Assembly: GCF_000760515.2 (NCBI RefSeq)
Contig: NW_013546178.1
Location: 1 to 64,000 of the forward strand
Source of the DNA: Mitosporidium daphniae
Taxonomy: Eukaryota > Microsporidia
Direction: 5' to 3'
Length of the DNA: 64,000 nucleotides
Shown here: positions 1-64,000 of the stretch, in pieces
How the letters are laid out: the number at the start of each line of letters is the position of its first letter
Numbering within the stretch: position 1 is the first letter of the stretch
The notes under the pieces: model-generated
What the model was told of the DNA's origin: nothing
Seen by the model: the letters and a program-made list of their open reading frames with translations, nothing else
The model's database searches: none
Program-made: the position numbers and the translations under genes

Positions 1-2673
1 CAGTTCTAGTTGGGGCAGAGAATAGCGGTAAGATTCCAAATCTACATATGAATCGGGCAAATGAAAATCAGACACATCACAATTGGCATGAAACAGCTCG
101 CCGTATTTTAGAATTGGACCGTCAACGAAATCGTCGCCATTGATCCCAACCAGCCTGTCAAACTCTGCCAAATCAGAACTGATATCGGTCATATCAACCA
201 AATTTGGGCTCTCTAGGAAACATTGAATATCGCTGGAAATACGCCCCGTCACTGAAGTGAAATCATTCAACTCAAGGGAATTATACACGGAATTCAGCGA
301 GAAAATATCGCCATCGTCCTTGTCAATGTGATGGTACTTTAAAGGATCAATGAGGCGTTCAGATTCGCTTGTGATGTAGCTTTCTAGAAAGCTGAGTACA
401 GTGGAAAAGGTTTTGTGGAGATCGAAATTTTCTCCTCCATCCACATCAGCATGATGCTTCAAGGTATCGGTTTTATAGAAATTGGCATCATCGAGGTTGA
501 TTTGCGGAAAAGTCGATTCTCCACAAAACTCCAAGTGATTTTTAATTTGGTCGTCAATATCATGCTTAAGCTCGTGCTTCTTTTTCTTTTTCGAATTTTT
601 CTGCAAGCCAGGCGACTTGTAGCCGTTATTGGCGGAAAAATATTGTTGCTTGGCTGATGAGAAAGCAGAAAAATTATCACATCCATCTACAGAATGAATA
701 AAATCTTCCTCCGTAAGGAACATAAAAGGATTTGAAGGTTTTGGGATTGTATTTTCCTGGGAAATGGAGGAAAAAGTGGCCGATTTGGATGGCTTGAAAT
801 CGTTTTCTTTACTCGCCGTCCTGTGATCATTGTCCTTTTTTACCATTGAACTAACAATGGAAGTTTGCGACTGAATGTTTTTAGGCTTTGCAGGTTTCTG
901 TAAAGGATCGCTGGTTTTTTTAACGGAAGATTTGGATGTGAATGCACTATTTTTACATTCGACAGGCTTTTTGGGCATATGATCAGGGTTAGGGGTATTG
1001 CTAACATTCAATGGGCTGGACTTTGCTGCAGCCAAATAAGTAGGCTGGACCGATTTTGTTGCTGTAGGATCTTCAAAATCAGTAAGCGTATCCAAACCAA
1101 AGTTGAGTTTATCCAAAAATTCGATGCACGAATTGTTGATGTCCTCTAAAGAGCAGCAAAATTTGGGTGTTTGTTCCTCAAAATCGTGTGGCGATTTAGC
1201 TTCTGTCAAACAACCGAAAGGTGTCGGTGATTTGAAAGACTCAAAAAGATCAGACATCGGAAAATTTGGTTCTGAAAACGGGAGATCACTCGAAGTGTGT
1301 TCCGTATTTAAATCAGCCACAAATGTAAACCTTGATGATGACCTAGCCGGGTGCATAGACGACACGGATTGTAAATCTTCATTAGGTGCTTTTGATGGGG
1401 AAATTGGCAAAGCTATCTCAGCAGAATCGGCGTCAGTTTGCGCACATTTGATACTTGTCGCTTGGCTTTGATTCAACGGGGCATCTTTAGGGTCATTTTC
1501 AGGGGATCCACTTGGGCTTGCATTTTGATCGAAAGACCCGAGATTGGCGTTGGATATTTCCGATTGCGCTTGTGAAGACACTCCGAACAGCCTTTTCAAT
1601 GAGATATCTCTTTGACGGTGAGAAAGCGACTCTTTGGTGTATGAATTCTGGCTTTGGCCCAGTTCGTGTAAATACAGACAGTTTGATTGATTAGGGCACG
1701 TTTGTCCTCGTAAGAAAAAGGCGCAATATTTCGTGGTGCCATATGTAGCTCGAACTAGACATCCTTCAAGCAAAGAATTGTCAATATTCCCAATCGCTAC
1801 GGATGCATCCTCTGGCTTTTCAAACGTAAGAAATGCAGAGACCGTTGGAAACGTTGCTGCTGCCGTAGAGGTTGACCTTTTAGAGCTACTAGATCCAGAG
1901 TGATGCCCCTTAATATTGATGACAAGCTTTAAGATATTTCCAAACTTTCCAAAATATTTTTTTGATGCAAGAAGCTCTTCAAGAGCAGAAATAAAGACGG
2001 GATTAAAAATCGAAGTGGAGCGAGAAGAAAACGTCTTCTCAAACCGGTACAGGGAAAGAGAAAGAGGAATTCCAACCACATAGACAAGATTAGACTGCAG
2101 AACCCGAACATCAATCAAATGCTTTCTAGATGCAAGAACATTTCCAAGCGGTGCCCCACCTCGGGTCCCGTTATTATCAAGCGGGATAATCTGGTCAGAA
2201 GACAGGGTGGTAGCTGCTGGCTTCTTTTTCTTTAGACATGCATTGCCTTGAGTGGTGGATAGAGGCTTCAAAGAAACAAGGGGGCTATCTTCCTGCTTGG
2301 AATATGACCTACGGCAAGCGGGACACAGGTCATTAAGGACAAATTTGATGTGGTGCCAGCAAAACCTGCAAATTTGATAGCCACATTCGCAGGGAACAAA
2401 GTTGACATCGCCCATGTCAACCTGCTCCATGCAAAGTGGGCAGTCCCACTGCTCGATGTTTGATAGCTCATTGGCCAGTGTGCTTGAAAAGGCCGTCGAT
2501 CCACCCGATGAATTGTTGTTACCGTTTGATTTTTTCTTAAGCATAGAGGAGGCAGCTATAGATTCTTTTGGTGCCTTGCCAGATTTTCCAAATTTAGACT
2601 TTCCTAGATTGATTGTGACCCCGTTGGATGGTTTGGGCGATGTGCTTAAATCAGCTGATCCATACGAATGCAT
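1..2673 (-). CDS. NOT4: CCR4-NOT E3 ubiquitin ligase NOT4 (5' part; cut by window edge)
   Basis: Reads open from the ATG at 2673 to the left edge (891 codons) with no stop and no need for an intron. Domain order is that of CNOT4/Mot2. A C4C4 RING sits at residues 78-118 (CPLCMEQVD, then CGYQICRFCWH, then CPACRRSY). An RRM follows at about 185-310 (NLVYVVGIP, KYFGKFGNILKLVI). A CCCH finger lies at about 316-335, spaced C-x8-C-x5-C-x3-H. The rest is a long, Ser/Asn-rich tail running off the window. NOT4 is the RING ligase of the CCR4-NOT deadenylase and acts in co-translational quality control and mRNA decay; the RING binds an E2 enzyme. The tail is longer than in many fungal homologues. It is divergent from malate synthase, with an A/T palindrome between them. 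Confidence 0.93.
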   Translation of the reverse strand, partial: MHSYGSADLSTSPKPSNGVTINLGKSKFGKSGKAPKESIAASSMLKKKSNGNNNSSGGSTAFSSTLANELSNIEQWDCPLCMEQVDMGDVNFVPCECGYQICRFCWHHIKFVLNDLCPACRRSYSKQEDSPLVSLKPLSTTQGNACLKKKKPAATTLSSDQIIPLDNNGTRGGAPLGNVLASRKHLIDVRVLQSNLVYVVGIPLSLSLYRFEKTFSSRSTSIFNPVFISALEELLASKKYFGKFGNILKLVINIKGHHSGSSSSKRSTSTAAATFPTVSAFLTFEKPEDASVAIGNIDNSLLEGCLVRATYGTTKYCAFFLRGQTCPNQSNCLYLHELGQSQNSYTKESLSHRQRDISLKRLFGVSSQAQSEISNANLGSFDQNASPSGSPENDPKDAPLNQSQATSIKCAQTDADSAEIALPISPSKAPNEDLQSVSSMHPARSSSRFTFVADLNTEHTSSDLPFSEPNFPMSDLFESFKSPTPFGCLTEAKSPHDFEEQTPKFCCSLEDINNSCIEFLDKLNFGLDTLTDFEDPTATKSVQPTYLAAAKSSPLNVSNTPNPDHMPKKPVECKNSAFTSKSSVKKTSDPLQKPAKPKNIQSQTSIVSSMVKKDNDHRTASKENDFKPSKSATFSSISQENTIPKPSNPFMFLTEEDFIHSVDGCDNFSAFSSAKQQYFSANNGYKSPGLQKNSKKKKKHELKHDIDDQIKNHLEFCGESTFPQINLDDANFYKTDTLKHHADVDGGENFDLHKTFSTVLSFLESYITSESERLIDPLKYHHIDKDDGDIFSLNSVYNSLELNDFTSVTGRISSDIQCFLESPNLVDMTDISSDLAEFDRLVGINGDDFVDGPILKYGELFHANCDVSDFHLPDSYVDLESYRYSLPQLEL

Positions 2674-2763
2674 GGATAAAACGGACAGAGGATATTAATT
2701 AAAATGCAAATTATTTTTACTTTGCTGCTAGTTTGCAAGACATCATTTCTTTTCATTTATGTG

Positions 2764-2778
2764 TAAATTTAAATTTAC
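2764..2778. promoter_or_regulatory. A/T palindrome in NOT4/malate synthase divergent promoter
   Basis: TAAATTTAAATTTA lies in the 215-bp gap between two divergent start codons (2673 and 2889). Closely similar AAATTT/TTTAAA palindromes occur next to many other starts in the window, so a shared core promoter element is plausible. Function is inferred from position only. Confidence 0.4.
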
Positions 2779-2888
2779 AAGCTGTCAATTGGGCCTTTAC
2801 ACCAATTAAAGGGCTGATCCACACATCAACCAATGGATCAACATTTGATGCATGATCGGGCTCTTTTATTTCATTTACGCCCTCCATT

Positions 2889-4616
2889 ATGAGCTCGATA
2901 TCTTCCCTACCAAGGATCCAGATTAAGGGCACCATTAAGCAAGAGTATAAGAATATTCTCACAGAAAATGCATGTTCTTTTCTGATCTTTCTTCACTCTG
3001 CATTTGAACCAGAGCGAAGAAAACTCATGGACTCCAGAGAGCTATTGCTTCAGAAAATAAATTCAGGATGGAGGCCAACTTTTCCAACCGAGACCGAATA
3101 CATCCGAAACGACCCCATTTGGGTGGGTGCTAGTCCTGCACCTGGTTTGATTGACCGTCGTGTTGAAATAACGGGCCCAGTTGATTGCAAAATGATAATT
3201 AATGCGTTGAACAGCGGAGCCACGCAATTTATGGCTGACTTTGAAGGTTTCATTTGAATTTTGACGTGTTTCGTAGATTCCAATTCCCCCACTTGGACTA
3301 ATTGTATGGATGGCCAGGTCAACTTAAGAGATGCTACGTGCAAAAAAATATCTCTGACCATCCCAAACGGAAAGACATACAAGCTGAAGGGCAAAGTCGC
3401 CACTCTTCTTGTTCGGTAAACATTGTTTTTTATTGTAGACCGCGAGGGTGGCATCTTGTTGAAAAGCATGTCCTTATTGATGACCAACCAATTTCTGCGT
3501 CGATCTTCGATTTTGGATTGTTTTTCTTCCACAACGCCCAAACACTGATCCAGTCGGGCGTGGGTCCATATTTTTATTTGCCAAAAATCGAGCATTACCT
3601 GGAGGCCAGGTATGATGGGCATATCAACTTAACGCCATAGATTGTGGAATTCTATTTTTAATGCCTCTCAAGATTATCTTGCCATTCCAAGAGGAACCAT
3701 TAGGGCCACGGTGTTAATTGAAACCATTTTGGCCTCTTTTCAAATGGAGGAAATAATTTATGAGCTTAGAAGCCACTCTTCGGGCCTCAACTGCGGCAGA
3801 TGGGATTACATTTTTTCTTTCATCAAAAAATTTGGAGCATTTAAAGAATTTCTACTTCCCGATAGGTCTCAAGTGACCATGAGTACCCCCTTCATGTCTG
3901 CATACACGAATCACTTGATTTATGTCTGTCACAAGCGCCAAGTTCATGCTATGGGCGGAATGGCTGCACAAATTCCGATCAAGTCCAACGCAGAACTAAA
4001 TGACAAAGCCTTGAACAAGGTTCGCGATGACAAGCTTCGTGAGGTTCTGGCAGGGCATGATGGAACTTGGGTAGCCCATCCAGATCTTATACAAATTGCG
4101 AAAGAAATTTTTGATTCCAATATGCAAGGTCCCAACCAACTTCATGTCAAACCGTCTCTATCAATCAGACCGGGCCAGCTGTTGGATGTCTCCATCCCCG
4201 GGTCCGAGGTTACTCTTTCTGGAGTTAAAGATAATATTGCAGTTTGCTTGTTGTATATGGAATCTTGGCTCAACGGAAGTGGGTGCATTCCCATCAACCA
4301 TTTGATGGAAGATGCTGCAACCGCCGAAATAGCAAGAACGCAACTGTGGCAATGGTTGAGACACTCTGTTTCGGTAAAGCTCTCATCCAACTCATGTGCC
4401 AGATTGACAAAGGATTTACTTATGCAATATCTTAAGGACGTTTCTTCAGAACTGAAATTAACATCATCTACCGGGGTTCTCGCACAAACTAGACTTGCCC
4501 AGCTTCTTTTTTCCACAGACGCCGAATCTAAATGCCCCGAGTTTTTGACCTCCGCCTGCTATGACGATATTGTTAGGTATGTTCCATCTGCAACATTGAA
4601 TGCCTCCAAACTATGA
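2889..4616 (+). CDS. Malate synthase with peroxisomal PTS1 (SKL) end
   Basis: Exons 2889-3246, 3277-3415, 3439-3609 and 3641-4616 (introns of 30, 23 and 31 nt) give 547 aa, the normal length for eukaryotic malate synthase A. It condenses glyoxylate with acetyl-CoA to malate in the glyoxylate shunt. Seen: MADFED-type motif formed exactly across intron 1, the active-site stretch NCGRWDY (Arg near 276), and [10 protein letters not shown] with the catalytic Asp near 447. The last three residues are SKL, a canonical peroxisomal targeting signal type 1. All three introns restore conserved sequence in frame, so the model is well supported. The gene implies acetate or fatty-acid carbon use; isocitrate lyase, its usual partner, is not in the window. 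Confidence 0.95.
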
Positions 4617-4778
4617 CCCTTTAGTCGATAAATAAATTGCACCGAGTATAGCAATATTTTAAGTGTCCACCGGTTCAGTTTATAACTCGATCGATGGATT
4701 TTGGCACCGACATGTTGCGTGTCGGCTATTGTTGACGACCAAAGGTCAATATTTTGCTATCTACGTGCCAAGTTTTTA

Positions 4779-5405
4779 TTAATTACTTGAGGGAGTCCCT
4801 TTCTTTCTCATTCTTAGAGTATCGTTTTGAGCTTCAGAGCTCTTCTCAACAGATTTCTGCTCAGTCCTTGCAGGTGCGTCGGTCACTCCTTCCTCTTGCT
4901 CGTTTTGAAAGAACGCTGCAAACGGCGATTTGGGAAGGGGGAAAGGGCGGCTCAGATCACCAACGGCAGGGAATCCTAAAAGATGGATTTTCACAATCGG
5001 AGCGGATAAGAACGATTTTAGCGGTAAAATGGCTTGCAAAATCAACGGCTGCGTATATTCAAACTTCAAGTGAAGAAAGAGAAGGAATGCACAGTTGAGC
5101 AAGTTTTGTTTGACAAGCTCAAGCAAATTTGTACTGTCGTATTCTTCAATTGTCATCTCGATCGAAGTGGCCGATTCATCCGAGAAAGGCTTTGCGGGCA
5201 CTATGACAACGATTTTTGCGTCTCGTTCGGCTTTTTTCCTGATTCTGCGAGAAATAATATAGGAAAGAACGAGCTGGGTAAGTTGCGACAGGAAATATGC
5301 CGTTCGGACAAAAATTAGGTACTTTGGGTTTATCAGATCAAAGTAGCGTATCACCTGGACAAGAAAGAAGAATATGGCGAGAGACTTGAGCTGATCAGAA
5401 AACAT
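4779..5405 (-). CDS. PHO88: PHO88/SND3-type ER membrane protein
   Basis: 208 aa, intronless. The N-terminal third is hydrophobic, followed by the family signature region: FEYTQPLILQAI for the LKYTNPL segment, VKIHLLGFPAVGDL for VKIHLFGKPATGDL, then a Pro-rich stretch and a charged tail ending in basic residues. Pho88 (Snd3) is an ER membrane protein first linked to phosphate uptake and later to the SRP-independent SND targeting route. Length fits the family (about 190-210 aa). It is convergent with malate synthase (163 bp gap) and divergent from eIF1, with A/T-rich sequence at 5406-5440 as the likely promoter. Confidence 0.9.
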   Translation of the reverse strand: MFSDQLKSLAIFFFLVQVIRYFDLINPKYLIFVRTAYFLSQLTQLVLSYIISRRIRKKAERDAKIVVIVPAKPFSDESATSIEMTIEEYDSTNLLELVKQNLLNCAFLLFLHLKFEYTQPLILQAILPLKSFLSAPIVKIHLLGFPAVGDLSRPFPLPKSPFAAFFQNEQEEGVTDAPARTEQKSVEKSSEAQNDTLRMRKKGTPSSN

Positions 5406-5588
5406 TATCGAATAAAATTAAAATTTATGTAAATTTTTTTAACTTTTCTAGGTGAGCATGGAATCCGCTTCGGTGGCCGTTTGTGTCCATTTTAATCCAT
5501 TGCATTCGTTTGCCTTCCAAACTCCATTTTTGTTCTTTGCAGGAGATTTCTAATGCATTCTAGGTACAGCAAGAGCATAAGGTTGTAC

Positions 5589-6118
5589 ATGACAATTATC
5601 CCAAACGCTTCTGCTGCACATCCATTTGACACAACTGGCGACGAAGATAGCCGCGTAGAAGGAAACATACGTAAGTAAACGGACCGACCAGTATATCCTA
5701 ACCATATGCCATTGATGATGCTATTACCTTGAAGATGCCATGTAAATGGCGTCGATGATTCGAATGTCATAGTTACCCTGAGGCGTGTATTGTTTATCTC
5801 AATTTTCGTTATGCCATTGTCTTTAAATGCCTTTTTCACCTTTTTCTTCCCCTTTCAATAACCTTTGTAGACATTCGAATCCAACAACGCAATGGACGCA
5901 AGACGATCACCACCGTAGAAGGGGTTCCAAAGGAATATGACCTTAAAATGATCCTCAAGGCCTTCAAAAAGGATTTTGCCTGCAATGGTACGCTTGTCAC
6001 CGACCCCAAGATGGGAGAAGTGATGCAGCTGAATGGCGACCACCGCGATAAAATTTACGACTTTCTTATTGCCGAGTCCATAGCCAAGGCGGAAAATGTA
6101 AAAATCCATGGCTTTTAA
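5589..6118 (+). CDS. Translation initiation factor eIF1 (SUI1)
   Basis: Exons 5589-5670 and 5871-6118 give 109 aa, matching eIF1 (about 108-113 aa). The splice joins N-I-H to I-R-I-Q-Q-R-N-G-R, the conserved SUI1 start. GVPKEYDLK, DFACNGT and the terminal NVKIHGF are also present. eIF1 binds the 40S subunit and enforces start-codon selection. The single intron is 200 nt, about seven times the usual length here, and holds a C/D-box snoRNA candidate (5704-5788), which would explain its size. Convergent with PWP2, with only 73 bp between stops. Confidence 0.95.
5704..5788 (+). ncRNA. Predicted C/D-box snoRNA inside the eIF1 intron, LSU rRNA 2'-O-methylation guide
   Basis: Seen: a C-like box TTGATGA (5712-5718), a D box CTGA (5778-5781), and a 7-bp terminal stem pairing 5704-5710 with 5782-5788 (two G-U pairs). 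Degenerate internal D' (TTGA, 5729-5732) and C' (around 5753-5759) boxes are possible. The 11 nt at 5766-5776 (GTCATAGTTAC) are the exact antisense of GUAACUAUGAC, an almost universally conserved element of eukaryotic LSU rRNA domain IV. By the fifth-nucleotide rule the second A of GUAAC would be methylated. From memory this is the neighbourhood served by U15 in animals and snR13 in yeast. The first C-box base deviates from the purine consensus. Confidence 0.72.
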
Positions 6119-6191
6119 TTCAACGATAAATTGGATTAAAGATTCGCCCTTCTTAATGCTTTATTTCAGCCTAATGCTCACCTGTAATAAG

Positions 6192-9100
6192 TTAATCCTG
6201 TGCAATCGAAAGCGAGGCAAGGCTGACAAGCAGGGGCAGCGTGGAAATATTCTCGATGTTGTCCAAAGCCTTCCTCAATATGGGTGTGTAGCTTTTGATG
6301 ATCACAGATTCGATGCGCCGCAGTGCTGTGGCGATGCTGCTGCTGGAGTGTCTTGGCATGTTGGATGATCCGGGGAGAATTCTTCTGTTTTGGATACACC
6401 TTCGGATTATTGTAGCATGAACAGAGAGTAGCGCGTTGATCCACTCCAGCAAAAGCTGGAGGTTGTTATTTTGTGACTCTGCATACACGGCAAGGGCATT
6501 TAAAAGACGAAGGGCCCAGCTGGGAGACATCAGAGCCGAAACGGCGCGGATCGGTATTTCTTTAGAGGCGCCAATGGTGTTTATCATGTGGTTTTGTAAG
6601 GGCACATCGTTGAGCTTCAGGGCTATGACAAGGGCTGTGGTTGCCATTGAGGGATCTTTGTTTTCACCAATGGCTGCCATAAGTGTGGCCAATGCTGTGG
6701 TCGAAGTCACCTCAAAAGAGAGGTCAAAGGGATCAAACATTAGCGACTCATCCAAAGAGAAAACGTAAATACCCTCGCCCTGCACTAGGGCAGAAATGGA
6801 GCTTCCAGAAGCAACTAGAGTCTCAATAACAACAACATCCGATGATGTCGACGGGGAAGGGACAGCAGCAGGGTGGATTGGGATTCCCTTGAGATAGGGA
6901 CGGTGGGCGGCTTCCATGCCAAAGACGCTGATAACCCCACAGGATCCCGCTGCAAACAAGAGCGCCGAATCCGGGCTATAAGTTAGTGTGCGAAAGCAAT
7001 TGGTAGATGCCGCTTTGGAAAGTTGCAGTGCAGATCCTCGTGGCATTGCATCGGGCTCAATGGACGAAATCTGGGTAAGACTCTCTGTGTCGCAAAAAAT
7101 AACAGCCCCCGACAAGAGTGAAATGGCAACCTCGCTTGCATCTGGGCGGGCTGAAATGGCTAAAACTTCTGACCCAAGTGTGATGACGGCCGTGGCTGTT
7201 GCTGACCCTCCTTCTGAAGAGCTCCCCAAAATATCCCAAAGCCGTACGGTCTTGTCCATGGAACCTGTGATGATCCACTTCCCGGCAATTGGATCGATGA
7301 CCAAGGCTGTAATCGTGCTTTGATGGCCACCAAGGACATCAACAACGTTTCCCGTAGAAATGCTCCACACAAAAATGCTAAAAGGAGCGCCAATTGCTGC
7401 AGAAACAGGGGTCTCTGTCGTTGCAGCCACCAGTTCGCCCAAGGGGTCCGCCGCAAGCAAGGAAATCGGTCCCATCGAGGATGGTGGCATGCTCAGAGTC
7501 CTAAAGTTGCGATAGCGAAGCAAATCAAAAGCACGAATGGTCCCATCTTGAAAACCAGCGACAATAACTTTCCCCCGTTTGCAAAAGGCAAGGGAAGTGG
7601 TGAGGTTCGCGTCCTTTGTTTCAGAATCGCGAGTCTGCCCCCCCAATGTGATGAAAGAAAAGTTCGTCATGGCATCCCAAAGGATGACACCGCCATCTCG
7701 AGAAGAGCTGCTGGCAATTATGGAACCGTCAAGATTGATTGCAAGGGCTCCCCTAGCCGAAGTTGCAAGCAAATTCGATGTATTCGAAGGGGAAGCAAAA
7801 GCAATGCTCTTTTGCCGAAGTTGAAACGATTCAGACCCCCATTCCCAGACCGTAAGCTCTCCGTGTTCTTTCGTCGCCAAACCAATCCACTCGCCTCGTG
7901 CAGAAAGTGAAACAGAAGAAATAGGTGCCTGGAACGCAGATATTGACTGCAAAACAACACACGTGTTTTCTGGATTATGGACCCCAGAAAGGTCATAAAT
8001 TGTAAAGACCCCATTGGAAAGACCAACGACAAGAAGATCCCTGGATGCGCAGAACGCAGAAGCAGTAACAACTACTCGATTCATCAAATTCATAAATTCT
8101 CGTTTAGCTAGACCCCAGCGATGCGTACTCATCAACGAAGATGGATACAAAAGATCATCTGAATCAACTGCATCAATGTGATGTCTCTGATCGCCGCTAA
8201 CGTTTAGTTCAAAATTGTCTGCCCCATCGACATTATCAAATGAAGTTTCAGAAGGATCCTTTGAAATCCACCTCCAATGAAAAAGCGCACCCTCTTGCGA
8301 GACGCTAACGATGGTTTTAAGGGAGGATGTGAAATATGCCCCAACAAGTGGGTCTTTGTGGCCCGAGAGTGTGTATGGGTGATACTTGAATTTTGATCCC
8401 CTCTTCGTAACCAGTAATAGCTTGCTCGTCATATCGACAGAAGCGGTAAGTACATACCTTAGTGTAAAGACAAATGAAATTTCTTACTTTGAACACGGGG
8501 ACCAACAAACTGAGGTTATTTCATCTGAATGGCATCGGATTCGCACGATTTCCTGAAGAGGCGCCCTGGAAAGATCAGATCCGTGCTCAAAGAGGTCAAA
8601 TAAAGACCAAATCTGCACAAACTTTGGATACGCAATCGCAAACAGCCTAAAATTAAAAGCGATCAGACAAATGCATTTATAAGGTCAAAGGGGAAGGTGA
8701 AATCGAGTAATATGCCGATCAAATCAAGTAATATGTCGATGAAATGCTACAAAGGCAATGGCTATCATAAATAGGCCAAACAAATCAAAATTCACAAAAA
8801 TGCTACCTGGAATCTGGCGAAAATTTCACCACGCTGACGGGATGCTTGAAATTCATGCGCGAAAGAATCTGCCCAGAGGCATAGTTGGCAAAAACTGCCT
8901 TTCCGTCTACAGAAAAAGATAAATCATTTGGGACAATACGTTTCTCAATGGCAAGAACAAATTTCCCATTTGGCGAAATGTGCATTGCATTAATCTGCTG
9001 GCGCGTTTCGAATGGAAAAGTCATGAGAGAAGGCGATGTTGCCGAACAATCGAACTTTGAAATACGAGTCCCAACAGGGGATAATATTGTTGTATCTTCT

Positions 9101-9203
9101 GGCCCGAACTCTATATTTCCAGCACTATAAGAAACTCCGCAAACAGCCGAAAGCTTGAATGGTAAAATCGAAATGGTATGGATACCTTGTAGGCTAGTTT
9201 CAT
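6192..9203 (-). CDS. PWP2: PWP2/UTP1 WD40 subunit of the SSU processome
   Basis: Exons 9203-9186, 9153-8807, 8646-8488 and 8457-6192 (introns 32, 160 and 30 nt) give 929 aa, close to yeast Pwp2 (923). The 6-codon first exon MKLAYK joins to LSAVCGVSYSAGNIEF as in homologues. Two beta-propellers of WD repeats follow (RGKVIVAGFQDGTIRAFDL, then YRNFRTL, IITGSMDKTVRLWDI). The Utp12 C-terminal helical domain follows MFDPFDLSFEV. Pwp2 belongs to the UTP-B complex that binds U3 snoRNA and the pre-18S 5' end in the nucleolus. The acidic tail of yeast Pwp2 is missing. The 160-nt intron was checked for a snoRNA without a convincing hit. Confidence 0.94.
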
Positions 9204-9263
9204 TCTTTAAAATAAAATTCTTATTTCATTTTAAAAGCAGTTAAGGTCAAAAGTACATTTAAG

Positions 9264-9339
9264 AAATTAATTTGTAAATAATGCGCAACGAATTAATCTG
9301 TAAATATGCGCAACGAATTAATTTGTAAATATGCGCAAC
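9264..9339. repeat. Tandem repeat, three copies of about 25 bp
   Basis: Three near-identical units of the form GAATTAATYTGTAAATATGC plus GCAAC (25-26 bp, one unit with an extra A) lie upstream of PWP2's start and before the next gene. No coding potential was seen. The 9204-9505 interval otherwise holds only A/T-rich sequence. Confidence 0.85.
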
Positions 9340-9505
9340 CAATTGGCCTAATCCTAAAAGTTCTCTTTAAATCCACTTTTGGACCAATGGCGCGTCGGGG
9401 TAATTTATCCCTGCGATTATATTCCTCAAAAGGCCCACCTTATCTAAAAATAGAGTCTTATAAATCTCAAATGCATTTTGTTTTCGTTTAAATCTTGCAC
9501 GTTAA

Positions 9506-9802
9506 ATGATAAAAATAGCTCGAATCATGGGGTTGAAAAAGGCAGCAACAAAGAATCTTTCGGAATCCAATCCACCACCAGCCTCAAATGATTCCTCTGT
9601 TCCTAGCGAGGCTGTGATTTCAAACGAGCTCTCAACCTCTAATGAATGGTCTGGCTTTGGAAAGAGAATATCACGGAGATGCAATCACATCATGAGTCAA
9701 ATGAAGAGAAAAGATCCGAGATGCGAAGCCACAGCGAGTGAAACCACAGAAGCTAATGCTCCTCGGACCAAAAAATGGAAAAAAATTGAAACCTCAAATT
9801 GA
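9506..9802 (+). CDS. Hypothetical basic protein (98 aa), boundaries uncertain
   Basis: A 98-codon frame from an ATG, rich in Ser, Lys and Asn, with no recognisable domain. It is not antisense to another supported gene, so it may be real. Another frame stays open from about 9738 to 9959 with similar composition. Either a missed intron, a sequencing frameshift in the A-rich stretch near 9770-9790, or chance could account for the second frame. No GT-AG pair that joins the two frames was found. Sequence from 9960 to 10209 shows nothing further. Confidence 0.35.
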   Translation: MIKIARIMGLKKAATKNLSESNPPPASNDSSVPSEAVISNELSTSNEWSGFGKRISRRCNHIMSQMKRKDPRCEATASETTEANAPRTKKWKKIETSN

Positions 9803-10209
9803 CATCACAGGAAACGAAAACATGAATGCATCCAAGGCGCTACCATTCTATAATACAAAGCTCCCTGCTGTACACAAACCTATCTCTCCAAGCCTTCAGT
9901 TGAAGGGAAGCCATGGATATGAAAATCTAAAGGAAGGAAAGCAACAAAATGAAGGCTAATTTGAACATCTTCTATCCTATGACACCATCTTGCCTGCTGT
10001 TTAGCGAGCCTACCCTACTGACATGCCATAGTTAGTGCGTGTTAGCTTACTTTCAGACTGACATAAAGTTTAAAATTAAGAATTGATGATACGGATGATG
10101 CATCATTGGGACGCCCACACTTAATCTACGTTGGACACAGGGGATCGGTGGGGCAATTGACAGTTTCGCCAATAAAATTTTAATTGCTTTTCTTTCTCAT
10201 TGTACGTAC

Positions 10210-11103
10210 ATGCGTAAGATGTGGCACTCCTCTAGGCTCAAATCGGCCAGAATGTCTCTGTTCAAATCAGGTGTCTTTTGTGCTGGTACAATCGTCTCTT
10301 CTTTTGTAATTCTAGCGTATGTTGAAGAACAAAGACTAAAAAATGAACGAAAAGAACAGGTTAATTTCTGGGGCAAATTACAATATTACGTTGGCAATCT
10401 TCACAGCAATACGCTAAAAAGTCACAACGCCAAATTCAACAATCGATTGACATGGGAGCTGGAGAATACCTGGTCCAGTCTCACATCCGCCCAGAAGACT
10501 TTATCTGCGCTGATTCTGGCCAACACCGCTGTATTTATTGGATGGAAAATCCCAGCATTGGTTCCCTTCATGCAGCGCCATTTTCTTCATTCTCCGCTTT
10601 CCAGTCCACACACACTATTAACATCCTCTTTTAGCCATTCCTCGTTCTTGCACCTATCATTTAACATGATAGCCCTATCTGCATTTGGTGGCTGGATACA
10701 TCAAGAGCTTGGAAGAGAGCAATTTTTATTTATGTATCTTTCGGCCGCAGTGACCTCCTCGTTTGTTTCGCAAGCATGGAAAGTGCTCGTTGGAAGAGAG
10801 AACATGCTCCACATACCATCACTTGGCGCATCTGGTGCGATCATGTCTTTGTTTGCAGCAACTGCTCATAGGAAGGACATCTCCATAGGATTAATCCTGC
10901 TCCCTGGCATCCATGTACCTTCAAACGTCGCTGTAGCTGGAATGGCCGCCGTGGATGCCTACTGCCTGCTTTTTAGATCTGCCACAAGCAGATTCGACCA
11001 TGCAGCGCACTTGGGCGGCTCTGCATTCGGGTACATTTATCCAATATACATTCCAAAACTCCTTTGGGAAAACAAAAGAAGCATTTTGGGATTTGACAAG
11101 TAA
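10210..11103 (+). CDS. Mitochondrial rhomboid protease (PARL/Pcp1 type)
   Basis: 297 aa. The start carries a basic, Ser-rich presequence-like stretch and one hydrophobic segment (about 19-37), then a six-helix rhomboid core. Seen: HSSFLHLSFNM in the first core region, the serine motif GASGA with Ser208, and DHAAHLGG with catalytic His267, a form typical of the mitochondrial PARL/Pcp1 subfamily. These inner-membrane proteases cleave proteins such as dynamin-like GTPases and PINK1-type substrates within the membrane. Length is slightly short of yeast Pcp1 (346). No intron is needed. Together with HSCB and mS23 in this window it indicates a real mitochondrion rather than a mitosome. Confidence 0.9.
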   Translation: MRKMWHSSRLKSARMSLFKSGVFCAGTIVSSFVILAYVEEQRLKNERKEQVNFWGKLQYYVGNLHSNTLKSHNAKFNNRLTWELENTWSSLTSAQKTLSALILANTAVFIGWKIPALVPFMQRHFLHSPLSSPHTLLTSSFSHSSFLHLSFNMIALSAFGGWIHQELGREQFLFMYLSAAVTSSFVSQAWKVLVGRENMLHIPSLGASGAIMSLFAATAHRKDISIGLILLPGIHVPSNVAVAGMAAVDAYCLLFRSATSRFDHAAHLGGSAFGYIYPIYIPKLLWENKRSILGFDK

Positions 11104-11180
11104 TTCAACCCACCTTTTCACGCCTTGCAATCAAGTCTGCCTGTGTGAGAGAGGCCATGAATCAGCACCAAGCGGGTCAT

Positions 11181-11210
11181 TAAATTATTTAAATTTTAAA
11201 AATTAAATTT
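11181..11210. promoter_or_regulatory. A/T palindrome cluster upstream of RPS19
   Basis: TTTAAATTTTAAAAATTAAATTT-like sequence 50-80 bp before the RPS19 ATG at 11260. It is the clearest case of the AAATTT element that precedes many genes here. Function is inferred. Confidence 0.4.
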
Positions 11211-11259
11211 GCAATCAGCAATCACCCTTGCTCAAGCTTTTCATTTTTCTAATTCTCGA

Positions 11260-11688
11260 ATGACTACAGTCCGTGACATTAACGCACATCAGTTTGTCAA
11301 GGCGTATGCTGCCCACCTCAAGCGCACCGGTGCACTTGAGGTTCCATCCTGGGTCAATATTGTGAAAACTGGAACGTCAAAGGAGCTTCCGCCTCAAGAT
11401 CCAGACTGGTTCTACACTCGCGCTGCCTCCATCGCTCGCCATATCTATCTGCGCGGTGGCGTAGGTGTAGGCGCATTGCGTACGGTTCATGGTTCGCGCG
11501 CTAACCGTGGAAACCGTCCCTCTCACCATGCAATTGGCTCCGGCTCTGTTGACCGCAAGGCTCTGCAGTCTCTCGAGAAACTAAAGGTCTTGGAAAAAGA
11601 CCCATCTGGTGGCCGCCGCATCACTTCAAACGGTCAGCGCGAGCTTGATCTTGTCGCCAAGCTTTGTGTAAGTTCATCTGCTCTCTAA
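11260..11688 (+). CDS. RPS19: 40S ribosomal protein eS19 (RPS19)
   Basis: 142 aa from the ATG at 11260, the start that matches the family (MTTVRDINAHQFVKAYA). Conserved blocks: PDWFYTRAASIARHIYLRGG, then GVGALRTVHG, PSHHAIGSGSV and LQSLEKLKVLEKDPSGGR. eS19 sits in the small-subunit head and is needed for late 18S maturation. Length equals the family norm (about 143-145). Intronless, with a strong A/T palindrome just upstream. An upstream extension of the frame is not homologous and is rejected as a start. Confidence 0.97.
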   Translation: MTTVRDINAHQFVKAYAAHLKRTGALEVPSWVNIVKTGTSKELPPQDPDWFYTRAASIARHIYLRGGVGVGALRTVHGSRANRGNRPSHHAIGSGSVDRKALQSLEKLKVLEKDPSGGRRITSNGQRELDLVAKLCVSSSAL

Positions 11689-11867
11689 TCAAATAAATTA
11701 CAACAAACCCCAGTTTCCAATTGGATTTCATAAAAATGAGCCGCCATGGCGAATATGGGCCGTGCTTCATTCTGATCGTATTTTTAGAAGGGGCAATTTC
11801 TACTATTCAAGTGTGAGGTTTGAGATTCCATTTTTTATTCGCACACCTTATCACAATTACCTGTAAA

Positions 11868-14255
11868 TTACAGACTAAGTGAGGCCACATAATCCTGGAT
11901 GTTGTCTGACGGGAAGCGCTTTACAACATGATTTTCACAAAGGTAGATTTCCGTGCAAATACTCTGAAGCAAACGGACATCATGGGAAACAACCACAACT
12001 GCACCCTGGAAGGCCTTTAAGGCGGCAATCAGAGCATCGATGGCATCCATGTCTAAATGGTTGGTAGGCTCATCTAGCACCATCACATGGGGCCGTTGGA
12101 GCGAAAGTGCCGCAAAGACAACTCGAGATTTTTGCCCACCAGACAGTGTGCTTATTTGCTGCAAAGCAAGTGCGCCAGAAAGTCCGAAGGCACCAAGGTG
12201 ACGGCGGGTTTCTTCGAGATCAGCTGCACGTCCGGGATCGCCAAACCGGCCGGCCAGCGCCTGCACGGCAGAGAGACTCATGTCAAGCCTATCAACGTGG
12301 TGTTGGGCAAAATATGCGACGCGAAGACGGCCCTGTACGGAGATTTTTGTCGCTCCACTGGTAGGCTCAAGATCCTTGGTAATTATCTTAAGGAACGTTG
12401 ACTTTCCAGCGCCGTTTGCACCTACCAGAGCAATTCTTGCTCCGGCGTGGATAGAAAATGCATCACAAGTAAGTGAAAACCCACCACTTGGATACTGGAA
12501 CGTTAATGTGGAAATATCGAGCCAAGGTTCGGGAAGTCGATCAGCGATCCCGGAAAACTGAAAAGAAACAGGCGGATCCACAGGCCATGGCTGGATAATG
12601 GGTAGCTTTTCGAGGACCTTGATCTTGGACTGCGCCAAAGCGGCCCTGGAGGCCTGGTAGCGCCAGCGGTCAATAAATACCTGAAGTGACTGGCGATATG
12701 CCAAGTTAGCAGCCCGCTCACGCTCGTGGTGAATTTGGCGCTCGGCTCTGGCTACAACAAATGAGGAATATGTAGCATTCTTGTAGCTGTCAAGAGTTCC
12801 GTGGTGCAAATGAAGGATATCGGTTGTGATTGTATCAAGAAAGTCACGGTCATGAGAAACTACAATCAGCGAGGAGCGCCATTCTTCACTCAAAAAGGAA
12901 GAGAGCCAACGCACCGAGGGCAAATCAAGCATATTTGTGGGCTCATCCAGCAGCAATAGATCTGGCCGGCAAAAGAGAGCTCGAGCAAGTGCTAAACGCA
13001 TTCTCCAACCGCCAGAAAATTGCCGTGTCGGCTGCTCCTGAACGGCGGGCACAAATCCAAGTCCGGCAAGTATCGTAGCGGCCCGCGCTCGCGCACCATC
13101 GGCACCAATTTCTGCCATGCGAATGTGAATCTTTGCGAGCTCTGCGAGTGCAGAGCCGCGGGCCGCTTCTGTGGCTGCAGATTCTGGTTGCGTTGCCATA
13201 AGAGCCTGAAGCTCTTCTTCCCTTGCAGTTAGTGAAGAAAGCAGCACATCAGCCTCCATGACCGAAACAATAGCAGGTGTATCATCACCATGAACCTCCT
13301 GCTCCACAAAGATGATCTTAATTTGACGTGGAACCGGAAGTTGGCGGGTCGCTAGTGCCCTTAATAGTGTAGATTTTCCTACGCCATTACGCCCAATTAG
13401 CCCGAGACGGCGCCCAAATGGTATTGAGAGCGTTCCATCAGTAATGATTGGTCGGCCTTTAAGATCGAGATCAAAGCCCTCGAGAAATACATCTCGTAAC
13501 CGCGTTCCAAAATCTTCATCATCATAAAGAGATACAGGCGCAGAATAAGAGGTCGTCTGGATATCAGCAACGGTTGCCGATGTGGTTGCCTTACGCCGCT
13601 CAGCTCGCCTAGCCCTTTGCGAAAGCACGTGGGGAGACTCTATGGTTGAGCATGTGTTTAGAGCAATTGTTCCTCCAATTCTACCATCCTCTTTCAATTG
13701 CGAAGCCGGAAAGATATCGGCTATCGTGGGTCCTGGTGTACAGCTTTCGTTAAACTCTACAGGCCGCTCGTCAAAGGGAGCACAGGAAATATTTGGAAAT
13801 AGAAGCAGAGGCACATCATCGGAATCCCAAGGAAGTATTTCTAATATTTCATCAACGAGTTCCGTAAGCGCTCCACTATGATTTTTATCAAAGTCTTCCC
13901 TCAACCAAGGCCATAAAAACGCTTCGAGAGAGGCCTTTAATTGATTTCCGAAGGAAATATTCGGTTCTCTGCTGCACTTTAGCAGCTCATTAGGAAGTGA
14001 AAATAAAGAGTCTATCAAATAACGCATAGCAACCCCGTTGGAAATACAATGGCGCCCTATTGCGCTTGATGAAAGCCATTTTTTCATCAATAATTGTAGT
14101 CGAGACTCCCTTGACTTGTGCTCTACCGAGGTGTTTCTATTCTCAAAGGGTGATTCTTGCATATGAGAACTTCTTAATTTAGTACATTGAGGGAAATTCG
14201 TTCCTGCTCCATCTGCACTGGTGGGCCCCTGTTGAGACTTTTCAGCCGGTCTCAT
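11868..14255 (-). CDS. GCN20: ABCF ATPase GCN20/ABCF3
   Basis: 795 aa, intronless. Two ABC cassettes on one chain and no membrane segments: Walker [10 protein letters not shown] (288-296) with signature FSGGWRMR and Walker [10 protein letters not shown], then GANGAGKST with LSGGQKSR and [19 protein letters not shown] after the first Walker A is typical of GCN20/ABCF3. The first 240 residues form a helical extension where yeast Gcn20 binds Gcn1. Gcn1-Gcn20 on stalled ribosomes activates the eIF2alpha kinase Gcn2 in amino-acid starvation. The Ala/Arg-rich linker and higher GC of this gene stand out a little from its neighbours. Convergent with RPS19. Confidence 0.93.
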
Positions 14256-14258
14256 TGC

Positions 14259-14314
14259 ACTTAAAATTTAAAGCTATTTTAAAACCAATTAATTAATGAA
14301 TTAATTAATTAATT
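14259..14314. promoter_or_regulatory. Divergent promoter: A/T palindrome and (TTAA) run
   Basis: Between GCN20 (start 14255) and the T-box gene (start 14496). TTAAAATTTAA lies 4-18 bp from the GCN20 start. It is followed at 14285-14314 by a near-perfect AATT/TTAA run. A similar run sits in the NOP56/CCDC124 divergent promoter. No gene is seen in 14256-14495. Confidence 0.4.
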
Positions 14315-14495
14315 GACAAAGTTTATAATGACAAAAAAATTATTAAAAAAAACATCACAAAGGATGTTCCACATTTAGAATGATTTCTATTTGTCAGCTG
14401 TGATTATGAACAAGAGCGCTGACCAATCATTGTCACCATCAAGTCCGATGTCGGGATAGGGTGTGAAAAGGCGCATTTTCACCAAATTACGCACT

Positions 14496-16748
14496 ATGCT
14501 ACTCACCGCGATAGATTCTCCCACCCTGATTCCAAGCGAGCCTAGGTTCGCCCATGCAAACCCCGATGTGCACATAGCTGAAAAGCCTGTCACTATTGAG
14601 GATCTATCCCTACTGTCTCAAGAACTTTCCGAGCTGGATGTCCCCAAAGGTGGGGCTCTCCACAAGGGCGGCCACATATCATCGCTGGACGTCCAACCCC
14701 AACCCCAACATCACCCACATCCACACCCACATCAATCCCGCCAGGTACAAGAACACACCTCATACCCTCACCAGCAAGCTCCAGACTTCTCGAATCATCT
14801 GTCATCCACGTATCCCACTTACCCCTACAACCAGCATCAGCACATCTCCGTCGTACAGCGCGAACATAGATGGTCCATACCAATGGCATTGCAGTTTAAG
14901 CCACCGCCTGAACAGGCGGACACGTTGCGAATGATGCCCAACGGAGAACAGACAGCGAGGTTGCCCTACCCTGGCCACCATATATTTCCGACCAGCAGGG
15001 TACATACAGGATCCACAAATCCTACGGCTACCTCTCAGTCCTTTGAGGCTACAAAACCTCAACTTTCTTCCACTCCGACGGAACAGTCTAAGGAGTACTT
15101 TTCCGCGATCATGAACAAAGATCATGTGACATATCCAGCGATTTTACCGAAGCAGAATCACGCCTCAGACACCTCATTGGGAGATGCATCACCACCATTA
15201 CCACTGCCCTCCGTTTCTGAAGTTAGCTCTATCTTCACCTTAGAGCTGATCCACGAAGATCTATGGAACCTTTTTGATCAGAATCACAATGAGATGATCA
15301 TAACGCGCTTTGGACGCTGTCTCTTCCCATCCCTCAAGTTCAAGCTATCTGTAGGTCCACGCTATCGCCAGAGCATCTCTGGCTCTTCAGTGATACAGCA
15401 TAACGGCGCGGGCTCTGCAGACGAACCGCTTATCGCCTTTGGACTACAGCTTATCAAGACATCTGCTGAGAAACTCAAATTCCGCCAAGGCTCCTGGATT
15501 CCAAACCACAGACATGGCATGAAATTTCAGTATGGCAACCGTTTTTCCTCCGATGCAACTGCCACGAGTAGCCCCACAAAGTCAGGAACATCCACTGCTG
15601 CCCCTGCTAACCAGGTAGTATATTGGCATCCCTCTGGCGTTCAATCGCTTTCTTTCTGGGCCAAATACGGACTATCCTTTCTAGATGCCAAACTGGCAAA
15701 TGGGAAAAAGTCTGCTCCACAACCTGCGGCTTCGGAAAAAGTCTCCGCCATAGATAAGAAAGGACCTAAGATGCCTCTGATTGCCCCTGGAGGTGAGGCC
15801 ACCCTCATAAACTGCCCCTTGGGTGTGCTTTTCCAGCTGGAGTCCTTTTACGAATACACACCGAAAGTTGTTTGCAAGGTTTATTCGATAGGGGAAAGTG
15901 GCTCGCGTGTACGACATGGAGCCTCTCCACTTCCAATACCGGGTTCAAACCCTTCGTACCGCCCTTCCCTGTCTGCAGAGTTTCTCTTCTCAAAATGCTC
16001 CTTCATTGCCGTGACACATTACCAAAACGCTGCCATCAATATGCTCAAGAAGCAGTACAATCCGCATGCAAAGGGCTTCATTCCAGACTCATCCACCGTT
16101 TCGATGCACCATCTTACTGAAGACGAACAAGAAAGTGAGGACAGAGTAGATGCCGAAGAAAATGTTGAGCAGGATTCAGATGAAGACGAGGTGGATGGAA
16201 TAACTTCTGGCGCATCTTATGACCTCAAGAAGGGAGCAGGGACATCTTATGGCCTCAAGGAGGCAGGAGGGACATCTTATGGCCTCAAGGAGACAGGAGG
16301 GGCATATAAACCGTCAGGGCGTATCTACCCCGCAAAGATACCTTCACCCTCCGGCTTTGAATCCCCTTCTCAAGAGCCGCAATCATTGCATGCCTCGGCA
16401 TACTATGGTGCAGCCCCTATTCCGGCCGGGTCTACATATCACTTGTCTGATTATCAGCTAAGCAACACCTTTCGCCAACGCCAACATGCATACTCGCTTC
16501 CATACAGTGCACCTCAAAATGCTGACAATGTTTCTTTCAACTCGTCAAATAATTTCCCCGGGGACAGAGCTTCCCACCCAACACCAACATCTGGTACACA
16601 AGTACGCAGATATCCCCAGCAACTGAGCACGGGAAGATTTTCTGCTTCTATGGATGCATATTTACCTGCAGAGCTTGAAGACACAGGAGCGGCTGTCGCT
16701 GCAGCCTTACTTGCTTCCTGGTATACTCAGAAGCAGCAGAATAAATAA
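14496..16748 (+). CDS. T-box family transcription factor
   Basis: 750 aa from the ATG at 14496 (the frame is open further upstream without an ATG), intronless. A T-box domain spans about 247-529. Its first strand block is LELIHEDLWNLF. NEMIITRFGRCLFP matches the family signature (T-E-M-I-I-T-K-x-G-R-x-M-F-P). WHPSG and SFWAKYGLSF correspond to the P-D-S-P and W-M-x-x-x-x-S-F region. The end is CSFIAVTHYQNAAINMLK and NPHAKGF, the DNA-contacting 3-10/alpha C-terminal part. The domain is about 280 aa instead of 180-190 because of low-complexity insertions. N-terminal His/Pro-rich and C-terminal Ser/Pro/Tyr-rich arms look disordered. T-box factors are animal developmental regulators also found in a few unicellular relatives and early-diverging fungi. 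Confidence 0.9.
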   Translation: MLLTAIDSPTLIPSEPRFAHANPDVHIAEKPVTIEDLSLLSQELSELDVPKGGALHKGGHISSLDVQPQPQHHPHPHPHQSRQVQEHTSYPHQQAPDFSNHLSSTYPTYPYNQHQHISVVQREHRWSIPMALQFKPPPEQADTLRMMPNGEQTARLPYPGHHIFPTSRVHTGSTNPTATSQSFEATKPQLSSTPTEQSKEYFSAIMNKDHVTYPAILPKQNHASDTSLGDASPPLPLPSVSEVSSIFTLELIHEDLWNLFDQNHNEMIITRFGRCLFPSLKFKLSVGPRYRQSISGSSVIQHNGAGSADEPLIAFGLQLIKTSAEKLKFRQGSWIPNHRHGMKFQYGNRFSSDATATSSPTKSGTSTAAPANQVVYWHPSGVQSLSFWAKYGLSFLDAKLANGKKSAPQPAASEKVSAIDKKGPKMPLIAPGGEATLINCPLGVLFQLESFYEYTPKVVCKVYSIGESGSRVRHGASPLPIPGSNPSYRPSLSAEFLFSKCSFIAVTHYQNAAINMLKKQYNPHAKGFIPDSSTVSMHHLTEDEQESEDRVDAEENVEQDSDEDEVDGITSGASYDLKKGAGTSYGLKEAGGTSYGLKETGGAYKPSGRIYPAKIPSPSGFESPSQEPQSLHASAYYGAAPIPAGSTYHLSDYQLSNTFRQRQHAYSLPYSAPQNADNVSFNSSNNFPGDRASHPTPTSGTQVRRYPQQLSTGRFSASMDAYLPAELEDTGAAVAAALLASWYTQKQQNK
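16216..16305 (+). repeat. In-frame 30-bp repeats in the T-box gene
   Basis: Three tandem units encode variants of GTSYGLKEAG just after the acidic stretch that follows the T-box domain. They are near-identical in DNA, so recent slippage or duplication is likely. Confidence 0.8.
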
Positions 16749-16852
16749 TATTTAACATATAAATAGCCACTTTATTATGCAATGTAGATGCAGCAAAGAA
16801 ACCACTGAATGTGATACTGCTCGCTAGTTATCTTGACTAGCAAATGCCCAAG

Positions 16853-16863
16853 TAGGGTTAGGG
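16853..16863. repeat. Telomere-like TAGGGTTAGGG motif
   Basis: One and a half TTAGGG units lie in the 133-bp gap between the convergent stops of the T-box gene and the next gene. See the findings on interstitial telomere-like motifs. Confidence 0.7.
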
Positions 16864-16881
16864 TCTTGTTAAATAATTGAA

Positions 16882-19143
16882 TTAGAAATGCTGGGTCCAG
16901 GCACTGACTCTTTCCCGCGCATCAGCAACGCGTACACATGCCTTGGCAAGATCGGTGACAGTAAGATAGGCTGATGAGTCTTCAAAGTGTGAGGAGCTGC
17001 CTAAAAAAGACGAAATACCTACAAGTGACTCCTCCAAGGCTGTGAGTTCTTTGATAAGTGCTGTCTTAAGTACAAGTGCAAATAGGGGGCCTGGAGCTTC
17101 CAATATTTGCTCTTTTAGGATGTCATTCACATATTGGAGAGTTTTTTCTAGAAAAAGATCTGGTCTGGATTTTGCTGTGGAAAATATAGCAGGGATTATC
17201 ACTTCAATACTTTCAATGGAAGGGGGGAGAGTGGCCGCCACTTCTGGATTTGCCAAAAGCTCCCAAACCATTGTGGGAGTGCCAGTGCAAGAGGCAAGCC
17301 GAATTTGCCAATGCAGGGCATCAGTTACATATCCCAGCTCCTTGGCTTCTGAGAGTAACTTTGATATCATCATCTCTGGAGCCTTGGCAGACGATGATGA
17401 GTCAATATACAGGGACTTATTATGTGTGGGCTTGCTATTTGCACAGGATCCATTGAGGTGGATAGTCGCAGGTAGATTGTAAGTAACCGGGGAGGATGCA
17501 AGGAGAAATAGCAAATGAAACCAGCTAAACGTGGCTTTCTTTTGGCTGAGTAGCTCCATTACTCTAGTCCTATTCTCAACCACTGCTGCAGCCGCCGAAA
17601 TAATGTGGCTTAATGTAGTAGGGGCAGGGATCACATCTAATGCAAGCTCAAAGGTCTGCGACGCCAAGGCAGCTCTTCGCCAAAAGTCGAAAAGTACTTG
17701 ATCGTCATATTGAAGCAATAGTTTTGGATTTAGGCGATATATGGAACAGGCGGTCATCTCCGGAGACCGCAATAGAACTGAAGCCTCGAGCAAATCAACA
17801 ACAAATTTTCGGAACCGGTCACGCTCTTGGGGATCCTCGAGAGCAAGAAGCGATGGCGAAAATGTGGAAATTCGTCGCAAGAGTTGCACTGTAAGCAGAG
17901 CGAGAAATTCTCTTTCCTCAGCTTCCTTGCAAGCTTTATGCACACGACCAAGTGAGATCAGTTTTTGCAGCAGCCTTCGAAATTGAAGCATTGGAATTTG
18001 GCCCAAAGGAAGGTCACCCCAGACAGACTGCAGAATGCTACATTTTGGAGGGGTTGGCTGGGAAAGCATCCATTGCAGCAAATTTTTATCAACAAGGAAA
18101 GGTGGACTCGCAGCCTTTAGAGCTTCGCCATTGGAAGTTTCGGAAACTGATGGCTTAAAATGGCTGATTTCCTCCAGCAAAAGAAACGCAAGAGTGTAAA
18201 AGTGGTTGTCGATGGAATGGTCCAATAGGATAGAAACTCTGTCGGGATCATATTTGTAATTCGGATGTGAAAGAATGGCATTTTTGTAAAGCAGCAGAGC
18301 GATGCCCATTTTGGATGGGCCTTTCAAACAGCGGATGGCCAAGGTGGCCATATAAATCGATGGACGCGACGCCCCACTATTTCTACAGTACCATCGCAAC
18401 AGACGGATCGTATGATTCAAAAAGATCTCTCCACATGCGATGTCTTCTTTGGTGTGGGGAAAAAGTAGAATTTGAGAAGAAGACTGCTGCAAGGTTAGAT
18501 TACTTTTGGTATTTGACATTGAGAAACTAGAACATGGAAACGAACTCCTGTTGTTTTGGGTGTTATTTGCTCGAAAGACAAAGTAATAAAGGAGGCTTTG
18601 CGCAGCGTCTCCTGTTGTCAACTTTGCACTTGATAATAACCGAAGCAACGAGTCGGCCTCCTCCATTCTATTTAACACAAGTAGCGATCTGAACAGTGAG
18701 GAAGCGAGATATGAAATCATATCCGAATATTTGCTTACAAATTCAACACCAGATGACATCAAAAGCTTTTCAATGAACGAGCCAAGTGGCAAGAGCAGCT
18801 CTACGATCGAGCTATGACACGCAAGAAATGATGCCGACCTTTTTGGCAAGAGGAGACTTAGTTTATTTTCCAATTCAACGTTTAATCCAAACATCTTCTC
18901 CAAATCTGAGAATGAAGTTTGCTTCCCATACCGATGTGAAGCTTTGTGGGTCGATTTTGGCTCTGCAAGTGACCTTCGAAATTCGGCGGAATGGGTGGAA
19001 AAATGCCGATATCCACGCCTGGGGTAGAGTAAAGATAGTGTGCGCGAAACAAAGGCACTCCCTTTTTGAGTGTGGAACATTGGCAGATCCAATCGGCAAT
19101 TGGGTATCAATTGGGAGACACGAACCAGATCATTCCAACACAT
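16882..19143 (-). CDS. Large alpha-helical (PPR/TPR-like) protein, probably mitochondrial
   Basis: 753 aa from the ATG at 19143; an in-frame extension reaches 19260 without an upstream ATG that fits the promoter. The first 50 residues are basic and Ser-rich and contain RRGYRHFS, which looks like a mitochondrial presequence cleavage region. The rest is almost entirely helical with repeated pairs of amphipathic helices (for example MATLAIRCLKGPSKMGIALL). It has no catalytic motif I recognise. It could be a PPR-type organellar RNA-binding protein; the repeats are too diverged to count by eye. Divergent from the glycosyltransferase with an A/T palindrome at 19165-19186 between them. Confidence 0.7.
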   Translation of the reverse strand: MCWNDLVRVSQLIPNCRLDLPMFHTQKGSAFVSRTLSLLYPRRGYRHFSTHSAEFRRSLAEPKSTHKASHRYGKQTSFSDLEKMFGLNVELENKLSLLLPKRSASFLACHSSIVELLLPLGSFIEKLLMSSGVEFVSKYSDMISYLASSLFRSLLVLNRMEEADSLLRLLSSAKLTTGDAAQSLLYYFVFRANNTQNNRSSFPCSSFSMSNTKSNLTLQQSSSQILLFPHTKEDIACGEIFLNHTIRLLRWYCRNSGASRPSIYMATLAIRCLKGPSKMGIALLLYKNAILSHPNYKYDPDRVSILLDHSIDNHFYTLAFLLLEEISHFKPSVSETSNGEALKAASPPFLVDKNLLQWMLSQPTPPKCSILQSVWGDLPLGQIPMLQFRRLLQKLISLGRVHKACKEAEEREFLALLTVQLLRRISTFSPSLLALEDPQERDRFRKFVVDLLEASVLLRSPEMTACSIYRLNPKLLLQYDDQVLFDFWRRAALASQTFELALDVIPAPTTLSHIISAAAAVVENRTRVMELLSQKKATFSWFHLLFLLASSPVTYNLPATIHLNGSCANSKPTHNKSLYIDSSSSAKAPEMMISKLLSEAKELGYVTDALHWQIRLASCTGTPTMVWELLANPEVAATLPPSIESIEVIIPAIFSTAKSRPDLFLEKTLQYVNDILKEQILEAPGPLFALVLKTALIKELTALEESLVGISSFLGSSSHFEDSSAYLTVTDLAKACVRVADARERVSAWTQHF

Positions 19144-19164
19144 CGAGTAAAATACAAGTGGTGG

Positions 19165-19186
19165 CTTAAATTTTAAGTAAATTTTG
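19165..19186. promoter_or_regulatory. A/T palindrome in divergent promoter
   Basis: CTTAAATTTTAAG followed by TAAATTTT lies midway between start codons at 19143 (minus) and 19230 (plus), only 86 bp apart. The placement favours use in both directions, but this is inferred. Confidence 0.4.
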
Positions 19187-19229
19187 GCCTGTTTCCCAAA
19201 ACGGATGTTGATGGGTTTTGGTTTTAACC

Positions 19230-20501
19230 ATGTTGCCCGCCACTTGCAATAGAAAGACAAGACACCTCTGTGCGATTTTCCTTTCCTGTATTTTGGGCTT
19301 TGCTATTGGTTTTTCGCATGCTGACCCTGCTTGGGATGATATCTCTGTCAATACCCAATTTCCGGATGACTTTTTCAAGGCTTCGCCAGTTAAGTTTACC
19401 ATTATCGTCTTTTGCTGGAAGCGAGCAGAGTCTTTAAACAGACTTCTGGATTCTCTGATAAGATCCGACTATGCCGGCAAAAAGGTTGATTTGCAACTGC
19501 GTATTGATGGGAATTCCTCTATCGAGGTTGTTGATATTGTGTCGCAGTTTAAATGGCCCCATGGCTCCAAGAAGGTTGCACTTAAAAAAAGAAATGCTGG
19601 ACTTGCTAAGGTTGAAATTATTGCTTTCATTCTGTAGTCAATACTGAACGGATGGAACCCAAAATCTGCGTCTTCTTTTGCCATTATGCTCGAAGATGAC
19701 TGTGAGGTGTCAAGATTTTTCTTCCGATATCTGCTACTCGTTTTGGAAAAATTTGACATCCCAAATAAACTGACCGCTAATCCAGCGGACTTTTTCACAT
19801 CTGACCTTGAGAACTTGGTAGGGATTTCGTTGTATGCTCCGATTTTGAACGAACTTGTAAGTCCTACTCGGAACTGGAGTAGCGCCTCGATATTCAATAG
19901 CTCATATGGATCGCCATCATCGTCTGCCGAATTTTCTTCTACCTTTGGGTTAAGGGTTCGCTCGGCATCTTCATGTTTGAACACATTGTTACCATGCCCT
20001 GCTTTATATCGGTTCCAACTTCCCTGTTCGTGGGGTGCATTGTATTTCCCTTGGTGGTGGATTCGTCTTCAAAGATACTATCGCTATAGAACATCTAAAG
20101 CAAACATGCATCTCGATGTCTCCTATCTTGTCCCTAACTCTTATTCCAATTTTTGGTCCAAATCTTGGAAAAAGTGGGCATAATTTTCCTTATCAAATAA
20201 TAGGTTTTTTATAGAATTGTTTTATGCCCATTCATTGTTCATGGTTTATCCTAATACCAAGTATTCGTTCTCGACAAACCACGTTGAGCCCGGAGTTTAT
20301 GCATCGCATTTCCCCCACCGCTCCTCAAATTCATTCGCCGAAATACACCCATTGAGCAAAGGATATTTGGTTCCTCTTTTTACAGCTAAGGAGACCAATG
20401 CGACCGACCTACGAAAATGGATATACAAATGCCATGAAAGTGCGAATTTGAATAATCTCTCTTTTGTTAATCTCTACCATACTCTGGTTCCAAACAAATA
20501 A
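19230..20501 (+). CDS. Glycosyltransferase family 2-like type II membrane protein
   Basis: Exons 19230-19610, 19638-20173 and 20204-20501 (introns 27 and 30 nt) give 404 aa. A signal-anchor (about residues 14-30) precedes a GT-A fold: FTIIVFCWKRAESLNRLLDS as first strand and helix, then LEDD (145-148) in the place of the metal-binding acidic motif. PCSWGALYFPWWW and the NSYSNFWSKSWKKF region recall a group of eukaryotic nucleotide-diphospho-sugar transferases. It probably acts in the Golgi or ER lumen. Donor and acceptor substrates cannot be told from the sequence. Both introns restore one continuous frame. Confidence 0.82.
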
Positions 20502-20561
20502 ACCAACGTTTAATGACTGAATTCATCAAACTGCAGTTCTAATTAAAAAGTATCCAATTTC

Positions 20562-21100
20562 TCAATCATGAACGGGAAGGGGATTCAATATGCCCCAGTA
20601 TGTTAGGAGGGATGCCATAATTGCATGGTGCACTTGAGAATCTTTAATATCAAAATGAACCATCTGATTGAAGAAATTGTAGAAACCACGCTCGGCTTTC
20701 GACTGTAAGGTTTCAGGGGTCGCCTTTGATGAACTGGATTTTCAGGCACCAGAAAGTATTTGAAATAAGGGTGTCTTCAAGCATTGAAATAGCATTAGCA
20801 CTTCAGGATGGGTTAGGGTAATAGATGGAGTTTCATTTCGCCCATAAGCTGATCGTATCTTCCATTGAAGGCACTGATGCCATGCATCCGGCGCAGCATG
20901 GGGGCCTTTTAACCTTAACCCTAGAGTTGACATCTTTGTAGCTCTCTGGGGCGCATATAAAAAGAAACCTTGAGGGCTGGTTTTTGTCTCACATTAAAAA
21001 AGGCCCGTTGGGATCGATGGCTAAATTCATGGCTGGGGTTCGATATGTTCTTCAATTGAAGGGTTAAAGGCTAACATTTAACGACATGGTATTTTAAATT
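20562..21100 (-). CDS. Unresolved multi-exon gene, last exon clear
   Basis: The minus strand of this 660-bp gap carries coding-like blocks in several frames. The best is a final exon of about 50 codons ending at 20562 (KAERGFYNFFNQMVHFDIKD, then MASLLTYWGILNP). Upstream blocks include ISMLEDTLISNTFWCLK and ISAFNGRYDQLMGEMK, and A/T palindromes near 21093-21110 would suit a start near 21090. I could not join the blocks with GT-AG introns of plausible length, so the model is incomplete or the sequence has an error. No family was recognised. Confidence 0.4.
20810..20923. repeat. Two telomere-like motifs
   Basis: GGGTTAGGGT at 20810-20819 and TTAACCCTAG at 20915-20923 lie in opposite orientations inside the unresolved minus-strand gene. 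A further ATTAGGGTTT lies at 21117-21126. The first contains CTAAC in a position that could serve as an intron branch site. Confidence 0.55.
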
Positions 21101-21165
21101 TTAAATTTGGGGTGGAATTAGGGTTTGGACGGATGCCAAAGTTAAATTGAATTTTTTATTAATAC

Positions 21166-21876
21166 ATGCGATCTTCGCTCCATCCCGTTAGACTGCTTTA
21201 TACATCGTTGTCCTCCTATTTGGACCGGTCTAGCATGGAATACATGCTTGGGCTACAGAAAATGGCACCGCCAATACCATATTTGCTTGTCATGTATCCA
21301 GATCTCGGCTATAGCGATCAAAGCATTTCTGATAGATATGATAAAGCAGACTTCAGTTTAGATCTTTCAGATCTACGCCGCAGGTATCTGATTTTGCAGC
21401 AAATGTTTCATCCAGATATCGTTTCTTCAAAAGATACCTTGTCAGAGCCGGGTGCTGGCTGCTCTTTGAAGAGTGTAGAAGGTTCGGAATCACCTTTGAA
21501 TACTTCTAAGACCTTGATACGTTTGAAAAACCAGTCTCATATTATTGGAGAGGCCTATTTCAACCTTAGAGATCCTGTAAAAAGGGCCGAGCATTGGCTT
21601 TGTATGCACCAGACCTATTCGAAACACGAGGGTTGCCAATCTTGCAGTTTGTCGTGCGAAAAAATGTCGTATATCCGCCCCGAGTTCCTGGAGGAATTAA
21701 TGGCGCTGCATGAGGACATCGATGAAGGGAAGCATGATGCATATTCTGATATTGTATCAAGAAAAAAAGAAATCATAGAGACCTTGCCAGGAATCGTAGA
21801 GGCGCGCAAATGGGAGCGCCTCGCAGCCATCCTTTCAAAATATCGATATTTGAATGCATTGAGCAGTAGAATGTAG
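21166..21876 (+). CDS. Mitochondrial Fe-S cluster co-chaperone HscB/Jac1
   Basis: 236 aa, intronless. A basic, Ser-rich start (RLLYTSLSSYLDRSS) suits mitochondrial import. A J domain with HPD at 82-84 follows. The C-terminal three-helix domain contains LRDPVKRAEHWL and the PEFLEELMALHEDIDE region that contacts the scaffold ISCU. HscB recruits the mitochondrial Hsp70 to the Fe-S scaffold. An insertion carrying Cys at C-x2-C-x3-C spacing (GCQSCSLSC) sits between the two domains. Animal HscB has a zinc-binding Cys cluster at the N-terminus; here the Cys are elsewhere. The J domain is also stretched by a Ser-rich loop. Confidence 0.9.
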   Translation: MRSSLHPVRLLYTSLSSYLDRSSMEYMLGLQKMAPPIPYLLVMYPDLGYSDQSISDRYDKADFSLDLSDLRRRYLILQQMFHPDIVSSKDTLSEPGAGCSLKSVEGSESPLNTSKTLIRLKNQSHIIGEAYFNLRDPVKRAEHWLCMHQTYSKHEGCQSCSLSCEKMSYIRPEFLEELMALHEDIDEGKHDAYSDIVSRKKEIIETLPGIVEARKWERLAAILSKYRYLNALSSRM

Positions 21877-21908
21877 CCTCGAGGCTATTGTTTCATGCTG
21901 TGTTGTAT

Positions 21909-21990
21909 GGCATTGTATTGGATTGCATTGGATTGCATTGGATTGCATTGTATTGGATTGCATTTCATTGTATTGGATTGTATTTTATTG
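21909..21990. repeat. Microsatellite-like GGATTGCATT tract
   Basis: About eight imperfect copies of the 10-mer GGATTGCATT / GGATTGTATT directly after HSCB. The 21877-22209 gap otherwise holds only A/T-rich sequence and no gene that I can see. Confidence 0.9.
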
Positions 21991-22209
21991 TACGTAATTA
22001 CCCGACTCTATTTAATAAACCGTATGTAACCCTATGCGCTTTGTTCTATTTATAGCGTTCAAGCCATACGCTCACAATTGGTTTTTCAATTTATAATTTT
22101 CGGAGTTTGCAATTTAGCTCCATATTTTGGCCATAAACGCTATTTAGCCATCATCAAACTCTTAGGGTATACTTCTAGGACTATCCGTAAGCTTGTGGCC
22201 TTTTAATTA

Positions 22210-24121
22210 ATGCATCAGAAACCCAATTTCGCATTAAATAGCTCAAATTTTATTGGTGGCATTGATAGCCCAGCCAATCAAGCGCATGATGCACGCATTC
22301 CCGAGGCTTTTCCATCTGAGGTACCAGCGACTTCCATTTATCAGCGAAATTTTCAACGCTTGGAGCCAACTAGCATTTTGACCAGCATCGTCAGAACATT
22401 GTAAGCATCACATTTATATTGGTGATAGGAAGCTGGTCTTTCCCCTTTATTTTCTGTTTAGTCCCAGATTTGGAAAATGGTCGTCGTTTGCAAGAAACCT
22501 TGTCATCTTAATGAGCGTTTTTCAGCACTGGATATTTTATGCAGTTCTTCCAAACGACCCGACATTTGCATGTTATGGCCCGTCTTTTGGGGCTGCCATT
22601 CGCTCGACGTTATGCATCGAATGCGGATTCTGGACAGCCTCGCTTTTGTTTTATCAGATGAAATATGGCACTATTGTAAGATGGCTAAGATCTGCATGCT
22701 CGCATATTCTGTCCTCTTACTTGATGTTTGACAATCTTTTGATGAGTTGCATTTCGGAACGGCTAAAAGTTTGGTGTCTCAGCCCTGGACAGCTTCGGGC
22801 TTCTTGGGAAAAAACATCGACAGACCCGATTGTCTTGTTCTGCCACAAATTTATTAATGGAATTACTTGTATCAAAGGAATCACTACATCGCGTGTCCAT
22901 GTTAAAGAGATCAAAATCATGAATCGAACCCTGTTGCTGTTTTACAGAACCAATGTGCGTTATGAGAAGAAAAACATCATCTTTTGGATTCCCGGAGGAG
23001 GCTTCCACGCATTGGGGCCGAGCGATTTCCTCGGTGTTGGTTCATACCTGTCAAAATGCGCGCCTGTACTTATATTTGATTATCCGAAATCACCAGAAAA
23101 CCCGTACCCGGAAGCGTTGCTTTGGATATACAATGCGATCCCTTTAATCCTTGATCATTTTACGCAGCATCAAGACAAAATTTTTTTCAAAGGCGAGGAA
23201 TTCTCCAGCAAACAAGAAATGCACCAGAAACCACACGGGGCAACAGAAGATGCTAACGCCTCCGTATCGTCCCCTTGGAGGGGCGTCATTGCTGGAGATT
23301 CGGCCGGCGGAAACTTGGCGACAATTTTGGCCACAAAGATGACACATGAGCCAATCCCAGGTCTACATGTCGCTGGTCTTGCCTTGATATATCCACTCCT
23401 CTCTTTTGAAATTAGCGGATGGCTTCCGCAGGAAGACCAGGAGATGAGGGCCAAAGTGGCCCCTCATCTTGTCGGCGAATTTGCTTCTGGGGGACCCTTC
23501 GGTTCCAGATTTGCAATCCCCTCCCGGCTCCTGAATTTGAATGACAAGATCATTCGGACAGACATCTTGTGTTACTTGGCTCAAAGCTATTTGAGCACAC
23601 CGAAGGAATCCATTATTGACACCAACAAGTTTATCGTTGGTAAGGATCCTTCTTTTGAAAAGGAAATCGATCCAAGCGATCCATCTTTGACACCGCTTAG
23701 ACTGCCATCGCACATGGTGCAGGCAATCCCGAGGGTATTTATCCAAGTAGGTGAGATGGATCCCTTTTTGGACGATTCGCTAATACTTTTCCACAAGGCG
23801 ATCGGCTCAGCGCCATTCACCACGAAAATAAGGACAGACTCCGATGTCACCTTCAACAGGATACAAGGACCATCCGAAAGGGTTTCCCTTTCGCTGGTGG
23901 AAGGAGTATCCCATGGCTATTTGCTGATGCAGCTGCTGTGGAGGGGATTTGAGCCATGCATGCAGGAAATTGAGACCGCAATAGCGGCGATGTTTGAGCA
24001 AGATTTGTGTGAAGAAACTCCCGCCAATATGCGCAATAGTGGACCCGAAATTTTGCCCAAAATCATGGTCCCGGCATACTCTAACTTGGAAAGCGAACTT
24101 TTACGCAAAGAGCCCAATTAA
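22210..24121 (+). CDS. Hormone-sensitive-lipase-like (GDXG) alpha/beta hydrolase
   Basis: Exons 22210-22400 and 22462-24121 (61-nt intron) give 616 aa. The catalytic half has the HSL-family oxyanion motif PGGGFH (about 241-246, in place of HGGG), nucleophile motif GDSAGGN with Ser344, an acid candidate in GEMDPFLDD, and GVSHGY with His548. The N-terminal 200 residues are helical and may correspond to the regulatory region of HSL-type lipases. Expected role: hydrolysis of acylglycerols or other carboxylic esters. The exon join yields FPRFGKWSSF in a continuous frame. Substrate unknown. Confidence 0.85.
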
Positions 24122-24329
24122 TTATCTTCAAATGGAACCCGATGTCATTGGCATGTACACACGGTGCGCAATTTGAATTTTCAATAAAAATTCGCTTTAA
24201 ATTTTAAGATATTCCTTGGTGTGTTGTTTACAAAATTTCGTTCTGAAATCACAAACAATTCAGCACAATCACATTGAACTACCAAACGGATGAGGCGTTT
24301 TGGTTTTCCTATAACCACCCCAGCTGATT

Positions 24330-25409
24330 ATGAACATCTCACCGAGGAGATCAGGGCGAGATATGCCGGTTGACCCTTGTGAAAGCGCCTTTACATCGTC
24401 GTCATCGTCGCTGTCATCCCCATCACTACCTGCATTATCCGCACTATCTTCGGCTTCATCAGCTTTATACGAGTTTCCTCTGTCATCCCAATCTTCGAAT
24501 CACTCTGGATCTAGGCTCAGCCCAAACTATTCCCGCTACATGCAGCAGCAGCGTGAATGGAAGGTCAGACATCCCCATGATGTTGCATCATCGTCGTCCT
24601 CGTCACTGTCGTCGTTGTCGTCAAATTTTTTCGTCTCAGATGAGCCTATTTATGAAAAAAGCTGGGCCAAAACACCCCATTCCACGTCAAGCCCGCAACT
24701 AGACGAAATGCAAAAATCACAGGATTTACTGAGCTTCTCAGAAGCCGGTCGAGGCTCTTGGAGTGCCGAGGTTCGTCCGCCTTTTAATACTTAGGAAGAT
24801 GCACTGCTCATTTCACTAGTTTCCAAATATGGTGCTCATAGATGGACACTGATTTCTCAGGGCTTTGAAGGGCGGCGACTGGGGAAGCAATGTAGGGAGC
24901 GCTGGCATAACCATTTGAATCCGCTAATCAGAAAAGAGCCATTTACCATGCTGGAAGACCTGGCAATCATAGCCATGTACGATGTCTTTGGATCTCGCTG
25001 GGCATTGATGAAGCGATTTCTTCACGGAAGAACAGATAATTCGATCAAAAACCATTGGCATAGTTCAATGGTCAAGAAGATGGCCTATTATCGAGAATCC
25101 CTTCTTTCCATCCTCTCTCTGATATATCTACGCCACAAGTCAGAACGGAACAGCCAGGTGTTGAACGCCTTGCTGAAATCGAACCACCTTAGGAAGCCAA
25201 TTATAGCTGCCAAGCTGCCTCCTGAGTGGGAGCTACTTCCGATGCAATTGAGCAGCCATCTAGCTTTGATCCAAGACGCGCTTAATGGGCGGTTGTTTGG
25301 CGATGATCAGCAACCCAGCTCCACGCACGCATCGCATGTCCCTTCTTCGATGGCTGATCTTTTGGACGCCGTAGAGGCGGTTGAAAACTATGCGCCAAAA
25401 AACTTTTAA
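24330..25409 (+). CDS. R2R3-type Myb DNA-binding protein
   Basis: Exons 24330-24770 and 24795-25409 (24-nt intron) give 351 aa. Two Myb repeats span about 142-240. Repeat one runs GSWSAEEDALL to GRRLGKQCRERWHNHL. Repeat two runs FTMLEDLAIIAMYDVFGSRW to GRTDNSIKNHWHSSM. The intron falls inside repeat one between two Glu codons and splicing restores it exactly. The N-terminal 140 residues are a poly-Ser, probably disordered region. The order of the conserved helices (KQCRERWHNHL, then DNSIKNHWHS) matches c-Myb/plant R2R3 proteins, which bind AAC-core sites. Targets are unknown. Confidence 0.9.
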
Positions 25410-25540
25410 TACCCGTTGGTTAATTGACAATTTTGACGTTATTGCAATTTTCGACACCTAAATGATAGCTAAACTCGGACAATTGGATAATTAAATTCTG
25501 GAAAATGTCTTTACAGTCCGCAATACCACTCGCCATGCAT

Positions 25541-26405
25541 TTATTGGATGTCCATGGATGTCTCGGCACCGGTGTATCGAGAAAAAAGAGCAGCAGTCTC
25601 TGCATCGTTCAAAATGCGGAAGGGCTGTTCGACCCCAACAATAGCAAGCGACACAAGTGGCATGGTTAGGGGGCTTTCTGCCGGCATTGAAGCGGCAAGC
25701 GCTCTAATCGCATGTAGCGCAAGGTCTTCCATTGTTTCCGTGGCAAGAATTTCCTGAAGATGGCTTTCCAGGTAAGTTCGGGCAGGCTGTGATCTCGCTC
25801 CAATCGCGACGGCATGATATGGATCGGCGTCACCAGCTGGCGTCAGCTCCCACAAAGACACGCCGGATCTCTGCGATAATTAAACCTGAAATGGGGTCCT
25901 TACATCGGCTCCAGCAATTAGGAGCCCCACGCCGTTCGGCCTGCCGCCGTAAAATTGTGTCGATTTTTGTGACTCTAAAAATAAAGCATCAAATGTCCCT
26001 ACTATCGGCCAAAAGTGAACACAACTTTGCCACCGAGATAGATCTATCGTACGCATCGCGCTCCTTGGTCGCCTCTGCACGTAGAAACGAGCTTTGATGA
26101 TTATGACTTGTATAGTGCGACTTACCATATGATTCGAGCGTCAGAATTGAGACCAGAAATGCCCATACCGCAATGCTCATCAATAGCATACATCTTTTTC
26201 TGGAACCCCGCGAGCGGGCCAGGAGAGCGCTACGACCATCAATATGGGAGGTTACCTTTAATGCAGCAAGAAGGACATAGCGCTTATTGGATAGGCCTAA
26301 AGAGATCGAGCCCTGTTTAACCGCCTCTCCAGCATACTCCACTTGCAAAAGGCGGCCTTGTGGTGACCACACGGTAACATCGGTATCGTATTGCCCTCTG
26401 TACAT
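25541..26405 (-). CDS. 20S proteasome subunit alpha type-1 (alpha6)
   Basis: Exons 26405-26256, 26199-26126, 26091-26003, 25974-25904 and 25870-25541 (introns 56, 34, 28 and 33 nt) give 237 aa. Seen: [21 protein letters not shown] (alpha-type N-terminal signature, alpha-1 version), [17 protein letters not shown], the [13 protein letters not shown] core and [14 protein letters not shown]. This order is diagnostic for PSMA1/Pre5-type. Alpha subunits form the outer gate rings and have no protease site. Length is a little short because the acidic C-terminal tail of animals is absent. All four introns restore conserved sequence. Confidence 0.95.
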
Positions 26406-26437
26406 GTTGACAAATTTGTAAATTTACACCTAAATGA

Positions 26438-26659
26438 TTAGGGCAGGGTCCCATAATTCAAATTTTTGCGGATCAATTTATAAACTGCCTTTTTTTTTGT
26501 CAAGTACTTACCTGGTGGGAAAGCTGGCGTGATCAAGAAGGCGCCGCTTTCATCTGTCATTATGTCCATTGCACAATCGGATTCATATGGCGGGTGTGAA
26601 CGTCTTATGGCGTCTCAACCATACAATTTTTGATTGCTGGCTGCGTTTGCAGTCTTCAT
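26438..26659 (-). CDS. Possible small orphan gene (66 aa)
   Basis: ATG at 26659 (33 bp upstream of the proteasome promoter region) with exon 26659-26625, a 21-nt GT-AG intron (26604-26624) and exon 26603-26438 gives 66 aa containing MDIMTDESGAFLITPAFPPG and a Lys-rich tail. A consensus-like donor (CAG|GTAAGT at 26511) inside exon 2 suggests that a second splice may replace the Lys-rich tail. AATTAATTAAT precedes the start. No homology recognised. Confidence 0.35.
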
Positions 26660-26729
26660 ATTAATTAATTTTCCGTAAGATAGCTGTTTAATGCGTCGCT
26701 AAAGTGTCCATCATAATTTAAGGGGCGTT

Positions 26730-26956
26730 ATGGCGACGCTGTTTGTGCTTTCCGAGGGCGTTTGTTCCGATCTGGCCGTATTGTTTAGGTGTCAGATTAA
26801 ACGGTCCGACTATATGCCTCTGGTGAGCGTTTGTCGGTTTGGAATCAGAGTGAATTAAATTGAAATTTGCAGGCAAATGAATTAGATGCTTATGTGAATA
26901 GTTTAAATCTATTTTTTGCAGCCATCAAGCTAGCTGAAGCCTCGATCGAAGCTTGA
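26730..26956 (+). CDS. Small orphan protein (58 aa)
   Basis: Exons 26730-26822 and 26873-26956 (50-nt intron ending TTTGCAG) give 58 aa. The sequence begins MATLFVLSEGVCSDLAVLF and ends in a helical stretch NLFFAAIKLAEASIEA. The protein is largely amphipathic helix. It fills the gap between two minus-strand genes and ends 32 bp from the stop of the next, fitting the local tail-to-tail pattern. It could be a small complex subunit; no family recognised. Confidence 0.5.
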
Positions 26957-26988
26957 ACGCTTCAAGTGGTCCATTCCTCATGACCCTG

Positions 26989-27760
26989 CTATCTGTAAGA
27001 TAAATAAGGCTTAGGGTCAAAGGAATCGATATTCAGACAGATATTTAAAATGGCTGCAGGCCATCGCGTAAAATAGGATATTACATGACATGCATTAGCC
27101 AACTGTACCATTAATTCATACATGCCGTGGTGCTGGTGCTTATCAATTACTTTGCATTTCCATGCTGAAAAATTTGGTTGCAAAACATCGCCACACAAAG
27201 TTTCCCATAAACCCGACATGTTATGGCAAAAATACCCCGATAAACAATCCAGTTTATAGACCTTTTTGCGCGGTGGTAACATTTTGCGGCACTTTTTAAT
27301 TTCGTCAATTTCTTGACTATCCTCAGCTTCTTGCATGTGGTCAACAATTTTGGGTTTCCATGCAATCCTATGCCTGATTCCACCTATGTTTAGCCGTTTG
27401 AGGCGGCCGAACGCCTCTCTAGTGGCGTCATTTCTATGACCATCTTCTTTTTCCTCTTCCTCACAATTTGAGGAAAAAGCTTCAAGAGATATGGGGAATA
27501 GAAATTTTCACACATTCATTGGGGTGGATATCTTTTGCAAACAAGCGGTTCAAGTCGACTACAGGGCCTGCTTTGCCGAAATTGAATCCCAAATAAGGGA
27601 TCGACGCAATCCATTCAATGGATTCAGGCGTGACTTACATGCCAGTTTTACAGTTACCGCTAAAATGGGGTCTTGGACAGATATTGAACTTTGGTCGGTG
27701 AAACTGGGTTGTCTTCGAGTGTAGACAAATTCCAAAAAACTGTGCACTATGTCTGCCCAT
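26989..27760 (-). CDS. Conserved-looking orphan protein (237 aa)
   Basis: Exons 27760-27658, 27633-27514 and 27479-26989 (introns 24 and 34 nt) give 237 aa with one frame closing exactly. The N-terminal part includes PRPHFSVTPESIEWI and FNFGKAGPVVDLNRLFAKDI. The middle is acidic (CEEEEKEDG) and is followed by a basic segment with RLKRLNIGGIRHRIAWKPK. The C-terminal third is rich in Cys, His and Trp (YKLDCLSGYFCHNMSGLW). The N-terminus begins MGRHSAQFFGICLHSK, short of a clear signal. Mitochondrial ribosome or assembly factor is possible, but nothing diagnostic is visible. Confidence 0.6.
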
Positions 27761-27807
27761 ACGAAATCACAATTGACACAATAAAAATAACCTCTGGATT
27801 GTACAGT

Positions 27808-29310
27808 TTATTGAGAGGGCTTGGTGGTATCTTTTGCTTCGGAATACTTGGTGGTATCTTTTGCTTCGGAAAGCTTGGCTTTCAAGGCGTCGATTTTAGC
27901 GCGAAGCTGGGATCTTTCCTCCTCTTTATCTTTGTTTGCAGATCGGCTTGCTTCCACAATTTTTTGCTTCATTTCGGTAATGCGCTCAATGGCCTTCTTG
28001 GCATCATCGGAGGAATGGACAGCCCCAATGGCATAGACCTCCAAATCAAGCGAGACCCAATGTGGAAGCGAAATGGAGGATGTTTTCGCCGTTTTTGTGG
28101 CCGCATGTGCGGTACTGCTTGTCGCACGCAAAGATGCTGGCTTGGGATTGGCTTTTTTTCCAACAAAATAAGACTCTTCTGTCTTTTCCAAAACAACAAA
28201 CTTCTTTTCATCGATGCCTTCCACGGGGCGTGGAGCAGGAGTGGAGCCAGACGGCATCTTTTTCTCTGCCTCCTTTGAGGGTGCTATAAATGCAGACAGA
28301 ACATTTTCCAGAGCCTCTAAGCTCTCAACTTCTTTCGGGATCTTGTCAACGGAAAGCGAATGGAGTTCGATTTCAAGATCGTTTATTTCGTTCTCGATTT
28401 CTCTTCTCACAAGAAGTGCCTGGTATTTTTCCTGGCGCTCGGAAGCCCATTCCTTATGGGCCTCCTTTGCCAAAGAAAAGGCTTCATATGCACTGGATCT
28501 TTCCTTGAACTTTTTGTCGATTTGGGAACGAATCTCCTCAAGATTTTTACGCATAGATTGAATGGCGTTGGTGGAGCTGCTATTCCGGGTTAGAAGTTGC
28601 GTGTATTTTTCGTTTTCTTCTTTGATGTGCGCCTTCAACGCTTTCAATTCAGGATCTAGCTTCTTCATTGAAGAGCGGATCGATTCAACTTGCGCATCAA
28701 TTTGATCTTTTCCAGCGACGAGCGAAGAGATTGCATCAAAAGAGCGTCGCGCTTTGTGCAGCTTGGAGATTTCTGCGACAAGTTTTTTTTCTTCAGAAAG
28801 AGACACGCCAGACTCGATGCTTCGATTGAGATCGGCTATCTTTTGATCGATGTCTTCGCGTCTTTTGCAGGGGAGTTTTTCGCGAGCAACATCCAACTCT
28901 GCACCGCGAGAGCGGGCGATTTCCAAGGCTTCATCCAAACGCTTGGAAAGCACATTGCGCTCTTCCATCAGCTGATCCTTCTGCTTTCTCATCTTCTGAA
29001 GAGCTGTAAAGATAGCTTCTCTTTCGGCTTTTCCTTCTTCACCGGATACGAGGAGCTTGATTTTTTCAGAAAGCTCCACAGATTTTGCCTTAAGGGAATC
29101 AATTTCCTTCGACAGTGTGTCCATTGTCTGCTCATAGACCTTCCGCTTGTTCTCATAAACAGAGTCCTTTGTGGGAACGCGAGCACTTCCAGCGCCATTG
29201 GATTGTCTTTGTCGTGTTGAAGAAGACGAGGGAGCTGAGGGATTTCCGGCTTTGCCAGCTGGGATGGCTGAGGTGATCGATGGAGGTGCTACAACTTTGC
29301 CTGAAGACAT
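27808..29310 (-). CDS. BFR1: BFR1-like coiled-coil mRNP protein
   Basis: 500 aa, intronless, start at the ATG at 29310. After a Ser/Gly/Ala-rich leader the chain is one long coiled coil. Family blocks: MDTLSKEIDSLKAKSVEL, the REDIDQKIADLNRSIESG repeat with LSEEKKLVAEISKLHKAR, and the RREIENEINDLEIELHSL region. Yeast Bfr1 associates with polysomes and Scp160 at the ER and is linked to nuclear segregation and secretion. Two near-identical short repeats (SEAKDTTK) close the protein and are visible as a DNA duplication at about 27825-27865. Confidence 0.88.
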   Translation of the reverse strand: MSSGKVVAPPSITSAIPAGKAGNPSAPSSSSTRQRQSNGAGSARVPTKDSVYENKRKVYEQTMDTLSKEIDSLKAKSVELSEKIKLLVSGEEGKAEREAIFTALQKMRKQKDQLMEERNVLSKRLDEALEIARSRGAELDVAREKLPCKRREDIDQKIADLNRSIESGVSLSEEKKLVAEISKLHKARRSFDAISSLVAGKDQIDAQVESIRSSMKKLDPELKALKAHIKEENEKYTQLLTRNSSSTNAIQSMRKNLEEIRSQIDKKFKERSSAYEAFSLAKEAHKEWASERQEKYQALLVRREIENEINDLEIELHSLSVDKIPKEVESLEALENVLSAFIAPSKEAEKKMPSGSTPAPRPVEGIDEKKFVVLEKTEESYFVGKKANPKPASLRATSSTAHAATKTAKTSSISLPHWVSLDLEVYAIGAVHSSDDAKKAIERITEMKQKIVEASRSANKDKEEERSQLRAKIDALKAKLSEAKDTTKYSEAKDTTKPSQ

Positions 29311-29563
29311 TAGATATCAGATGTGAAAAATGCAATGCAAAATGTAACAATTTTTAAAATTAAACTTTTTAAATTTAAGCATTTTGGAACAGAAGCCATC
29401 ATGCCAAATGTACAAATTACAATTTCTACGTTGGTGTACGCTCCCGTGCTAATGATTTTGCAGGTGTTAAATTTAATTATGACGACGACAATGACGACAA
29501 GGAAGATCCCGATCAAGGGATATCAACAAATTATGGAGACCGCTCAGGTAAAAATGGCGACCG
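29311..29563. other. Gap with possible tiny plus-strand gene
   Basis: A/T palindromes at 29352-29378 belong to the BFR1 promoter but also precede a plus-strand ATG at 29401. GTGCTAATGATTTTGCAG at about 29448-29465 looks like a branch site and acceptor. Neither of the two frames after it (one acidic, one Thr-rich) joins convincingly to an upstream exon, and both run into the RPB7 3' end. Not called as a gene. Confidence 0.3.
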
Positions 29564-30309
29564 CTAACCAATCCAACCAAGATAGTCCTCCTTGATGGTA
29601 CCAATGGCAAACTACAGCATGTCATCAACGATATTGTACTATTTCGGTGGCATCCAGCTTCAGGCCGACGATTTTGAGGCGGATCAGGTCTTCTGGTGAA
29701 ATTCGCTGGCTTTGGTCTTCCGAGATAAAACAAGCTGGAAGCGAATTGGCGTCAAACGATAAATCTGGCGGGATTAGCTATTGAAATGCTGAGACCGATC
29801 ATCAACTTACATGTGCAGAGACAAAGATTTGCAGCGGGCCTGTCTCTGCAAAAAATCCCATCTAAGCACAGTTAAATAGGGTCAAAAAGAGCCGCAATGT
29901 AGGAAATCACAAAGTGCACAGCAATGGGGTACCTTTGTCACGGAGGCAACAATGGCATCCACTACCTCACCCTTGAATGGTTTAAGTACAATCGCCCTGT
30001 AGGAAATATCAAAATCGGCATGTCCAAAGGTGGGTACCAACACGCCTCTGCTTATCGATGTGATGGACAGCACAGCAACGATGTATCCTAATGGTGAGGG
30101 GCTTGGAAGATGGTATGGATTGATGACACAGTTTGGATGCTAATGATACTCACCTAGCCTTCCGTGACACGTGCCCTCCACCTCGGTACGCAGGCGGCGC
30201 TGTACTTCTTCCATCAAACCAGGCCCAAAGAACTCGGGCGATATGCTTACCCGATGGGTAAGTTCCATCTGTTGCATTAGGCGATGGAGGGAAGAACCTG
30301 GAAGAACAT
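29564..30309 (-). CDS. RPB7: RNA polymerase II subunit RPB7
   Basis: Six exons: 30309-30298, 30268-30154, 30087-29933, 29861-29811, 29777-29640 and 29611-29564 (introns 29, 66, 71, 33 and 28 nt). The product is 172 aa, exactly the human POLR2G length. The 4-codon first exon MFFQ aligns with human MFYH. Seen: FFGPGLMEEV, TEVEGTCHGRLGYIVAV, YRAIVLKPFKGEVVDAI, GFFAETGPLQIFVSAH, LIRLKIVG and the end GTIKEDYLGW. RPB7 with RPB4 forms the Pol II stalk near the RNA exit. The N-terminal tip domain and OB-fold are both complete. Confidence 0.96.
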
Positions 30310-30383
30310 AAACTAATTTTTAAAAACTTTCGTTCAAAATATTTACATTTACAAATAATAGCTCCCAAGGGTTGCGCTTACTT

Positions 30384-30749
30384 ATGAAAATCCTGATCGG
30401 TACGTTTCTGCTTCAGCTCATCTTTGCCATTGTGATGTGTCCGCAAAAAAGCAGGGCCAATTCTGAATCTTCTTTTGGAATTCATAACGCGGACGATTCT
30501 GCCTCTGAGGATGAAAAGTTTTGGAATCTTGATCTGAATTCTGACGGCATCATTGATGCCATGGAAATGCTGACTATCATCTCTTGGAACCAACCACTTG
30601 AGTCCGATGCCAAAAAGATAAGTAAGATGGAGGACATTCTTAGACGAGCCGACCGTAACAAAGATAATGCCATCTCTTTCCTTGAATTCGAGGAAGCCCC
30701 TTCACAAGTGCGAGAAGAGATTCTCGCTTTCGGTCGAACTCTACATTGA
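30384..30749 (+). CDS. Secreted EF-hand calcium-binding protein
   Basis: 121 aa from the ATG at 30384. A clear signal peptide (MKILIGTFLLQLIFAIVMC) is followed by an acidic linker and two EF-hands. Loop one is D50-E61 (DLNSDGIIDAME) with all six ligand positions satisfied. Loop two is D90-E101 (DRNKDNAISFLE), with Asn instead of Gly at position six. There is no ER retention signal at the C-terminus (ends GRTLH), so secretion is likely. A lumenal calcium sensor or a secreted effector are both possible. Intronless. Confidence 0.75.
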   Translation: MKILIGTFLLQLIFAIVMCPQKSRANSESSFGIHNADDSASEDEKFWNLDLNSDGIIDAMEMLTIISWNQPLESDAKKISKMEDILRRADRNKDNAISFLEFEEAPSQVREEILAFGRTLH

Positions 30750-30763
30750 AATACAGCCAATAA

Positions 30764-30901
30764 ATGCACAAATTAGTAAGATTTACTAGGCTTCTTATCA
30801 CTGCGTACACTTTTTTTTGGTGCATGCAGGCATCGCAACGTAAAAGCCCTGAAAACCGGTACAAGCTCGGTGACTTTGATTCAAAGGGACATTTTCTTTG
30901 A
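30764..30901 (+). CDS. Possible micro-gene (27 aa)
   Basis: Exons 30764-30775 and 30830-30901 with a 54-nt intron (GTAAG donor, TGCATGCAG acceptor) encode MHKL joined to ASQRKSPENRYKLGDF and a short end. Such a small product may be chance, but the splice signals are good and the gap is otherwise empty. Confidence 0.25.
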   Translation: MHKLVRFTRLLITAYTFFWCMQASQRKSPENRYKLGDFDSKGHFL

Positions 30902-30930
30902 TGGTTGAAATCTCACAAATGAGCAAATAA

Positions 30931-30985
30931 TTCAAGGTGCTTTCAAGGTGCTTTCAAGGTGTCTATTCAAGGTATTTATTCAAGA
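30931..30985. repeat. TTCAAGGTGC tandem repeat
   Basis: Five decaying copies of an 11-12-bp unit (TTCAAGGTGCT). The last copies overlap the final codons and stop of DJ-1 (30976). Confidence 0.8.
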
Positions 30986-31681
30986 TTGCCTGGAGCTGAG
31001 CTTTCAAAGAGTCCTGCAGAAACAACTCGCTTCATCATTTCGCTGCCTGCAATGGCCTCTACTAACGCCAGGGCAAATGGAATCGCTGTGCCCGGTCCGC
31101 GGCTAAGTAATTTAAAAAAAGGCATACCTTGTAATCAATTGGGAGCGCGATCCCGAGCGAACGACCGGAACGTCGTCTCTCCAGGTGTAGACCCCAGAAA
31201 GATCGTCCTTGAATGAAGGATATGCGGTGAGCTGAATATCCTTTCCAACTATTCCAGCCTCCTTCAAAGCCATTGGGGCGGCACATATTGCCCCAAGGAT
31301 GCTTTCTTTCGAATCATAAACCTTCTTGATGAGCTCAAGGGCCAACGCAGAACTGCAAATCTCTTGTACTCCCCCCATTCCCCCGGGAAGCACAACGGCA
31401 ATCTTTTCAGTTTCAAGGATAATGGTTTCCCCAAATGCCATGCTCTTTTTCAAGACAAAGTGCCCATCCACCATTTCAAGAGTTGCATCTGGAACCAAGT
31501 GGAGCTTATTGGAACCCACAACATGGCTAAGAAGTCGACCAGTCTCCGCATTGAGGGTACGATTCGGACTATTAATAATGGTGACAACCGTGGTAGAAAT
31601 GTTTGCCCGTCGTAGGATGTCTATCACAGTGACCGCCTCAAGCTCTTCAAACCCGTCCATAACAAGCACCAGTGCTATCAT
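30976..31681 (-). CDS. DJ-1/PARK7 family protein
   Basis: Exons 31681-31128 and 31102-30976 (25-nt intron) give 226 aa; start at the ATG at 31681. Seen: VMDGFEELEAVTVIDILRRA with the conserved Glu (about Glu15), VLPGGMGGVQ, the nucleophile elbow AICAAPMAL with Cys133, and SRGPGTAIPFALALVEAI, which is formed precisely by the splice. DJ-1 proteins act in oxidative-stress defence and glyoxal-adduct handling. The chain is about 35 aa longer than human DJ-1 because of one insertion before the PGG motif and a longer tail. Confidence 0.93.
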
Positions 31682-31826
31682 TATCACGAAATGTAAAATT
31701 AGCCAAGCTGCTCCTGCAAATTAAAATGTAAACGCTTGATGGACTTGGGGTTTGTACACACCAATTTCAGCGTCCTAAATTTATTGCAACGGTTGGCTAA
31801 ATTGCAGTTGTGGATGCAGCCCACGA

Positions 31827-34800
31827 TTAGCACCGCTGATCCGAAAGCGAGAGTCTAGGGACAATATTCATACACTGCAATTCTTGAAATAATAGCTTGC
31901 ACGCATATGGGATAGTGGTTGTGGTTACCTTTAACGAGGACTTGCAGAGGTTGCACCACCCTGAGTATCCCAGGAGCCCGCAGCCTTCGCATACATCTAC
32001 ATTGAAGGAGTCCGAGGAAAGCATTAATCGTTCCATGAGAAGCGCTGAAGCTCCATATCCGATCAGACAATCTCGCTCCATCTCGCCGAGCCTGAGACCG
32101 CCATCTCGCGCGCGACCCTCCGTAGGCTGTCTTGTGAGAACCGCCCGAGGCCCCCTTGCACGTGCATGCATTTTATCGAGCACCATGTGCTTGAGCTTTT
32201 GATAATAAATTGGCCCAAAGAAAATATAAACGCCAAGAAGCTCACCAGTGGTTCCCGAACAGAGGGTATCCTTGCCTCCATAGGAGTAGCCCTTTTGTAA
32301 AAGCATCTGTCCAACCGTTTGCGCCTTCTCAGCACAAGCCTCCTCATAGCTAGTAGTGGTGGCAGAGGAAAGAATGTCGCTATGGTCGCCCTCAAAGGCG
32401 CCTGGCGGCTCAAATGGCGTTCCATATGCGAGACGGCCAGCCATCACCCCCGCCTTGCCGTGCAATAGCTCGAGCATCTTACCCACGGTCATGCGAGATG
32501 GAAACCCATGTGGATTCATAATAATATCTGGTGACACACCTAACCCGTTATGCGATAAAAGTACCTGCTGAGGGTCCGTCCATACCGAACGGCATGTCGG
32601 CCTGTGGAACGATCAACCCACAAACACCCTTTTGCCCATGGCGCGAGGAAAACTTGTCCCCAATCTCTGGGCGTCGTGTTGAACGCAACAGTACTTTGAC
32701 CGTAAGCTGGTCATCGCTGTTGGTAGTCAAAAGGACGCGGTCAACCAGCACACTAGTGGGAGACTTGTGTGTCAACGCTACGGTTTTGTATTCGCCACCT
32801 GCAGTGGTGGTGTTTTTCGATGCGTCCTCCCCAGCAGCGATCCCGCCGCCAATAGGAATTTGCTTATTAATGATCACATGCCCAGGTAGAAGACGCTCCC
32901 CTGGTGAGGCAATACCGTCCCCGCTCAATGCCTCATATTTGGAGTAGCTGGATGGCGGTGGAGCCACTATGCGGTCATACGAGCCATTGGCATACTTTTT
33001 TAGGGTGACCATGCCCTTTTTCATGACCATACACCGCCCAAATCCACGGTCTAGTGACGCTTTGTTGATTATTAGTGCATCTTCAATATCAAAGCCAGAC
33101 CACGACATCACGGCCACAGAAGCATTCTGCCCTGCTGGCAGTCGCTCATAGTTTGTCAACTCGATGGTCCTTGTTTTGACCATTGGGCGTTGGGGGTAGC
33201 AGAGGGTGTATAAAAGCGTATCAATCCGCTCCAGCTGGTTGTATCCAATGGTGCCCATGGCTTGTTTACCCATTGCAGATTGATAGGTATTTCTAGGGCT
33301 CTGATTGTGATCTGGGAATGGGATCAGGCCCGCTACAGCACCCAGAATGCACCAAGGAGCAATCTCCATATGTGTGAAAGACGCATATTTTTTGGTATCA
33401 GCAGACCCATAGTGAGCATTGGCAAAAAAGTGTTGCTCGTGTTCCCTTTTCTCTAGCTTTACTTGAACAAGGTCATCCAAACCCAAAGCAATATACGAGT
33501 CGTTTTCCTCATTGACATCCAAATACTCCACAAGCCCTTTGGCAGCCATTAATTCGTCCCAAGTGCCGATAGACTTGAGGTGGTCCATAGTAAGTACCGG
33601 AGAACTTCCGTCCTCATTAAGAATCAGCAATGGTCTAAGCGGGCGACCTCCATCCGAGGCAATTTGGATCGTAGACGATGTAGAAGAAGCCGAAATGCTC
33701 ACATATGGCTCAATCAGACCTGAGCGGCGAAGCTTGCGAAGCGCACTCACCACCTGGGTAGAAAAGCGAGTGATTCCGATGGGAATGCCGTTAAAAAAGA
33801 CGATGCTCGTGCCTGGGGTATGAATCTCGGCTCCAGAAAATCCTTCAATTGGCTCGACCATCCCAAGCCCTTCAAGGATAAGGGTACGTAGCGGTCCTTC
33901 TGCGCTATCGACCGAAATAAGCGTCAACAATGCAAGATTTTTTACGAGCCCACAGGCTTCTCCCTCGGGGGTATCGGAGGGGCAGGTTATACCCCATTGC
34001 GATGTTTGCAGCGAGCGAGGTCCAGAAACCTTTCGTGTCTTTTCAAATTGAGATGAAATTCGCGTCATCATTCCCAGTCCGGAAATGTATGAAAGCCGCG
34101 ACAGTACTTGGGTAACACCTGCGCGCTCCATGCGGAAACGACGTAAAAACCAATTTCCTGTGGAAAGCGCGCGGATCATTCCGCTGGTAATAAGATCTCC
34201 CTGTAGCTGCAATAGGCGCAGAACGTCGAACTCCTGAGCTCGGTTCGGTTTTGAAAGCACCTTATCGATGGAGCGTTTTAGGTCGCTGTTGAAGCGCTTG
34301 AAAAGATCCTCAAATAGAAGGCCAAGGAGCTCTCCAGAAAGCTCTAATCGTTTGTTACCAACATAGTCCCGGTCATCTGGAATGGCATCACCTCGAAGCG
34401 CCTGGATTACTTTTCGCGCCATGAGCGCAAGAAAAAGCGCCTTCAGACGCAAAAGGGTGCCCTCCACCGGGACATGAGAAAGTAAAAGGTCCGTAAGGAA
34501 ATCGCGGGCATCTTCCAAACGGCGATCCACCGCAGATGAAGAAAGAGCCGACACATTAGAGGGCGCTCCCCCAATAAGCGAGCTTGTCATTTTCCGCGAA
34601 ATTCGCACATGTGTAGCCAAATAAGAAAGCGCCTGAGCAGTGGTGAAGATATTTAGAGAAACTGCTTCTTCCGCTGAGGGACCCAAGGCTTCCACATAGC
34701 GCGGATCGTTTCCACAGACCAGCTGCACAATCTCGCGGTCTGCCTGCACACCAAGCGCCTACTTGTGGCATAAATCAATGTTCAAGTAAAAAATCAAAAA

Positions 34801-35690
34801 ATCGTATAACGAAAGCATGGGCAACCAAAGTCGCACTCACCTTGAACATGACAAAAAGGGGAAAGTCGTCGGTAAGGTTGTTGTGCCGCACGTAGAGCTT
34901 GTCATTTTTGACAGCCACATAAGTCTTGCTTTTGCGTTCATGGGTTGAGCTAAAAACGGCCAAATTAAAAGGGAAAATATGTTACCTGGTCACAGAGGCA
35001 TATAGCAACCCTTTGCGATCGACGTCCAGTAGAATCCTATTCTTGGAAAGCTGCTCTTGAATGAGGATGACCTTTTCTGTCCCTTTAATGATAAAATATC
35101 CGCCTGGATCAAGGGGACACTCTGTGACATTTGCAAATGCCTTTTCATCGTTACCCAATGCTTTGAGGTGGCAGCGTGATGAACGCAACATGATTGGAAG
35201 CCTTCCAATTTGCACATTCTTGCGAGTTACGATCTGCTTGCCTCGAGTATATTCGATGTCAACCACAATTGGGGCAGAATATGTCAAGTCCCTGAGACGA
35301 CACTCATGTGGCGTTATGGAATGCACAATCAAGTCTTCCTGGATTGACGGCATCTCGACGCCGATATTTGTGTATCTACGATATTAAATCAAAGAACGGC
35401 GAGAAATGGGAAAAATACAAAAGCATCATAATGGACGAGAAAAACATTTCAACTCCATAAGATACAGGAAACTTGGCCATGTAAACAAATCAACCGAACA
35501 CAAATGGGGGGTACCTCAGAAAAAAGGAAGGATCCACATCCGAATCGACCTTGGCATCAGTCTGGACGATTTTCATCATATCTGTGGAGATGAAGTAATC
35601 GAAAGAATCCAGATGCTGCTTTATAAGGCCTCTGTTCTGCAAATAGAGCGGTACAAGCCGCCACTTTTCAGCCAGGATGTTGTCACCCAT
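31827..35690 (-). CDS. RPC2: RNA polymerase III second-largest subunit RPC2
   Basis: Exons 35690-35515, 35375-34986, 34949-34841, 34758-32565 and 32539-31827 (introns 139, 36, 82 and 25 nt) give 1193 aa (yeast Ret1 1149). Pol III-type sequence throughout: [74 protein letters not shown] and the C4 zinc site [17 protein letters not shown]. It forms half of the catalytic cleft that makes tRNAs, 5S and U6 RNA. An in-frame GT 21 nt upstream of the last donor allows a 7-residue-shorter form; the region reads [17 protein letters not shown] or MPFGVSPDII, and neither matches the usual spacing exactly. Confidence 0.95.
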
Positions 35691-35834
35691 ACCGGATGGC
35701 GTAATTTTAAAATGTTCAATTTAATTACTACCTCAATACAAATGTCTACCAATCGACGACTCTTTCATTAATTAATTATTGGCAATAAATTGAGCGATTG
35801 ACGGATGAATGTTTACAAAAATTACAAGATGAAT

Positions 35835-38171
35835 TTACAGCTGCAAGCCAGCAGCTGTGATGCGCTCGACCTTGGCAATGATGTGTTTACCGTACGTGTA
35901 CTTTTTCAATGTAGGCAGATGAGGCTTGATCCTCAATACAAGTTGTTCGCGCTGGTCTGGGTCTGCAACATCCAGCGTGCGTTGAATCACATAATTCGCA
36001 AACGGATCCTTCATCATCATGGACAGGAGTGCAGGACCAGCATGGAGAATCTCCTCCACCATCAGCCTGCGATCGGCAGGCTGAGAGTGTGCCATGGACT
36101 TTTCCACCACATTTGAAGCAAACTTGTGGCGAGAAAGATCCAGCAGCTTGCCTCGCACACAACCGATGATTGCGGTTCTATCAGAGGGCCGCCCTCGCTC
36201 GATTACATGCTGGATGACATAATTTCCATATTGGTCAAGGACAAGCTCATCTACATGTTCATGAAGCTCTTGAAGAAGAGGTCCGGACTGTGAAGATTCG
36301 CAATGCTCAAAAATGCGCTGTAGAACCCTGCACCCGTATGGATGCATGGCCAGCACCTCCACTTGTCCTCTGAAAGAGTCCACTACGAATTGCACTCTAG
36401 CAGCGGGAACCCTCTCAATGACCTTCTGGATGACGTGATTTCCATTTTGGTCTTTTACGCACCTGATCACGTGTCCGGTGAGCTCGACTATCAGCAAAGA
36501 CTGGACATCAGCAGGAAGGTTTTCAAGTGCTTTTTGGACAACCCTGCAGCCGTACATCTGAAGAGACAGACTGACCACATGGTCTTGCATGGCAATCGCC
36601 AAGGCTCGGCGCTGCCCATCGCTGCCCAATTCAAAGAACTTTTGGATCACATAGTTGCCAAAGACATCTGTCATCAGTGAAACCGCATGAGGCAATAGCT
36701 CTTGAAAGATCAGTTCTTTTTCTTCAACCGTGCAAGTTTCCAACTTTTGTTGGATAAATCGAGAGCCGAACTGATCGCCTGAAAATTCGACGACACAAGA
36801 AAGAATCTCCTTTACAAGAAAGCGTCTGGTGCCCTTGCTTGCTCGAAATTCTTCCAGAAGAGTAGACGTGGCGGCCGAGGTATCCGGTACAGAGGCCAAA
36901 GTAGCAGATGGAGCCATAGAAAGTGCAAAATCCTCTTCTTTTTTCAGTGTGCCTCCAACAAACTGATGGTAGTATGGCTGGCGAATGGGAGTTTTCAAAA
37001 GCGAGTGGTTATTGAGTCTATGTTCGTTCGCAGACATCAGCATATTGCCATTGCAACCATCATCAAAATTGGAATAATGGGTTTGAGATTGCTGATGATG
37101 GCTATTAAAGTTCGGGCGTCGGAAGCTATTGAAAAGGTTACTAGTTGAATCGGAAAAATATGAAAGGTTCTCCTCCGCACCATTAAAGTCTGCCGAACAA
37201 TCAAGGGAAAGATGGCGAAGCGTAGCTTGAATTTGTTCGGCTTCATCGTCGACCAAAGAAGTAGAGGCATCGACGAGAGAATCGGGCGGAGCCCCATTAG
37301 ATATCGACTTGGGCGTACCAGTTAGCGGCGTGGCAGGCTCCCCTGTAGGCAAGGCGGGGGAAGGATTGGCCCTCTTCTCGGTGGAAGGAAATGATGCCTT
37401 AGAAAAGCTGTTTTTACGGTCTGTGGAATGATAAGGCCAAACGGATGAGTGTCCGGTACCTCCATTACCCCACTGCAGATGGTGCCAAGATTGGCCAGGA
37501 GTATACGCAGGAGGCGGGAGTCGAGGGTTCAACCTTGATTGCGAATAGTAATACGCAGCATAGTTGGGATGGCTAGTTAGTTCTTGTTGACTTTTACTTG
37601 GATTGTGGCAGTTGGGCGTTTGGTGCTGAATGTTTGGAAAATATCCTCCTGCATTGGAAGGCCCCACGGTGGGACCCCCGACCACTGATGTCTTTGACTT
37701 TTCGCCTCCCAGAGAGGAATTTTTCTCCAATCGGATATTTCCCTCCAAAGAGGATGGTGGTGGTGGCGGCGGTGGAGGATGGTGAAGTATCTCGGCTGGC
37801 GGTGCGCTGGTCGACCTACTCATGTCGTCAGGAAAGACCAGAAGAGAAGATGTCGACCCTAGTCCACCGATCACGCTATTCCAGGTAATTTTTGTTGAAT
37901 AGTGAGGTGTGGATTGATCCAGACAAATACTTGGATTTTCTTTTTCTTGCAATAGGGATGCCAGCTGGCCAATAGGAATTTGTCGCTGGGGCACGCATGT
38001 TTTTAAGCCGATTCGCATGTCTGCGTCATGCGCTGATGTGGAATTTTCGTCCTTTCTCGAGGAGAATGAAGATGCTGAAACATTCCGCTCTAATGACATG
38101 GAAAACTGGTTGGACAGCTTGGGGTTCAGTGATGGTGACGCATCTGTAATAATGGTGTTATTTTCGGGCAT
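35835..38171 (-). CDS. Pumilio-family RNA-binding protein (PUF)
   Basis: 778 aa from the ATG at 38171, intronless. A Ser/Pro/Asn-rich arm (with a run of prolines near 130) is followed by eight PUF repeats at about 440-765. Their base-reading motifs, in order, are SRFIQQ, NYVIQK, CRVVQK, NHVIQK, CRVLQR, NYVIQH, SNVVEK and NYVIQR. Residue by residue this is the code of PUM1/Puf3, which predicts binding to UGUANAUA in 3' UTRs. Such proteins recruit CCR4-NOT to repress and destabilise mRNAs; NOT4 is also in this window. The nearest relatives by eye are animal Pumilio and yeast Puf3. Confidence 0.94.
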
Positions 38172-38363
38172 CTTCAATGTACAACAAAAATAAATATCTA
38201 TACAGTACTATTTACACTACTTCAAATGACCTTGGTTTTCAGAAGCGAAACTTGCTGATGCTAAAACTTTAATGATGGATGAATATGGCACTCAAGAAGA
38301 AAACAATGCAATAGCAGAGGACAGAATGTAACAAATTAAGAAAAAGGAAACTTTTAATTTTAA

Positions 38364-38377
38364 TTCTAACCCTAGAA
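38364..38377. promoter_or_regulatory. Telobox-like palindrome upstream of tetraspanin-like gene
   Basis: TTCTAACCCTAGAA lies 80 bp before the tetraspanin-like ATG in a 284-bp gap that otherwise shows only A/T-rich sequence. In plants and fungi AACCCTAA teloboxes bind Myb/TRF-type factors. Function here is inferred. Confidence 0.35.
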
Positions 38378-38455
38378 TTAGTGCGGTTTTTCATTGGTGG
38401 CATTTACTGTTAGAAAGAACCAGTGAAAATGGAGCGGGGGCGTGGTCCTTAACAC

Positions 38456-39280
38456 ATGCATACACGGCCCGATGCCGCGATATTAATCATGCGAGCTTCG
38501 CCTTCCTCCTCAGCCTCTTCATTGGGGGCTGGTAAATCATCTTCGATGAAAAAACATTCTCTTCGCTCATCCAAGAATGCTTTTACTGACCACCGCTCTC
38601 TTTTTCCTGGCATTGAAGAGGGCGCAGACATAAGACGGCAGGACCATCTGAACTTTAATGAGGGTGATCGTGTTTCGCAGGGAGACCGGAATATCTTCCT
38701 GATTATCGTTTTTAACATCCTCCAGATCGTGTCGATAATTGGGGGGTTTTTGCTCATATTCATTTGGGCCCACTTTGGCATCAAGTATAACTTGTTTTTC
38801 AATTGGGCGCTTATTCTGGGCATTGTTGCCATCATTACACATTTGGTCGGGATGGCTTCGTTATTTTGGAGATGCAGGAAAATGGGTCTTTTGTACCTGC
38901 TGATGGTTCTCGGCTCTGTTCTTCTGTATGCATATATCATTTTGCATGTATCCTCGTACGAGGGAAAGTTTGATCGAGTGTATGCCGAAAAGTGGGATTC
39001 TCTCTCTGCACAGCAAAAGGCGTCCGTTGAGAGCGAGGTAAGAATTGGCGTGTAATTTGCCTAGTTTGATTGCGCCGGCTGGAACTATTCAGCCGAGGTG
39101 TCACCCACCGACATTACTCAAAATGACACAAATGCCATTGTGTTGCCGAAAAAAAGCTGTGGCCTGTTGGTGATGCAGATTTTAGAGGCTATCGACACTG
39201 ATAGATGGCCCTTGTTGATAGGGTTCTATATTTATCATGTGCTCAACTTTGCCCTTGCCGTTAAGCTAATTTATTTTTAA
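38456..39280 (+). CDS. Tetraspanin-like four-helix membrane protein
   Basis: Exons 38456-39037 and 39065-39280 (27-nt intron) give 265 aa; an internal ATG at 38489 could also be the start. A Ser/basic cytosolic arm precedes four membrane spans: IIVFNILQIVSIIGG, ALILGIVAIITHLVG, LLYLLMVLGSVLLYA, and a last one ending FALAVKLIYF. The loop after span three has FDCAGWN, close to the tetraspanin CCG motif, and a later Cys (KKSCG). Fungal tetraspanins act in polarised growth and host entry structures. Because only one Cys of the CCG pair is present, the family assignment is likely but not certain. Confidence 0.65.
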
Positions 39281-39360
39281 CCCGGCAGCGATATCTTTTT
39301 GTAATAAATTTAAACTCAAAGTGACGTTTCGGCATCATCATGCTGTAAATGGGAGAGGGC

Positions 39361-39366
39361 CACGTG
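39361..39366. promoter_or_regulatory. E-box CACGTG upstream of the bHLH-like gene
   Basis: A perfect CACGTG lies 79 bp before the bHLH-like ATG at 39445, followed by a TGTG run and an AATTT repeat. A single hexamer occurs often by chance, so regulation by a bHLH factor is only suggested. Confidence 0.3.
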
Positions 39367-39444
39367 TGTGTGCTGAGTTGTAATCAAATCGAATCGAATC
39401 AATTTAATTTAATTTAATTTCTGGATACCCTTTTCACACATCTC

Positions 39445-40098
39445 ATGGTGGGTGCACAAGCTTCCGTCCCTTCAATTGAAAAGACCAAGGGACACCTAGA
39501 CGTGGAAAGTGTTTTTAATGAGGATCAGATATTTTCAAAGTATACAAACATTCAAAAAACATCGCCCCTCTTGGCAAGTAAGTATTCCAACAGCTCTACT
39601 TCCTTAATGGACCCGCCGATGTTAACAGGTGCTCATCAATATTTGTATGAGGAACATTTCAATAAGATATTTATTTGTAAGCCAAAAGAGCCAAGCATAT
39701 CCTGTGGCTTTAGGCCAACTTTTTCGGTCACCCCAAGCCCAGAAAGCCCTCCAAACTCGCCGAAACACGATTCCTTTCGGAAAGAAGACCCATTAGTGAC
39801 CCCTTCCGCTGAAGCTTCCGTTTTCTCTTTAGACCAGACATGTCCTCATTCTGGGCTGTTTGAAACAATCTCCAACCCTTCACAGATATCAAAGTGCCCC
39901 TCTCTAACGCTTCGGACACGAAGCATGGACTATCCAAGTGTTATCGCTCGTCGAAAAAGTACCATCAATGCTGCTTGCGAGGAGCTCCGCGAGCTTCTAG
40001 AGTTGCCAAAAACTACGTCCAAAATCGATACCCTGCAACACGTTATCCAACTAATTGCCGCCCATAAGAAGAGAAAAACCCGATCAGACACCGAATAG
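39445..40098 (+). CDS. bHLH-like protein
   Basis: 217 aa, intronless. The last 55 residues have a helix-loop-helix pattern: ARRKSTINAACEELRELLEL, a short loop with Lys, then IDTLQHVIQLIAAHKK. The first part is Ser/Pro-rich with TPSPESPPNSP, a possible phosphorylation region. When the basic region is aligned to H-N-x-x-E-R-x-R-R-x-x-I-N, the Glu that reads the CA of an E-box is replaced by Ile. DNA binding may therefore be atypical or lost, making it a possible dimerisation partner. The rest of the protein has no recognisable domain. Confidence 0.65.
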   Translation: MVGAQASVPSIEKTKGHLDVESVFNEDQIFSKYTNIQKTSPLLASKYSNSSTSLMDPPMLTGAHQYLYEEHFNKIFICKPKEPSISCGFRPTFSVTPSPESPPNSPKHDSFRKEDPLVTPSAEASVFSLDQTCPHSGLFETISNPSQISKCPSLTLRTRSMDYPSVIARRKSTINAACEELRELLELPKTTSKIDTLQHVIQLIAAHKKRKTRSDTE

Positions 40099-40126
40099 AT
40101 TAAAGAACGGGTATTCTTAGTTTTTA

Positions 40127-41524
40127 TTATAATAAACCCACCACCATCAGACTAAGCAATGAACTTAGGAGGATTGTTGCTTTGTCACAAGAAACGCACA
40201 GCCAGCCCGAAGACACTGAAGATGGGATTTCACCATCCAACAGCGCGGGCTTCGCCTCGACATCTACAGACGCGGCCGAAATAGACGGTAAAGCAATAAA
40301 TCTAGTTCTATTAACCAGGTTGCTGGAATTCGAGGAGACTGGTTCATATAGCGCGGGGGGGATCAGGGGAAAGAATGTTGAAACGCTTTTTATGTTGAAG
40401 GCTGAAAACTGTGTGTCCGGCGTTTCTCCCTTCAAAAGTCCTGCATTGCGTTTTACCGAGAGAGAGCGTCCAAAGAAAAGCAGAAGAGCATTGAATGTTT
40501 TTAAAAAGACAAAATAGCGAGTGTGCTCTAGCTCTTGAGCCGAAATGACCTTGGGGGATGTAGCAGGGAAAAATGCTTGGATAATGTTGCACAAAATATT
40601 CCTGTTAATTCCGATAAAGGTCGAAGATTGGTCATCAAACCGATTTTCCTTCCAGATAATCGAAGTCTTTTGAAGATATACTACGACGTAATAGAAAAAG
40701 AAGGATTTCATCATCCAGATCGGGAGGTTTTCATTTTTTAGAGTATTACGGAGAGCTTCGATTTCTTGAAGAATGGAATTGTGGCAGATGATGGCTTTCA
40801 GCAGATCGATAAGGCAAAGATTAAAAAAAATGTCCAAAAAAGTCAAGTTTAAATTTTGCCTAAAGTGGCTTAACAAAATTCCGAACAGCAAATTGCAGTT
40901 CACAAACAAAAAAACCAAAGTAACCGTATAAGGAGTAAACGACTTGTCAGCCAAATACTCCTGAAAATAGATCATCGCTGCAATAAAAGGCACCATCAAT
41001 TCGTACTCGGTGATCATTGAAAAGTTGCACAAAATAAAGTAAAAATAATACCAGAGCTGTGAGGCCGTCATCAAGAATGAACAGTCCGAGTATATGTTGT
41101 TGAGCTTGTCTCGCAGCTCAGAGGAAATGCATTCAAAAAGAGTAATTACCAAAACCCATCGAATCGAGGCCATGGAGGGCTTTGCGACACTAAGAGAAGG
41201 GATAGAAATGCAAAGCGTTTCAGCTAGGAATCTATTTAAAGGATAGCCTTCGCCAAGTATGTTAAAGATCATGAGGCAAAAAATGCACGATAATGCTGAA
41301 AACAGCTCGTGAAAACTGTCTGTCCAAGGAATCCATTGGTTAGTTAGGGAGCATCCTGTCTGGAATAAATAATATGTGACCACACAAATTCCGGTCTCAT
41401 ATTTGGAGATTTTCTCAATCGAGGTTTGCATGTATGATGGCCTGTCGAGTTCATTCCCAAAAACGCAAGGGATGCAAGCTATCACAGCAATGACTGCAGC
41501 AAGTATTTTAATAACGCCTCTCAT
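40127..41524 (-). CDS. Multi-span membrane or GPI-type protein, orphan
   Basis: 465 aa, intronless. It begins with a signal peptide (MRGVIKILAAVIAVIACIPC). Several hydrophobic helices follow (for example LVFLFVNCNLLFGILL and FFFYYVVVYL) and a Ser-rich domain. The end is hydrophobic (ILLSSLLSLMVVGLL) just after a Cys-containing stretch. The terminal segment could be a GPI-attachment signal or a last membrane span. No known family recognised. It overlaps no other convincing gene, and its length without stops in A/T-rich DNA supports it. Convergent with the bHLH-like gene (28 bp between stops). Confidence 0.65.
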   Translation of the reverse strand: MRGVIKILAAVIAVIACIPCVFGNELDRPSYMQTSIEKISKYETGICVVTYYLFQTGCSLTNQWIPWTDSFHELFSALSCIFCLMIFNILGEGYPLNRFLAETLCISIPSLSVAKPSMASIRWVLVITLFECISSELRDKLNNIYSDCSFLMTASQLWYYFYFILCNFSMITEYELMVPFIAAMIYFQEYLADKSFTPYTVTLVFLFVNCNLLFGILLSHFRQNLNLTFLDIFFNLCLIDLLKAIICHNSILQEIEALRNTLKNENLPIWMMKSFFFYYVVVYLQKTSIIWKENRFDDQSSTFIGINRNILCNIIQAFFPATSPKVISAQELEHTRYFVFLKTFNALLLFFGRSLSVKRNAGLLKGETPDTQFSAFNIKSVSTFFPLIPPALYEPVSSNSSNLVNRTRFIALPSISAASVDVEAKPALLDGEIPSSVSSGWLCVSCDKATILLSSLLSLMVVGLL

Positions 41525-41646
41525 TAAAAATTAAAAAAAGCACAAAATAATTGAAAAAAATAGGACATTGCAATGACTCTTTTTTGTGAACACAACCAAT
41601 AGCAAGCCCCACATTAAAATTTAAAATGATTACAGTTTATATAAAG

Positions 41647-43245
41647 TCATGGGGATCTTGAACTTAAAGAAAGGCGGCTGGAAAGCGAAAGCATCGCTGG
41701 AGAGTCCGCCTGGATGATCTGATGCGATTGGCCTCCGACGCCTGTTCCCACCAAATACACATTCTCCCAAAATGCGAGTGGAGGATATACTTTTCTGCCC
41801 GACCTTGTCGTATGGCTAGGGGGGACTGAAGAAGGTTCTATTAGTGTGGCAGGCTCTGATTGTCTTCTACTGATTTTCTTCCTATCTGAAAAATCTTTTT
41901 TGCCTGTGGGTGTTTTCCTGTCCGTAGGGGCTTTCCTCTCTGTAGGGGCTCTCCTGTCTGTGGAGACTTCCCCGTCGACGGAGTCTTTCATATGTGACAA
42001 ATCCATTTGCTCTGTCTTTTTTAGCGACTTTTTGAGCGGCTTTTGAGCTTCCTTTGATAACAAAATCGGTTTTTTTTCATTAGAAAGGAGCTCCTTTGGC
42101 GTGGCTTTTGTTTCTGGCTTTAAAGTGCCGTTTTGTGATGGTGGCGATAATATTCGCTGGCGGTTATTTTTCCGGACTTCCAATTGAAGTTCAGGTGAAA
42201 GTGCCTGGATCCATGCTGTGCCTAAAGGAAACCCATTGGAAAACAGAGAAATTGTACCAGCGGACCAGCCTAAAAACTAAATCACATAAAATTACCACCA
42301 CTTTCCATTCCCTCGGCATCGATGGTACCCTGTAATTTGTATGATTTTCCGCTGGCAGTGACAATAATGTGCGGTGTCTTCGCAAGCGCAATAAGCGAGC
42401 TGTGCCAGGGCTGCAACGATCCATCGGGAAGCATTTTTTTCCCCTCTAGAATGGCCCATAATGGAAAGTCAATCACAGAATGTTTGGTGATCTAGAGGCG
42501 GTAAAACCGGGCCGACACAAACCTGTTGGTCATTCGGCACGCGTTGAAGACGCCACTCGATCAGAGTGACATCGGCGGAATTGGAATCTGGAGCAGAAAT
42601 CCCGGTTTCAATTACGTTGGACAAGCTATTTTCTTTGTTGGTCTTTTCGACAATGTTTTCAATCCTGGTGTCGATGTGGGACTTTTCCACGTCATTTCCA
42701 AGGGCATTCCTACTGCCTCTGTCATTATTCCGAACTTTTCCAGTATTTGAGTCTATTTTTGCGACGGGCCTCGAAATTGGGTCCAACGATCGGCTATTGG
42801 GAGAGAACCCGACAGGCAAAGGTTTATCAGCCCTTCCTCCCATCAAAGGAGTATCCGTAGTGTTTTCAGAAAGATTGTTGTTAACATTTGGGGCATTGGC
42901 CTGCGCAGCTTTGACGGGGTCAAAATTGTCAGTACAGCCTTTGTGCAAAATGTTGGCTGAAGGCATCGATGCTATAGTAGGCCGCGCAGAGGGCTGCTCA
43001 GTGGAGAGCATTCGAGAAATAAGGGAAGACGCGGATGCTGGATTTTTGCTAGCAGCAAGGAATGGATTGGCAAGTGTCTCCTTATTTGCCCTCTGAAGCA
43101 TGGCCGCCTTCAGAATATGGTTTGGTCTTGGCGACGTCATTGCAGTGAGATCCTTGACATGGAATATCTTTCCATTGGCAAGCGGGTCTGCATTGTCTCG
43201 GACGGGCGATGCCGTGGACCGATGGTGCATAGGGCGGTGGTCCAT
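41647..43245 (-). CDS. KNL2/Mis18BP1-like centromere protein (SANTA domain plus CENP-C-like motif)
   Basis: Exons 43245-42523, 42491-42296 and 42269-41647 (introns 31 and 26 nt) give 513 aa. Residues about 230-340 form a SANTA domain assembled across both introns: VTLIEWRLQRV, PLWAILEGKK, PWHSSLIAL, HIIVTASGKSYKLQGTID and FSNGFPLGTAWIQAL. Near the C-terminus TTRSGRKVYPPLAFWENVYL resembles the CENP-C motif (R-x-S-x-R-x-x-x-x-P-x-x-[FY]-W). This pairing is the KNL2 architecture that, in plants and other eukaryotes, helps load centromeric histone H3. The long N-terminal arm is disordered, and short DRK-x-P repeats lie between the domains. Confidence 0.82.
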
Positions 43246-43385
43246 CGTCAATCTGTAAAATTAAAATCGGCATAAAATTTGGACCATATGGCCATTTCAG
43301 AGCACACCACAGGCAACTGCCAAGCAAATTTGGTAGCTTATCTGCAATATTTATTATATATCATCACCGCCAGAGGTAGCAAAGG

Positions 43386-43712
43386 TTAGAGTTTTTCAGC
43401 AACGCATTTTTCATTTAGCAAGCGCTCGGAGAGAAGCATTCTAGACGACGTCTTGCATGCTGAGAGCCCAGTGCACATGTGGCTCTCAGGCAGTCTGTGT
43501 GTGGAGCAGAATTTGCTTGAACAGTAGCGACACTCGCCTACAATTGGGGCTGGCTTGCTTTGACACCCATCAACTGGACAACGGCGAGCAGACTTTTTTG
43601 TGGAAGAGTTGGGCCCTGTTATGGGCTTGTCCTGGTCAGAGGGCCTCGCGGATGTGTCCAAAGACGCCGATGCAGATGTTGTGTCGATGGATTGTAAATT
43701 GGTTACGGTCAT
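43386..43712 (-). CDS. AN1-type zinc finger protein
   Basis: 108 aa from the only ATG of this frame (43712); the frame is open back to 43820 without an ATG, so a 5' exon could be missing. After a Ser/Thr-rich arm comes one AN1 finger with [29 protein letters not shown]. All eight ligands are present. In yeast the small AN1 proteins Tmc1 and Cuz1 work with the proteasome and Cdc48 under arsenite or other proteotoxic stress. It is divergent from mS23 with A/T palindromes at 43816-43848. Assignment to one paralogue is not possible. Confidence 0.82.
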
Positions 43713-43867
43713 CGGTGAATTCGAAGAATGATGATCCCAGTTAGTCCCGAAAAGTATAAGTTGAGACCTGTTAACAAAGTTCGATTCCGATTCGTCGTAA
43801 CCAGAACTGCTTCGCTTCAAAATTTATAACTTTATTTTTAATTTTAAACGGCACATTGATCGGTTCA

Positions 43868-44551
43868 ATGCATAAGCCTTTTCAGAAGCATGCGTCTTCG
43901 ACGCACGAATTTGTGCAGCGGGCAATTGCAAGAATAAGGTTGGGCCACCCCAAGCCGCTTTGGTTTGACACGGTGGTGCAGGTTTATCCTCCTCTTGCAC
44001 CGTTCATGTTGTCTTCCGAACAGCGGGCCCCGTTTCCCACCAACAGCGACGAAAACATGCACAAACCAACAGATGATCCCTGTGACGATCCATGTGACCG
44101 CATCATCAGAAAAAAGAAGAACCAGCTCTCCAAAGAAGAACGGGAAATGCTGAATTGGCGACACCTTTTCCCCCCCAAATGGGACCACCAGCCGCTTCCA
44201 AAAATCCAAACGCCTCAAGATACACCGATTCGTCAGCTTTTCGAACGGTATCCATTTGAAGCTACTAGATCTGCTATGGACCCGATAAGCCCCGTCAAAT
44301 TTCCGGCAATTTCAGTTGATGAGACGGGTGCTCATATTGATACGATTGACAATGTCCACCCTGGAGGGATTCCATCCCTGCTTGAAGATAAGCTTGCAAG
44401 AGAATGTGCAATTGCAACTAATGCCATATCGTCTACAATAGAACAATCTTCGGTCAAATTTGCCGAGCTGGAGATGAGTGCGCCACAACCTAACCCTAAC
44501 CCTAGAAGAAAAGATCGCCGTAGGGTTAGGAGAGAGAAATTTTCGGAATAA
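43868..44551 (+). CDS. Mitochondrial small-subunit ribosomal protein mS23 (Rsm25)
   Basis: 227 aa from the ATG at 43868. Family features: RAIARIRLGHPKPLWFDTVV plus VYPPLAP at the start, then a charged region and IRQLFERYPFEATR, as in Rsm25/MRPS23. It shows that the organism translates in its mitochondrion. The C-terminus is ambiguous: the unspliced frame ends at 44551 with PQPNPNPRRKDRRRVRRE. Alternatively a 28-nt GT-AG intron (44478-44505), whose branch region is the telomere-like CCTAACCCTAACCC, would change the frame and end at 44573. Confidence 0.8.
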   Translation: MHKPFQKHASSTHEFVQRAIARIRLGHPKPLWFDTVVQVYPPLAPFMLSSEQRAPFPTNSDENMHKPTDDPCDDPCDRIIRKKKNQLSKEEREMLNWRHLFPPKWDHQPLPKIQTPQDTPIRQLFERYPFEATRSAMDPISPVKFPAISVDETGAHIDTIDNVHPGGIPSLLEDKLARECAIATNAISSTIEQSSVKFAELEMSAPQPNPNPRRKDRRRVRREKFSE

Positions 44552-44570
44552 TCACAACCCTAACCCTAAA
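44489..44570. repeat. Telomere-like repeats across the mS23 3' end
   Basis: Three blocks: CCTAACCCTAACCCTAG (44489-44505), the reverse GTAGGGTTAGG (44520-44530) and AACCCTAACCCTAAA (44556-44570). They are coding in both mS23 models (PNPNP or HNPNPK) and can pair as an imperfect hairpin. Confidence 0.85.
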
Positions 44571-44662
44571 TAAATTATTGTTTATTTGACACCTTCTTAA
44601 TGGCGGTGTGCTGCTGGTAATTGTGGGGTGTTCGTGCCCGTGGCGGAGGATCAATCAGTTTT

Positions 44663-47600
44663 TTATTTTCTATCTTCCATCAGCTGACTTGCCAATCGTC
44701 TCATGATCTGCATTTTTTTCAAAGAGTCCTCTATGGAACACGTCCGCAGGAACGATATGTACTCGGATAATATTTGCGCCTCAAACAATGAAAGGGCAAA
44801 GCTTTCAGAAATCTTTAGATCATAATAGATTCTCAAAATGTTTTTAACCTTGTTTGAGGAAAATGGATTTCCAAGCGACTCGAATTCGTTCCAACTAAAG
44901 GTTAATCATGTTGGTCAAGCTACCAGTCCGTTGCGATCTGAAAGGCGCCTTCTTCTTCAGCCTGCGTCGCTTGGAAAATAAAGTTTTTGGCCTTGTTGAG
45001 GCTACAGTCCAATGTTTCGGGGATGGAAGACAATGACGAGTTGTACATCAACTCGTATATGGGCTCTGAATGCTCCACATACCTCTCCAAAAAGAGATCC
45101 ATATCAAGAGAGGAAGAAAAGCCCAACATAAAATACATATTTACACAAAGGGAAATCAGAAAGAAAAATGCCAACATTCCTTTATCCAACGAGTAAAACA
45201 GCGAAAGCGCTTGATTGATATAATACAGCAGTTTGACGGCAAAAGATGCACCTTCATCGATGGGAAGTAAATACAGTATCCAAACTGGCGTTTCGGAAAG
45301 CAAAAACGAATACTTTGTGTGTGAAAAAGGGTCCGTAAAGTCCCTGGTGTTGAGTTTGCTTGATTTGTCCAATTGCTTTCGATTTGAGGAAACACTGGTT
45401 TGAGGCATGGAGACTTGAACGATGGTATCCTTAATCACATCCAAAAGAGAGTTTTTGTAGTCCACCAGTGCTTTGGAGACAAAAGTCTTCAATATCGGCT
45501 TCATAAAGGTCTGTTTACAAAAGATTATCGTTGACGTNAAAAAGATGTTGCATTTCGACACCCCAGCTGCGGTGATGCAATACCTGACCAAGGTGTAAAA
45601 GCAATCGCCAAATGGGACCGATGGGGTTTGCGCTATAACCTCGACAACATGAACGGAACAATCCTTTGAATATAAGATCCGAATGCTTTCATAGCACTCT
45701 GTTTCCTTTTTCTTCACTAAATGCATCGTTATGCTGATAAGTGCCATACCTAAGTTGTTGGTGATCGGGATCGTGTATTTCAAGTTCAGCGTTGGATATG
45801 GCTTTTCTTCCGAATTATTTGGAATATTATAAGGCGTGTCTTTCAAGTTATCAAACAGCGAGAAGGAGTCATCCGAAATTGAATCGCAAAAATGAATATC
45901 GCCAATGATGCCCCTGGAAGCCATAATGTTTCTGCGAAACTCTGAAATCAAAGGGTCCTCTGTTTTTGATGGACACCCATATTTGTCATCATCCGAATCA
46001 TTCGGGTCTTCCTTTGTGGAAGAAATGCCGGCATTGTAAAATAGCGCCATAAACAAAAATTGCACAGGAATGTCGACAACATCGTTTAAAAGCGTCATTT
46101 CATAGTGGTCACTGGCATCGCAAGGACACGTTTCGACAATATTTTCACCTGAAGAATTATATTTATCGAACACACAAGCCCCTTGAAGATTTCCATTTGC
46201 AGCAGCGGTCGCAGAGGCATTCATGCTGAGCTCGCTAAAAATTTTCAAAGGCGAAGAAGATAAAGAAGAGATTGAGGCCACGTGGACTTTCTTCATGATC
46301 TCTTCAAACGGAATTGTCTCCTAAAATTATTAGCACACAGCAAAAACACCATTCCATCTGCCAACGAATTATGGACCAACAATAGCTCCGAGTAGAATCG
46401 ATTGCAGCTATCCATTTGAAAAGACTTTACATGCAGCTAAAGATAACGGTGGTACCGATGCATGGAAATACCTCGACGTCATTTTTGCCCTTGATGATTA
46501 TAGAGATGCTGTAGCTATACTCTTCCTTTTCTAGCGAAGTGATTTCTGGCAGCAAAATGGTTTCCTAAAAATATTTGCCACAAACATAAATACAAGGTGG
46601 TTTTGGCCAAATGCACACGAATTGAACAAAACAAAGCTGTTGGTCAAATACAACCGCCCCAACAGCACAATGTCTCGTTGCAGGGAGCAGTCCAAATCTA
46701 CGGTCCGTTATGCAAGTCCATCGCACTTACAAGCTAGCACACCGACATTGGCCTTTATGTCGGGCTTTATGGAATGCAGCTCGAAATTTACATTCCCCAA
46801 GTGTTTGTCCGCATATATGGACGCGTTTTCCTCTAAGTTGAAATGTAAATAAACGCACAAAATACCAAGGCTGTGGTCCGCTTCGGCGCTCACGTGTGCT
46901 TTGTTCGAATTTACCTGCAGCGAAAGCAAAGAATCGGGTATGGATTCGTTATTTTCAATCACCATGCTTTCGGACGATGAATGGGGATTGATGGATACAG
47001 AGCAAGGATTGCCCAACAAAGCATACCGCTTTGCATTTATGAAGGTCTCCATCCAACTGCGAAAATCTTCTTCATTTTCGGCCTGGAAGATGATCGAGCT
47101 AAAAAGAGGAAAAAGACTCCATCATGCGGTACCGTTTGGCCGAGCTCATTTCGAAGCAAAAATTTCGTTCATGATAGTCTTGCGGCTTTAGCTCACATAG
47201 AAAAACATGAATATCGGAGGATTGTATTATTTCGCCCTAGCTCTTAATGATGGATAGAAACATACCCGAGCTTTTCCTAGAAAGCAATAAGAAAACAGGC
47301 TGTTTTTGAGCGTTGCATATACACGCCTCCATGCCGCTGATAAAGGCTTTCCACCGATTTTCTTCAGCAAATACCCCTGCTTTTCAATCCCAGAGCCCGC
47401 AGAAAAATAGTCTGGCACAAACCCAAGCCTTGCATTCTAATGATGGGTTAGCGGGATCAAGGGTGCAATACATCTTCCTTCTCCTTTCGTTGGGCCTCAA
47501 ACGCGCCCACGATCGACTCTGACATCTTTTCTTTCTAAATCGCCATCACCATTGATCATAAATACCTCTTCAATCAATGTCTTGAACTGCTCCAAATGCG

Positions 47601-48445
47601 GTCGCAAGGACAAGAATATTTCAAATGAAGTCTGGTGATATTCAATGATCGAATTCAGGGACAACATAAACTACATTGACTTGCTGTATGCGGGAGACCT
47701 ACTTTATCGGCAATGAATGGATCAAGAACGTGTATAATGTGGCTCAATTGTGCAGTGTAATCCAGGCATGTCGAAAGATACGCCTTTTTTTGCTCAAAAA
47801 TTTGGTATTTTTCCTATCTTTAGCCGGGTAAAAGCAAACCTCCTTCATGTTGGAGGGCTCTTTTATCTTATTGATGGCGCCATATTTCAACATTGTCCCC
47901 TCATGCTTTTCAAACGCCTTTTCAAATCCTTTTCTTTTCTCCTATAAAGCAGTTATCGTATTGCACACTAATGCCTTGATGGAGCGCAGGTCTTTCTGCG
48001 AAAATTCCCGGATTGGAAACAGTAGATGCTTTCCGATCTCTTTTAGCTGCAAGTGAGGTTCTTAATGATACCAGTTTATGATTGCACGTCAATGAATTCC
48101 CAATTGAGGCAATCGATGCTTTCAGGATCTCGCGGATTAACTCGGTATCTATTCAGCATTAGCAAGTAGCTTTTGGTACAAGGATCATTCATTTCCTGAA
48201 TCCGAGAAAGATCATCGACAAATTCTTTAAACGTATCGTTAAGATCTAAACATTAGCACCCTTCTAGTGCAAATACCCGCCGAATCTTCCAAACACGTTC
48301 TGAGGCTCTTATTTACATATTCGAGGTATTTGGAGAGATCTTCCAGGATATTTTCATGGGCCTGTCTTGAAGAATGAAAAAACGGGCTGTTGGACAATGC
48401 GAGATCAATGTTTAGTTCACAAAGGGTGGTGTTTTTGTGCTCCAT
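44663..48445 (-). CDS. SIP3/LAM-type BAR-PH-GRAM-VASt sterol-transfer protein
   Basis: Sixteen exons, 5' to 3': 48445-48277, 48245-48088, 48046-47969, 47941-47840, 47813-47703, 47670-47566, 47534-47472, 47436-47266, 47236-47133, 47098-46866, 46832-46731, 46697-46594, 46564-46431, 46407-46350, 46320-44924, 44894-44663. The introns are 23-41 nt. The product is 1106 aa. BAR-like helices occupy 1-260 (LALSNSPFFHSS onward). A PH domain follows at 278-375 (KQGYLLKKIGGK, FCFEMSSAKR, ENEEDFRSWMETF). The GRAM domain lies at 445-565 (LDCSLQRDIVLLGRLYLTNS). The VASt/StART-like domain is at about 705-870 (TPSVPFGDCFYTLVRYCIT). A membrane anchor lies near 950. Yeast Sip3/Ysp1 move sterol at ER-plasma membrane contacts. 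One ambiguous base (45538) is present. Confidence 0.9.
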
Positions 48446-48573
48446 TGTATTTGATGTGGCCAAAATTGTCGAGTCCAAACTTCCTGCAATTTAAATGTTC
48501 AAGACAATTATTATTTATTTGCCCACAATGGCACTCAACAGCTGACGACGGCCTGGCCAAAAACCATCCACAT

Positions 48574-48809
48574 ATGAGTGCCAATTACAATCCAAGCATT
48601 ACAGCCATCATTGCATCACGAGAGTTTCTTTGTGCCATTTTGCACTTCCCAATGGCTGTCTAATAAAATTCCTTATTTAACGAGCGATTTTTTTGACAGG
48701 ATTTGATTTTTCATTTCAGTACGCATCCAACTTTGTATCGGAAAGTTTACATGCAATGAAAATGCACACCGTCGATAGATGTCTTCCAGGGTCCATTGGC
48801 GCCATGTGA
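48574..48809 (+). CDS. Possible small orphan gene (57 aa)
   Basis: Exons 48574-48657 and 48720-48809 (62-nt intron, acceptor CATTTCAG) give 57 aa starting MSANYNPSITAIIASREF, with LHAMKMHTVDRCLPGS near the end. A second acceptor inside the gap, and a longer version in which another intron ends in the telomere-like palindrome at 48825-48854, are also possible. The donor GTCTAA is weak. No family recognised. Confidence 0.35.
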
Positions 48810-48824
48810 TACGTCATAAATGAT

Positions 48825-48854
48825 CTCCAACCCTAACCCGGGTTAGGGTTGGAG
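48825..48854. repeat. Perfect 30-bp telomere-like palindrome
   Basis: A 15-bp arm ending CAACCCTAACCC is followed directly, with no spacer, by its exact reverse complement GGGTTAGGGTTG and onward. It lies 52 bp before the SPF30 start codon. Head-to-head telomere units of this kind can bind telobox factors or form a cruciform. Confidence 0.9.
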
Positions 48855-48905
48855 TGTGTCTAAAGTACACTTGAGCCCCCAAATTTAAAATGTTTACCTG
48901 ATAAA

Positions 48906-49568
48906 ATGCATGCTGACAAAACAAACTATGAATATCAACTGGAACAGGTCCTTACGGCACTAGACTCGGATCGGGACAACACTGCGCTGCTCAACTTGAA
49001 AAAAGATCTGCAAGATGCCATCAAGCTTTCAAAAGAGCTGGCGCCCAAAAAGCGACAAGCTACCACTCAAATAGAAAAGGGCGTTGAAAAGAGGCCGGTT
49101 CCGGAACAAGTTCCAAAGGCCGAAGAATGTGTCGCCACGGAACCAGTGTGCCTTCAAATTGGAGAAAAATGTCAAATCCGGTCCGAAGGTGGCGGATGGC
49201 TTGACGCAACGCTCTCTTCCATTGGCAAAAACAGGACACGATGGATTGCAATTACTACTAAGACAAATGAAACGAAAGCGGTCTCTTTGAAAGACATTAG
49301 GCCGATGCCAGAACACAGGGCAGCGCCGATTTTGCAGCTATTGCCGCTTGGTGGAGCACAGCTGACAACTGCCTCAAACCCCCCAACCCAAAAGGAAAAG
49401 GAGAAGAGGATGAAAAAGGTTGCGGCGCGCCAGGAATACCTTGCCCGAAAGGAGGCCGAACACGAGCAAAAAGCCTCCGCTTGGGCCACGTTCCAATCTA
49501 AGCTTTCAAGAAAAACCAGTGCCAGCCTATTTAAACCCCCAAGAGCCAATGATAAAAAATTTAATTAA
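48906..49568 (+). CDS. SPF30/SMNDC1-like Tudor splicing factor
   Basis: 220 aa, intronless. The N-terminal helix pair (YEYQLEQVLTALDSDRDNT, LLNLKKDLQDAIKLSKEL) is the SPF30 signature. A Tudor-like domain follows (QIGEKCQIRSEGGGWLDATLSSI, KAVSLKDIRPM). The basic tail ends in WATFQSKL, matching the WQQFN region. SPF30 binds symmetrically dimethylated arginine on Sm proteins and promotes tri-snRNP addition. The Tudor core is diverged: the usual aromatic cage residue after the first strand is Trp here. The last 8 nt overlap the 3' end of the SLC19 gene on the other strand. Confidence 0.85.
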   Translation: MHADKTNYEYQLEQVLTALDSDRDNTALLNLKKDLQDAIKLSKELAPKKRQATTQIEKGVEKRPVPEQVPKAEECVATEPVCLQIGEKCQIRSEGGGWLDATLSSIGKNRTRWIAITTKTNETKAVSLKDIRPMPEHRAAPILQLLPLGGAQLTTASNPPTQKEKEKRMKKVAARQEYLARKEAEHEQKASAWATFQSKLSRKTSASLFKPPRANDKKFN

Positions 49569-50876
49569 CCCGGTTTACAGTAAAGATACAAATGAGAAGT
49601 AAAAGAATAGGGACGATGGACCCAACCCACCCTAGAATGTAAAACCGTCCACATGCAGTGTGGCCATCCAGCACAAACTGCAATAGGCTCATGATGGCCA
49701 TGCTGACCATTGACTTGACAGAGATGTAAAATGTGACCATCTTCCCGGAACAGTTGAGCTGCTCAATGGCCTTGCTGGTTAGCATGGTGCCGACGGCACT
49801 TCCGGTCGACATGAGGACAGCCCATAGACACCCAAACCTAATATATGTACACGAGCTGCCAAGCAGGGACAGAGTTATCATAGAATACGCCATTGCAACG
49901 GTTGAAATGATACAAATCAGGAATGCAGTACGATGGTCTTTTTGCCACCAACTGGTGAACGAAAGATACAGCGAGCTGCAAAAGCTTGCGATTTTTCCAA
50001 GAGCATCAAAGTAGCCACTATGCATGGCATCGATATTTCCATTACTTGCGTAGCGGTAAACTAAAGAAGAAAAATAGTTTTCGCATAGCCCCAAAGCACA
50101 GAAAATGAAGATCCAGGCAGATGTCAATAACAGCACATTGGCATTTGGGATGAAGATATCTTCTCTCAGTGTTTCCTCAGCCTGCCTGTCGAAATTGCCT
50201 TTTCGCTGGATGCTCCAGACCAGCATAAGGATGGAAAAAAACAGAGCAACAACCAAAAAAATCAAGGTCAGGGCAAATGAAATCCACAGGCTAAAATGGG
50301 ATATCAAAATTCCAGCAGAAAGACATGCAAATACGTGGCCTGCAAACACGAGAGACTTGATGTGTGCATTCCATTTTGCGGCAACAGCAGGTTCAAGGTA
50401 GCTAGAAACGCACCCATAAAATCCACTGGAAGATGCTGTTGCCATTCCATAAGTAACCTGCATCATGACCATCCAAAAAAGAGTGTTTGGATGGCCACCT
50501 TCAACAAAAACCAGCAGGGCATATGTGACTGTCTGAGACAGCATCTCAAACAGTATAAGCAATTCTGGCGATAAAATGACGGACAACGCAACGATCAGAA
50601 TGCGAAATATGGCATCAGAATAGGTCCACATCGGAAAAATTTGGTTGTTCACCTAGAGTAAGTTGCGATCTCGCTTCCCACCTCGTATTCGGAAAGCCTT
50701 TTGTCGTGAACCAAAAACAACGTCAAATACGACTCGCCAAACTTTAAAGATTTTGTTATTGCAATCCCAACAACTATAAACAGCAGGAAATACATTCCAT
50801 TTTGTCTAATTTTGGAACTGGTCATTAAACGTGCAATTTCAAAATTAATAATCCCTTTCATCACATCGCTCATCAT
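49561..50876 (-). CDS. SLC19-type thiamine/reduced-folate transporter
   Basis: Exons 50876-50682 and 50652-49561 (29-nt intron) give 428 aa with about twelve membrane spans. The splice creates the family signature SEYEVNNQIFPMWTYSD, matching the V-N-N-x-I-Y-P-V-W-T-Y-S block. KFGESYLTLFLV matches the substrate-site segment F-x-P-S-E-P-Y-L-T. Later VTYGMATASSSGFYGCVSS matches Y-G-x-A-T-A-x-E-x-A-Y-Y, although the Glu is replaced by Ser. SLC19 carriers import thiamine or folates. Uptake of a vitamin the cell cannot make is likely; which vitamin cannot be told. Confidence 0.85.
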
Positions 50877-50910
50877 CCATTTTTAGATGTTCATTTATTT
50901 TGGCTTTATT

Positions 50911-50985
50911 TAGGGTTAGGTTTGTCTCTCTACATACCGACGTCCCAATGTATACACATACATGCACACACATACATACACACAT
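50911..50985. repeat. Telomere-like motif and ACAT/CA microsatellite
   Basis: TAGGGTTAGG (50911-50920) lies upstream of the SLC19 start, followed at 50950-50985 by an imperfect ACATACAC microsatellite. The 50877-51077 gap has no other feature. Confidence 0.75.
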
Positions 50986-51077
50986 CAATGTAGGACTGCA
51001 CATCGTTTAAGAAACAAAAATTGACGACAAACTGTCGTGATCTAAAAAATATCTAAAAGGGTTAGTTAACAAAAAGA

Positions 51078-52767
51078 TCATGCGTACATTCCAAAGCACA
51101 CCAGCAGAAACCAAAAGGTGCCAAAGCAACAATCAGCAATAAGGACGCCCCATGAGGAAAGGAAAGGATTTGACTGCAGGTTCGATACATGGAAGATATA
51201 GCACGTACATAAGAATAGCAGGATAATATTGGGTTTTGGTAAGATATGAGTAAAAAAGATCTTGGGATACGGAAATAGCGATCGGAAATAGCCTGAGAAC
51301 ATGATGAGCTTACAAAGCATCCCAAAGATGGAGCCAAAAATGACCACATCAAAGGGAGATTGCACGAAAAAGGAAAAGACAAAGGTAGCTGCAATCGAGC
51401 AGATCGAGCTCAAAATGTCGAAGCATTGTACTGACAGGCCGATATCTCTACTGGTCACTTTGAGGATGGAGACTGATATTTCTGTCTCAATTGGAATCAG
51501 AATGGCACTGAGTGCCAGCGAGAAAAGAGAGATTCCAAAAAGATGCGAAATCTGCCACAAAGCATCGAAAGATGAACTCTTATTCATGAGCAGGATAGCT
51601 AGTAGGTGGCTTTTAAAAAACGTGCCAAAAACAACCACCCCCAATGCCCAGTATGTTGCCAGCCTTACTCTTGATAATACTTCACGCGCCTCTTGTTTGG
51701 ACAGCTCCGTTACGGAATTGGCACGCGAAAAAGCAGCCTGCTTAATGGCTTCAGAAACGGGTGTGTGGATTAATCTTGAAGGTATGCTGCCGTATTGAGA
51801 TGCGATCGAATAAGATCCTTGGAGCATAGCTACTTTCTCCTGCGTCAAGAAATGATTTTTTGCCGTCAAAAACGAGATGAATATGGATCCTACATTTGCC
51901 AATACGGTAGAAATAAAATTCCTTCTACACTGTTTTAGAGCGTTCAAACAAAGATTGTAAAAAGAGTGATGCCTAGCATCAGGTTCAATACGCTGCACAG
52001 CGACGTCGTTTATTTTGCCGTCAAAAGAGGACAAAGTCTTACTGGGGAAAAGCGCCAGTTTTGTAAATGAATGGTACTTGACCAACAGGAAAAAAGAAAA
52101 GGTCCCCAATAGCTTAGCGATTCCAAAAATGACTAAAGCTGCATTCGAGTTTCCAGGGGTATCAATAAAGGCAGAACCAACGAGCTGAAAGAAAGCTTGC
52201 AAAATCGTTGTAATAGACTCGCACACAACCACGTCATAAAGCCTTCCACTGGCCTTGGCATAAGACAAATCCAGCTCCATAACGACCTCGATTTGTGAGG
52301 CAAGGAAATACATTGCCAAGGCATAAAAAAGAGGCTTGTCAGATATTGAACCCCCAGATAACGGACCCCATGGCTTTTCTCCAGTGATCCAACAAATAGT
52401 AATAAGCCAGAAGACCATCAAAGCAAACGCTGGGATTTTAAGAAGCCGCTTTAACGTCTGCCATAACTCGGGCGAGAGCCGTGCATTTCCCTTAAATTTG
52501 TGGTCATTTATTTGGCTGATAAGAACAGATCTGAACCCCTCCAAACAAAGAGACATTCCGATCGTATATGGAAGGTCCAGCTTGAAAGCAACGATCCCAA
52601 TGATTCCTGCAGATAGCTAAGCAGTTAGAATCACATGGCCATACTTGTCTGAATAAAAAAATATGGATAAAGAAGCTTAGCGATCTAACGATGATTTGTT
52701 GACCCACCAACAGCAAAACGTTACAAGGGGCAAATTTAACCAGATTGTCGTTGCGTTTAGAGCACAT
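51078..52767 (-). CDS. RFT1: RFT1-like oligosaccharide-lipid protein
   Basis: Exons 52767-52645 and 52616-51078 (28-nt intron) give 553 aa. About twelve to fourteen membrane spans. The start fits Rft1: LLLVGQQIIVRSLSFFIHIFLFRQ joined by the splice to LSAGIIGIVAFKL, then CLEGFRSVLI in the place of LSREGFRLAL. KNHFLTQEKVAMLQGSYSIASQYGSI and RVRLATYWALG follow as in the family. Rft1 is an ER protein needed for N-glycan precursor (Man5GlcNAc2-PP-dolichol) handling; a flippase role is debated. Length matches (yeast 574). Confidence 0.88.
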
Positions 52768-52862
52768 GAAGCACAATATCAAAAATTTTAGAGCACATAA
52801 ACATTAAAATTTGGGTTCAATTGAACCCAATTTATTACACAGCACCATGCGGTTGTTTGTTA

Positions 52863-54152
52863 TCAAATGAAATAAGGGATCACTTGCACCAGCAAACAAA
52901 TGGCAATGAATGGGGGAATGGTCCAAACTTCCGGTCTAATGGAGAAGCTCGTCCGACTCTCGTCCTTCAGATATGCATCCTCAGAAATCGGGGCCCAATT
53001 GTTAATACGACCACACATGGACCTCAAATCCGAATTTAACAAGGCCAAGGCATCCATGTGGTTTGCCCTTCTTTCGAAGATACCAGAGTTGGCCACTCTA
53101 AAGTACTCGCGATATGATTTCCATAAATTTGTCTTGGTTTCTTTTGGGATGGCATCAAAACAATCAAGATCCATTGTGGATATTATTCTGAACGGCATTA
53201 GCGGTTTTAGCTCTTCTTGGGCCACATCGCCGGACGAAACATGGGGTAGTTTTTTTGAAAATACCTCCTTGAAAATGCTGCTTGACTTTCCCTCCTTTAA
53301 ATAGCGTTGCAATTGAGAGTCTTCTATAGCCATTGGCTCTCCAACGCCGCCCCACCTATTGGATATATCAAAGAAATTGGAGGGCAAATTTTTACACCTA
53401 TCTGCCCCCGTAAATAGCTTAGAAAGACACTGGGTGGAGGCCACAGAAAGCTTCAAGCAATTACCAAAGTCCGATGGCATCAAAATACAGCAAGAGTCTG
53501 CGTTTTCCTNCCTTGGTAGCACTGAGGAGTACAAGAAATTTGTTCTCACCAAAGTGGTTGGGGAAACTGCCGCCCAATGTGCTAATAGTGCCGAGGGTCG
53601 CTGTTCGACCATTTTTTCCAATAAATAAGGAGTGAGGTGGTTTATCAGTTCCTTTGAAAGGGAGTTGATGCATTGGTCACTCAGCATCCCCATAAGACCG
53701 GCATCGATGATCTGGAAAAATTGAGGGATCGTCATGGACGAACAATCGGTTATTCCGGCAAAGTTTAATGGAGGCACTTGCAATACATTGAGACGACTCA
53801 AGCAAGAACACTTGATACCCTCAGAGGGCACATACTTGTCTTCTGTATCGGCCTTGTCGGCCTCAATTAATTGATGCGGTAAAATGGTCAAAAACGGATA
53901 CGAGGCCAATCGATTTGTGAACAGGTAGCAACAGTATCCTTTCTCGCCAGGCTTTTTAGAGCCGCTGAAAGCCTGAAAATTTTTTGATCCCAAAAGGAAT
54001 GAGCTGGCACAAGCGAACATTGAAGGCGAAGGGCCCTTCTCCGCAACACTTGAGGAAGTCACATTTCCATTGGACACGTTGATGGAAAACACGGTGGTGC
54101 CAAAGAGGCTTAAAAGTAGAATACAAAGGTATATACAAGAACATCGCCCCAT
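52863..54152 (-). CDS. Secreted Cys-containing orphan with C-terminal anchor
   Basis: 429 aa from the ATG at 54152 (the frame is open to 54203 without an upstream ATG). A strong signal peptide (MGRCSCIYLCILLLSLFG) is followed by potential N-glycosylation sites (NVS, NVT). A lumenal domain with scattered Cys (YCCYLF, KCSCLSRL) comes next. The end is hydrophobic (IPPFIAICLLVQVIPYFI) as in a GPI-anchor signal or single membrane span. No domain recognised. It may be a cell-surface or wall protein. One ambiguous base (53510) sits in the middle and does not break the frame. Confidence 0.6.
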   Translation of the reverse strand: MGRCSCIYLCILLLSLFGTTVFSINVSNGNVTSSSVAEKGPSPSMFACASSFLLGSKNFQAFSGSKKPGEKGYCCYLFTNRLASYPFLTILPHQLIEADKADTEDKYVPSEGIKCSCLSRLNVLQVPPLNFAGITDCSSMTIPQFFQIIDAGLMGMLSDQCINSLSKELINHLTPYLLEKMVEQRPSALLAHWAAVSPTTLVRTNFLYSSVLPRXENADSCCILMPSDFGNCLKLSVASTQCLSKLFTGADRCKNLPSNFFDISNRWGGVGEPMAIEDSQLQRYLKEGKSSSIFKEVFSKKLPHVSSGDVAQEELKPLMPFRIISTMDLDCFDAIPKETKTNLWKSYREYFRVANSGIFERRANHMDALALLNSDLRSMCGRINNWAPISEDAYLKDESRTSFSIRPEVWTIPPFIAICLLVQVIPYFI

Positions 54153-54269
54153 GTTTAGCAATATCAGGCCAGTAAAGGCTGCCTTACAATAGCATGAGAC
54201 CAAATAATTTTAATTGGTCGGCCAACATACAAATCCAATGGGATTGATTGCCAAATTTTTAAATGAAAA

Positions 54270-55114
54270 ATGAAACAATTAATCCAGCTATTCTCCAATC
54301 CGCTTATTAAGGTGTGGATATTTTCCCCAGATCTTGCAGATATTTCTGAAAAGATAAGCGACTCAAGGTAAAAATCGCCATATCCTGTTTCCTAGCGACT
54401 CTGAAGCTCTATTCCATACTTTCGCATGGCCGGGTTCAATTCTTCTCTCAGAATATATTGCATCGTTTCCTAAAATATTTATAGGCGCCAGGATATTTGA
54501 GGTTTGGTTTATCATACATAAAAGGTAGCTAAGCGCGGGGATAGCCATTCCCTCAATTGTGGCCCTGAAAATCGGGGCTACCCATGCCATCCTCCACGAA
54601 CGGCCCTCCATTGCTTATGGGGAAATTACTGGCTCAATTATAAAAGCCAATCATATTTTGCGATCTCAAATTAGTACGCTTCAATTTAATTGGGCAGATG
54701 ACAATGATCAAAATTTTGCGCCAAGTATGAGACCGCACCTTATCATTAGTTGAGCAAATCGATTTTGTATTTTGCTCTGACTGCATCTTCCATAAAAAAG
54801 GTATCTCACTAGCTTTCATCAGTTGATATATGCAACATTATCAGAATAATTGCTCGCATATTGTGGACAAATTCAGAGTGCAAAGCCATGCTCGCATATC
54901 ATCATCGAAAGTATGTAGAATCGAAATTTTGAATGATAGTCTATACTGCACCATAAGACCATGGCTTGTTTTTTGGTCTTTAACATGTAGACCTATAGAC
55001 ATACCTTTTGGATGGAAAGAGTCTCTGAAAAAGCATCACATGTCCACCATGCCTTCCTTTGCTCACGAAGCCGACGAAGTCTTTTTATTTTTAATTGAAA
55101 AGGCTAATTCCTAA
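54270..55114 (+). CDS. METTL23-like class I methyltransferase
   Basis: Exons 54270-54367, 54396-54501, 54529-54724, 54750-54800, 54823-54910 and 54940-55114 (introns 28, 27, 25, 22 and 29 nt) give 237 aa. Seen: FAWPGSILLSEYI for the W-P-x-A-x-x-L-A-x-Y motif, then FELSAGIAIPSIVALKIGA for the E-x-G-A-G-x-G-x-x-G SAM-binding loop (Gly replaced by Ser/Ala in part), then VFCSDCIFHKK in the position of the catalytic A-S-D-x-x-Y/F motif. The family methylates protein Arg or Lys. The 22-nt fourth intron is the shortest in a well-supported gene here. SAM binding may be weakened by the changed Gly loop. Confidence 0.75.
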
Positions 55115-55195
55115 ATATTCAAATCAGTAAATTTAAAACATGTGCGCATGTGGAGATTGATCGGCCAGTTTAATTTTACGCACATCCAAATTGTC

Positions 55196-56146
55196 ATGGA
55201 AAGCGACGAATACATGCTAAAATGCGGATTGGCTTCCATGTTAAAGGTACAAGCTGTGTGTAACATTGAGGGCGGTGTCATCATGGATGTTGTCAATGAA
55301 GAGCAGGCAAAGATTGCCGAGGCTGCAGGTGCCTGTGCCGTGATGGCACTGGAAAAGGTGCCGGCAGATATTAGAGCGTCCGGTTTGAAACAACTGCAAT
55401 GCTAAGTTTAGGCGACATTGCCAGAATGGCAGATCCATCAATTATTGAAAAGATTCAAAGCGCAGTGTCCATTCCGGTCATGGCAAAGGTCAGAATTGGG
55501 CACTTTGTGGAGGCAATGATACTGGAGCATTTGAAGGTCGATTTCATCGACGAATCTGAAGTGTTAACCCCGGCAGATCCATTCCTCCACATCGATAAGC
55601 GAGGTTTCAAAATCCCGTTCGTGTGCGGATGCAAAAGCTTAAGAGAAGCATTGAGAAGAATCAATGAAGGAGCTGCCATGATAAGGACAAAGGTTGCAAA
55701 TTTATATGCTGACAACTTAGGGCGATGCCGGAACCGGAAATGTAGAGGAGGCCGTTAGACATGCAAGAATGTTAGCAATCGAGATTCAAGCGCTACGAAA
55801 GGCAATAGATGCCGACTTTTCAGGAAGAGAAAATGAGGCCTATAAAGCCTACTCGAACGAGTTTGGCGTTCACGAGGGCATAATCAGGGAAACCGTGAAA
55901 CTTGGCCGCCTTCCCGTGGTAACATTTGCGGCCGGTGGGATTGCAACGCCTGCAGATGCAGCAATGATGATGCACCTTGGCATGGACGGCGTGTTTGTCG
56001 GATCGGGCATTTTTAAAAGCTCCAATCCGGAGGCGCGAGCAAAGGCAATCGTGTCTGCCGTAGCCAATTACAAGTGTCCCTCTATTTTAAAGGAAGTTTC
56101 GATGGATTTGGGCAATTGCATGAAATCATCTAAAATGAATAATTAA
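55196..56146 (+). CDS. PDX1: Pyridoxal 5'-phosphate synthase subunit PDX1/SNZ
   Basis: Exons 55196-55246, 55271-55382, 55412-55692 and 55721-56146 (introns 24, 29 and 28 nt) give 289 aa (family about 295). Seen: MLKGGVIMDV across intron 1 with the active-site Asp, [30 protein letters not shown] with the Lys that forms the imine with ribose 5-phosphate, and [19 protein letters not shown] across intron 3 with the second catalytic Lys. [19 protein letters not shown] and GVFVGSGIF complete the barrel. With glutaminase PDX2 (not in the window) it makes vitamin B6 de novo in the cytosol. The start may lie a few codons upstream. Confidence 0.95.
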
Positions 56147-56245
56147 AAATAAACGTTGCAAATAAAATACAACTTTGAGGCCGGATAATTCCGGAATTTT
56201 CTTGATCCCTCACGTCTCACACTTCACGCATGAAATATAAGCTAA

Positions 56246-57292
<1,047 letters not shown>

Positions 57293-57319
57293 TAAAATCG
57301 GTTAAATAAAAAAGTTTAT

Positions 57320-59353
57320 TTATTGGGCCTTTTTCCCTCTTCTTGTCCTGGATTTGGAGTCTTCAACCGTGTCCTTTTTAGACTTGGAGTCCTCGTCAGT
57401 TTTGCTTTTTTTGGGCTTGGAGTCCTCGTCAGTTTTGCTTTTTTTGGGCTTGGAATCCTCGTCAGTCTTGCTTTTTTTGGGCTTGGAGTCCTCGATTTTG
57501 CCTTTCTTTGGCGCCGGGGGTCCATCATCCTTTTGCTCTTTTTTTGATTTGGGTGCACTAACTGGTTCTAATTCCATATTCTTCTTTTTGGAACTTTGGG
57601 AATCTTTTTTTTCGCTTTTGGAAGCTGGATTCACCTCATCGGCTCGCCCTTTTTTCTTAGATTCTAGCTTGGCCTCAACTTTCTTTGTCTTTTCGGAGGA
57701 ATCTTCTTTTAATTCAGGCTTTTTTTCCTCCTTTACAACCTCTTTTTTGTCTTTAGCATCTCGCTTTTTAGATGCAGGCTCCTTATTTTGCACAGAAGGC
57801 TTTTCGGCTACTTTTAAAGCTTTCTTTTCCTTGGCCGATGATTTGGCGTCGACTTTGGGTTCCTTCTTGGGCTCGGCCTTGGGTTCCTTTATGGGCTCGG
57901 CCTTGGGTTCCTTTATGGGCTCGGCCTTGGGTTCCTTCTTGGTCTTGGTGGAATCCTTCTTGGACTTATCAGTGGAGCCTTGTTTTCGCTTCTTTGAGGA
58001 AGGCTCTGTTTCGATGTCCATGTCCATTGTTGTTGCAATAATGGGGTTCAACTTTTCCATAACCTTGTGCATGACCTCTTGGTTTGAGAGGGGAGTTGGT
58101 CCACCATCAAAAAACTCCAACCTTTGCTCAACCTGTTGGCGCAGAGCATCTCCAAAGGCAGCGTCAGGAGTATCTGAAAAAGAGTCCAAACGAGATGCAA
58201 TGCTGCATTTGTTTGCCAGAAACCGAGAAATCCGGCCCTTATTTTTGGAAGCGGCTCTTCCAATAAACGTTGAATGGAATATCAGCCCATACTTTGGTGT
58301 CTTTCCGCGCGTCTTTAGCGCCCTAAAAAGAGCCTTTTCAGCACCAAGGATCTGAACCGTAGATGCCGGAAACTTTGCCAAATTTGTCAGGCTTCCGGCA
58401 TGCGAAATCAGCCTGGCGCCGACAGAATCTCCTATCAACGCAGCAAGATTGGGCGCAACCACGTTCATTTTGTTGTGAAGATAGTTTCCCAAAGAGGCCC
58501 GATATTCTGCAAGATCAACAAGCTTGTTAGCAAAGTGGTTGATGTTGACCATGTCGGCCTCGGCAATCTCCATTCCCATGGATATTTTAGAGGCATCGAC
58601 AATCATGTTCGCTAAATTGGTATCATTGACAATGGAGAGCAGCTTTTCAAACATCGAAGGGTCGCTTTGGATGTTCGAGCGCTGGCGAATGAGGAGGGCA
58701 AGCTTTGCATACTGCAAGTTGTCCTGGGCGATTTTGGAAAGCTCCGGAAAATGCCAAGAATACCACTCCTTGATGCGCATGGAAAACAAGTTGATATCTT
58801 TGTCCAGTTGATCGCACAGCGCAATTGCTTGGATTATCATGTTGTCCGACCTGTTCACGTTAAAGGCGACTTTTCCGCCAGAAAATGCATGTCCAAGACC
58901 GAGTTGGGAACGCTTCAAATCTTCTGAAACAATATACTGCGACAGCAATTTGTCCAAATGGCACCTGATGCCACGGACAAGCTCATGGACAAGATCGTCA
59001 GAAACACAATTAATCCCTAGAGTCTGCTTAATGCTGCCAGCAAGAGCCTTATCCGATACGCCGAGAAGAATTCCCGATTTTGAAGATGCGGATTTTTTTG
59101 ACGCCTTGGGAAGAGCCAGCTCAAGGAAAGATTCCAGAGTCTCTGGAACCTCGCCTTCCGCCAAGCTGTTAATATTCTCCAGAGCATGAGCGGCACTTTT
59201 GAAGGGCAAAAACGATGTCAATGTGATTCGCTTACCGAATTTGCTGATATCCAAAACCTCCTTTTGGATTTCTGGAAGATTTTTCCCGATATCCTCGACA
59301 TTATGTGTTTCAAAGAGGGAATATCCTGATGAGGTTTCAAATAAGACGTGCAT
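57320..59353 (-). CDS. NOP56: C/D snoRNP core protein NOP56
   Basis: 677 aa from the ATG at 59353, intronless. NOP5NT at the start (GYSLFETHNVEDIG), then the coiled coil (GLGHAFSGGKVAFNVNR, LDQLDKDINLFSMRIKEWY), then the Nop domain (GARLISHAGSLTNLAKFPAS, GAEKALFRALKTRGKTPKYGLIFHS, GRISRFLANKCSIASR). The last 250 residues are Lys/Glu-rich, with KEPKAEPI and DEDSKPKKSKT repeats. NOP56 with NOP58, fibrillarin and Snu13 methylates rRNA, linking it to the snoRNA in the eIF1 intron. The NOP56-type DNMIIQAIALCDQLD separates it from NOP58. Confidence 0.96.
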   Translation of the reverse strand: MHVLFETSSGYSLFETHNVEDIGKNLPEIQKEVLDISKFGKRITLTSFLPFKSAAHALENINSLAEGEVPETLESFLELALPKASKKSASSKSGILLGVSDKALAGSIKQTLGINCVSDDLVHELVRGIRCHLDKLLSQYIVSEDLKRSQLGLGHAFSGGKVAFNVNRSDNMIIQAIALCDQLDKDINLFSMRIKEWYSWHFPELSKIAQDNLQYAKLALLIRQRSNIQSDPSMFEKLLSIVNDTNLANMIVDASKISMGMEIAEADMVNINHFANKLVDLAEYRASLGNYLHNKMNVVAPNLAALIGDSVGARLISHAGSLTNLAKFPASTVQILGAEKALFRALKTRGKTPKYGLIFHSTFIGRAASKNKGRISRFLANKCSIASRLDSFSDTPDAAFGDALRQQVEQRLEFFDGGPTPLSNQEVMHKVMEKLNPIIATTMDMDIETEPSSKKRKQGSTDKSKKDSTKTKKEPKAEPIKEPKAEPIKEPKAEPKKEPKVDAKSSAKEKKALKVAEKPSVQNKEPASKKRDAKDKKEVVKEEKKPELKEDSSEKTKKVEAKLESKKKGRADEVNPASKSEKKDSQSSKKKNMELEPVSAPKSKKEQKDDGPPAPKKGKIEDSKPKKSKTDEDSKPKKSKTDEDSKPKKSKTDEDSKSKKDTVEDSKSRTRRGKKAQ
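57384..57495 (-). repeat. 33-bp in-frame repeats in the NOP56 tail
   Basis: Three to four near-identical 33-bp units encode DEDSKPKKSKT. A second cluster at 57855-57950 has 24-bp units encoding KEPKAEPI. Both are almost unchanged at third positions, which points to recent unequal exchange. Confidence 0.88.
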
Positions 59354-59435
59354 TTGAAATCGCAAAAAGTAATTCTCAACTTTTTAATTTTATATATTAA
59401 AAGAATTTAAAAGTTCAATACTTTATTGTGGAATT

Positions 59436-59464
59436 GATCCATTAATTAATTAATTAATTGATCC
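59436..59464. promoter_or_regulatory. Palindromic (TTAA) run in NOP56/CCDC124 divergent promoter
   Basis: GATCCATTAATTAATTAATT continues to its own mirror ATTGATCC, 12 bp before the CCDC124 start and 83 bp from the NOP56 start (59353). It resembles the run at 14285-14314 in another divergent promoter. Function inferred. Confidence 0.4.
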
Positions 59465-59475
59465 GTCAAACTTGG

Positions 59476-60141
59476 ATGGCGAAAAAGTTTGGAGAAAACC
59501 AAAAGAAGCAGCAGGGCCGGGAAAATAAGCAAAAGGCCTTGGGTCTCAAACACAAACAAACACTAGATGAGAAAAACAGAAAGGAAGAGGAGTCCTGGAA
59601 ACAAGGTGTCAAGGATACGTCCAAGCAAGAGGCAGAGAGATTGAAGATGGAAGAAAAGAAGGCAAGAAAAAAAGAACGTGAAAGCCTACTTTTGGAAGAA
59701 GAGGTTTTGGAGCTACCAAACACAAGCTTTCGAACTGCTCCAGCAAAAAAAGCCATGGCATCGCCAGCACCAATCAGAAAGGATACTTCGCAAACGGAAT
59801 CTGTGTACTCCGCATCCAGTGTCGATGATGCTCTGGAGCTACTGGCGACCATCAAATCTTCAAGGTCCAGCATTGCTTCTTCCGTGGAGCGACACCCAGA
59901 AAGGAGGATGAAAGCAGCGTTTGCAGCATTCGAAGAGAGGGAGCTCCCGATATTAAAAGCCGAATATCCATATTTCCGACTCTCTCAGCTTCAAGAAATG
60001 CTGAGGAAAAAATTTGCAAAGTCCGATGAAAATCCATTGAACCAACCGCATGTATCATATGAGGCAACCCCTGATGAAGTAAGAAAACTGGCCTCGCAAA
60101 TCCAGGAATCCAAGCTGGATTCGTTCAAGTCAAACCATTAA
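59476..60141 (+). CDS. CCDC124/Lso2 ribosome-dormancy factor
   Basis: 221 aa from the ATG at 59476, intronless. Starts MAKKFGENQKKQQGRENKQ like the ribosome-binding N-terminal helix of CCDC124 and Lso2. A long charged helix follows and then the conserved block RHPERRMKAAFAAFEERELP with LSQLQEMLRKKFAKSDENP. CCDC124 occupies the mRNA path and the tRNA sites of idle 80S ribosomes and helps recovery from starvation. The full-length, animal-like form is present rather than the short yeast Lso2. The 60142-60417 gap behind it shows nothing I can interpret. Confidence 0.9.
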   Translation: MAKKFGENQKKQQGRENKQKALGLKHKQTLDEKNRKEEESWKQGVKDTSKQEAERLKMEEKKARKKERESLLLEEEVLELPNTSFRTAPAKKAMASPAPIRKDTSQTESVYSASSVDDALELLATIKSSRSSIASSVERHPERRMKAAFAAFEERELPILKAEYPYFRLSQLQEMLRKKFAKSDENPLNQPHVSYEATPDEVRKLASQIQESKLDSFKSNH

Positions 60142-60417
60142 TAAACACAGAGTTTTCTTGCATGCAAATGGCGTTTCACGATAATAAACTGTTTCAAGCT
60201 CGGCCGCAAATCGGCCCAAAACACCGTAACGCACCATGGTGGCCCGGAACAAGCAAACACCGAAATACAACGTAAATTTTTTACGCGATATGCGAACTAT
60301 GCGAACTCGAACAAAATTTGTTCATTTGGCGCTGCCATTGGTCCATTTGCTTCTCGATGACCTATCCCAAATCGGCATTTCTATTGCTTTGGCCAACGCA
60401 TTTTATTAATTATCCAG

Positions 60418-62696
60418 ATGAGTCAGCAATCGCAATCTTCATCACTGTACAGGATAACTTTTGTTACTTTTAGATTCACTCGTTGCCAGGTTATACTTGA
60501 ATATTTGAAAAGCCTTCCAGGTTGGAGGGAGGTGTATTACAACCCGCTACCGGAGGCTTTTAAGGAGCAGAAGCCTACAAAGACGCTTTGGGCCCTATTC
60601 AGACAGGGCGGAACCCTATGCTACATACTAAATCTGCTGATGAAAAACGCAATCTCCTACATTGAGCCGTTGAATTTCGAACAGCAATCTCCGGATTTTG
60701 ACTCAAAGTCATGTAAAATGAACGTCTTCAACTTTCTTCAAGCGTGTCAAGAAGATTTTTTTATTCCCTCCGACCAGCTTTTTTCAGTCTCAGAAATTTA
60801 TAAAGACGATAGCACTGTTCTGCTGCGAACAATTAAACTGGTGGAGGGACTCCTAAGTAGGATCGAAGGCGCCACTTGGCTTGCCCCACACGATGCCTCG
60901 TCCGTGCAATTAACTTCTTTTGCTGACACCAAATCCAAAAGGCTATCCTTTATGGTCGATAACGACAATGTATCGCCAACATTGGGTCCAGTTGTTAGCC
61001 CGGAAAGAGCGGAAACATCCAGAACCAGCAATGACAACATACATGCCGACCTACGAAAAAAAGCTGTTCGCGAGCTTCTTGAAACGGAACGAACTTATGT
61101 GAGTCAACTGGATGTGCTTCAGGTAAGACCATAACGCTTCCCTTTTTGCTAGGAATATTTGCAAGAGATCGAGTGCGATAGCGAAAAATCGATAACCCAG
61201 GAGGACATGGACATCATTTTCTGCAATCTGAATGAGCTTGTCGACTTCCAAAGATTCTTCCTTATCGACATGGAGGCCACATTGACAAAGCCTACAGACC
61301 AGCAGCGACTTGGGCAACTGTTCTTATCAACGGTTCCATTGCTAACCGTTAAATTTTAGATTACGCACACGAAAACGTTTGCCTCCTACTACCAATATGT
61401 GGAGAATTTTGAACGGGCAATTGATGCCATAAAAAGGAATGTCGACCAGCTAAAGGTATTTGTCAAATGTGGGGTGTCTTATTGATTTATTAGAAATACG
61501 AAAGCAAGATTTCGCATGGCCAGCTTCAATCGTTCCTAATAAAGCCGATCCAAAGGATATGCAGATATCATATTCTTTTGAAGGAAATCAAAAAACACTC
61601 GGACAAGTCGGCCTTGGAAACGATTAACATTATCAAGGCGTATGATCTGATGAAAAAGATTGCCGATCAAGTTAATGAGGAAAAAAGAAAAGCAGAAAAC
61701 ATACAAGTCATGGAGGAGCTAAGAGGCAGCGTACAGAACTGGGGGGTACCAACTATTTCGCTAATCGCCTTAAATAGATGGGGTATTCCGTTGATAGCTT
61801 TAAGCCTCTCCAGCTTTATGGCACGCTTCCGGTAAAGTTTGACACAAGCACAGAGGAGAAGCAAATGCATGTGTTTGTGTTTGAAAAGGCGTTGTTGCTG
61901 GGAAAGTCTTCCAATAAGCAAGCGGGGGTGTTGAGTTCAAGCAACTTGTCCATCATCGAGTGCATTGAAAAGAACTTTGTCACAAATATTCAAAACGACT
62001 CAAAAGATGGTAAGTCCCATGTGATCCGGTGTAACTTTAGATAATCTCCAATTGAAAATATACTGGCATGCCGAGAAAATACGCTGGCTTTCTCTCTCTT
62101 TCATCAACGAGGAGGTTTTCAAAAAATGGTATCTTTCGTTGATCAGATTGACGAGCCAGCATGATGAGCACCACAAAAGTGTCCAAAATACTTCTGCCGC
62201 CGTTGCCACGGCTGCGGATTTGAAACCCTCAAACAAACTAGCAAGGGAAACTATCAGCCAAGAAAAAGCCACACGTCGGAAATCCAAGTTAAAGAAACTT
62301 TTAGGATCTCCCAACATCAAAAGCTCATCCCAAATCATAACTGATGAGTATTCTCTGGAGGAGAGGGAAACTCCCTCTAGTCGCCTTCCTTCAATTGAAT
62401 CAGTCATGAACCCTCCTCAACAGCGACTGGTCAAGATTATTACATCCACTTTCGCCAAGTTGGCTGTTCTGCCGTCAGATGACGACTTTGAGGTTTTGAA
62501 AGAGTTTCTTTCGTCAGCATTTTCCACCAGTTCCAAGCAATTTTCCATCTTTTACAGAGACAGGCAAAAAGATGCCTTACTGCTCGAATCAGATGCGGAT
62601 CTTGAGCTTGCCTGCAAAGACTGGTTTGAAAGCGACCGGCTTGAGGGTGCATTTCCGCTTATTTTGAAAAGCGACGATGAGGAGCCAAATCGATGA
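60418..62696 (+). CDS. CDC24: CDC24-like Cdc42 exchange factor (CH-DH-PH-PB1)
   Basis: Exons 60418-60446, 60474-61122, 61153-61332, 61360-61455, 61494-61745, 61778-62009 and 62041-62696 (introns 27-38 nt) give 697 aa. A CH-like domain lies at about 15-150 (TKTLWALFRQGGTLCYILNLL). The DH domain spans 225-405 (ELLETERTYVSQLDVLQ, GQLQSFLIKPIQRICRYHIL). The PH domain is at about 405-515 (MHVFVFEKALLLGK). A PB1 domain closes the chain (DADLELACKDWFES). This is the fungal Cdc24 order; it activates Cdc42 at polarity sites and binds Bem1 through PB1. The first, in-frame 27-nt intron is inferred from TTACTTTTAG and gives SLFTRC. Confidence 0.92.
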
Positions 62697-62746
62697 CGAT
62701 GGCCAAGCCGATGACGGCGAACCGAAGCAGTAAATAAAAGACATTT

Positions 62747-63683
62747 TTATTTGTATTTTAGAAGAATAGAATCCCTCCACCGCTTGTAAAAGTAAAACTC
62801 GGGAGAATCTTCCAAAATGCCTGCATATTTGATGTGTTCAGGAAGCAAAGGAACCGATCTTCTGGGCATGTTGAGAGCACAATTTTCCGCACCCGCAGAT
62901 GGCGAGCAAGTGTCACTCATTTCAAGCAAAACGTCTTTGTGACCGCCAATTGTTTTGTGTGGGCTTCGCTTCTGCTTTTTGAGCTCCTTAAATAACAACG
63001 AGTCTGCCTGAATGGCATCCAGCTGTTTTCTGCACATGTGTCTGATGGACTGCAAATAGTTTTGAAAGCTTCTTTCATTGATGGAATACTTTTCTATAAT
63101 CAGCTTCTTGTCTACACGCAACTAAGAGCACGTCAGCATGGCATGCATTTCATACCTTGAGACAGGATGTCACGGCGATGAAGATGGCCAGCAAGAGGTC
63201 GGGATTTTCGTTTGTAACGAAAGCCTTGGATGCTTCCGGAAGTGTGCTGCAGAAAAGAGGGATAAACATATCCAGCAACTTTTCACAGGGACAAATCAGT
63301 TGCTCGCATCCAGTGGAAAGCCCCAAAACCCGGATCGACAGTTTGGAGAGGTTAAGCGACAGCCCACTGCTCAGCTGTTGCATTGCCGTCAGATACTCTG
63401 CATTGGTAAGACAAGAAAACCGCACGTTGAATGCCCTATCGATGGTAATTTTGCTCCTAACAGGAAGGTGGTAACTTTTGCATAAACCATACTGTGCCAA
63501 TACCAGCTCTATGCAAACAAACACGCGGGCAGGCTCCAACGGACCCATTGATGGGCACAGGATAAGAGACCTTTTAAACAAAGAACGCGATTTTTCTAAA
63601 TACTCGCCATACTCCGAGGTGTTCAGTCCGCTGGACCTGAGAACCTTTGAGAAATAGCCATCAAAGTTTCTTATAAGGTCCAT
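62747..63683 (-). CDS. ORC6: Origin recognition complex subunit 6 (metazoan-like)
   Basis: Exons 63683-63156 and 63121-62747 (34-nt intron) give 300 aa. Two TFIIB-like helical folds: ARVFVCIELVLAQYG with TIDRAFNVRFSCLTNAEYLTAMQQL, then KLLDMFIPLFCSTLPEASKAF, LLLAIFIAVTSCLKLRVDKKL and the end of helix five. The pattern and length (human 252) fit animal-type Orc6 rather than the long yeast form. The C-terminal part has PEFYFYKRWRDSIL, near the motif that binds Orc3 in animals. ORC6 is required for MCM loading. Convergent with CDC24 (50 bp). Confidence 0.82.
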
Positions 63684-63758
63684 TGAAGGGGCGCCAAAGG
63701 GCAAGTTTAATTGTAATTTTGGTGAAATTAAACGGGACCGTGTTTCCGATTTTTTAAA

Positions 63759-64000
63759 ATGAACCCAAATCAGCCCGCCCCGTCGTCGCAATCCGCTGCG
63801 CCCAGTACGGGCCCAATACTGCCGAAAGATGCAGTTGTATTGAGCATGATGATGCAGACCCTGTCGATACATGAATGCGAGCCGCAAGTGATCCCCCTGC
63901 TGCTGGAATACTCGTATCGCCACATCACCGACACGCTGATTGCTGCAAGCTCATTTGCCGAGCATTGCGGAAGATCGCCATTGACAGAAATATCGCTGCA
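63759..64000 (+). CDS. TAF9: TFIID/SAGA subunit TAF9 (5' part; cut by window edge)
   Basis: 80 codons from the ATG at 63759 to the right edge. After a Pro/Ser-rich start comes the histone-fold entry LPKDAVVLSMMMQTLSIHECEP with VIPLLLEYSYRHITDTLIAASSFAEHCGR, closely matching TAF9 (L-P-K-D-A-x-V-x-x-x-x-L-x-x-M-G-I-x-x-Y-E-P). TAF9 pairs with TAF6 through an H3-H4-like fold. Promoter element TTTTTTAAAATG overlaps the start. 75 bp separate it from the divergent ORC6. Confidence 0.92.
   Translation, partial: MNPNQPAPSSQSAAPSTGPILPKDAVVLSMMMQTLSIHECEPQVIPLLLEYSYRHITDTLIAASSFAEHCGRSPLTEISL

Follow-up and report, generated by a model that had tools for sequence, protein, structure and literature searches.

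The window, i.e. the whole stretch of 64,000 nucleotides of Mitosporidium daphniae DNA analysed here, carries a T-box gene, MDAP_000910, in a single open frame of 750 aa that starts with the ATG at 14496 and whose stop codon ends at 16748; the same frame extends 5' to a GTG at 14463. The T-box family helps shape animal embryos, and M. daphniae is a parasite of water fleas that has a very small genome and is related to microsporidia. The features of the locus are:

14496..16748, + strand: T-box gene MDAP_000910, 750 aa, single open frame (open reading frame, Pfam, protein match)
14460..14468, + strand: GGTGTGAAA, 9/10 bases of the T-box element AGGTGTGAAA, 27 bases 5' of the ATG; possible autoregulatory site, without statistical support
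14583..14627, + strand: N-terminal motif KPVTIEDLSLLSQEL, in which KPVTI is identical in both Mitosporidium-like relatives and the remainder partly (alignment)
14650..15009, + strand: in-frame GT..AG stretch of 360 bases, an intron in public model P0002 and conserved protein in relative P0003
15228..16097, + strand: T-box DNA-binding domain (residues 245-534), interrupted by loops specific to the lineage (Pfam; structure model and fold search)
15288..15329, + strand: NEMIITRFGRCLFP, with R274 at the presumed place of Brachyury R69 and C275 at the second Arg of the animal GRR (sequence; PMC11828899)
16002..16079, + strand: FIAVTHYQNAAINMLKKQYNPHAKGF, the minor-groove helix, with H524 at the Brachyury F213 place and F528 at F217 (sequence, PDB match, PMC11828899)
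16704..16736, + strand: C-terminal motif ALLASWYTQKQ, of which the window protein, P0003 and P0004 share LLASWYTQKQ without change (alignment)

A 240-base interval, in which GGTGTGAAA lies, separates the gene from a divergent ABC gene, and its convergent neighbour is a 792-codon frame (16882-19260, - strand) that matches no Pfam family even at an E of 1. The window also encodes a double ABC ATPase, which we take for ABC-F, an Rpb2-type RNA polymerase subunit, one protein with Pumilio repeats and one with a Nop domain. A U1 spliceosomal RNA gene (26504-26659, + strand; 83.6 bits), with a GGTGTGA word inside it, suggests that splicing is retained.

The identification as a T-box protein, first made by a sequence-only reading, is borne out by profile, structure and motifs alike. 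The Pfam T-box model PF00907 matches in two stretches with an E of 1.2e-22 and 81.1 bits against a cut-off of 26 bits, and T-box proteins make up 14 of the 15 matches in a PDB sequence search at E up to 1, TBX21 being the top one (E 4.3e-11). The predicted structure, which that reading had proposed as a check, consists of an Ig-like beta-sandwich with C-terminal helices and is assigned to the T-box fold by model and fold search. Neither outcome that would have spoken against the reading, a missing T-box match or a model lacking the Ig fold and its C-terminal helix, occurred. All three blocks that it had picked out are in frame: the signature NEMIITRFGRCLFP at residues 265-278, IAVTHYQN at 504-511 and NPHAKGF at 522-528. 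The long insertions that it saw between strands are likewise there. They receive low confidence in the structure model, and loops of unequal length lie at the same places in P0003 (ENA) and P0004 (Logan), two relatives that are 57% and 40% identical overall to the window protein. The insertions look like genuine protein loops rather than unspliced in-frame introns, which are disfavoured by the presence of loops at the same positions in the two relatives. It is only by their similarity that we call P0003 and P0004 Mitosporidium-like, a putative affiliation. Assemblies of this kind exist, since land-flatworm sequence data have yielded two new species of Mitosporidium (PMC12534020).

The top protein match is MDAP_000910 of M. 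daphniae (P0002), the database record of which reads 'hypothetical protein' with PF00907 precomputed. It is the same gene as the window frame, with the difference that the public model excises residues 52-171 as an intron whereas the window frame translates them; outside the removed stretch 629 of 630 shared residues are equal. The stretch at 14650-15009 is stop-free and, at 360 bases, a multiple of three. P0003 encodes a counterpart of residues 52-171 (local alignment score 198, reached by 0 of 300 shuffles), and P0004 is too divergent across these residues to compare. Because P0003 retains the stretch as protein, it is most likely coding in M. daphniae, and the intron of the public model is likely a misannotation or, alternatively, an optional in-frame intron. 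The species' own assembly (4.66 Mb, 147 contigs) shows one T-box gene, which is matched in two pieces; the earlier description of the genome as compact and as belonging to the fungal side is supported. As for the important role proposed for the gene, conservation in two further Mitosporidium-like sequences supports it indirectly, while the suggested life-cycle switch is speculative.

To which class of T-box proteins the gene belongs was addressed with 63 hits from three protein searches (7996, 2412 and 7992 candidates scored), the third of which searched with a profile built from proteins of this kind and therefore selected its hits for likeness; with the window protein as sole query, 7 of the 13 hits that bear fungal names (P0007-P0013, P0015-P0018, P0022 and P0023) were found. 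For scoring of a residue signature, P0002 was excluded as the same gene, leaving 54 non-animal rows (the window protein, the 13 named fungi and 40 others) and nine animal rows. The window protein has GRC, HYQ, LKK and NPH, i.e. the fungal-type residues at all four places and animal-type residues at none. HYQ and NPH are each present in 54/54 non-animal rows, GRC in 53/54 and LKK in 52/54, the remaining two having MKK. The animal rows have GRR in 9/9 and, with two rows unscorable at these places, NPF, LKI and A or S before YQ in 7/7 each. Thus, by residue signature and by its position on the side of the tree with the named fungi, the window protein is fungal-type, and it has none of the animal-type characters (GRR, A or S before YQ, LKI, NPF, placement within the animal rows). 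No classical microsporidian occurs among the source-named hits, a minority of the 63, nor does Rozella or Paramicrosporidium.

In a careful tree of 35 of the 63 rows, hand-picked to include nine animals, 15 rows labelled fungi or Mitosporidium-like and 11 others, the nine animal rows are split from the 26 others at 100/100. The phylogeny with non-metazoan T-box proteins that the sequence-only reading called for thereby places the gene on the fungal side, in a tree without named rows from Daphnia or unicellular holozoans such as Capsaspora and ichthyosporeans and without an outgroup, so that it does not polarize the residue changes. The ENA proteins P0006 and P0027 come next to the three Mitosporidium and Mitosporidium-like sequences, with weak support that leaves the exact position within the fungal-type class tentative. 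A quick tree of all 63 rows gives Mitosporidium with P0006 and P0027 an SH-aLRT of 98, the careful tree gives the five only 84/44, the weaker value being the one we use, and P0006 joins the three at 62/73. Mitosporidium itself sits on a long branch of 1.65 changes per column, and the end branches of P0027 and P0062 are very long.

The quick tree also contains a separate clade (SH-aLRT 98) of 31 short T-box proteins of 224-362 aa (P0026, P0028, P0030, P0032-P0034, P0036, P0037, P0039-P0042, P0044-P0049, P0051-P0062 and P0064). In 29 of the 31 the tail fits a loose pattern of the type DVxxASLALEKMS, which was written after seeing them. By eye, the C-terminal motif of Mitosporidium resembles this tail, a likeness unsupported by a scoring matrix built from 29 of the 31 proteins: the best place of the matrix lies elsewhere in P0001 and P0006 and overlaps the C-terminal motif in P0003 and P0004, and shuffled tails reach the scores of P0001, P0006, P0003 and P0004 in 297, 848, 646 and 516 of 1000 cases, respectively. 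P0027 scores best near its end (48/1000), but the Brachyury control P0014 gives 54/1000 and P0024 72/1000. A viral origin of the short T-box proteins was also considered and rejected, as none of 54 pattern matches in IMG/VR was confirmed as a relative (query of 11 of the 31 proteins). In a fold search, no viral match to the Mitosporidium model reached E 1e-3.

R274 presumably occupies the place of the Arg of GRR that equals Brachyury R69. In human Brachyury, according to PMC11828899, R69 contacts a guanine of the T-box element and F213 and F217 go into the minor groove, the main-chain carbonyl of F213 also contacting guanine. The base-contacting Arg and the second minor-groove Phe are both present in the window protein as R274 and F528, and residue 524 is His (codon 16065-16067). 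The difference at the DNA contact is class-wide, with His at the F213 place in 54/54 non-animal rows and Cys instead of the second GRR Arg in 53/54. His at the F213 place may change the binding site.

We suggest with considerable confidence that MDAP_000910 as a whole is best explained as a fungal-type T-box regulator. The computed part of this explanation consists of the T-box sequence, the predicted T-box fold, the fungal-type residues and the conservation in relatives. In our working model, (i) the protein would enter the nucleus, (ii) R274 and the C-terminal helix would bind a T-box element close to GGTGTG, (iii) H524 would replace one of the two minor-groove Phe residues of Brachyury, such that one aromatic wedge is His, and (iv) the tails with their conserved short motifs would recruit co-regulators, the effector function residing there. 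The Arg contact and the main-chain contact could persist despite His524, and the simplest reading is that a GGTGTG-like site, described as common to T-box classes and distant phyla (PMC4434323), is bound, possibly with an altered preference. More speculatively, the protein might control a stage-specific gene set, e.g. for spore formation, and might act on its own promoter. Weighing against the explanation are the His at the F213 place, T-box sites that are not enriched, a split with all nine animal rows that the tree test does not reject, the tentative position within the fungal-type class and the long Mitosporidium branch.

A stronger version, which is compatible with a fungal-type regulator, holds that the DNA specificity has shifted such that the canonical AGGTGTGAAA is not read. 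In addition to the His and Cys substitutions, Lys follows the LK place in 54/54 non-animal rows, the canonical site is enriched neither in the window nor in the genome, and nematode T-box proteins have divergent motifs and binding sites that can shift (PMC4434323). However, the base-contacting Arg is retained, F217 is retained in 53/54 non-animal rows, and the guanine contact of F213 is made by a main-chain carbonyl that His can provide. We regard a full shift as possible and lean against it. The counts themselves are as follows. GGTGTGA occurs twice in the window against 5.3 expected, i.e. below expectation, and the AGGTGTGAAA 10-mer four times in the genome against six for the reversed control. 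A set of 103 ORFs with 200 codons or more was taken from 304 kb; in the 150 bases 5' of them, the counts of three 6-mers of the site match expectation (8 against 7.7, 8 against 6.6 and 5 against 4.7). GGTGTGA, by contrast, occurs three times upstream and three times in ORF bodies, or at 6.9x the body rate, which leans toward regulation and is opposite to the other counts; one of these six sites is the T-box gene's own. Because the site counts give a broad regulon no support, we keep autoregulation as an idea only.

Three further explanations deny that the gene is an inherited, working regulator. In the case of horizontal transfer from Daphnia or another animal, the parasite lives within an animal and T-box genes are plentiful in animals. 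Nesting of Mitosporidium inside the animals is nevertheless rejected by AU tests, in a tree set without a Daphnia row (p 0.0006 with the eight non-Brachyury rows, 0.0002 with the Brachyury row); a side of one branch uniting Mitosporidium with all nine animal rows is not rejected (p 0.167). This is no nesting, and the split also fits a deep branch beside the other fungal-type rows without transfer. Given also that the four signature places are all fungal-type and that the nearest named hits beyond Mitosporidium are Basidiobolus, Bifiguratus and Mortierella, we consider transfer very improbable, and because the form is common to early fungi the gene was probably inherited rather than borrowed from the animal host. 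Contamination or a misbinned contig from another organism is less credible still: at 4.66 Mb the assembly falls short of the sizes that PMC5701793 and PMC12449221 state for M. daphniae (5.64 and 5.83 Mb), but an 875,980-base contig of a Mitosporidium daphniae record encodes the same protein as the 94,646-base contig of the window, the two assemblies agree, and the genes nearby are a U1 RNA and eukaryotic genes of ordinary kinds.

Alternatively, the frame could be a decaying relic, retained by chance and no longer acting. Such a relic would be in keeping with the one copy found, the long variable loops, the His at a minor-groove Phe place and the lack of enrichment of target sites. The 750-codon frame is intact, though, and agrees with that of a second assembly in 629 of 630 shared positions, the T-box and the tail motifs are conserved in relatives that are themselves as divergent as 57% and 40% identity overall, and the His is general among the non-animal rows; we therefore hold a relic to be improbable, if slightly less so than transfer.

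Complete loss of T-box genes in the ancestor of Dikarya has been described (PMC10406608), and T-box is listed among fungal factor families (PMC5415576); the placement of Mitosporidium as a short-branch microsporidian is debated (PMC12534020). In the open-licence literature we found no paper joining T-box to Mitosporidium or Rozella, and the gene may still have been reported; it is not named in the accessible text of PMC10406608, PMC5415576 and PMC12449221, and 'T-box' occurs 0 times in that of PMC5701793. Fungal T-box proteins and the Pfam label were thus already known, and what is added here is a function class for a 'hypothetical' record. An intact fungal-type copy places the T-box family in a much reduced fungal-side lineage and points to the presence of the fungal-type residues before the split of the short-branch microsporidian lineage. 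The interest lies in this host lineage and in the differing DNA-contact residue, and the gene offers a single-copy system for asking what a T-box protein does without an animal body. A bolder scenario, which we regard as unlikely in its entirety, is that fungi and their deepest parasitic relatives share a His/Cys class of DNA reader unlike that of animals, which is older than the branching-off of the microsporidian line, survived extreme genome shrinkage, has conserved N- and C-terminal docking motifs of its own and acts as a master regulator of a parasite stage.

Compared with Brachyury (human TBXT and Xenopus T; PDB 6f58 and 1xbr), the Mitosporidium protein differs by His at F213 and Cys at the second GRR Arg as well as in its loops and tails, and grouping with the one Brachyury row is the arrangement rejected above at p 0.0002. 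The proteins of early-diverging fungi (Basidiobolus, Bifiguratus, Mortierella and allies, Phlyctochytrium, Paraglomus and Piromyces), in contrast, share PF00907, HYQ, NPH, GRC and LKK with it. The seven named fungal hits of the window-protein search are 27-32% identical to it over the domain, the Mitosporidium protein having longer loops, other tails and a long branch, and the T-box proteins of these fungi stand with Mitosporidium, opposite the animals, in the tree.
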